Below are positions 1 to 34,834 of a stretch of 34,834 bases of DNA, in pieces; the stretch's first letter is position 1; each line of letters starts with the position of its first letter. The translations under genes and the position numbers were made by a program. Source of the stretch: Vicinamibacterales bacterium (GTDB lineage: Bacteria; Acidobacteriota; Vicinamibacteria; Vicinamibacterales; 2-12-FULL-66-21); assembly GCA_035699745.1 (NCBI GenBank), contig DASSPH010000036.1:1-34834 (forward strand), in the 5' to 3' direction. The notes under the pieces are model-generated. The model worked only from the letters and a program-made list of their open reading frames with translations, was not told the DNA's origin and ran no database searches.

Positions 1-428
<428 letters not shown>

Positions 429-703
429 AATCGGCTCGCCCTTCGCTCGCCCGCATCCGCAGGCGCGCGCAGGACAGACCTCGTTTAACGCGAGAAGCCT
501 GTTTGAATCGGCTCTCTCTACGTTGTTCAGTTCGTCAAGTAATGAGTGGTTCGCATCTCGCCGCCGATCAGAACTGAAGACCGGTCAACGACTTGCGATG
601 CGCCACCCGCTGATACTCGACGGGTTGTGCTTGCACGTTCTATCTAGTTTTCAAAGAACCGGAACTGCCGTCCCCCCTGCCACATCGACCGTGTTTGGGG
701 GAA
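429..703 (-). other. rRNA operon 5' leader
   Basis: Transcribed leader between the proximal rRNA promoter and the mature 16S 5' end, about 275 nt long. It holds a boxA-like antitermination site at 648-659. Leaders of this kind normally pair with sequence downstream of 16S for RNase III processing, but the partner region is outside the window. No credible protein is encoded here. The rest of the gene-free block holds two promoters. At 740-902 and 933-1069 I see nothing further that I can support. Confidence 0.7.
648..659 (-). promoter_or_regulatory. boxA-like antitermination site of the rRNA leader
   Basis: Minus-strand GTTCTTTGAAAA lies about 45-56 nt after the predicted start from the proximal rRNA promoter. 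The CTTTnAAA core matches boxA elements that recruit NusB/NusE to rRNA transcripts. The assignment rests on motif and position only. Confidence 0.6.
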
Positions 704-710
704 CCTTCCA

Positions 711-739
711 ATCTTACTAACGCCTCGGGGCGTTGTCAA
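711..739 (-). promoter_or_regulatory. rRNA promoter, proximal (sigma-70 type)
   Basis: On the minus strand, TTGACA (739-734), a 17-nt spacer and TAAGAT (716-711) give a near-consensus promoter pointing at the 16S gene, with a start expected near 704. The spacer edge carries a 6-bp inverted repeat, AACGCC/GGCGTT, at 719-734. That repeat overlaps the end of the -35 box and could be an operator. Confidence 0.8.
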
Positions 740-902
740 CCCCTCGCCTTCTCTTTTCTCTTCATCTCCTCGCGCCGGCCGCTCTCCGCGGCGTGGCTCC
801 GACTTGAAGCGACTCATCGCGGGGCGTGTTCCAGCCGGGGGATGGGTCGAGCCGAGAAGGCTTGCTCTAGAAGATGCCCGGCGGACCGCGCCGAACCCAC
901 CC

Positions 903-932
903 AATATACGATCGTAAGCGATTGACTGTCAA
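903..932 (-). promoter_or_regulatory. rRNA promoter, distal (sigma-70 type)
   Basis: Minus-strand TTGACA (932-927), an 18-nt spacer and TATATT (908-903) form a second strong promoter about 190 bp upstream of the first, as in tandem rRNA promoters. The -35 box lies in a small palindrome, TTGACTGTCAA, at 922-932. It also lies about 140 bp after the stop codon of the upstream membrane-protein gene, so it isolates rRNA transcription from that gene. Confidence 0.75.
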
Positions 933-1069
933 CCTCTTGCGATCACGCCGCCACCCAGCATCTGCAGCGGCGGCTTCGTCGGGGCGGAAAGGCAGTATAG
1001 GAATTCGGCTCGCGCCGATCAAGCACAGCAGCAGCACTTTTTCCGCGCACGGCCGTCTCTGCCGCGCCT

Positions 1070-2872
1070 CTACCGCCGTCCAACCCGGCCGACAATCTCG
1101 ACCGGATAGCGCTCGCCAGCCTGGAACGGCGCCCGCTGCCGCGGATCGAAGAAGCGCACCCGCGTCGGCGCATGCACCTCGGCAAACGGGGCCCAGTCGA
1201 GCCGGCCGTACCGCTGCCCCCTGAACCGCGCACGGAACCGCGCCTGCTCCGCGTCCTCGAGCGCGAAGATCGCGACCCTTCCCGACGCCCGGAGCGCGTC
1301 GATCACCTCGTCCAGTCGATCCGCGGCAATCGCATCCCACGTCAGACTGGCGCGCCGGCCGTAATAGCGCACGCTGCCGCTCTGCTGGACCGCCAGCACC
1401 ACCGCCTGCTCGGTGAGCGCCCGTCCGGCATAGTCGCCGGCGAGACGGAACCGCGACTCCAGGATCGCCAGCTCGAACACCGCGCGCCGCCCGGCGACGT
1501 GCACGAACCACGCGCCCAGCGTGAGCACCACCACGGCGGCCGCGGCGCCGATCGCCCACGGACGCACGCGCGGCAGCAACTGCAGCAGCCGCATCACCAC
1601 GAGCATCGCCAGCACGAGCATCGGCGGCAGCGCCGGCAACAGGAATCGGAGGTACCACCAGTCGTCGAACACGGTGTAGGCGAGATAGGTCGCCACCGTC
1701 AGCGCCGCGGACGCGGCTGCCACCAGCACGATCCGGCGCTGCTCGCGCCGCCACGGCAGCAGCGGCGCGATCGCCGCCAGCGCCACCAACGGCGTGTGAG
1801 TCTCGAACAGCCACCGCGGATACCGCGACAGGTTCGGACCGACGTGGGCGAGCGCGAAGAGCACGTCCGTCGCGCCGTACCCCGACGCCAGCGGCGATCC
1901 GTACCGCACCGCATTCAGCGCCAGCATCGCGGCCAGCGCCGGCAGCGACGCGCCAGCGAACCGCAGCCACGAGGCCGCGCGCCAGGGCAGGAGCGCGAGC
2001 AGCGGCAGCGCGAGCACCGCCATGTTCGGGCGCATCAGGACGGCCGCCGACGCGCAGAGTCCGGCGGCGATCTCGCGCGCCGCGCGGCCGCGCGCCGGTT
2101 CGTTCTCGCCGGCGGCGCTCAATCCGACGAGCGCCGCCAGCCACAGCGCGGCGGCCGGCACGTCGCTCATCGGCTGCACCGCCTGATACAGAAAGATCGG
2201 GCTGCACGCCAGCAGCACGGCGGCGCCCGCGCCGGCGAGGTCGCTGTGGAGCGCGCGCCCGAGGCGGAATGTGCACCACACGGCCAGCACCGCGAACAGC
2301 GGGACGACGAGGAAGACGGCGTCGCGGCTGACGAGCGCGGCGGGAACCATGGCGAGCGCGAGCCCCGCCGCGCAGATCGGCACCGCGTCGTGCGGCGGCG
2401 CCGGCGACGGCACGAAGCCGATTGGCGCGAACGCCGCCGGCGGAACGATCGCGGACGCCAGCGGCAGCGGCGGCGGCAGACTGGCGCGGCCGTGCGCGAA
2501 CGCCTCCGCCTGCAGCACGTAGCAGGAGGAATCGGAACCGCCCGCCGCACGCGTGCTCCAGGCAATCGACACGACGAGCGTCGCCGCCGCGGCCACCGCC
2601 GCGACACGGGCGGGGAGGCGGCCGGCATCCCCGGCGAGCCGGCGCAGGAGGCGACGCGACTCGGGCGTGCCGAGCAGCGGCCACGCGATCCCGGCGAACG
2701 CCGCGGCGACGTACAGCGGACGGATCGGATCGCGCGCCACGAAGCGCGAGACGCCGGTGTGCACGCTGATGCCGCCCGACAGCGCGAGGATGGCGGACCA
2801 CGCCACCGCGATGCACGCGGCGGCGGCGCACGCCGCTCCGGCGTGGTGTCGTATAGTGGCGGCGCGGCGCAT
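1070..2872 (-). CDS. Polytopic membrane protein, GT-C (ArnT/PMT-like) glycosyltransferase family
   Basis: About 600 residues with many hydrophobic segments spread over the first three quarters and a soluble C-terminal tail. The first long extracytoplasmic loop after an N-terminal pair of helices carries GGSDSSCY near residue 114. An acidic residue at this place is typical of lipid-phosphosugar-dependent GT-C enzymes such as ArnT and PMT. A later QPMSDVPAAAL stretch near residue 240 is also common in that group. I infer transfer of a sugar from a polyprenyl-phosphate donor outside the inner membrane; the acceptor is unknown. The start is uncertain: ATG 2872 shares a GCATGC palindrome with the start of the divergent GT2 gene, and an upstream ATG at 2890 would overlap that gene. 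Neither has a good Shine-Dalgarno site. The adjacent GT2 could supply a donor. Confidence 0.8.
   Translation of the reverse strand: MRRAATIRHHAGAACAAAACIAVAWSAILALSGGISVHTGVSRFVARDPIRPLYVAAAFAGIAWPLLGTPESRRLLRRLAGDAGRLPARVAAVAAAATLVVSIAWSTRAAGGSDSSCYVLQAEAFAHGRASLPPPLPLASAIVPPAAFAPIGFVPSPAPPHDAVPICAAGLALAMVPAALVSRDAVFLVVPLFAVLAVWCTFRLGRALHSDLAGAGAAVLLACSPIFLYQAVQPMSDVPAAALWLAALVGLSAAGENEPARGRAAREIAAGLCASAAVLMRPNMAVLALPLLALLPWRAASWLRFAGASLPALAAMLALNAVRYGSPLASGYGATDVLFALAHVGPNLSRYPRWLFETHTPLVALAAIAPLLPWRREQRRIVLVAAASAALTVATYLAYTVFDDWWYLRFLLPALPPMLVLAMLVVMRLLQLLPRVRPWAIGAAAAVVVLTLGAWFVHVAGRRAVFELAILESRFRLAGDYAGRALTEQAVVLAVQQSGSVRYYGRRASLTWDAIAADRLDEVIDALRASGRVAIFALEDAEQARFRARFRGQRYGRLDWAPFAEVHAPTRVRFFDPRQRAPFQAGERYPVEIVGRVGRR
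2852..2857 (+). promoter_or_regulatory. Candidate -10 element for the GT2 gene
   Basis: TATAGT lies 13 nt before the ATG at 2871, which would give a leader of only about 6 nt. No convincing -35 is visible. The site lies inside the 5' coding end of the divergent membrane protein. Confidence 0.35.
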
Positions 2873-3566
2873 GCGTCTATCCGTCATCATCCCTGTTTAC
2901 AACGAAGAGCAGACCATTCATGAAGTGCTCGAGCGCGTTGCCGCCGTGGACCTCGGCGCGATCGAGATGGAGATCGTCGTCGCCAATGACGGATCGACCG
3001 ACGGCACGCGCCGCGCGATCGACGATCGGCGGCTGCCGCCGGACCTGCCGGTGCATGTCTACCACAGCCCGATCAACCTCGGAAAGGGCGCGGCCGTCCG
3101 GCTCGGCCTGGCCTTCGCCACCGGCGACGTGCTGCTCATCCAGGACGCCGACCTCGAGCTCGATCCGAACGAGTACACGCGGCTGCTCGAGCCCATCGTC
3201 GCCGGCCGCGCCGAGATCGTCTACGGATCGCGATTCCTCGCGCCCAGCGCCAACGTGCCGATGAAGTCGCGCACGGCGAACCGTTTCCTCACGATGCTCA
3301 CCAACCTGCTGTTCGGCGGGCGGCTCACCGACATGGAGACCGCCTACAAAGTGATGCGGCGGGAGGCGCTCACAGGGATCCGGCTGCGCTGCGTCGGCTT
3401 CGACATCGAACCGGAGTTGACCGCGCGCCTGCTGCGCGCCGGCCGGAGGATCGTCGAGGTCCCGATCTCGTACAACCCGCGACGGCTCGACGAGGGCAAG
3501 AAGATGCGCTGGATCGACGGCGTCGACGCGATCTATACACTGCTGAAATGCCGCCTGACCTCCTGA
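2871..3566 (+). CDS. Family 2 glycosyltransferase, dolichol-phosphate mannose synthase-like
   Basis: A 231-residue GT-A fold transferase. It opens with the typical SVIIPVYNEEQTI at residues 4-16, followed by the nucleotide-binding NDGSTDGT at 39-46 and the metal-binding DAD at 92-94 inside IQDADLELDP. GSRFLAP follows near 122. Length and motifs match soluble polyprenyl-phosphate glycosyltransferases (DPMS-like) that load a sugar from a nucleotide donor onto polyprenyl phosphate at the cytoplasmic face. No C-terminal membrane helices are present. I chose the start at 2871 because family members begin just before the SVIIPVYNE strand; upstream in-frame sequence is antisense to the divergent gene. 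The 3' end overlaps the next gene by 19 bp, so the two are cotranscribed. Products of this kind typically serve GT-C enzymes like the two flanking membrane proteins. Confidence 0.9.
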   Translation: MRLSVIIPVYNEEQTIHEVLERVAAVDLGAIEMEIVVANDGSTDGTRRAIDDRRLPPDLPVHVYHSPINLGKGAAVRLGLAFATGDVLLIQDADLELDPNEYTRLLEPIVAGRAEIVYGSRFLAPSANVPMKSRTANRFLTMLTNLLFGGRLTDMETAYKVMRREALTGIRLRCVGFDIEPELTARLLRAGRRIVEVPISYNPRRLDEGKKMRWIDGVDAIYTLLKCRLTS

Positions 3567-4648
3567 GGAGGTGGCCGCTCCTCGTCGCGCTCGCGATCCT
3601 CGGCTTCGGCGTTCCGCTGTCGCTCGGCGCGCGCGCCTCCCTGCCGCCGCCCGTCTACTTCCTCCACGATCAGCAGCACTACCGGGAGATGGCCACGCCG
3701 GGTGCGGCGCGCCGAGTCGCGCCGTACTCCTGGCGGCTCCTGCCGTCCGCCATCGTGCGGGCGACGGGGCTGCCAGCGGGCACCGGTTTCCACGCGCTGA
3801 CGCTGACGGCGCTCGCGCTCATCCCGCCGGCGATCGCGATCATGATGGCGGCAGCAGGGATCTCCGCCGGCACCGCGCTGATGGCCGGCGCGATCGCGGC
3901 ATTCGCGCCGGCCGTCGCCGGATACCTGTCGTGGGACTTCATCCGCCCGGACGGCCTCTCGCTGCTCTTGATCGTGCTCGCCGCCTCGGCGGCGATGCGC
4001 GGCCGTCCGGTGGTGTTCGCGGCCGCGATGGCCGCGCTCAGCGTCACCAAGGAAACCTGGGTCATCGCCGCGGCGTTCGCGCTGGTCTGGTCGCGCGCCT
4101 ACGCGCGGTCGTTCTGGAAATCGGCGCTGGCCGGAACGCTGCTCGCCCTCGCGGCAGCGGTGGCGGTGCGGCTGGCGATCCCCTCCGCGGAGCCGTACTC
4201 GTGGGCCGCCAACGCTCGCGATCTCTACTGGCCTCTCGATCCGCGGACGGTCTCGCGACGGCTGCTCCTCGCGACAACCGGGACGTGGACCGTACTCACA
4301 CCGCTCGCGGCGTTCGCGCTCGCGCGGCACGCCGGCGAGCCCCGCGCGTGGACGGTCGGGCTCTGCGTGACGATCGCGACGGCGCAGATCCTGGTCGCCA
4401 TCGACACGCAGCGCCTGGTCGCCGCCGCGCTGCCGTTCATCCTGCTCGCCTGTGCGTGGGAACTCGATCGCCTCGACCCGACGCCGCGCGCCGCCGTGGC
4501 CGGCGCGCTCGCCGCCGCGCAGATCCCCTGGCTCCTCAGCTACGCGCGGATCTGGACGCCGCCGCTGCGCGGCATCGAAATCGTCCTGCTGGCCGCCGCG
4601 GCCGCCGCCGCGATCCTCGCCAGGCGTCAGCGCAGCTTGACGATGTGA
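3548..4648 (+). CDS. Polytopic membrane protein, possibly GT-C type
   Basis: A 366-residue protein made largely of hydrophobic helices. The first is at about residues 10-28, and it is followed by an extracytoplasmic loop holding FLHDQQHYREMA (Asp41). Further pairs of helices run to the C-terminus, ending in an Ala-rich helix and a short basic tail. The acidic residue in the first loop and the overall layout recall GT-C sugar transferases, but no family was recognised with certainty. The gene starts inside the last codons of the GT2 gene (19-bp overlap), so the two are coupled. The 3' end overlaps the end of tyrS on the other strand by 22 bp. Alternative: an uncharacterised membrane protein that is not a transferase. 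Confidence 0.75.
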   Translation: MPPDLLRRWPLLVALAILGFGVPLSLGARASLPPPVYFLHDQQHYREMATPGAARRVAPYSWRLLPSAIVRATGLPAGTGFHALTLTALALIPPAIAIMMAAAGISAGTALMAGAIAAFAPAVAGYLSWDFIRPDGLSLLLIVLAASAAMRGRPVVFAAAMAALSVTKETWVIAAAFALVWSRAYARSFWKSALAGTLLALAAAVAVRLAIPSAEPYSWAANARDLYWPLDPRTVSRRLLLATTGTWTVLTPLAAFALARHAGEPRAWTVGLCVTIATAQILVAIDTQRLVAAALPFILLACAWELDRLDPTPRAAVAGALAAAQIPWLLSYARIWTPPLRGIEIVLLAAAAAAAILARRQRSLTM

Positions 4649-5895
4649 TGGTCTTTGCGCCCCTTGCGGAGGACGAACAGCGTGCCGCCGATCGCGTCGG
4701 CCGGCGTGAGCCGCGCCCGTTCCTCGGTCGCACGGACGTTGTTCACGTAGATGCCGCGGCTCTTGATCAGCCGCACGGCTTCGCTGCGCGACGGGGCGAG
4801 CTTCACCGTGGCGAGCAGCTCGGCGAGCGGCATGCCGTCGGGCGGCAGCGACAGCTCCGTTGACGGGGCGTCTTCGAACACCATCAACACGTCCTGGATC
4901 GCGGCGTGGCGGATGTCCTCGCCGAACAGGACGTCGGCCGCCCGTTCGGCGCGCTGCACCTGATCCTCGCCGTGGACCAGCGCGGTCACGTCGCGCGCCA
5001 GCGCGCGCTGCGCCTCGCGGCGCTCCGGCCGCTCGCTGACCGCCTGCGCGAGCGCGTCGATCTCTTCACGCGGCTTGAAGGTGAAGAACTTCAGGTAGCG
5101 CACCACGTCGCGGTCGTCGGCGTTCAGCCAGAACTGGTAGAAGCGGAACGGGGAGGTGCGCGCGGCATCCAGCCACACCGTCCCGGCCTCGGTCTTGCCG
5201 AACTTCGTACCCGCCGCCGTGGTCATCAGCGGCCACACCAGGCCGTGGACCTTGCGGTTGCGCAGCTTGCGCACGAGCTCGATGCCGGCAGTGATGTTCC
5301 CCCACTGATCGCTGCCGCCCATCTGCAGCGTGCACTGATAGCGGTCGAACAGCTCGAGGTAATCGCGCGCCTGCAGGAGCGGGTAGCTGAACTCGGTGAA
5401 GGAGATGCCTTCGTCGCTCTCCAGCCGCCGGCTCACCGCCTCCTTCTGAAGCAGGTAATTGACCGTGAAGTACTTGCCGGTGTCGCGCAGGAAGCCGAGC
5501 AGGTCGAACGACGCCAGCCAGTCGGCGTTGTTGATGATCCGCGCGGGATTGGTGCGGCTCTCGAAGTCGAGCACGCGGGCGAGCTGCGGCCGGATGCCGG
5601 CGATGTTGCGCTCGATGTCCTCGCGCGAGAGCAGCGGCCGTTCCTGCGTGGGTTTGGGATCGCCGATCATCCCGGTGCCGCCGCCGACGATCGCAATCGG
5701 GACGTGCCCGAACCGCTGCACCCGCGCGAGTCCCAGCATGGTGAGCAGCGAGCCGACGTGCAGGCTGTCGGCGGTGGGATCGAAACCGATGTAAGTGGTC
5801 ACCGGCCCGGCGGCGAGCGCGTCGCGCAGGCCGTCGGTCGACTCCGACACCATGCCGCGCCAGAGCAGGTCCTCGTACAAATCCACGCCAGCCAT
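4627..5895 (-). CDS. tyrS: Tyrosyl-tRNA synthetase
   Basis: A 422-residue class I aminoacyl-tRNA synthetase that attaches tyrosine to tRNA-Tyr. The HIGH-type motif is HVGSL at residues 46-50, within YIGFDPTADSLHVGSL. The KMSKS-type motif is KFGKT at 231-235. QMGGSDQWGNI at 191-201 is part of the tyrosine pocket and is highly conserved in TyrRS. A C-terminal S4 RNA-binding domain covers about residues 355-420 (LAPSRSEAVRLIKSRGIYVNN). The length is normal for bacterial TyrRS. ATG 5895 was chosen because it places DLYEDLLWRG at the N-terminus as in homologues; an upstream ATG at 5928 would add 11 residues. Only 31 bp separate it from the divergent phosphoesterase start, and no Shine-Dalgarno site is visible. 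A -10-like TATAGT directly upstream suggests a leaderless transcript. Confidence 0.97.
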   Translation of the reverse strand: MAGVDLYEDLLWRGMVSESTDGLRDALAAGPVTTYIGFDPTADSLHVGSLLTMLGLARVQRFGHVPIAIVGGGTGMIGDPKPTQERPLLSREDIERNIAGIRPQLARVLDFESRTNPARIINNADWLASFDLLGFLRDTGKYFTVNYLLQKEAVSRRLESDEGISFTEFSYPLLQARDYLELFDRYQCTLQMGGSDQWGNITAGIELVRKLRNRKVHGLVWPLMTTAAGTKFGKTEAGTVWLDAARTSPFRFYQFWLNADDRDVVRYLKFFTFKPREEIDALAQAVSERPERREAQRALARDVTALVHGEDQVQRAERAADVLFGEDIRHAAIQDVLMVFEDAPSTELSLPPDGMPLAELLATVKLAPSRSEAVRLIKSRGIYVNNVRATEERARLTPADAIGGTLFVLRKGRKDHHIVKLR

Positions 5896-5902
5896 CGCCC
5901 GT

Positions 5903-5918
5903 ACTATATTGCTAATAT
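5903..5918. promoter_or_regulatory. Face-to-face -10 elements of tyrS and the metallophosphoesterase gene
   Basis: The 31 bp between the two starts hold a TATAGT hexamer on the minus strand (5908-5903), ending 7 nt before the tyrS ATG. A TAATAT hexamer on the plus strand (5913-5918) ends 8 nt before the phosphoesterase ATG. Both predict transcription starting at or within 1-2 nt of the start codon. No clear -35 is seen for either. The AT-rich patch stands out in this GC-rich sequence. Confidence 0.5.
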
Positions 5919-5926
5919 CAGGCTGC

Positions 5927-6784
5927 ATGCCCGCCGAAGGCCGTGCGGCCCGTCCCTCCGTGTCGATCACGCGCCGCAATCTGCTGAAGGGTCTGTTCGG
6001 CGTCGGGCTCGGCGTCGCGACCGGCACCGCCGCGCACGGCTTCCTCTACGAGCGCCATCATCTCGAGCTGACGCGGCTTCGCTTTCCCGTCGCGGGTCTG
6101 CCGGAGCCGCTGCGCGGATTCCGCATCGGCGTGCTCACCGACATCCATCGCAGCAAGGACGTCTCGCACGACATGGTGGCGCGGGCGGTGTCGCTGATCA
6201 TGCGCGAGGCTCCCGATCTGATCCTGCTCGGCGGCGACTACGTCAGCTTCGGCGACCGCCGCTACGCGCAGCCCGCCGCCGAGGCGCTGGCGCCGCTGTC
6301 CGCGCCGCACGGCGTCCTCGCCGTGCTCGGCAACCACGACGACGATCGCGAGGTGCCGGCGGCGCTGGCCGCGAAGGGATTCACCGTCCTGCGCGACGCG
6401 CGCACGCGGCTGACGCTGCGCGGCGAGACGGTGGACTTCGCCGGCATCCGCTTCTGGACCTACAAGGCGATCGACATCGCGCACGTGGTCCGCGGCGCGG
6501 TGCCGATGACGTTCCTGCTGGCGCACACGCCGAAGCGGCTGTTCGAGGCGCAGCAGCTCGCCGTGCCGGCGGTGATCAGCGGGCACACGCATGGCGGCCA
6601 GATCGTCCTGCCCGGGATCGGCGCCATCGCGGCGCGCGAGTTCCCCGTCGTCTCCGGCGTGGAACAGCGGCAGGGCACGTCGATCTTCGTCAGCCGCGGC
6701 GTGGGTACGGTCTACGTGCCGGTGCGGATCAATTGCCCGCCGGAAGTCGCGGTGCTGACGCTCGAGCCGGTCGCGCGCGCGTAG
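5927..6784 (+). CDS. Tat-exported metallophosphoesterase (YkuE/YaeI-like)
   Basis: A 285-residue calcineurin-like phosphoesterase. The binuclear metal site is seen as TDIH at 71-74, GGDYV at 102-106, GNHD at 135-138 and GHTHGGQ at 219-225, in the order and spacing of the PF00149 family. The N-terminus has a twin-arginine signal, ITRRNLLKG at 14-22, followed by a hydrophobic stretch to about residue 40. It is therefore probably folded in the cytoplasm and exported or membrane-anchored by Tat. Related YkuE/YaeI proteins act on phosphodiester or lipid substrates at the membrane; the substrate here is unknown. ATG 5927 begins just before the Tat signal and no Shine-Dalgarno site precedes it. The stop lies only 6 nt from the end of purN, which converges on it. 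Confidence 0.9.
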   Translation: MPAEGRAARPSVSITRRNLLKGLFGVGLGVATGTAAHGFLYERHHLELTRLRFPVAGLPEPLRGFRIGVLTDIHRSKDVSHDMVARAVSLIMREAPDLILLGGDYVSFGDRRYAQPAAEALAPLSAPHGVLAVLGNHDDDREVPAALAAKGFTVLRDARTRLTLRGETVDFAGIRFWTYKAIDIAHVVRGAVPMTFLLAHTPKRLFEAQQLAVPAVISGHTHGGQIVLPGIGAIAAREFPVVSGVEQRQGTSIFVSRGVGTVYVPVRINCPPEVAVLTLEPVARA

Positions 6785-6790
6785 CCGCGC

Positions 6791-7414
6791 TCACTTCGCG
6801 GCGCGGACGAAGCGGCGCCCTTCGATCCGCCATTCCCGCGCCAGCACCAGCCCCACGGCCTCCGGATAGATCTGGTGTTCGGCGTCGAGGATCCGCGCCG
6901 CGAGCGTCTCCGGCGTGTCGTCGTCTTCGACCGGGACGGCGCGCTGCAGAACGATCGGACCGCCGTCGAGCTCGCCGGTGACGAGGTGCACGGTGGCGCC
7001 GGCGACCTTCGTGCCGTACGTCCACGCCTGGCGCTGCGCGTCGACGCCCGGAAAGGCGGGGAGGAGCGACGGGTGGATGTTGAGGATGGCATCCGGGAAG
7101 GCGTCGAGGAAGGTCGGGCCGAGCAGGCGCATGAACCCGGCGAGGCAGACGAGCGCGACCTGCCGCGCGCGGAGTTCGGCGACGACCGCCTCCTCGAAGG
7201 CGGCGCGCGTCGGGAAATCGCGATGGGGGATGGCGACGGCGGGGATGCCCGCCGTCCGCGCCCGCGCGAGACCGTCGGCGTCGGCGCGGTTGGCGATCAC
7301 GACGGCGATCTCGGCGCGGAGCCGGCCGTCCGCGATCGCGTCGATCAGCGCCTGCAGGTTGCTGCCGCGCCCCGAGATGAGCACGCCGACCCGCCGTCCG
7401 GGGTCAGACGCCAA
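6791..7414 (-). CDS. purN: Phosphoribosylglycinamide formyltransferase (PurN)
   Basis: Transfers a formyl group from 10-formyl-tetrahydrofolate to GAR, the third step of IMP synthesis. VGVLISGRGSNL binds the phosphoribosyl group. Catalytic Asn and His are in LNIHPSLLPAFPG and the Asp is in TGELDGGPI, with the same mutual spacing as E. coli Asn106, His108 and Asp144. I chose the TTG at 7414. It gives 207 residues, close to the E. coli length, and has a GGAGG Shine-Dalgarno site at 7426-7422 with a 7-nt spacer. Upstream in-frame ATGs at 7498-7534 would add up to 40 residues translated from a REP-like palindrome and the antisense of a transposase scar. The start region lies in the loop of a REP-derived inverted repeat. 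It is the last gene of the purine operon, separated from purM by 241 bp. Confidence 0.93.
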   Translation of the reverse strand: MASDPGRRVGVLISGRGSNLQALIDAIADGRLRAEIAVVIANRADADGLARARTAGIPAVAIPHRDFPTRAAFEEAVVAELRARQVALVCLAGFMRLLGPTFLDAFPDAILNIHPSLLPAFPGVDAQRQAWTYGTKVAGATVHLVTGELDGGPIVLQRAVPVEDDDTPETLAARILDAEHQIYPEAVGLVLAREWRIEGRRFVRAAK

Positions 7415-7452
7415 TTCGAGGCCTCCGGCGTGAGGTCGGGGTCTGACCCCGA
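7400..7452. repeat. REP-like palindrome pair over the purN translation start
   Basis: A 17-nt perfect palindrome with 8-bp arms, TCGGGGTC-T-GACCCCGA, lies at 7436-7452. A half copy, GGGGTCAGAC, lies at 7400-7409. The half copy is the exact reverse complement of GTCTGACCCC at 7441-7450, so in purN mRNA a 10-bp stem can enclose a 31-nt loop. That loop holds the GGAGG Shine-Dalgarno site (7426-7422) and the TTG start (7414). Such GTCAGACCCC palindromes resemble REP elements that accompany RAYT genes, and a RAYT remnant begins 45 bp away at 7497. Confidence 0.7.
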
Positions 7453-7496
7453 TTGACACGGGCCGGCCGCGGCGAGACCGTGTCGGTTCGATCGCC

Positions 7497-7642
7497 ATGG
7501 CGATCGGCATCATCGCCAGACCGCGGCGGTTCACTCCTGGCGGATGCGTGTATCACGTGTGCAACCGGGGCTCGCGAAGGGCGTGATCCTGGAGACGTCC
7601 GAGGATTATGCCGCGTTCTGCTCGTGACTGGAAGAAGCGGGA
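7497..7642 (+). pseudogene. Remnant of a REP-associated tyrosine transposase (RAYT, Y1 family)
   Basis: Frame 1 from ATG 7497 reads MAIGIIARPRRFTPGG, then CVYHVCNRGSRRA and a stop at 7584. The second part matches the well-known N-terminus of Y1/RAYT transposases (RP-R-hydrophobic-PGG-x-x-YHV-x-NRG). After a frameshift near 7575-7585 the similarity continues as AKGVILETSEDYAAF. It passes an in-frame stop at 7625 and goes on as LEEAG, equal to the family's LFE...DYxAF...LxEA segment. Only about 50 of the usual 200-300 residues remain. The catalytic HUH motif and the Tyr residue are absent. The scar lies antisense between purM and purN. Basis: sequence pattern and memory of the family; no search was run. 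Confidence 0.75.
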
Positions 7643-7655
7643 GGCAAGAGGCCGA

Positions 7656-8681
<1,026 letters not shown>

Positions 8682-8744
8682 ACCCAGCCGTGCGGCGCCG
8701 CTCGGCGGCGCGCCTCTGCCCTCTTCCTGCACTCGCCGTCGCCG

Positions 8745-9890
8745 TCAAAACTCCAGCACCTGGATCAGCGTGTCCGCGACCTTGCGCTGCGCGGATCCCT
8801 CCGGCGCCTGCCAGTACGAGCGGCGGACCGTCGCGAAGAACCGCTCTTCCTCGAAATCCTCCTCGAGCATGTCGAACGCGTCGCGCAGGAGCAGCGCCGC
8901 GTCGCGGAGATCCTCGCGCGCGCCGAACAGCTTGACGGTGAGCGGCGTGTTGCGCAGCGCGACGGTGCCGAGCGCGAGCGCGATCGGCGCCCGGCCGGGG
9001 TCGCGCGCCTGAATGCCGGCGTCGAGCAGCGTGACCGCGGCGCTGTCGCGGCCGGCGATCGCGAGAGCGCCGAGCGCGCGGGCCGAGGCGCGCAGCAGGT
9101 CCTGGAAGCCGATGTTCGCCAGCGCGAAGTGCAGCGTATCGGTGACGAACTTCTGATGTGACTCGCAGTTGATCCCGAGCAGGCAGATCGCGGCGGCGAC
9201 GGCCGGCTGGCGCGCGCGCGGCGCCGTCCGCTGCAGCGCCTGCAGCACCGGCAGCGCGCGCTTGTCGCCGATCTTCCCGAGCGCCAGAATCGCGTCTTCC
9301 TGGAGCGGCCCGTCGAGCTTCGCGACCTCGCTGATCGGGGCGAAGGCATAGCCGGCGCGGTAATCGCCGAGCGCGTCGATCACGGCGCTGCGATACAGAT
9401 CCTGGCCGCGCATCACCAGGGAGGCGAGCTGCTTCTGCGCCTCGGGCTCGTCGCCGTAGGCCGCCAGGGCGCGCGTCAGCGCCGGACGCACGAACTCGCC
9501 GTCCTCTTTCTCCAGCGCCTTGATCAGGCGCGCCGACATGCCGCGCTCCTTGTTGTGCTCGAAGTAGGCGTAGGCCACGGTACGCAGCCGATCGTTGGGC
9601 TCGTCGAGCGCCGCGCTCATCACCTCGCGGGCGCGGCTGTCGTTGAACCCGGACAGCAGGACCAGCGCGCGGAACCGCACGTAGCCGTCGGCGTGGCCGG
9701 TCGCCGCGGCCATCAGCGCCGGCACCGCCTGCGCCGGCGCGGCGCGGCGGACTTCACGCGACGCGGCGGTGCGAACCGGCGCCTCGAACTTGCCGAGATT
9801 GTCGATCGACGAGCGGAGCGTGGCCGCCGGCGGAGACTGGAGAGCGGCGCCGGCGAACGCCGCGAGGAGCGCGGCGGCGGCGATCTTCAT
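8745..9890 (-). CDS. Exported HEAT-repeat protein of the purine operon
   Basis: A 381-residue protein. Residues 1-20 ([20 protein letters not shown]) look like a cleavable signal peptide, so the protein is probably periplasmic. The rest is alpha-helical with repeated HEAT-like units of about 30-35 residues, for example [60 protein letters not shown] and [23 protein letters not shown] arrays serve as protein-binding scaffolds, and no catalytic motif is seen. The ATG overlaps the purF stop (ATGA, 9890-9887), so it is translationally coupled to purF. A secreted scaffold has no known role in purine synthesis. It may simply use the operon for expression. Confidence 0.88.
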
Positions 9891-11319
9891 TCGACCACCT
9901 TCAGCGCGAGCTGCAGGTAGGCCTTCTCGTCGCGCGGAAACGCCACCGGATAGACGCCGGTGTAGCACGACGTGCAGTACGACCCGCGCTCCTTGCCGAC
10001 CGCGCCGAGCAGCCCCTCCATGCTCAGATAGGCGAGGCTGTCCGCCTCGATGAACTCGCGGACCTGGTCGAGCGTGTGGGTCGCGGCGATCAACTCCGCC
10101 TTGTCCGGCGTGTCGACGCCGTAGAAGCACGGCGACACGGTCGGCGGGCAGCTGATCCGCAGGTGGACTTCCTTGGCCCCCGCCGCCCGCACCATCTTCA
10201 CGATCTTGCGGCTGGTGGTCCCGCGGACGATCGAATCGTCGACCAGCACCACGCGGCGCCCCTCCAGCACGCTGCGCACGGGATTGAGCTTGATGCGGAC
10301 GCTGAAATGCCGGATCGCCTGCTGCGGCTGGATGAACGTGCGGCCGACGTAGTGATTGCGGATGAGCCCCATCTCCATCGGGATGCCGGACGCCTCGGCG
10401 AACCCGGTGGCGGCACAGACGCCGGAGTCGGGGATCGGACAGACGACGTCGGCGTCGACGCGGGACTCGCGCGCCAGCATGCGCCCCAACTCGGTGCGCA
10501 CCTCGTTCACGCTGCGGCCGAACACGTAGCTGTCGGGCCGGGCGAAATACACGTGCTCGAACACGCAGTGCGCCAGCGGCGCCGGCGGAAACGGACGCAG
10601 CGAGCGAAGTCCGCCATCGCTGATCACCAGCAGCTCGCCGGGCTCCACGTCGCGGAGGTAGGTGGCGCCGATGAGATCCAGCGCGCAGGTCTCCGAACAG
10701 ACGATGTAGGCGCCGTCGAGCCTGCCGAGCGCGAGCGGCCGGAACCCGTGCGGGTCGCGCGCCGCGATCAGGCGATCCTTGGTCATCATCGCCAGCGAGA
10801 AGGCGCCGGTGACCTGGGAGATGGATTCGACCAGGGCGTCTTCGACGGCATGCTCGCGCGAGCGCGCGTAGAGGTGCAGGACGACTTCGGTGTCGCTGCT
10901 GGTCTGGAAGATCGAGCCGTCGCGCACGAGCCGATCGCGCAGCTCGCGGGCGTTCACCAGGTTGCCGTTGTGGGCGATGGCGATCTGTCCGTGCGCGCAG
11001 TCGATCAGGATGGGCTGCGCGTTCTGCAGCTTGCTCTCGCCCGCGGTCGAGTAGCGGGTGTGGCCGATGGCAATGTGTCCGGGCAGCGCCTCGAGGCTGC
11101 GCTCGTCGAAGGCGTCGGCGACGTGCCCCATCGCGCGCGAGATGCGCATCTTCACGCCGTCGGCGCTCGCGATGCCGGCGCTTTCCTGCCCGCGGTGCTG
11201 CAGCGCGTACAAGCCGAGATACGTGAGGTTGGCCGCTTCGGGGTGACCGAAGATGCCGAAGACCCCGCACTCGTCCTTGAACTTGTCCAGCGGCACGCCG
11301 TTGACCGATGCGCTCTGGC

Positions 11320-11323
<4 letters not shown>
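9887..11323 (-). CDS. purF: Amidophosphoribosyltransferase, Fe-S type
   Basis: Makes 5-phosphoribosylamine from PRPP and glutamine, the committed step of purine synthesis. It is 478 residues long. The N-terminal Ntn-hydrolase glutaminase is expected to be exposed at Cys19 ([11 protein letters not shown]) after removal of an 18-residue propeptide. HRGQESAG and HNGNLVNA are further glutaminase signatures. The PRPP loop is [14 protein letters not shown] near 365. [10 protein letters not shown] near 452 together with SETC near 254 matches the cysteine pattern of the [4Fe-4S] cluster in Bacillus-type PurF. The E. coli enzyme lacks this cluster and is not processed as a propeptide. The start ATG overlaps the purL stop as ATGA, with GGCGGTGG just upstream. 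Fe-S binding and propeptide cleavage are inferred from similarity. Confidence 0.96.
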
Positions 11324-13523
<2,200 letters not shown>

Positions 13524-13527
<4 letters not shown>

Positions 13528-13727
13528 CGGTATCGAACCATGAAATAGCACGCCACCGCGAGATCGACGACGCCGACCATCGCGAATGCGACGGCGAGGG
13601 CCCGCGCGGTTCCCGGCCGGTAGGGCAGCCAGCCCGCCCAGGCGATCCCGCCGGCCGCGAAGAGCACGAGTGCGCTCAACGACAGCAGCGTGCCGACCAG
13701 CCGCGCATTGCCGCGGGCATCGGTCAT
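13524..13727 (-). CDS. Small two-helix membrane protein between purQ and purL
   Basis: A 67-residue protein with a polar N-terminus (MTDARGNAR), a hydrophobic helix at about 10-32 ([21 protein letters not shown]), a short loop with YRPGTAR, and a second helix at about 42-62 ending in YFMVRYR. It is predicted to be an inner-membrane hairpin. It shares ATGA overlaps with both purQ (13727-13724) and purL (13527-13524), so three reading frames are locked together. This makes it very likely to be a real translated gene. I do not recognise the family. It might tether the PurLQS complex to the membrane or be unrelated; no evidence here decides. Confidence 0.8.
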
Positions 13728-14437
13728 GCCGTCCGCGCCGCGCCCTCGCGCGCCAGCGAGGTGACGACCGACTCGAACAGGATCAACCCGTCGGCGCTGC
13801 CCAGCGGCGACTCGCAGGCGCGCTCGGGATGGGGCATCAGGCCGACGACGTTCCGCGCCTCGCTGCAGATTCCGGCGATGCCGTTCACCGCGCCGTTGGG
13901 GTTGGCGGCATCGGTGGCCTCGCCGCGCTCGTCGCAGTAGCGGAAGATCACGCGCCGGTCGGCTTCGAGCTGGCGGACGACCTCCGGGTCGGCGTAATAG
14001 TTCCCCTCGCCGTGCGCGATGGGCAGCCGCAGCCGCTGCCCCTTCACGGCGGCGGCGGTGAAGGGGGTGTCGGTCTGCTCGACGCGGACCGTGACCTGCT
14101 CGCAGTGGAACTTCAGATCGCGGTTGCGGAGCATCGCGCCGGGGAGCAGCCCCGATTCGAGCAGCACCTGGAACCCGTTGCAGATGCCGAGCACCGGTCC
14201 GCCGCGGCGGGCGAACTCCTGGATCGCGGGCATGATCGGCGAGAAGCGGGCAATCGCGCCGGTCCGCAGGTAATCGCCATGGGCGAAGCCGCCGGGCAGG
14301 ATGACGACGTCGGCGCCTTTGAGGCCGCGGTCCTTGTGCCAGAGGAACTCGGCATCCTGGCCGAGCACGTGCTTCGCCGCGTGGTACGCGTCGTGATCGC
14401 AGTTCGATCCCGGAAACACCACGACTCCGAATTTCAT
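13724..14437 (-). CDS. purQ: Phosphoribosylformylglycinamidine synthase subunit PurQ (glutaminase)
   Basis: A 237-residue class I glutamine amidotransferase that supplies ammonia to PurL. The nucleophile Cys86 lies in GICNGFQVL, and the His203/Glu205 pair lies in MPHPERACE, completing the triad. FPGSNCDHD at 8-16 and [12 protein letters not shown] at 47-58 are PurQ signatures. Start ATG 14437 gives the normal N-terminus ([12 protein letters not shown]). It is preceded by a 51-bp gap after purS, the only loose junction in this part of the operon. Its stop overlaps the start of the small membrane protein gene. Confidence 0.97.
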
Positions 14438-14488
14438 CCGTTGCCTCCGCCCGGCAGGGCGGCGTCCGCCCTTCCCCGCCGCACTGCG

Positions 14489-14728
14489 CTACTCCACTTC
14501 CACCCTGTAGCTTTCGATCACCGGATTCGCCAGCACCTTGTCGGCGACCTCCGACGCGAGCGTCTTCGCCTGGTCGGCCGACGCCGCCGCGATGTCGAGC
14601 TCGAAGAACTTGCCTTGCCGCACGTCGCCCACGCCGGTGTATCCCATCGAATGCAGCGCATCGGCGATGGTCTTGCCCTGCGGGTCGAACACGGACTTCT
14701 TGAGCGTCACGAAGACTCTTGCTCTCAT
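14489..14728 (-). CDS. purS: Phosphoribosylformylglycinamidine synthase subunit PurS
   Basis: A 79-residue small subunit that bridges PurL and PurQ for ammonia transfer. The sequence shows the usual beta-alpha-beta pattern: RARVFVTLKKSVFDPQGKTI, then ALHSMGYTGVGDVRQGKFFEL, then a C-terminal strand ending IESYRVEVE. The length is typical. The ATG at 14728 overlaps the purB stop (ATGA). Its presence confirms the three-subunit FGAM synthase architecture. Confidence 0.95.
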   Translation of the reverse strand: MRARVFVTLKKSVFDPQGKTIADALHSMGYTGVGDVRQGKFFELDIAAASADQAKTLASEVADKVLANPVIESYRVEVE

Positions 14729-16071
14729 GGCCTCTTCTCGAGTTCGATCCGCCGGGCGGTGCCGGCACCCACGAGCTCCCGGTTGAACACGCGATCGATG
14801 ACGGCATCGACGTTGCGCAGCTGATCGTTCAGGTCGAACGCCTTCTCGACCTCCGCCGGCGTGAGCACCGCCATCACGTCCGGGTCGGCGAGGAACAGCG
14901 TCTTGAAGTCCTTCTCCTCGTGGAACGCGCGCATCGCGTTGCGCTGCACCCACTCGTAGGCCTGCTCGCGCGAGATGCCGCGTCTGGCCAGCTCGAGGAG
15001 CAGCGTCCCCGAGAACACCACGCCGCGCGAGCGGCCGAGATTCTCGAGCATCCGCGCCGGATACACCACCATCCCGCGGACGATGCGGGTGAACCGGCGC
15101 AGCATGTGATCGAGCGCGATGAAGCTGTCGGGCAGGATGACGCGCTCGACGGAGGAATGCGAGATGTCGCGCTCGTGCCACAGCGCGACGTTCTCCAGCG
15201 CCGCCATCGCGTTGCCGCGCACCAGCCGCGCCAGGCCGACGATCTGCTCGCAGCCGATCGGATTGCGCTTGTGCGGCATCGCCGACGAGCCCTTCTGCCC
15301 CTTGCCGAACGGCTCCTCGACCTCGCCGATCTCGGTCTTCTGCAGTCCGCGGATCTCGAGCGCGAACTTCTCGAGCGACGCGGCGGTGATCGCCAGCGCG
15401 GACAGCAGCTCGGCGTGGCGGTCGCGCTGGATCACCTGCGACGACACCGGCGCCGGCTGCAGGCCGAGGCGCTCGCAGACGCGCGCCTCGATCGAGGGAT
15501 CGAGATGCGCGAAGGTGCCGACCGCGCCGGAGATCTTGCCGACCGACACCACGTCGCGGGCGCGGAGCAGGCGATCCAGGTCGCGCTGCAGCTCGGCGTA
15601 CCAGAGCGCCAGCTTGAGCCCGAACGTCATCGGCTCGGCGTGCACGCCGTGCGTGCGGCCGATCATCGGCGTGCGGCGATGCTCCTCGGCGCGCTCGCGC
15701 ACCGCTTCCATCGACGTGCCGATGTTGCGGACCAGCAGAGCGCAGGCCTCGCGCATCTGGATCGCCTGCGCGGTGTCGATGACGTCGGAGGAGGTCAGCC
15801 CGAAGTGCAGCCACCGCGCCGACGGCCCCACCTTCTCGGCGACGGCGGTGGTGAAGGCGATCACGTCGTGCTGTGTGACCGACTCGATCTCCTCGATCCG
15901 CGCGATGTCGAAGCCCGCCCTGGCGCGCATCTCCGCGGCGGCCTCGCGGGGCACCAGACCCGCCTCCGCCATCGCGTCGGCGGCGGCAAGCTCGACGTCG
16001 AGCCAGGTTTCGTAACGGCGGCGATCGCTCCAGATCGCGCCCATCTCCGGATGGGTATAGCGTTGAATCAT
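14725..16071 (-). CDS. purB: Adenylosuccinate lyase
   Basis: A fumarase/aspartase-superfamily lyase acting twice in purine synthesis: SAICAR to AICAR, and adenylosuccinate to AMP. It is 448 residues. TSSDVIDTAQ at 93-102, RTHGVHAEP near 139-147 (catalytic His) and the mobile-loop signature SSAMPHKRNP near 276-285 are present. The N-terminus MIQRYTHPEMGAIWSD is standard. The ATG at 16071 overlaps the stop of the M16 peptidase gene (ATGA), and the gene's own stop overlaps the purS start. The short 448-residue form is typical of bacteria other than the enteric long type. Confidence 0.97.
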   Translation of the reverse strand: MIQRYTHPEMGAIWSDRRRYETWLDVELAAADAMAEAGLVPREAAAEMRARAGFDIARIEEIESVTQHDVIAFTTAVAEKVGPSARWLHFGLTSSDVIDTAQAIQMREACALLVRNIGTSMEAVRERAEEHRRTPMIGRTHGVHAEPMTFGLKLALWYAELQRDLDRLLRARDVVSVGKISGAVGTFAHLDPSIEARVCERLGLQPAPVSSQVIQRDRHAELLSALAITAASLEKFALEIRGLQKTEIGEVEEPFGKGQKGSSAMPHKRNPIGCEQIVGLARLVRGNAMAALENVALWHERDISHSSVERVILPDSFIALDHMLRRFTRIVRGMVVYPARMLENLGRSRGVVFSGTLLLELARRGISREQAYEWVQRNAMRAFHEEKDFKTLFLADPDVMAVLTPAEVEKAFDLNDQLRNVDAVIDRVFNRELVGAGTARRIELEKRP

Positions 16072-17321
16072 CCCAGATCCAGCTGCGCCCGCGTCACCTG
16101 CCGCGGCGCCGGCCCGACGATCGTCGCCGCCAGCGACCCGTTGGCGAACAGATCGCTCGCCACCCGCACCACGTCCTGTGCGCTCACCCGTTCCACGCCG
16201 GCGAGCGTCTCGTCCAGCCCGAAGTGCCGCTCGAAATAGATCTCCTGCCGCGCCAGGTGCGACATCCGGCTCGCCGTGTTCTCGAGGCTGAGCATCAGGC
16301 TGCCCTTCAGATGATCCTTGGCGCGCCGCAGCTCGGCGTCGGGGACCGGCTGCTTCATCCGCCGCAGCTCCTCGACGCAGAGATCCACCACTTCGGGGAC
16401 GGCCTCGTTGGCGCACCCCGCGTAGATCGTGATGTTGCCGGCGTCGCGATAGGCGCTCAGGCCGCTGAACACCGCGTAGGCGAGCCCGCGCTTCTCGCGG
16501 ACGTTCTGGAACAGCCGCGAGCTCATCGACCCGCCGAGCACCGTGTTCATGATGTAGCTCACGTACCGGTCGGGATGATTCTGCTGGTAGCTGTTGGTGC
16601 CCAGGCACACGTGGCTCTGCTCCAGCTCCTTCGAGCGGAGCATCACCTGCGGCACCACCCGCGGCACGCTGTCGCTGTAAGGGCCGGCGTCGGTTCGCAG
16701 CCCGCCGAACGCGCCGTCGACCAGCTCCCGCAGCCGCGCGTGCTCGACGTTTCCCGCCGCCGACACGATCAGATTCGGCGCCACGTAGGCGGCGTCGAAA
16801 TACTCCTGCAGGATCTCGCTGGTGAACGACTCGACGCTCTCACGCGAGCCGAGAATCGGCCGGCCGAGCGCGTGCCCCTCCCAGAAGTGCTGCGTGAACA
16901 GCTCGTGCACCAGATCGTCCGGCGTATCCTCGACCATCTTGATCTCTTCGAGGATCACCTTCTTCTCCTTCTCGATGTCGTCCGGATCGAACTTCGGATT
17001 CATGACGATGTCGGAGAGGAGGTCGACGGCGGTCGGCAGGTGCTCGTCGAGCACTTTGATGTAGTAGCTGGCGTACTCCTTCGCGGTGAAGGCGTCGAGC
17101 TGGCCGCCAATCGAATCGATCGCCTGAGCGATGTCTTCCGCCGTCCGGGACGCGGTGCCCTTGAACAGCATGTGCTCGACGAAATGCGCGATCCCCCCCT
17201 GCTCGATGCGTTCGTGCCGGGAGCCGCGCGTCAGCCACACGCCGATGCTGACGGACCGGACGTGCGGCATCGACTCGGTGATGAGACGAAGACCGGTATC
17301 CAGGACCTCGCGTGTGACCAT
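16068..17321 (-). CDS. M16 family zinc metallopeptidase
   Basis: A 417-residue peptidase of the pitrilysin/mitochondrial-processing-peptidase group. The inverted zinc motif is HFVEH at residues 46-50 (HxxEH), and the third ligand Glu126 lies 76 residues later in VILEEI, the canonical spacing. A second inactive-like M16 domain follows (about 180-400) with GLAYAVFSGLSAYRDAG. No signal peptide is seen, so it is probably cytoplasmic. ATG 17321 was chosen because the conserved fold begins at TREVLDTGLRLITE; the upstream in-frame extension is non-conserved intergenic sequence. It heads the purine operon and is coupled to purB. Similar proteins (YmxG/PqqL type) turn over peptides; the substrate is unknown. 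Confidence 0.95.
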   Translation of the reverse strand: MVTREVLDTGLRLITESMPHVRSVSIGVWLTRGSRHERIEQGGIAHFVEHMLFKGTASRTAEDIAQAIDSIGGQLDAFTAKEYASYYIKVLDEHLPTAVDLLSDIVMNPKFDPDDIEKEKKVILEEIKMVEDTPDDLVHELFTQHFWEGHALGRPILGSRESVESFTSEILQEYFDAAYVAPNLIVSAAGNVEHARLRELVDGAFGGLRTDAGPYSDSVPRVVPQVMLRSKELEQSHVCLGTNSYQQNHPDRYVSYIMNTVLGGSMSSRLFQNVREKRGLAYAVFSGLSAYRDAGNITIYAGCANEAVPEVVDLCVEELRRMKQPVPDAELRRAKDHLKGSLMLSLENTASRMSHLARQEIYFERHFGLDETLAGVERVSAQDVVRVASDLFANGSLAATIVGPAPRQVTRAQLDLG

Positions 17322-17382
17322 GCCGGATTGTGAGTCTAACTGCTTGACTGAGAAGGGATTACGGGAGCCGAAATCTGCAGGG

Positions 17383-17412
17383 ATGTTATCACGCGATCCG
17401 CCTGTCGCGCAA
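17383..17412 (-). promoter_or_regulatory. Candidate promoter of the M16-pur operon
   Basis: Minus-strand TTGCGC (17412-17407), an 18-nt spacer and TAACAT (17388-17383) give a moderate sigma-70 match about 60 bp before the peptidase ATG. A purine riboswitch was looked for by eye in this 155-bp gap and not recognised. Confidence 0.4.
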
Positions 17413-17450
17413 CCGGGGCCGAGCCGAAAAGCCGTGCTGGACGGCCGGAG

Positions 17451-17456
17451 TACAAT
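17451..17456 (+). promoter_or_regulatory. Candidate -10 element of rlmN
   Basis: TACAAT matches five of six consensus bases and lies 20 nt before the rlmN ATG. No good -35 precedes it at the right distance. Confidence 0.4.
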
Positions 17457-17476
17457 CGAAGATCCGGGACCTTTCA

Positions 17477-18559
17477 ATGATCACCGAAGCGCGCCACGAT
17501 CTCGCGGAACTGGAACTCGCCGAACTCGAGCAGGCGCTCGAATCGATGGGGCACCCGCGTTTTCACGGACGCCAGCTGTTTCAATGGGTGCACAAGCGGG
17601 GTGTGACCGATTTCGGTGAGATGACCGACCTCGGCCGCGACCTTCGCTCCGCCCTCGCCGGCAGCTTCCGCATCGTCACGCCCGAGCTGGTGCGGAAGGA
17701 AAAGTCGTCGGACGGCACGACCAAGTTCCTGCTGCGCCTCGAAGACGGGCAGCTGATCGAATCGGTGTTCATTCCCGATACGCCCGCCAACACCTTCTGC
17801 CTGTCGACGCAGGTCGGCTGCGCGATGAAGTGCGGCTTCTGCCTCACGGGCAAGATGGGGATCATCCGGAATCTCACCGCCGGCGAGATCGTCGGACAGG
17901 TCCGCGTGCTGGCGCGCGAGCTGCACATGCTGCAGTCGCGTTTCAACATCGTCCTGATGGGGATGGGCGAGCCGCTGCACAACTACGACGCGGTGATGAA
18001 GGCGCTCCGCATCCTCGCCGACGATCACGGCCTGAGCGTCAACCCGCGGCGGGTGACGCTGTCGACCGTCGGCGTGCTGCCCGCGCTCGAGCGTCTCGCG
18101 ACGGAGCCGCTGATGCCGAACCTCGCGATCTCGCTGCACGCGACGACCGAGGATCAGCGCGACCTGCTGGTGCCGATCAACCGCAAGTACGGGCTGAAGG
18201 AACTGCTCGACGCCTGCCGCCGTTTCCCGGTGAAGCGCCGCGAGCGGATCACGTTCGAGTACGTGATGCTGAAGGACGTCAACGACACCGACGAGGACGC
18301 GCGGCGCCTCGTCCGGCTGTTGAACGGCGTCAAGGCCAAGGTGAACCTGCTGCCGCTGAACGAGGCGGCCGGGATTCCCTACGAGCGGCCGTCGGAGGCG
18401 CGCATCAACCGCTTCGCCCAGATCGTCGCCGAGCGCGGCCTCACCGTCTCGGTGCGCAAATCGCGCGGCCGCGACATCCGCGCGGCGTGCGGGCAGCTGA
18501 TTACGGAGTCGACGCGGCTGCGATCCCCCGCACAACGGCTGGCGGCACTGATCCAGTAG
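17477..18559 (+). CDS. rlmN: 23S rRNA (A2503)/tRNA (A37) C2-methyltransferase RlmN
   Basis: A radical-SAM enzyme of 360 residues that methylates C2 of A2503 in 23S rRNA, and of A37 in some tRNAs. The [4Fe-4S] cluster cysteines are C115, C119 and C122 (CAMKCGFC). The conserved upstream Cys108 and the methyl-carrying Cys338 (RAACGQL) match E. coli Cys118 and Cys355. GMGEPLHNYD and SLHATT are family signatures. It is divergent from the M16-pur operon across 155 bp. Its last 59 bp overlap the 3' end of mtaB on the other strand; the overlap begins just after the Cys338 codon. Confidence 0.97.
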   Translation: MITEARHDLAELELAELEQALESMGHPRFHGRQLFQWVHKRGVTDFGEMTDLGRDLRSALAGSFRIVTPELVRKEKSSDGTTKFLLRLEDGQLIESVFIPDTPANTFCLSTQVGCAMKCGFCLTGKMGIIRNLTAGEIVGQVRVLARELHMLQSRFNIVLMGMGEPLHNYDAVMKALRILADDHGLSVNPRRVTLSTVGVLPALERLATEPLMPNLAISLHATTEDQRDLLVPINRKYGLKELLDACRRFPVKRRERITFEYVMLKDVNDTDEDARRLVRLLNGVKAKVNLLPLNEAAGIPYERPSEARINRFAQIVAERGLTVSVRKSRGRDIRAACGQLITESTRLRSPAQRLAALIQ

Positions 18560-19781
18560 GACCGACCTCCAGGTCGCCGCCTGCCGGTGGAATCCTGACC
18601 GCCACGCGGGTGTTTCGCGCAATCCCCGGCGCGATTCGCACCTTCAGATAGTTGTCCGTCACTACCAGCGTGCCGTCCTCCAGCGTCAGCCCGGGACGCA
18701 CGGTTCCCGCCTGCGACGCCCGGAAGCGCCGCGACAGCCCCACGCCGATCTCCCGCAACTGCGCCGCGCGCTCGCGGATCACGGCGCCGTGCACCTTGTC
18801 CCGCATCGCAGTCGCCGCGGTCCCCGGACGATCCGAGTAGGGGAACACGTGCAGGTGCGTCAGCGGTGAGGCCGGCAGGTACTCCAGGTTCGCGGCGACG
18901 TCCGCATCGGTCTCGCCGGGGAACCCGACCAGCATGTCGGAGCCAATCGACGCGTGCGGCAGCCGCGCGACGATGCCGTCGACGAGCCGGCGGTAGTAGC
19001 CGAGCGTGTACGGCCGGCGCATCGCGGCGAGGACGCGATCGCTGGCGTGCTGCAGCGGCAGGTGAAAGTGCGGCATGAACCGTCCGCTGCCGGCGACGAA
19101 ATCGACGATCGCCGGGGTGCAGTCCATCGGCTCCAGCGAACTGACGCGGAACGTCACGTCGCCGCGGACGCGGTCCAACGCGCGCAGCAGATCGAGCAGC
19201 GACGCGGCAGGCGCCAGATCGCGGCCGTAGGACCCGAGGTGCACGCCGGTGACGACCACTTCCTTGAAGCCCGCCTCGGCGGCGCGCTCGACGTCCGCCA
19301 CCAGCGCCTGGATCGCCGCGCTGCGCGACGCGCCGCGGGTGGCCGGGATGATGCAGTAGGCGCACTGCTCCTCGCATCCCGTCTGCGCGCGGATGGTGAA
19401 GGCGGTGCGGCCGGCAACGCCGGGTTCGACAGGGGCGCCGCACGGGCCATCAGGCGGGTCAGCACCCAACGTCCGGGCAAAACTCAGCTTGTCGCTGTTG
19501 CGGACGACGGTGACGGGCAGCGCCGCGAAGTCGTCCTCGCACCTGGTCGCATAACAGCCGGTCGCGACGATCTTCGCGGACGGATTGGCGCGCGCGATGC
19601 GGCGGATCGCCTGCCGCGCCCCCTGGTCCGCCGTGGCGGTGACCGAGCAGGTGTTGACGACGACGACGTCGGCGTCACACGACGGCGCCTCGACGCCGCC
19701 GCGCGCACGCAGGTCCTCCTCGATGCGCAGCGAATCCGCGTGGTTCACGCGGCAGCCGAAGGTGACGATCGCGTATTTCAC
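18501..19781 (-). CDS. mtaB: tRNA (t6A37) methylthiotransferase MtaB
   Basis: A radical-SAM methylthiotransferase that converts t6A37 to ms2t6A in ANN-decoding tRNAs. It is 426 residues. The N-terminal UPF0004 domain has its cluster cysteines at C10 (FGCRVNHAD), C45 (NTCSVT) and C76 (ATGCYA). The radical-SAM CxxxCxxC is C136/C140/C143 (CEEQCAYC). GCRVNxAD is typical of MtaB rather than MiaB or RimO. A C-terminal TRAM-like region spans about 350-410. The start is GTG at 19781, without a clear Shine-Dalgarno site. The final 59 bp overlap rlmN tail to tail, so two RNA-modification genes share their ends. Confidence 0.93.
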   Translation of the reverse strand: MKYAIVTFGCRVNHADSLRIEEDLRARGGVEAPSCDADVVVVNTCSVTATADQGARQAIRRIARANPSAKIVATGCYATRCEDDFAALPVTVVRNSDKLSFARTLGADPPDGPCGAPVEPGVAGRTAFTIRAQTGCEEQCAYCIIPATRGASRSAAIQALVADVERAAEAGFKEVVVTGVHLGSYGRDLAPAASLLDLLRALDRVRGDVTFRVSSLEPMDCTPAIVDFVAGSGRFMPHFHLPLQHASDRVLAAMRRPYTLGYYRRLVDGIVARLPHASIGSDMLVGFPGETDADVAANLEYLPASPLTHLHVFPYSDRPGTAATAMRDKVHGAVIRERAAQLREIGVGLSRRFRASQAGTVRPGLTLEDGTLVVTDNYLKVRIAPGIARNTRVAVRIPPAGGDLEVGPTGSVPPAVVRGIAAASTP

Positions 19782-19802
19782 GGCTTACGACTCAGGCTCC
19801 GG

Positions 19803-19880
19803 CACAAAGGTCACGAAGATCACAAAGATCACAAAGCGCCCGGGGACATCTTAGTGGTCTTGGTGAAGCTCGTGGTCTCC
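19803..19880. repeat. Inverted array of 9-nt repeats forming a long hairpin
   Basis: The left arm is built of 9-nt units (CACAAAGGT, CACGAAGAT, CACAAAGAT, then CACAAAG) at 19803-19836. The right arm has decayed complementary units (CTTAGTGGT, CTTGGTGAA, GCTCGTGGT) at 19850-19876. Folding by eye pairs 19808-19836 with 19850-19878 around a 13-nt loop, with about five mismatches and three G-U pairs. It lies between purE and mtaB, both on the minus strand. It could act as a transcription terminator or mRNA stabiliser for purDE, although there is no clean T tract. It resembles a class of intergenic repeats I have seen in other soil bacteria (unverified). Confidence 0.7.
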
Positions 19881-19933
19881 GGTCCGCCTGCGCGGCGGAG
19901 CCGCGGCGGAGCCGCTGCGGCGACCGTGACGCG

Positions 19934-20431
19934 TCAGGCGGGCGAGCCGCTCAGCTTTGCGGCGGCAGCCTCGACCTTCTCGGCCAGCTTGGTCTTGTAT
20001 TGAGCCAGCTTGTCCGCCATCGCCTTGTCTCCCACGGCCAGGATCTGGGCGGCGAGCACCGCGGCGTTGGTCGCACCGGGCTTGCCGATCGACACGGTCG
20101 CGACGGGAACCCCCGGAGGCATCTGCACCGTCGACAGCAGCGCGTCCAGTCCTTTCAGCGCCGACGAATCGATCGGCACGCCGATCACCGGCAGGATGGT
20201 GTGCGCCGCCACGACGCCGCCGAGATGCGCCGCGGCGCCGGCGCCGACGATGAACACTTTCACGCCGCGCCCGGGGGCCTCCTCCACCAGGCGCATGACG
20301 CGAGCCGGGGAACGATGCGCGCTCGCCACCGTCATTTCGCTGGTGATGCCGAATTCCCTCAGCGTGTCGACCGCCGCCTGCATCACCGGGGCGTCGGAGT
20401 CCGAACCCATCAGGATCAAAACTTGTGGCAT
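19934..20431 (-). CDS. purE: N5-carboxyaminoimidazole ribonucleotide mutase PurE
   Basis: A 165-residue enzyme that moves the carboxyl group from N5-CAIR to CAIR. GSDSDAPVM at 9-17 and SAHRSPAR at 37-44 form the nucleotide site, and AGAAAHLGGVVAAHT carries the mobile His region. Sequence and length fit class I PurE, although LGG replaces the more usual LPG. A class I enzyme needs PurK to make N5-CAIR, and no purK is in this window. The C-terminus is an Ala/Lys-rich helix. It lies 26 bp after purD, with GAGGA 9 nt before the ATG, and so is probably cotranscribed with it. Confidence 0.95.
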   Translation of the reverse strand: MPQVLILMGSDSDAPVMQAAVDTLREFGITSEMTVASAHRSPARVMRLVEEAPGRGVKVFIVGAGAAAHLGGVVAAHTILPVIGVPIDSSALKGLDALLSTVQMPPGVPVATVSIGKPGATNAAVLAAQILAVGDKAMADKLAQYKTKLAEKVEAAAAKLSGSPA

Positions 20432-20457
20432 CTGTCGCTGTCCTCGACACGAAAGGA

Positions 20458-21765
20458 TCAGGAACCGGTTCCTGATCCCTGCTTCTCCTCTAGAAATCTC
20501 ACCGCCTTGCGGCCGATGTCACGGCGGTACTGCATTCCGTCGAACGATATCAGCGATGCCGCCTGGTAGGCGCGGTCAATCGCCGACTGGTAGTCGGGCG
20601 CCGTCGCCACGACGGTGAGCACGCGGCCGCCGGCGGTCACGATCTGCTCGCCGCGACGGGCGGTGCCGGCGTGAAAGACGGTGACGCCGGGGACGCGTCC
20701 GGCGGCCTCGAGCCCCGCGATCGGATCGCCGCTCCGCACCGGTCCGGGATAACCGGCGGCGGCGATGACGACGCCGACCGAAACGCCGGCGGTGAGCGTG
20801 ACGCGGCGTCCGCGCAGATCTCCGTCGGCCGCGGCCGCGAGCAGCGCCAGGAAATCGCCGTCGATCAGCGGCAGCACCGCCTGCGCTTCCGGATCGCCGA
20901 AGCGGACGTTGTACTCGATCACCTTCGGACCGTCGCAGGTCATCATCAACCCGGCGTAGAGGAAGCCGCGATATTCGGTGCCTTCCGCGCGCATGCCGCC
21001 GAGCACGGGCTCGACGATCTCGCGCATGATGCGCGCGTCCATCGCCGCGTCGAGCAGCGGACTCGGCGCAAACGCCCCCATCCCTCCGGTGTTCGGCCCC
21101 TGGTCGCCGTCGAAGATCCGCTTGTGGTCCTGCGCGGACGCGATCGGCAGCGCGCGGGTGCCGTCGCAGAGCGCGAAGAACGAGACTTCCGGCCCCGAGA
21201 GACACTCCTCGACGACGAGACGCGCGCCCGCGGCGCCGAACTGCCGATCGTCCATCGCGGCGCGAATCGCGTCGTGCGCGGCGGCGCGGTCCGCCGCGAT
21301 CACGACCCCTTTTCCCGCGGCGAGTCCGTCGGCCTTCAGCACGACCGGAAAGCCGAACTCGCCGCGATCGACGACGCCGCGCGCCTCCCCGGACGACTCG
21401 CAGACGCGGTAGCGCGCCGTCGGGATCCCGTGGCGCGCCATGAAACCCTTGGCGAACGCCTTGCTGCACTCGAGCTGCGCCGCGGCGCGCGGCGGACCGA
21501 AGATGCGGCGCCCCGCCGCGCGGAAGCGATCGACGACGCCGCGATCCAGCGGCAGCTCGGGACCGATCACCGTGAGATCGATCGACTCACGTAGTGTGAG
21601 CGCGAGCAGCGCATCCGGATCGGACGCCTCGATCGGCACGGTCTGCGCGATCGCGGCGATGCCGGGGTTGCCCGGCGCGCAGAACAGCGCCGCCGGCCGC
21701 TCGCGTCCGAGGCGCCAGGCGAGGGCGTGCTCGCGTCCGCCGCCGCCGGCGATCAAGACCCGCAC
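20458..21765 (-). CDS. purD: Phosphoribosylamine-glycine ligase (GAR synthetase)
   Basis: An ATP-grasp ligase of 435 residues that joins glycine to phosphoribosylamine, the second step of IMP synthesis. GGGGREHALAW at 7-17 is the N-terminal signature. VVLKADGLAAGKGVV near 142-156 and AQDHKRIFDGDQGPNTGGMGA near 213-233 bind ATP and substrate, and EYNVRFGDPEAQ near 288-299 carries the metal ligands. The start is GTG 21765, supported by AGGAG at 21774-21770 with a 4-nt spacer. It is divergent from rpsU and forms a two-gene unit with purE, separate from the main purine operon. Confidence 0.96.
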   Translation of the reverse strand: MRVLIAGGGGREHALAWRLGRERPAALFCAPGNPGIAAIAQTVPIEASDPDALLALTLRESIDLTVIGPELPLDRGVVDRFRAAGRRIFGPPRAAAQLECSKAFAKGFMARHGIPTARYRVCESSGEARGVVDRGEFGFPVVLKADGLAAGKGVVIAADRAAAHDAIRAAMDDRQFGAAGARLVVEECLSGPEVSFFALCDGTRALPIASAQDHKRIFDGDQGPNTGGMGAFAPSPLLDAAMDARIMREIVEPVLGGMRAEGTEYRGFLYAGLMMTCDGPKVIEYNVRFGDPEAQAVLPLIDGDFLALLAAAADGDLRGRRVTLTAGVSVGVVIAAAGYPGPVRSGDPIAGLEAAGRVPGVTVFHAGTARRGEQIVTAGGRVLTVVATAPDYQSAIDRAYQAASLISFDGMQYRRDIGRKAVRFLEEKQGSGTGS

Positions 21766-21787
21766 GAGACTCCTAAGCGGTTGGCGG

Positions 21788-21799
21788 GTAACGAGTTAC
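21788..21799. promoter_or_regulatory. Palindrome upstream of purD, possible operator
   Basis: GTAAC-GA-GTTAC has perfect 5-bp arms and sits 22 bp upstream of the purD start in the purD-rpsU gap. It does not resemble the enterobacterial PurR box. Function is unproven. Confidence 0.25.
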
Positions 21800-21834
21800 G
21801 TGAGGGCGAAGCAGCCCGAGCTTTGCTGCGAGGA

Positions 21835-21862
21835 TTGACGGGCACCTGTGATAGCCTAGCGT
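21835..21862 (+). promoter_or_regulatory. Weak candidate promoter of rpsU
   Basis: TTGACG (21835-21840), a 16-nt spacer and TAGCGT (21857-21862) form a plausible but weak sigma-70 promoter, 64 bp before the rpsU start. Confidence 0.3.
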
Positions 21863-21926
21863 ATTCCGACGGATCCAATGGACCAGACCGGGGGATTACA
21901 GTCGGCCAAGGGGGGTGTAAGCAAGC

Positions 21927-22124
21927 TTGGCTGAAGTGAAAGTGCAGGATGGCGAATCCATCGAGAGCGCGCTACGCCGGTTCAAGCGGAAGGTGCAGCA
22001 GGAAGATATCATCAAGGATATCAAGAAGCACTCCTTCTACCTGAAACCTGGAGATCGCCGCCGCGCCAAGCAGGCGCTCGCGCGTAAGCGGACGCGCAAG
22101 AAGCAGCGCCGCGAATCGGATTAA
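21927..22124 (+). CDS. rpsU: 30S ribosomal protein S21
   Basis: A 65-residue, very basic small-subunit protein. The hallmark ESIESALRRFKRKVQQEDII lies at 10-29 and a Lys/Arg-rich tail follows (KQALARKRTRKKQRRES). The start is a TTG at 21927 preceded by AAGGGGGGTG at 21908-21917. That strong Shine-Dalgarno sequence decides the start; the resulting N-terminus (MAEVKVQDGESIESAL) fits homologues. S21 helps the 30S subunit bind mRNA leaders. It lies 91 bp before a zinc-ribbon gene that is likely cotranscribed. Confidence 0.95.
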   Translation: MAEVKVQDGESIESALRRFKRKVQQEDIIKDIKKHSFYLKPGDRRRAKQALARKRTRKKQRRESD

Positions 22125-22168
22125 GCACACGTTGGGGCCGGGTCCGGATGACCATGCCGGGGCCCGGC

Positions 22169-22189
22169 ATCCCGCCAGGGTGGCGGGAT
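22169..22189. repeat. Hairpin between rpsU and the zinc-ribbon gene
   Basis: ATCCCGCC and GGCGGGAT form a perfect 8-bp stem with a 5-nt loop. No T run follows, so it is more likely an mRNA processing or attenuating structure than a full terminator. Confidence 0.5.
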
Positions 22190-22215
22190 AGCAGGGGCGA
22201 GTGAAAGAGGTAGTG

Positions 22216-22527
22216 ATGGAGTTCCAGGACAAGACTCTCGACTGTGTCGACTGCGGGGCCCCTTTCGTCTGGACTGCCGGCGAGCAGCTGTTCTTCGCCG
22301 ACAAGAACTTCAAGAACGAACCGAAACGCTGCAAGAGCTGCAAGGCGAAGCGCGCGGCGCGCCCGTCGGGCGGCGGCGGCGTCGGCCGCGAGCGCGTGGA
22401 GACGAGCACCAACTGCTCGGCCTGCGGCAAGGAAACCACCGTTCCGTTCCGCCCGACTCAGGGCCGCCCGGTGTTCTGCCGGGAATGCTTCCAGTCCCGC
22501 AAGTTCGCCGGGGCCGGGGGCGCTTAA
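22216..22527 (+). CDS. Small zinc-ribbon domain protein
   Basis: A 103-residue protein with four CxxC pairs: CVDC at 10-13, CKSC near 44-47, CSAC near 72-75 and CREC near 93-96, enough for two zinc sites. The first half (MEFQDKTLDCVDCGAPF, with GEQLFFADKNF following) matches the probable zinc-ribbon family (zf-trcl). A Gly/Arg linker at about 55-65 joins it to a second ribbon-like half resembling the CxxCG domain of CxxC-20/cold-shock-associated small proteins. ATG 22216 was chosen over the in-frame GTG 22201 because AGAGG at 22206-22210 sits 5 nt before it and homologues begin MEFQDK. It probably binds nucleic acid or protein; the role is unknown. It ends 25 bp before a strong terminator. 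Confidence 0.85.
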   Translation: MEFQDKTLDCVDCGAPFVWTAGEQLFFADKNFKNEPKRCKSCKAKRAARPSGGGGVGRERVETSTNCSACGKETTVPFRPTQGRPVFCRECFQSRKFAGAGGA

Positions 22528-22552
22528 CCCCTCGTCGGCGCCATCGCCCAGA

Positions 22553-22583
22553 GGCCACGCATCGGGCGTGGCCTTCCTTTTTT
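22553..22583 (+). terminator. Intrinsic terminator after the rpsU/zinc-ribbon unit
   Basis: GGCCACGC (22553-22560), a 5-nt loop and GCGTGGCC (22566-22573) form an 8-bp GC-rich stem. TTCCTTTTTT (22574-22583) follows directly. This is the clearest rho-independent terminator in the window. Confidence 0.9.
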
Positions 22584-22646
22584 GCGGACCTCCGCGTGCG
22601 GGACCTTCCGCGCCGCGTGAGAGTCTAAGGTCTGAGCACTCGTATC

Positions 22647-23762
22647 ATGTCTACGCGCTGCAGCCGAGTTCGGCGTTCCGTTCTCCCCTTTCTGATCGCG
22701 GTGCCGCTGGCCGCGTGCAACGACGGCGGCGGCAACGGAGCCGGCGCCCCCGGCGCCGCTGGACGCGGCGGCGCGCCGCCGGCGACCCCGGTCGGCATCG
22801 TCACGCTGCAGAACCGCCCGCTCGAGATTGCGTCGGAGTTCATCTCGACGGTCCGCTCCCTCCACTCGACCACGATTCAGCCGCAGGTCGACGGCCGGGT
22901 CACCCGCATCTTCGTGAAGTCCGGCGACGCCGTGCGCGCCGGCGCGCCGATCCTGCAGATCGATCCGGAGAAGCAGACCGCGACGGTGCAGAACACGGAG
23001 TCGCAGCGCGCCGGCCGCGTGTCCGAGGTCGCATACTGGAAGGGGCAGGTCGAGCGGCTGCAGTCGCTGCTCAAGGCCGGCGCGATCAGCCAGAACGAGT
23101 TCGACACCGCGAAACGCAACCTCGACAGCGCCGAAGCCGCGCTCGCCGCGCTCGACGCCCAGGTGCGCGAGGGGCGCGTGCAGCTTCAGTACTTCCGCGT
23201 CACCGCGCCCACCGCCGGCGTGGTGGGAGACATCGCGATCCGTGAAGGGGATCGCGTCACCACGCAGACGGAGATCACCACGATCGACGACAAGGCGGGA
23301 CTCGAAGCCTACATCCAGGTGCCGGTCGGGCAGGCGCCGGATCTCCGCGTCGGGCTGACGACGCAGATCCTCGACGCCGAGGGGAAGGTCATCGCCACCA
23401 ACCCGGTCTCGTTCGTGGCGCCGCGCGTCGACCCGTCGACGCAGACGGTGCTCGCCAAGGCGCTGCTGCGCGACGTGCCGCCCAGCGTCCGGGTGCAGCA
23501 GTTCGTCAAGGTGCGCGTGATCTGGCGATCGGCCCAGGGCCTCACGGTGCCGGTTACCGCCGTGTCGCGCGTCTCCGGCCAGTACTTCGCGTTCGTCGCC
23601 GAGCAGGGGCCGAACGGCCTGACCGCGAAGCAGCGCCCGATCTCGGTCGGCGAGATCCGCGAGAACGAATACATCGTCACCAGCGGCCTCAAGCCCGGCG
23701 AGAAGCTGATCGTCTCGGGGATCCAGAAGATCGCCGACGGCGCGCCGGTCAGGCCCGAATAA
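22647..23762 (+). CDS. RND efflux periplasmic adaptor lipoprotein (MFP/HlyD family)
   Basis: A 371-residue adaptor that links an RND pump to an outer-membrane channel. Residues 1-23 form a lipoprotein signal with lipobox LAAC, Cys24 being the lipidated residue. A Gly/Ala-rich tether follows to about 47. The barrel-sandwich half motif IQPQVDGRVTRIFVKSGDAVRAGAPILQID lies near 76-105. A coiled-coil hairpin covers about 107-170, and the second lipoyl half is FRVTAPTAGVVGDIAIREGD near 190. The order matches AcrA/MexA. The stop overlaps the start of the pump gene by one base (TAATG), so the two are coupled. No TolC-like gene is next to them. Confidence 0.93.
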   Translation: MSTRCSRVRRSVLPFLIAVPLAACNDGGGNGAGAPGAAGRGGAPPATPVGIVTLQNRPLEIASEFISTVRSLHSTTIQPQVDGRVTRIFVKSGDAVRAGAPILQIDPEKQTATVQNTESQRAGRVSEVAYWKGQVERLQSLLKAGAISQNEFDTAKRNLDSAEAALAALDAQVREGRVQLQYFRVTAPTAGVVGDIAIREGDRVTTQTEITTIDDKAGLEAYIQVPVGQAPDLRVGLTTQILDAEGKVIATNPVSFVAPRVDPSTQTVLAKALLRDVPPSVRVQQFVKVRVIWRSAQGLTVPVTAVSRVSGQYFAFVAEQGPNGLTAKQRPISVGEIRENEYIVTSGLKPGEKLIVSGIQKIADGAPVRPE

Positions 23763-26700
23763 TGTTCGTCAACACCTTCATCACCCGGCCGATCCTCGCG
23801 TCGGTCTGCTCGCTGGTCATCATCCTCGCCGGCCTCGTCGCCATCCCGACGATGCCGGTGGCGCAGTATCCGGCGCTCGCGCCGCCGCAGATCTCGGTCA
23901 ACGCGGTCTACACCGGCGCCAACGCGCAGGAAGTCGAGACCGCCGTGACCACGCCGCTCGAGCAGGCGATCAACGGCGTGGAGGGCATGCTCTACATGTC
24001 CTCCTCGAGCACCAACAGCGGCTTCTCGAGCATCAACGTCACCTTCGACATCAGCCGCGATCAGGACCTGGCGCAGGTCGACGTGCAGAACCGCGTGTCG
24101 CAGGCGCTCGGCCGCCTGCCCACGGAAGTGCGCGCGCTCGGCATCACCGTCAACAAGCAGAACACCGGCTTCGTGATGGCGGCGGGCGTGTTCGCGGAGG
24201 GCGGCGAGTACGACTCGCTGTTCCTCAGCAACTACATCGACGTCTACGTGAAGGACGCGCTGAAACGCGTCCCCGGCGTGGCGGACGTCATGATCTTCGG
24301 CGAGCGCAAGTACTCGATGCGCCTGTGGCTGGACCCGCAGCGGCTGGCGGCGCGGCAGCTCACCGCCGGCGACGTCACCAGCGCGCTGCGCGAGCAGAAC
24401 ATCCAGGTCGCCGCCGGCGCGCTCGGCCAGTCGCCCGCGCCGAAGGGACAGCTGTATCAGCTGAGCGTCCGCGTCGAAGGCCGCCTGCCCGACGCGCCCG
24501 ATTTCGACAACATCATCCTCAAGTCCGGCGCCGACGGATCGCTGGTGCGCCTCAAGGACGTCGGCTACGCCCAGCTGGGAGCCGAGACCTACGCCGCCGA
24601 GCTGCGGTTCCAGGGCCAGGACGCGGTCGGCTTCGGCGTCATCCAGCTGCCGTCGGCGAATGCGCTCGACGTCTCGCGCGGCGTCCGCGAGGAGATTCAG
24701 CGGCTGTCGGCCTCGTTTCCTCCGGGGCTCCGCCTGCAGATCGCCCTGGACACGACCGAGGTGGTCAGCGACTCGATCCGCGAAGTGCTGAAGACGCTCG
24801 CCGAAGCGATCGTGCTCGTCGTCATCGTCATCTTCGTGTTCCTGCAGACGTGGCGCAGCACGATCATCCCGACGATCACCATCCCGGTGTCGCTCATCGG
24901 CGCCTTCGCGTTCATCAAGCTGATGGGCTTCTCCATCAACACGCTGACGCTGTTCGGCATCATCCTCGCCACCGGCATCGTCGTCGACGACGCGATCGTC
25001 GTGATCGAGAACATCGAGCGGCACATCCAGGAATACCGCAAGCCGGCGCGGCAGGCGGCGATCGACGCGATGCGCGAGGTGCTGGGCGCGGTGATCGCGA
25101 CCGCGCTCGTGCTGATCGCGGTGTTCGTGCCGATCGCGTTCTTCCCGGGCACCACCGGACGGCTCTACGCGCAGTTCGCGATCACCATCGCCTTCGCGGT
25201 GGCGCTGTCGGCGTTCAACGCGGTGACGCTGACGCCGGCGCTGTCGGCGCTGCTGCTGGATCGCGAGAGCCACCGCAAGGGACGCTTCTTCTCGCTGTTC
25301 GAGCGCGGCATCACGTCCGGCACCAACACCTACGTCCGGTTCCTGAAGCGCGGCATGCGATCGCGCTGGGCCCTGGTCGCGCTGTTCGCCGTCTCCCTGG
25401 GGCTGACCTACTGGGTCAACGCGAGGGTGCCGCGGTCGTTCCTGCCGGAGGAGGATCTCGGCTACTTCCTGACCGTCGTGCAGGCGCCGGCGGGCTCGTC
25501 GCTGGAGTACACCGGCAACATCGCCCGGCAGGCCGAGAACATCCTCAAGCAGGATCGAGACATCATGTCGATGTTCTCGGTGATGGGATTCAGCTTCTCC
25601 GGCGCGGCGCCGAACCAGGGGATCATGTTCATCCGGCTCAAGCCGTTCGACGAACGGAAAGGGGCGGGACACTCGGCGCAGGCGGTGATCGGCCGGGTGA
25701 TGCCGAAGCTGATGTCGATTCCGGGCGCGGTGGTGGTCTCGATCGCGCCGGCATCGATCCCGGGCCTCAGCCGCTACGGCGGGTTCGAGTTCCAGGTGCT
25801 CGATCAGACCGGCACCGACATCGCGACGCTGACCCGCGGCGCCTACGGCGTGATGGGCGCGGCGGCGCAGTCGCCGCTGCTGCGCGGCGTGTTCACCTCC
25901 TTCACCTCGAACGATCCGCAGCTGCTGGTCAGCATCGACCGCCAGCGCGCGCTCGCCGCCGGCGTGCCGCTGAACGAGATCACCAGCGCGATGCAGACGT
26001 TCCTCGGCTCGTCGTACGTGAACGACTTCCAGTTCAACAACCGCGCGTATCGCGTCTACGTCCAGGCGGAGCCGAGTTACCGGGCGAGTCCGCAGGATCT
26101 GCGGCAGCTCTACGCCCGCGCGCGCACCGGCCAGATGGTGCCGCTCGAGAGCCTGGTGACGGTCAAGGAGACGACGGCGCCGCAGGTCATCAGTCACTTC
26201 AACCTGTTCCGGGCGGCGACGCTGAACGGATCACCGGCGCCCGGAGTGAGCTCCGGCATCGCCCTGAAAGAGATGGAGCGGGTCGCGACCAGCGCCCTGC
26301 CGCCGGGCATGACCTACGCGTGGTCGGGGATCTCGCTGGAAGAGACCAAGGCGGGGAATCAAGCGGCGCTGATCTTCGGGCTGGCGCTGCTGCTGGTGTA
26401 CCTGACGCTGGCGGCGCAGTACGAGAGCCTGGTCCTGCCGTTCATCGTGCTGCTCGGCGTCCCGATCGCGGTGCTCGGCGCGCTGTCGGCGCAGTGGGCG
26501 CGCGGCCTGGCGAACGACGTCTACTGCCAGGTCGGACTGGTCATGCTGATCGGCCTGTCGGCCAAGAACGCGATCCTGATCGTCGAGTTCGCCGAACAGC
26601 TGCGGCATCGCGGCATGTCGATCGTCGACGCCGCGGTCGAAGCGGCGCGCATCCGGCTGAGGCCGATCCTGATGACGTCGCTGGCGTTCATCCTCGGCGT

Positions 26701-26890
26701 GCTGCCGCTGGTGTTCGCGACGGGCGCGGGCCAGGAAGCGCGCCACTCGGTGGGCACGGCGGTGGCGGGCGGGATGTTCGTCTCGACGTTCCTCAACGTC
26801 ATTTTCATCCCCGTCCTCTACGTGGTGATCGAAACGCTGCGCGAGCGGGTCGCCGGAGCGCCGCCGCAGACCGGCCAGAGCCACGCCTAG
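23762..26890 (+). CDS. RND multidrug efflux transporter, HAE1 (AcrB-like) family
   Basis: A 1042-residue inner-membrane proton antiporter. It begins FVNTFITRPILASVCSLVI with helix 1, followed by the periplasmic porter domains, including ISVNAVYTGANAQEVETAV. Helices 2-6 follow from about 345 and contain Asp409-Asp410 in GIVVDDAIVVIENIER, the proton relay of TM4. The second repeat has Lys935 in LIGLSAKNAILIVEF (TM10). Length and motifs match AcrB/MexB. Together with the upstream adaptor it should export hydrophobic compounds through an outer-membrane channel encoded elsewhere. Substrates cannot be read from the sequence. No regulator gene is adjacent. Confidence 0.97.
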   Translation: MFVNTFITRPILASVCSLVIILAGLVAIPTMPVAQYPALAPPQISVNAVYTGANAQEVETAVTTPLEQAINGVEGMLYMSSSSTNSGFSSINVTFDISRDQDLAQVDVQNRVSQALGRLPTEVRALGITVNKQNTGFVMAAGVFAEGGEYDSLFLSNYIDVYVKDALKRVPGVADVMIFGERKYSMRLWLDPQRLAARQLTAGDVTSALREQNIQVAAGALGQSPAPKGQLYQLSVRVEGRLPDAPDFDNIILKSGADGSLVRLKDVGYAQLGAETYAAELRFQGQDAVGFGVIQLPSANALDVSRGVREEIQRLSASFPPGLRLQIALDTTEVVSDSIREVLKTLAEAIVLVVIVIFVFLQTWRSTIIPTITIPVSLIGAFAFIKLMGFSINTLTLFGIILATGIVVDDAIVVIENIERHIQEYRKPARQAAIDAMREVLGAVIATALVLIAVFVPIAFFPGTTGRLYAQFAITIAFAVALSAFNAVTLTPALSALLLDRESHRKGRFFSLFERGITSGTNTYVRFLKRGMRSRWALVALFAVSLGLTYWVNARVPRSFLPEEDLGYFLTVVQAPAGSSLEYTGNIARQAENILKQDRDIMSMFSVMGFSFSGAAPNQGIMFIRLKPFDERKGAGHSAQAVIGRVMPKLMSIPGAVVVSIAPASIPGLSRYGGFEFQVLDQTGTDIATLTRGAYGVMGAAAQSPLLRGVFTSFTSNDPQLLVSIDRQRALAAGVPLNEITSAMQTFLGSSYVNDFQFNNRAYRVYVQAEPSYRASPQDLRQLYARARTGQMVPLESLVTVKETTAPQVISHFNLFRAATLNGSPAPGVSSGIALKEMERVATSALPPGMTYAWSGISLEETKAGNQAALIFGLALLLVYLTLAAQYESLVLPFIVLLGVPIAVLGALSAQWARGLANDVYCQVGLVMLIGLSAKNAILIVEFAEQLRHRGMSIVDAAVEAARIRLRPILMTSLAFILGVLPLVFATGAGQEARHSVGTAVAGGMFVSTFLNVIFIPVLYVVIETLRERVAGAPPQTGQSHA

Positions 26891-26939
26891 AAGTCATCCC
26901 TGAGGGAGCCTTTTCGACCCGCCAGAGTTGAAGCTCGAC

Positions 26940-26971
26940 AGCGCCGGAAACCGCGGATAGGATCCGGCGCT
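26940..26971. repeat. Hairpin directly before the subtilase Shine-Dalgarno site
   Basis: AGCGCCGGA (26940-26948) and TCCGGCGCT (26963-26971) form a perfect 9-bp stem with a 14-nt loop. The stem ends one base before GGAGG (26972-26976), the ribosome site of the peptidase gene. It lies 50 bp after the RND pump gene and lacks a T tract. Confidence 0.6.
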
Positions 26972-26980
26972 GGAGGTTCG

Positions 26981-28246
26981 ATGGGGTCCGCTCTCCGTAC
27001 CGTATTCATCGCATCGCTCTGCGTGGCCGCGTCCGCGGCTCATGCCGCGGCGCAGTCCGCCGCCGGCGGCACGCCGGTCATCGTCACGTTCAAGAGCACG
27101 GTCGACTTCGCGCCGTTCGAGCGGGAGTTCGCGGCCGACGAGCGGACCCAGCGTCCCACGGCGGCGTACCACTCGCGCGCCGTGCTCGGCGCGGTGATGT
27201 CGCTCGAGCGCCGTCACGCGTTCCGCGCCCAGGGGTTCTTCAGCCGCGCGCTGCAGGGCTTCTCGGCGTCGCTCACCGACGCGCAGATCGAGGCGCTGCG
27301 GCGCAACCCGATGGTCGAGACGATCGAGCCCGACGAGCCGCTGTCGCTGTTCCCGATCAGGACCGCGGCGCAGACGGTGGACTGGGGCATTCCGAAAGTG
27401 CACGCCGACCAGAGCACGGCGGCGTCCGGCGACGGCAGCGGCACCGTGACGGGCGTCAATGTCTACGTCATCGACACCGGCGTCGATGCCACGCATCCGG
27501 ACATCAATCTCGTGAACCACGTGTCGTTCTTCCCCGGCGAGGCAAATGCCGACTGCAACGGGCACGGCACGGGCGTCGCCGGCATCATCGCGGCCAGGGA
27601 CAACGGCGACTTCACCGTCGGGGTCGCTCCCGGCGCGCCGGTCACCGGCGTGAAGGTGGTCGGCTGCGCCGGCGTCTCGACGCCGTCGCTGATCATTCAA
27701 GGGGTCGACTGGGTCACGGCAAACGCGGCCAAGCCGGCGGTCGCCAACATCAGCCTCGGCGGCATCCTGCCGATCAACTCGTTGAACCGTGCGGTGGTGA
27801 ACTCGTCGCTGTCCGGCGTGTTCTACGCCGTCGCCGCGGGGAACGGCAATCCGCTGACCGGCCAGGCGATCAACGCCTGCTACAGCTCGCCGGCGGGGGC
27901 GGGCTACAACGTCAACAACGTGCCGAACGGCGTCGCGACGGTGGCGGCGACGGACATCAGCGACCAGGAAGCGGGCTTCAGCAATTTCGGCGTGTGCGTC
28001 AACATCTGGGCTCCGGGCGTTTCGGTCACCGCCCCGTGGCTGATGAGCGAAGGGGGGACGATCACGGCGTCGGGAACGTCGTTCGCCAGCCCGTACGTGG
28101 CGGGCGGCGCGGCGCTGCTGCTCTCGCGCTTCCCCACGCTGCACCCCATCGTGGTCGAGTACATCCTGCTCATCACCGCCGACGTGACCGGGACGCTCAG
28201 CAAGGACGGGGCGCCCATCCGCCGGCTGAACGTCCGGCTGTATTGA
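26981..28246 (+). CDS. Secreted subtilisin-like serine protease (S8, proteinase K-like)
   Basis: A 421-residue preproprotein. A signal peptide covers about 1-24 (ending AHAAAQ). An inhibitor-I9-type prodomain runs from about 32 to 120 (VIVTFKSTVDFAPFERE to MVETIEPDEP). The catalytic domain has Asp165 in VIDTGVD, His195 in NGHGTGVAG, oxyanion Asn288 in AAGNGN and Ser367 in GTSFASPYVAGG, so the triad is complete. Cys pairs in the catalytic domain suggest disulfides. There is no C-terminal anchor. GGAGG 4 nt before the ATG is a strong Shine-Dalgarno site, but a 9-bp hairpin abuts it. It probably degrades external protein. The gene appears monocistronic, between the RND pair and the STAS gene. 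Confidence 0.95.
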   Translation: MGSALRTVFIASLCVAASAAHAAAQSAAGGTPVIVTFKSTVDFAPFEREFAADERTQRPTAAYHSRAVLGAVMSLERRHAFRAQGFFSRALQGFSASLTDAQIEALRRNPMVETIEPDEPLSLFPIRTAAQTVDWGIPKVHADQSTAASGDGSGTVTGVNVYVIDTGVDATHPDINLVNHVSFFPGEANADCNGHGTGVAGIIAARDNGDFTVGVAPGAPVTGVKVVGCAGVSTPSLIIQGVDWVTANAAKPAVANISLGGILPINSLNRAVVNSSLSGVFYAVAAGNGNPLTGQAINACYSSPAGAGYNVNNVPNGVATVAATDISDQEAGFSNFGVCVNIWAPGVSVTAPWLMSEGGTITASGTSFASPYVAGGAALLLSRFPTLHPIVVEYILLITADVTGTLSKDGAPIRRLNVRLY

Positions 28247-28276
28247 TCGGGAACTGGCCGTAAACAGCTGCAATTC

Positions 28277-28306
28277 TTGACTCTATTTCGACTTACGTAG
28301 TACGCT
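28277..28306 (+). promoter_or_regulatory. Promoter of the STAS-domain gene
   Basis: TTGACT (28277-28282), an 18-nt spacer and TACGCT (28301-28306) give a reasonable sigma-70 promoter about 97 bp before the ATG. The AT-rich patch at 28270-28300 stands out from its surroundings. The leader carries no recognised element. Confidence 0.55.
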
Positions 28307-28402
28307 GGCCGGTCGAATTCAGCGAATTGGAAGGGCCGGACCCACAGGGGCTCCGGCCGTCACGCAGCGCGGTCGGGCTGGCAGCGCGAGGAGAACGCGG
28401 CG

Positions 28403-28741
28403 ATGCAGATCGAGGAACGGGTCGTCGAAGGAGTAACGATTCTCGACCTGAAAGGCAAGATGACCCTCGGCGAGGGGGACGAGCTCCTCAAGGACAAGAT
28501 CAACTCCTTGATCCAGCAGGACAAGAAGCAGCTGCTTCTCAATCTCGAGGAAGTGCCCTATATCGATTCGGCGGGCCTCGGGGAAATCGTCCGCACTTAC
28601 ACGACCGTCAGCCGTCAGGGGGGCAAGCTCAAGCTGCTGAACCTGACGAAGCGCATTCAGGATCTCCTGGCGATCACGAAGCTGCTCACCGTGTTCGAAA
28701 CGTACGACACGGAAAAAGAGGCCATCAGCAGCTTCAAGTAA
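28403..28741 (+). CDS. STAS-domain protein, anti-sigma factor antagonist-like
   Basis: A 112-residue single STAS domain like SpoIIAA/RsbV. The phosphorylatable serine is Ser56 in YIDSAGLGE, the family signature. The N-terminal strand is VTILDLKGKMTLGEG and the C-terminal helix follows TKLLTVFETYDTEKEA. Such proteins bind an anti-sigma kinase when unphosphorylated and so release a sigma factor. No RsbW-type kinase or phosphatase lies nearby, so the partner is unknown. A GGAG site 9-10 nt before the ATG supports the start. It lies 32 bp before the UbiA-family gene and may be cotranscribed with the glycan cluster. Confidence 0.93.
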   Translation: MQIEERVVEGVTILDLKGKMTLGEGDELLKDKINSLIQQDKKQLLLNLEEVPYIDSAGLGEIVRTYTTVSRQGGKLKLLNLTKRIQDLLAITKLLTVFETYDTEKEAISSFK

Positions 28742-28773
28742 GTCGCACGGCCCGCCACGCGGCTTACTCGCGC

Positions 28774-29730
28774 ATGGCGCATAACGGAACTTTACCCATC
28801 ACGACCGAGACGCCCAGCGAACGCTCGACGGCGCTGAGCCTGTTCGTGTCCCTGCGGCCGTCGCAGTGGACGAAGAACCTGATCGTCTTCGCGGCGCTGC
28901 TGTTCGGCCAGCGCGGCACGGCGCCGGCGTTCCTGGTACCCGAAGCCATCGGGCAGGCGCTGGCCGCCTTCGGCATTTTCTGCGTGCTCTCGGGCGTCGT
29001 CTACCTGATCAACGACGTCGCCGACCGCGAGAAGGATCGCCTGCATCCGCGCAAACGATTCCGTCCCATCGCCTCCGGCGCGGTGTCTCCGGCGACGGCG
29101 CTCGGCGCCGCCGCGGTGCTGGGCGCCGGCGCGCTCGGCGCGGCGTGGTTTCTCGGCCCGATGTTCGCCGCGGTCGCACTCACCTATGTCGCGCTGCTCG
29201 CCCTCTACTCGGGTCCGCTCAAGCACGTCGTCATCATCGACGTGCTGACGATCGCGATCGGCTTCGTGCTGCGGGCGGTCGCGGGCGCGGTGGCGATCGA
29301 CGTGCCGATCAGCCATTGGCTGCTGATCCTGACGATTCTGCTGGCGCTCTTCCTCGCGCTCAGCAAGCGCCGCCACGAGCTGGTGCTGCTCGCCGACGGC
29401 GCCACCGGCCACCGGCCGATTCTCGAGGAATACAGCCCCTACCTGCTCGACCAGATGATCGCGGTCGTCACCGCCTCGACGCTCGTCACCTACGTCATCT
29501 CCACCGTCAGCGACGAGACGGTCGCGAAATACGGCACCGACTACCTCGGGCTGACGCTGGTGTTTCCGCTCTACGGAATCTTTCGTTATCTGTATCTCGT
29601 TCACCAGAAGGAAGGCGGCGGCAGCCCGTCGGACATGCTGCTCAACGACCGCCCGCTGCTCGCCTGCGTCGCGCTCTGGGCGGTGTCGGTGGCGCTCATC
29701 ATCTACGGGACCAGTCTGATCAATGGCTAA
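28774..29730 (+). CDS. UbiA-family prenyltransferase, decaprenyl-phosphate phosphoribosyltransferase-like
   Basis: A 318-residue membrane protein with about nine helices. SLRPSQWTKNLIVFAALLF near 26-44 opens the fold. The Mg-binding motif NDVADREKDR is at 80-89 and is followed by HPRKRFRPIASG, which is typical of the Rv3806c-like branch that moves phosphoribose from PRPP to polyprenyl phosphate. The second Asp region is near IIDVLTIAIGFVLRAVAG. In mycobacteria the product feeds decaprenyl-phospho-arabinose. Here the neighbours are glycosyltransferases, so a ribosyl- or arabinosyl-type lipid donor for a surface glycan is inferred. ATG 28774 gives the standard N-terminal length. The gene's last 8 bp overlap the DUF362 gene. 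Confidence 0.9.
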   Translation: MAHNGTLPITTETPSERSTALSLFVSLRPSQWTKNLIVFAALLFGQRGTAPAFLVPEAIGQALAAFGIFCVLSGVVYLINDVADREKDRLHPRKRFRPIASGAVSPATALGAAAVLGAGALGAAWFLGPMFAAVALTYVALLALYSGPLKHVVIIDVLTIAIGFVLRAVAGAVAIDVPISHWLLILTILLALFLALSKRRHELVLLADGATGHRPILEEYSPYLLDQMIAVVTASTLVTYVISTVSDETVAKYGTDYLGLTLVFPLYGIFRYLYLVHQKEGGGSPSDMLLNDRPLLACVALWAVSVALIIYGTSLING

Positions 29731-31027
29731 ATCGAAAGTCGCCGTGCTGAAAACGTCGCCCGCCACCGTGCTGCGCGACTATCACACGCTCATGAACCTC
29801 GCCGGCTATCAGGACGTCGTCGCCAGGGACGCCGATACCGCGCTCAAGGTCAACATCTCCTGGCACTTCTTCTTCCCCGGCAGCTCGACGACGCCGTGGC
29901 AGCTCGACGGCGTGATCAAGGCGATGAAGAAGGACGGCTACGATCCGAACCTGATTCACGCCTGCCACAATCGCACCGTCGTGATCGACGCGCACCTCGG
30001 TGAGCGCGAGAACAAGCAGCTGCACGTCGTCGCGGCGCACGGGCTGCGCAACATCCACATCTACGAGACCGAGGACTGGATCAACATCCGCGACGCGGTC
30101 GGCGATCTGACGAAGCAGTTCACCTGCCTCAACCAGGTCTACCCGAAGGGCTTCATGATCCCGAAGCGCTTCCTCGGGGAGAACATCATCCACCTGCCGA
30201 CGGTGAAGACCCACGTCTTCACGACCACGACCGGGGCGATGAAGAACGCGTTCGGCGGGCTGCTGAACGAGCACCGCCACTGGACTCACCCGGTCATCCA
30301 CGAGACGCTGGTCGACCTGCTGATGATCCAGAAGAAGATCCACCGCGGCGTGTTCGCGGTGATGGACGGCACGTTCGCGGGCGACGGTCCGGGGCCGCGC
30401 TGCATGCTGCCGCACGCCAAGAACGTGCTGCTGGCGAGCGCCGATCAGGTGGCGATCGACGCGGTGGCGGCCAAGCTGATGGGCTTCGACCCGATGTCGA
30501 TCAAGTACATCCGGATGGCCCACGACATGGGGCTGGGGGTCGGCGATCCGCGCGAGATCGAGATCGCCGGCGACCTCGCGGCGGCGAACGAGAACTGGCA
30601 CTTCGTGGGGCCGTTCAAGAAGATGACGTTCGCCTCGCGGATGCAGCACAAGATCTACTGGGGCCCGATGAAGAAGACGGTCGAGTGGTCCCTGAAGACG
30701 GTGCTCGCGCCGTGGGCCTACATCGCGAGCGTCGTCTATCACGACAGTTTCTGGTATCCGTTCAACGCCAGGCGGATGATGCGCGAGGCGCTGGCGAGCC
30801 CGTGGGGGAAGTTGTTCCGCAACTGGGAGTCGGTGCAGGCGGACGACCACGGCTATCCGCAGGTCGGCAGCGAGGCGGCCCAGCTCACGCTGACCGGCGG
30901 CAAGGCGCTGGTCCGCTCGCTCGGCATCCTCGGCACGTGCATTACGCAGGCCCCCGAGTTCCTCAGCCGGCGCGCGCGGATGGCGCGCGGCGGGGATCGC
31001 CGGCAGGCCGTCGAAGCGAACGAGTAA
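29723..31027 (+). CDS. DUF362 domain-containing protein
   Basis: A 434-residue protein carrying the DUF362 fold, with the conserved stretches HLPTVKTHVFTTTTGAMKN near 153-171, VMDGTFAGDGPGPR near 213-226 and ADQVAIDAVAAKLMGFDP near 240-257. No ferredoxin-like CxxCxxC is present, unlike some DUF362 proteins. No signal peptide or clear membrane helix is seen. The function of the family is not established. Its start overlaps the UbiA-like gene by 8 bp (ATGGCTAA) and the next gene begins 7 bp after its stop, so it belongs to the glycan cluster. The C-terminal 30 residues are Arg-rich. Confidence 0.88.
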   Translation: MAKSKVAVLKTSPATVLRDYHTLMNLAGYQDVVARDADTALKVNISWHFFFPGSSTTPWQLDGVIKAMKKDGYDPNLIHACHNRTVVIDAHLGERENKQLHVVAAHGLRNIHIYETEDWINIRDAVGDLTKQFTCLNQVYPKGFMIPKRFLGENIIHLPTVKTHVFTTTTGAMKNAFGGLLNEHRHWTHPVIHETLVDLLMIQKKIHRGVFAVMDGTFAGDGPGPRCMLPHAKNVLLASADQVAIDAVAAKLMGFDPMSIKYIRMAHDMGLGVGDPREIEIAGDLAAANENWHFVGPFKKMTFASRMQHKIYWGPMKKTVEWSLKTVLAPWAYIASVVYHDSFWYPFNARRMMREALASPWGKLFRNWESVQADDHGYPQVGSEAAQLTLTGGKALVRSLGILGTCITQAPEFLSRRARMARGGDRRQAVEANE

Positions 31028-31034
31028 GTCAGTC

Positions 31035-32033
31035 ATGTCAGATTTCTCAGTCCGATCCGACAACGTCGACGTCGAGCAGATCATGCGGCAGATCCGCGCC
31101 CGCATCCGCGAGAAGCGCGGCGTCGATTACACCGAGGAAGAGATCCGCGAGCTGGCGAACGTGAAGCTCGAGAAGTTCATCGATCCGAAAGGGGTCCGGT
31201 CGAATCTGCTCGAGGAATACCGGCGGGTCAGCACGCCGGAACCGCCGGCGCCGAACTACGCCTTCGGCGAGGAGACGCTCTACGAAACGCACCGCGCGCC
31301 GATCCGCTGGCTGCGCGCGCTGCTGCGGCCGTTCCTCAAGCTGCTGTTCAATCCCAATCCGCTGATCCAGGCGCTGCACATCCAGTCGGAGCTGAACCAG
31401 AAGGCGGCCGAGCGCAACGCCCGGCGCGAGCAGCTCGACGCGCTGCACTACGAGGTCATCCACAACCTGGTCGTCGAGCTCACCCGCACCGGCATCGAGG
31501 TCAAGAGCCTGAAGATGCGGCTGGAGTCGATCTCGAGCCGGCTCGATTTCGACGAGCGGCGGGCGCGGGCGCTCGAAGGCGTGGTTCAGTACCGCCCGGG
31601 GGCGGTGGCGCCGCTGCAGCCGCCCACGGGGCAGGAACAGGGCCGCCGCGACCAGCGCGACCAGCGCCGCGACCAGGGCGGCCGTCCGCAGCAGCAGCAG
31701 CAGCAGCAGCGGCCGCAGGGACCAGCGCCGCAAGGGCAGCCGGCCGGGCAGCCGGCCGATTCGGCCAATGCGCTGGACAACGACGGGAACGAGCGGCGGG
31801 CGCGGCGGCGGCGGCGGCGCGGACGCCGGCGCGGCGAGCACGGACGCGGCGAGTCAGCGTCACCGGCAGGGTCGGCGTTCATGCCCGGGGCCGCCGGGGC
31901 CGACGCGCGCGACATGAACGTCGCGCCAGCCGGCGAAGCCGCGCCGAACCGCAGCGGCGAGCCGCCCGCGGGGGAATCCAGAGCGGAGCACGAGCCCGTC
32001 TCGCCGAAGCCGGAAACCGGCGAAGGCGGATGA
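31035..32033 (+). CDS. Q/R-rich, largely disordered protein of the glycan cluster
   Basis: A 332-residue protein of unknown family. Residues 1-60 are helical and charged (VEQIMRQIRARIREKRGVDY). A conserved-looking segment, APIRWLRALLRPFLKLLFNPNP, follows near 88-109, then a coiled-coil-like helix at about 110-180. From about 195 on it is low complexity: RDQRDQRRDQ, seven consecutive Gln encoded by seven perfect CAG codons (31689-31709), an Arg-rich block near 253-272 and an Ala/Gly/Pro tail. The basic tail resembles RNA- or polyanion-binding tails. The stop overlaps the next gene as ATGA. The N-terminus resembles pieces found beside glycosyl- and methyltransferases in surface-glycan loci (from memory). 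Confidence 0.82.
   Translation: MSDFSVRSDNVDVEQIMRQIRARIREKRGVDYTEEEIRELANVKLEKFIDPKGVRSNLLEEYRRVSTPEPPAPNYAFGEETLYETHRAPIRWLRALLRPFLKLLFNPNPLIQALHIQSELNQKAAERNARREQLDALHYEVIHNLVVELTRTGIEVKSLKMRLESISSRLDFDERRARALEGVVQYRPGAVAPLQPPTGQEQGRRDQRDQRRDQGGRPQQQQQQQRPQGPAPQGQPAGQPADSANALDNDGNERRARRRRRRGRRRGEHGRGESASPAGSAFMPGAAGADARDMNVAPAGEAAPNRSGEPPAGESRAEHEPVSPKPETGEGG
31689..31709 (+). repeat. (CAG)7 trinucleotide run
   Basis: Seven perfect CAG units encode Gln219-Gln225 of the disordered protein. Length change would keep the reading frame. Confidence 0.9.
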
Positions 32034-33427
32034 AGCTCGCCGTCGTCGTCCAGCGCTACGGCGCGGACATCAATGGCGGGGCGGAGCTGCACGCGCGGTA
32101 TGTCGCCGAGCGGCTCGCACGGCACGCGGCGGTGGAGGTGCTGACGACCTGCGCCCGCGATTACGTGACGTGGAAGAACGAGCTGCCCGCGGGCGTCGAG
32201 CAGGTGAACGGCGTCACCGTGCGGCGGTTCCCGGTCGCGCACCAGCGCGACCCGCACGATTTCGGCCGCCGCTCGCACCGGGTCTTCGAGAAGTCCCACT
32301 CGATCGCCGACGAGCTCGCGTGGCTCGAGAGCGAAGGTCCGGCCAGCCCGCAGCTGATCGCACACGTCGAACGGTCGGCGAACGATCTCGACTTCGCGAT
32401 CCTGTTCAGCTACCGCTACCATCACGCCTGGCATCTCGCGCGCCGCGTTCCGCACAAGGCGGTGCTGGTGCCGACCGCGGAGCGCGACGCGGCGATCGGG
32501 CTGTCGATCTTCGGCCCGGTGTTCCGCGGCGTCCGCGCGCTCATGTACAACTCGCCCGAGGAACGGGCGATGATCCAGGCCGCCTCCGGCAATGCCGCGG
32601 TGCCCGGCGTCGTCGTCGGCGTCGGATCCGACGTCCCGGACCGCACCGACCCGGAGCGCTTCCGCCGCAAGTTCAAGCAGCGACGGCCGTTCGCGATCTA
32701 CATCGGCCGCATCGACGAGAACAAGGGCTGCGGCGAGCTGTTCTCGCACTTCCAGCGGTATGCGGCGGCGTTCCCGCGCGGCATGGATCTCGTGCTGATC
32801 GGAAGCGCGGTGATGAGCGTGCCGAACCACCCGCGCATCCGCCATCTCGGGTTCCTCGACGATCGCGACAAGTTCGACGCGCTCGCCGCCGCCGACCTGC
32901 TGATCATGCCGTCCTACTTCGAGAGCCTCTCGATGGTGGCGCTCGAAGCCTGGGCGCTCGGCAAGCCCGTGCTGGCGAACGGCCGCTGCGACGTGCTGCG
33001 CGGGCAGTGCATCCGCAGCAACGCCGGCCTGTATTACGAGACATACGAGGAGTTCGTCGAGGCGCTGTACTCGCTCGAGTCGAACGGACCGCTGAACGCC
33101 CGCCTCGGTCGGAACGGGCGCGACTTCTTCAAGCGGCACTACGCCTGGCCGGTGATCGAGCGGAAGTACCTGGACATGTTCGATCAGCTGAAGAAGCAGG
33201 ACCGCCGGCCTGACGACCGGAGCTCCCGGCAGCTCGAATCGATCCCCGGCTTCTTCGCGCGGCGCCGCCGCGAGCTTCCGCCGGCGCAGGACGTGCTGCA
33301 GCGGATTCCATCCGGGCCGGCGACGCCGGATTCTGCCGCTCCGGTGGCGGACCTCGGCGCTCGACCCGCCGCCGCCCGCATCGAGCGCGGCGCGGGCTCC
33401 GGCTCGAACACGAGGCAGACCGCGTGA
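32030..33427 (+). CDS. Family 4 glycosyltransferase
   Basis: A 465-residue GT-B fold transferase. The N-terminal domain starts KLAVVVQRYGADINGGAELHAR, with the glycine-rich acceptor-side loop near 14-18. The donor domain has FAIYIGRIDENKGCGEL near 223-239. The E-x7-E motif is SYFESLSMVALEAW near 298-311, followed by GKPVLA, as in retaining GT4 enzymes that use nucleotide sugars. A proline- and arginine-rich tail of about 70 residues at the C-terminus is unusual and probably disordered. It overlaps its neighbours by 4 bp on both sides (ATGA upstream, GTGA downstream). The sugar specificity is unknown. Confidence 0.92.
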   Translation: MKLAVVVQRYGADINGGAELHARYVAERLARHAAVEVLTTCARDYVTWKNELPAGVEQVNGVTVRRFPVAHQRDPHDFGRRSHRVFEKSHSIADELAWLESEGPASPQLIAHVERSANDLDFAILFSYRYHHAWHLARRVPHKAVLVPTAERDAAIGLSIFGPVFRGVRALMYNSPEERAMIQAASGNAAVPGVVVGVGSDVPDRTDPERFRRKFKQRRPFAIYIGRIDENKGCGELFSHFQRYAAAFPRGMDLVLIGSAVMSVPNHPRIRHLGFLDDRDKFDALAAADLLIMPSYFESLSMVALEAWALGKPVLANGRCDVLRGQCIRSNAGLYYETYEEFVEALYSLESNGPLNARLGRNGRDFFKRHYAWPVIERKYLDMFDQLKKQDRRPDDRSSRQLESIPGFFARRRRELPPAQDVLQRIPSGPATPDSAAPVADLGARPAAARIERGAGSGSNTRQTA

Positions 33428-34668
33428 GTCACGGCGGCGTTCATCAGGTGCTGGCGACGCTCGGGTACGGCGATGCGATCGGCCACGAGGTGCTCGGGAT
33501 CCAGGAAGTGCTCCGCGGCGCGGGCTACGACTCCGGGATCTTCGTCGAGACCGCGGATCGCCGGCTCGAGCACCTGACGACGGACTATCGCGAGATGGTC
33601 GGCGCGATCGGGCCCGACGACCTCCTCATCCATCACTTCTCGATCGGCTCGCGCGCGTCCCGCACGGCGTACGCGCTGCCGGGACGCATGATCCTCGTCT
33701 ATCACAACATCACGCCCCCGGAGTACTTCCTCGGCGTGCACAAGGATCTCGTCAAGCTCTGTTTTCGCGGCCGCCGCGAGCTGACCGCGTACGTGTCTCG
33801 CTGCGCCCTGGCTCTCGGGGATTCCGAGTACAACCGCGAGGAGCTGGAGGCGCTCGGCTTTCCGCAGACGGGCGTGCTGCCGGTCGTGCCGGGCTTCGCC
33901 CATCTCGACCTGCCGCCCAACACGATGACCGCGGAACGGTTCGACGACGGCTGGACCAACATCGTGTTCGTCGGCCGGGTGATTCCGAACAAGAAGTTCG
34001 AGGACGTGATCCGCGCGTTCCACGTCTACCGCACCCGGCACAACCCGCGCTCGCGCCTGCTGCTGGTCGGGTCCTACAGCGGGTTCGAGAAGTACCTGGC
34101 GATGCTCCACGGCCTCGTGGCGCGGCTCGCCACCCCGGACGTCCACTTCCTCGGCCACGTCGCCAACGAGGAGCTGACCGCGCTGTACGACATCGCGGAT
34201 CTGTTCCTCTGCGCCAGCGAGCACGAAGGCTTCTGCGTGCCGATCATCGAGAGCTTCTACAAGCGCGTCCCGGTGCTCGCCTATGCCGCGACGGCCGTGC
34301 CGGCGACCATGGACGGCGGCGGCGTGCTCTACGAGACGAAGGATCCGTTCGAGGTGGCGCGCCTGATGGCCGCCATTCTCGATTCCATGGAGATCGAGGA
34401 CGCCGTGATCGCCTCGCAGGACGCCGCCCTGGATCGCCTGCTGGCCAGGGATTTCGGCGGCACGCTGCTGCGGTTCGTCGATTCGGTGCGCGCCGCGCCG
34501 CCTCGCCCGGCGCCCGAGGTCCCCTACGACTTCTGGCCGATGTTCGACCAGGCGGAGCGCCTCGAGGAGCTGCGACAGTTCCGTCCGGCGATCTACCGGG
34601 CGCTGCCCAACCCCGATCCTCGACCCTCGATCCTCGACCCTCGACCCTCGACCCTCGACCCTCGATGA
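33424..34668 (+). CDS. Family 4 glycosyltransferase ending in a heptamer repeat
   Basis: A 414-residue GT-B enzyme with a GTG start at 33424 that overlaps the preceding stop. The N-terminus has LGYGDAIGHEVLGIQEVLRG, and the donor domain has IVFVGRVIPNKKFEDVI near 180-196. The E-x7-E motif is ASEHEGFCVPIIESF near 260-274. The same region is seen in WbaZ/RfaB-like GT4 proteins. The last 19 residues (NPDPRPSILDPRPSTLDPR) are the translation of seven tandem 7-nt units, so the tail is repeat-derived and probably not functional. The stop overlaps the start of the next glycosyltransferase (ATGA). It adds a sugar in the surface-glycan pathway; specificity is unknown. Confidence 0.92.
   Translation: MSHGGVHQVLATLGYGDAIGHEVLGIQEVLRGAGYDSGIFVETADRRLEHLTTDYREMVGAIGPDDLLIHHFSIGSRASRTAYALPGRMILVYHNITPPEYFLGVHKDLVKLCFRGRRELTAYVSRCALALGDSEYNREELEALGFPQTGVLPVVPGFAHLDLPPNTMTAERFDDGWTNIVFVGRVIPNKKFEDVIRAFHVYRTRHNPRSRLLLVGSYSGFEKYLAMLHGLVARLATPDVHFLGHVANEELTALYDIADLFLCASEHEGFCVPIIESFYKRVPVLAYAATAVPATMDGGGVLYETKDPFEVARLMAAILDSMEIEDAVIASQDAALDRLLARDFGGTLLRFVDSVRAAPPRPAPEVPYDFWPMFDQAERLEELRQFRPAIYRALPNPDPRPSILDPRPSTLDPR
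34614..34662 (+). repeat. Seven tandem heptamers (CGACCCT/CGATCCT)
   Basis: Units 1 and 3 are CGATCCT and units 2 and 4-7 are CGACCCT, 49 nt in all. They end two bases before the start codon of the next gene. All three frames of the repeat are open. The unit length is not a multiple of three, so copy-number change shifts the frame of the upstream gene. Confidence 0.95.
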
Positions 34669-34834
34669 AGATCCATCAGTGGGTCCCGGCGGCACATCGC
34701 GGCGACGCGATCGGCGACAGCGCCCGGCGCGTTCGCGACCTCCTGCGGGCGATGGGCCACGACTCCGATCTCTTCGCCCTGACGATCGACGACGACCTGC
34801 GCGGCGACGTGCTCCCGTTCGCCGATCCGGCGGC
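34665..34834 (+). CDS. Glycosyltransferase N-terminus (partial, runs off the window)
   Basis: The open frame from ATG 34665 continues to the window end (56 complete codons): it begins MKIHQWVPAAHRGDAIGDSA and continues RRVRDLLRAMGHDSDLFAL. The GDAIG...LLRAMGHDSDLF stretch parallels GDAIGHEVLGIQEVLRGAGYDSGIF at the start of the preceding GT4 enzyme. It is therefore most likely another GT-B transferase of the same subgroup. Its ATG overlaps the upstream stop (ATGA) and is preceded only by the heptamer repeat. It has no Shine-Dalgarno site, so translation probably depends on coupling. The catalytic domain is not visible. Confidence 0.75.
   Translation, partial: MKIHQWVPAAHRGDAIGDSARRVRDLLRAMGHDSDLFALTIDDDLRGDVLPFADPA

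Follow-up and report, generated by a model that had tools for sequence, protein, structure and literature searches.

A RAYT-associated repeat that appears to form part of the purN translation start in many Vicinamibacterales

In many species of the order Vicinamibacterales, the repeat that flanks a RAYT element appears, from comparison of the loci, to be part of the translation start of the core gene purN. The window studied here, that is, the whole stretch of 34,834 nucleotides analysed from one such bacterium (genome G000), carries a decayed example of this arrangement. We consider it rather probable that a RAYT element has long been lodged upstream of purN, that its purN-side end serves as an in-frame start region, and that the REP is kept after the RAYT has decayed. 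In this proposal, a TIR/REP-flanked tyrosine transposase would have lodged long ago just ahead of purN, on the other strand and mostly in the purM-purN gap, and the inverted repeat of the window would be the purN-side REP doublet of this element. In four genomes of the window's family, the fixed-length spacer of the doublet would hold the ribosome site and the start codon, and the inner REP would provide the first codons; purN of other lineages would take its opening codons from a single REP/TIR. The element would have been largely inherited with its host, with losses and some transfer, and RAYT and REP would have diverged while the REPs spread in each genome. Where the RAYT has decayed (the window) or is missing (G070, G075, G069), the REP could stay because purN now starts there.

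Anatomy of the purN start in the window

An inverted repeat of 10 bp around the ribosome site and the TTG start of purN had been proposed in the preliminary description, and it is indeed present: GTCTGACCCC at 7441-7450 is the exact reverse complement of GGGGTCAGAC at 7400-7409. The pairing is longer by one base (7399/7451), which yields a perfect 11-bp repeat (7399-7409 and 7441-7451). The 17-nt palindrome TCGGGGTCTGACCCCGA is found as reported, and the enclosed GGAGG and TTG are separated by 7 nt. The repeat consists of two 13-nt REPs with a 38-nt period, the ribosome site and TTG start of purN lying in the spacer between them (Table 1). REP2 codes for codons 2-5 of purN (GCG TCT GAC CCC; A-S-D-P), ahead of the conserved core RRVGVLISGRGSNL, and since no ATG, GTG or TTG occurs between REP2 and this core, REP2 must be translated.

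Table 1. Features of the purM-purN region in the window
Feature	Position	Strand	Remarks
purN	6791..7414	-	TIGR00639, E 1.3e-71; putative TTG start
REP2	7400..7412	-	GGCGTCTGACCCC (minus strand); its first base doubles as the third base of the TTG start
REP-doublet spacer, 25 nt	7413..7437	-	GGAGG 7426-7422 and the first two bases of TTG 7414-7412
REP1	7438..7450	.	GGGGTCTGACCCC on plus, GGGGTCAGACCCC on minus (7450-7438); core of the 17-nt palindrome 7436-7452
5' remnant of a decayed RAYT (Y1 transposase)	7512..7650	+	Divergent from purN; end approximate
purM	7656..8732	-	Upstream of purN; TIGR00878, E 5.1e-121

A bare 10-bp repeat would not be striking by itself and was rejected as evidence, as such repeats are near chance in this GC-rich window: there are 19 inverted pairs of 10 bp with a gap of up to 45, against a shuffled mean of 9.7, and 2 of 40 dinucleotide shuffles also reached 19. 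That the repeat at purN is not a product of chance follows from its count in the genome, from the adjoining RAYT remnant, and from the arrangement it has in common with relatives. Throughout the 6.3-Mb genome, GGGGTCAGAC occurs 33 times, compared with 2 occurrences of a reversed control; by hand count, at least 16 of the 33 are accounted for by 8 copies of GGGGTCAGACCCGGGTCTGACCCC, a 24-nt palindrome that is a sister repeat. The remnant sits between purM and REP1 and is matched by the RAYT HMM (E 3e-5); over its segment 7512-7580 it is 82% identical to the intact G008 RAYT (residues 1-23; E 2e-8). The broken start codon and broken frame of the remnant, and the stretch past position 7580, were read by eye. 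The window has no Y1 transposase with the HUH motif and the catalytic tyrosine, only this broken remnant.

The view that the repeat is REP-like and RAYT-associated is borne out by the remnant and by the relatives described below. The accompanying expectation that the palindrome would recur in the genome and lie near RAYT genes agrees in part with the data: the palindrome is not unique and adjoins a RAYT, but this RAYT is dead, and just 2 exact copies of the 13-nt palindrome GGGGTCAGACCCC exist genome-wide. Intact doublets matching the REP-doublet pattern were not found in G000, the window's own doublet being decayed and outside the pattern. The genome has three other Y1 transposases besides the remnant, one of which carries GGGGTCAGAC on both sides (contig C42, at 42652 and 43545 around 42860-43186). 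A REP cluster of three GGGGTCAGACCCGGGTCTGACCCC palindromes in tandem, with a 74-nt period, is present at C13:53158-53329 (L006).

RAYT elements and their repeats at purN loci of relatives

In the 162 genomes of the order, purN was present in 132, at 133 places; the upstream regions of 130 loci were taken, followed by those of the remaining 3. With a profile built from the first RAYTs found, a RAYT or its remnant was detected upstream of purN at 27 of the 133 loci (27/130 and 0/3), the window included. All 27 are divergent to purN and lie 28-173 nt from it. purM was found at 23 of these loci, and the RAYT is located between purM and purN at every one of them. At 20 loci its distance to purM is at most about 165 nt, including 2 where it overlaps the purM match; in G089, G087 and G088, 0.9-1 kb of other sequence separates purM from the RAYT. 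No purM was found in the searched stretch of G004, G010, G094 and G026, nor in longer stretches of G004 and G010. By family (130 loci), the RAYT is present at 11/11 loci of f11, 5/9 of f1 (the window's family), 7/35 of f2, 4/26 of f6, and 0/49 of the others. A long RAYT frame was obtained at 20 of the 27 loci, all of them with RYVE; the HxH motif is present by construction, as it was a condition for picking the frame. The RAYT frames of G007 and G008 score above the PF01797 cut-off, and their best NCBIfam model, NF047646, stays below its own (62 and 60 versus 80 bits).

The arrangement is dispensable, since 106 of the 133 loci lack a RAYT and most of these start cleanly, typically with a short purN start such as V-N-R-R-L-G-V-L. 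A sample of 35 genomes, selected in part because they carry a RAYT, gave 0-6 Y1 matches per genome, and with RAYTs this scarce, so many of them at purN are not an accident. An element general in bacteria was rejected: in the same phylum outside the order, a RAYT was present at none of 40 purN loci (30 with purM upstream), which were drawn from 162 out-of-order genomes with a match. A further set of 80 named loci yielded one RAYT (L067), at a locus whose upstream stretch equals that of G021 and which probably stems from the same genome. Diverged RAYTs in the large purM-purN gaps of f4 and f7 genomes were likewise considered and rejected, the RAYT HMM having found none there; some of the open frames in these gaps look PilZ-like or response-regulator-like. 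At the G015 locus (L207), an open frame (2094-2477) lies between purM and purN (purN forward); it presumably encodes a protein like those of the PIN-domain (VapC-type) kind.

A REP core occurs within 130 nt of the PurN motif at 21 of the 27 RAYT loci and is lacking at 6, a count that is partly by construction, as the REP-core pattern was written from arms already seen; the same pattern gave 3 matches at RAYT-less loci (102 with a usable start). At 19 of the 21 loci no possible start codon lies between the core and the motif, so that the core must be translated there, on the assumption that purN starts at an ATG, GTG or TTG upstream of the VLIS core; in G007 and G088, the core is translated only from an upstream start. 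Inverted repeats at both RAYT ends exceed all 40 shuffles (permutations of two-letter blocks) at 15 of the 27 loci, with one tie (G010) and 11 failures, among them the window. At 12 of these 15, the arm on the purN side reaches into the reading frame of purN; in the exceptions, the paired arm is REP1 (G004, G008) or the best pair is not the REP (G079). At four f11 loci the purM-side arm was not detected. The ends in G111 are near-perfect inverted repeats, one starting at the purM stop and the other coding for the purN start (ATG-ACT-CCC-GAC-CCC; M-T-P-D-P), and in G004 and G010 purN starts with ATG-GGG-TCT-GAC-CCC. The reading phase of the core, judged by eye, is shifted in G048, G071 and G079 and in G026 and G094.

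In four doublets, the spacer holds a purine-rich, ribosome-site-like stretch together with a start codon. This finding and the translation of the REP at the 19 loci regardless of the start chosen both speak against the idea that the REP pair is neutral debris, with purN starting further upstream and the overlap having no role in initiation. We regard this reading as improbable, although the window's purN frame stays open over the 177 nt that precede the motif and offers both an ATG and a GTG in frame, and although most REPs at the 5' ends of genes of P. putida, C. koseri and S. maltophilia were considered non-coding in the consulted parts of PMC3733652. The comparison of the 133 loci makes it likely, as had been suggested from the window, that the start region of purN derives from a mobile palindrome.

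A REP is also found in the purN start at three RAYT-less loci, those of G070 (KKGYDPF), G075 (MTVPTQKGYGP) and G069 (KKGHGPF), where RAYT-less refers to the purN locus: a single distant Y1 transposase exists elsewhere in G070 and likewise in G075, and G069 has no other. The REP core is translated anyway in G070 and G069, and in G075 only from an upstream start. G076, the sister of G075 in the host tree, has a RAYT, and its purN starts with MTVPEKKGYDP. The window is a fourth scar-like case, with the RAYT decayed and not absent. Four f11 loci (L061, L211, L235, L243) have diverged RAYTs upstream of purN without a REP core in purN; three of these RAYTs are in the RAYT tree, on long branches (that of L235 is too short), and they are possibly domesticated copies.

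The purN REP type differs between lineages. Counts of the matching REP population cover 12 of the 21 genomes with a REP core at purN (all except G026, G094 and seven members of f11). The population is dispersed in 11 of these 12, the window's genome with its 2 sites being the exception. Copies of GGGGWCGGGAGYC number 45 in G007, 42 in G048, 32 in G111, 46 in G126, 18 in G105, 86 in G071 and 106 in G079, and 0-2 in the other nine genomes searched (controls 0-3). GGGGTCWGACCCC has 42 sites in G004, 37 in G010, 32 in G008 and 2 in G000; it also occurs in G012 (36), G111 (31) and G002 (12) and is thus not confined to genomes that have it at purN. For GGGGYACGRCCCC, 53 copies were counted in G076 and 19, 12 and 12 in the scar genomes G070, G075 and G069, respectively.

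Doublets span 49-51 nt in 16/16 cases in G008 (in a search that allowed 35-65 nt), 50-51 nt in 14/16 in G010, and 41 nt in 8/17 in G004 (hand recount). The doublets at purN, with spans of 50, 50 and 41 nt in G008, G010 and G004, respectively, are typical of their genomes, which places the purN start of these three in the spacer of a standard REP doublet. The 38-nt period of the window doublet equals that of G008 and G010, where 37-39 nt is the norm. Spacer sequences of REP doublets are otherwise mostly different. The REPs are near-palindromic, and by their central base most G008 doublets are inverted and most G010 doublets direct. Double-palindrome ends of about 50 nt (AAAAAGACGTCGGGTGTCTTTTT...) were also seen at RAYTs of other loci in f11 (L266, L255).

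The preliminary description had further proposed that two mutually exclusive RNA folds, REP1 alone or REP1 paired with REP2, could set purN translation. A REP1-REP2 hairpin enclosing the ribosome site and the start is predicted at all four doublets (z -3.9 in G000, -3.0 in G004, -3.1 in G010 and -4.8 in G008), and the upstream REP can fold alone (z -2.8); no such hairpin is predicted at either of the two single-REP purN starts examined (G111, z -0.3; G048, z +1.0). In these models, the start-enclosing fold is a property of the doublets and not of the whole arrangement. Moreover, an 84-nt leader of the window gives a z of only -1.6, with 13 of 200 shuffles as good. In G000, the long hairpin is predicted to be much more stable (-27.8 kcal/mol, 51 nt) than the short one (-15.3 kcal/mol, 33 nt), which speaks against a balanced switch. 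The REPs, being palindromic, would pair anyway. Regulation of purN by alternative folds seems quite unlikely to us.

Long residence or repeated insertion

We infer from the RAYT and host phylogenies a history of long RAYT residence, frequent loss and some transfer. The main rival holds that the same element family was inserted repeatedly upstream of purN, where it would have a target, and was often cleanly removed, so that the pattern would reflect target choice and not residence; we see this as possible, though less probable than residence. In a tree of 72 RAYTs, which took in 25 of the 27 purN-locus RAYTs (those of G000 and G042 are too short), these 25 fall together with 11 RAYTs from other loci into one clade (97/91). 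The purN-locus label requires 4 changes on this tree against a shuffled mean of 20.7, with 0 of 500 as low, and RAYT distances correlate with PurN+PurM distances (23 RAYTs; r 0.47, 0/2000; without f11, r 0.29, 21/2000). This strong clustering and partial tracking of the hosts, the RAYT at all 11 f11 loci, and the REP scars of the three f6 genomes, which look like losses, argue against repeated insertion.

Several observations point the other way. RAYT presence requires 13 changes (shuffled mean 22.3) on the PurN+PurM host tree, a tree that comprises 126 of the 130 loci and 24 of the 27 RAYT rows, has 12 rows without PurM, and splits family f1; such a patchy distribution would suit repeated insertion, as would the different reading phases of the core. 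Two RAYTs are out of place in the RAYT tree: the decayed one of G110 lies on the f11 side, whereas that of G111, from the same genus, does not, and that of G007 groups weakly (87/79) with that of G048 of f6. G125 and G026 carry purN-clade RAYTs at other sites (L257, L282), and the purM-purN junction of G125 is clean; the ends of the L257 and L282 RAYTs gave no inverted repeat scoring above 9. In G126, the codon at the old start position is ATT, where its sister G107, without a RAYT there, has GTG (by eye). The clean junction of G125 looks as if the whole RAYT had moved, or had been lost and regained; RAYTs are described as unable to mobilize themselves in the portions of PMC3116915 drawn on here. 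Taken together, we favour long residence, and we suggest that the cell probably uses the start codons provided by the element.

Relation to known RAYT, REP and TIR systems

The element is a TIRtron/REPtron. With the TIRtrons and TIRYT genes, in the sections of PMC3733652 consulted, it shares an HUH tyrosine transposase, inverted-repeat flanks, and repeats dispersed singly or as dimers. Some TIRYT genes are associated there with GGGGWSAS repeats, and one group is described from Acidobacteria; GGGGTCAG of the window's type fits the GGGGWSAS motif, and the GGGGTCGG and GGGGACGG types do not. In contrast to TIRtrons and TIRYT genes as these sections describe them, the purN element appears to have a conserved chromosomal home and a role in the start of a core gene.

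RAYTs have been reported to be flanked by inverted REPs, to be single-copy, and to be long vertically inherited (consulted portions of PMC2817692, PMC3116915 and PMC8049555). The purN element resembles these RAYT-REPIN systems in its low-copy RAYT with inverted REP flanks, in REP doublets whose spacing looks fixed within genomes, in having its own REP type per RAYT, and in a RAYT phylogeny that is largely congruent with that of the species. The GTAG tag of the REP superfamily was found in none of the 15 RAYT end arms above shuffles; one of these arms (L218) has CTAC, which is not next to its REP core. None of the open-access literature matches listed describes purN as a home of RAYTs or a REP that serves as the start of a core gene.

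What spares RAYT-REPIN systems from extinction was asked by Bertels and Rainey, who suggested an addiction system or a cell role (PMC3116915, parts consulted). Start-codon capture might help the element to persist: with its end serving a core gene as ribosome site, start codon and first codons, its flank would become costly to delete. The element would gain a stable home from which REPINs are seeded, and binding of the RAYT to the REP at purN could couple transposase dose to purine synthesis. We offer this idea as a doubtful one; if true, it would be one concrete answer to the question of persistence, and it becomes testable with the decayed and missing transposases at purN as natural controls.

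As in the Rickettsia palindromic elements and intragenic REPs, a palindrome is translated within a protein, sometimes at its amino end; intragenic REPs are described in the parts of PMC3733652 consulted, where those at amino ends are often thought to be non-coding. Unlike these elements and intragenic REPs, as far as these parts describe them, the purN repeat is the end of a transposase element, is tied to one gene, and overlaps the start region. What sets the element apart from the RAYT-REPIN systems, in the portions of their literature cited above, is that purN incorporates the REP that flanks the RAYT itself, and does so in many species within a single order. A mobile palindrome would thereby have been recruited by a core gene both as coding and as initiation sequence, which goes beyond mere nearness.
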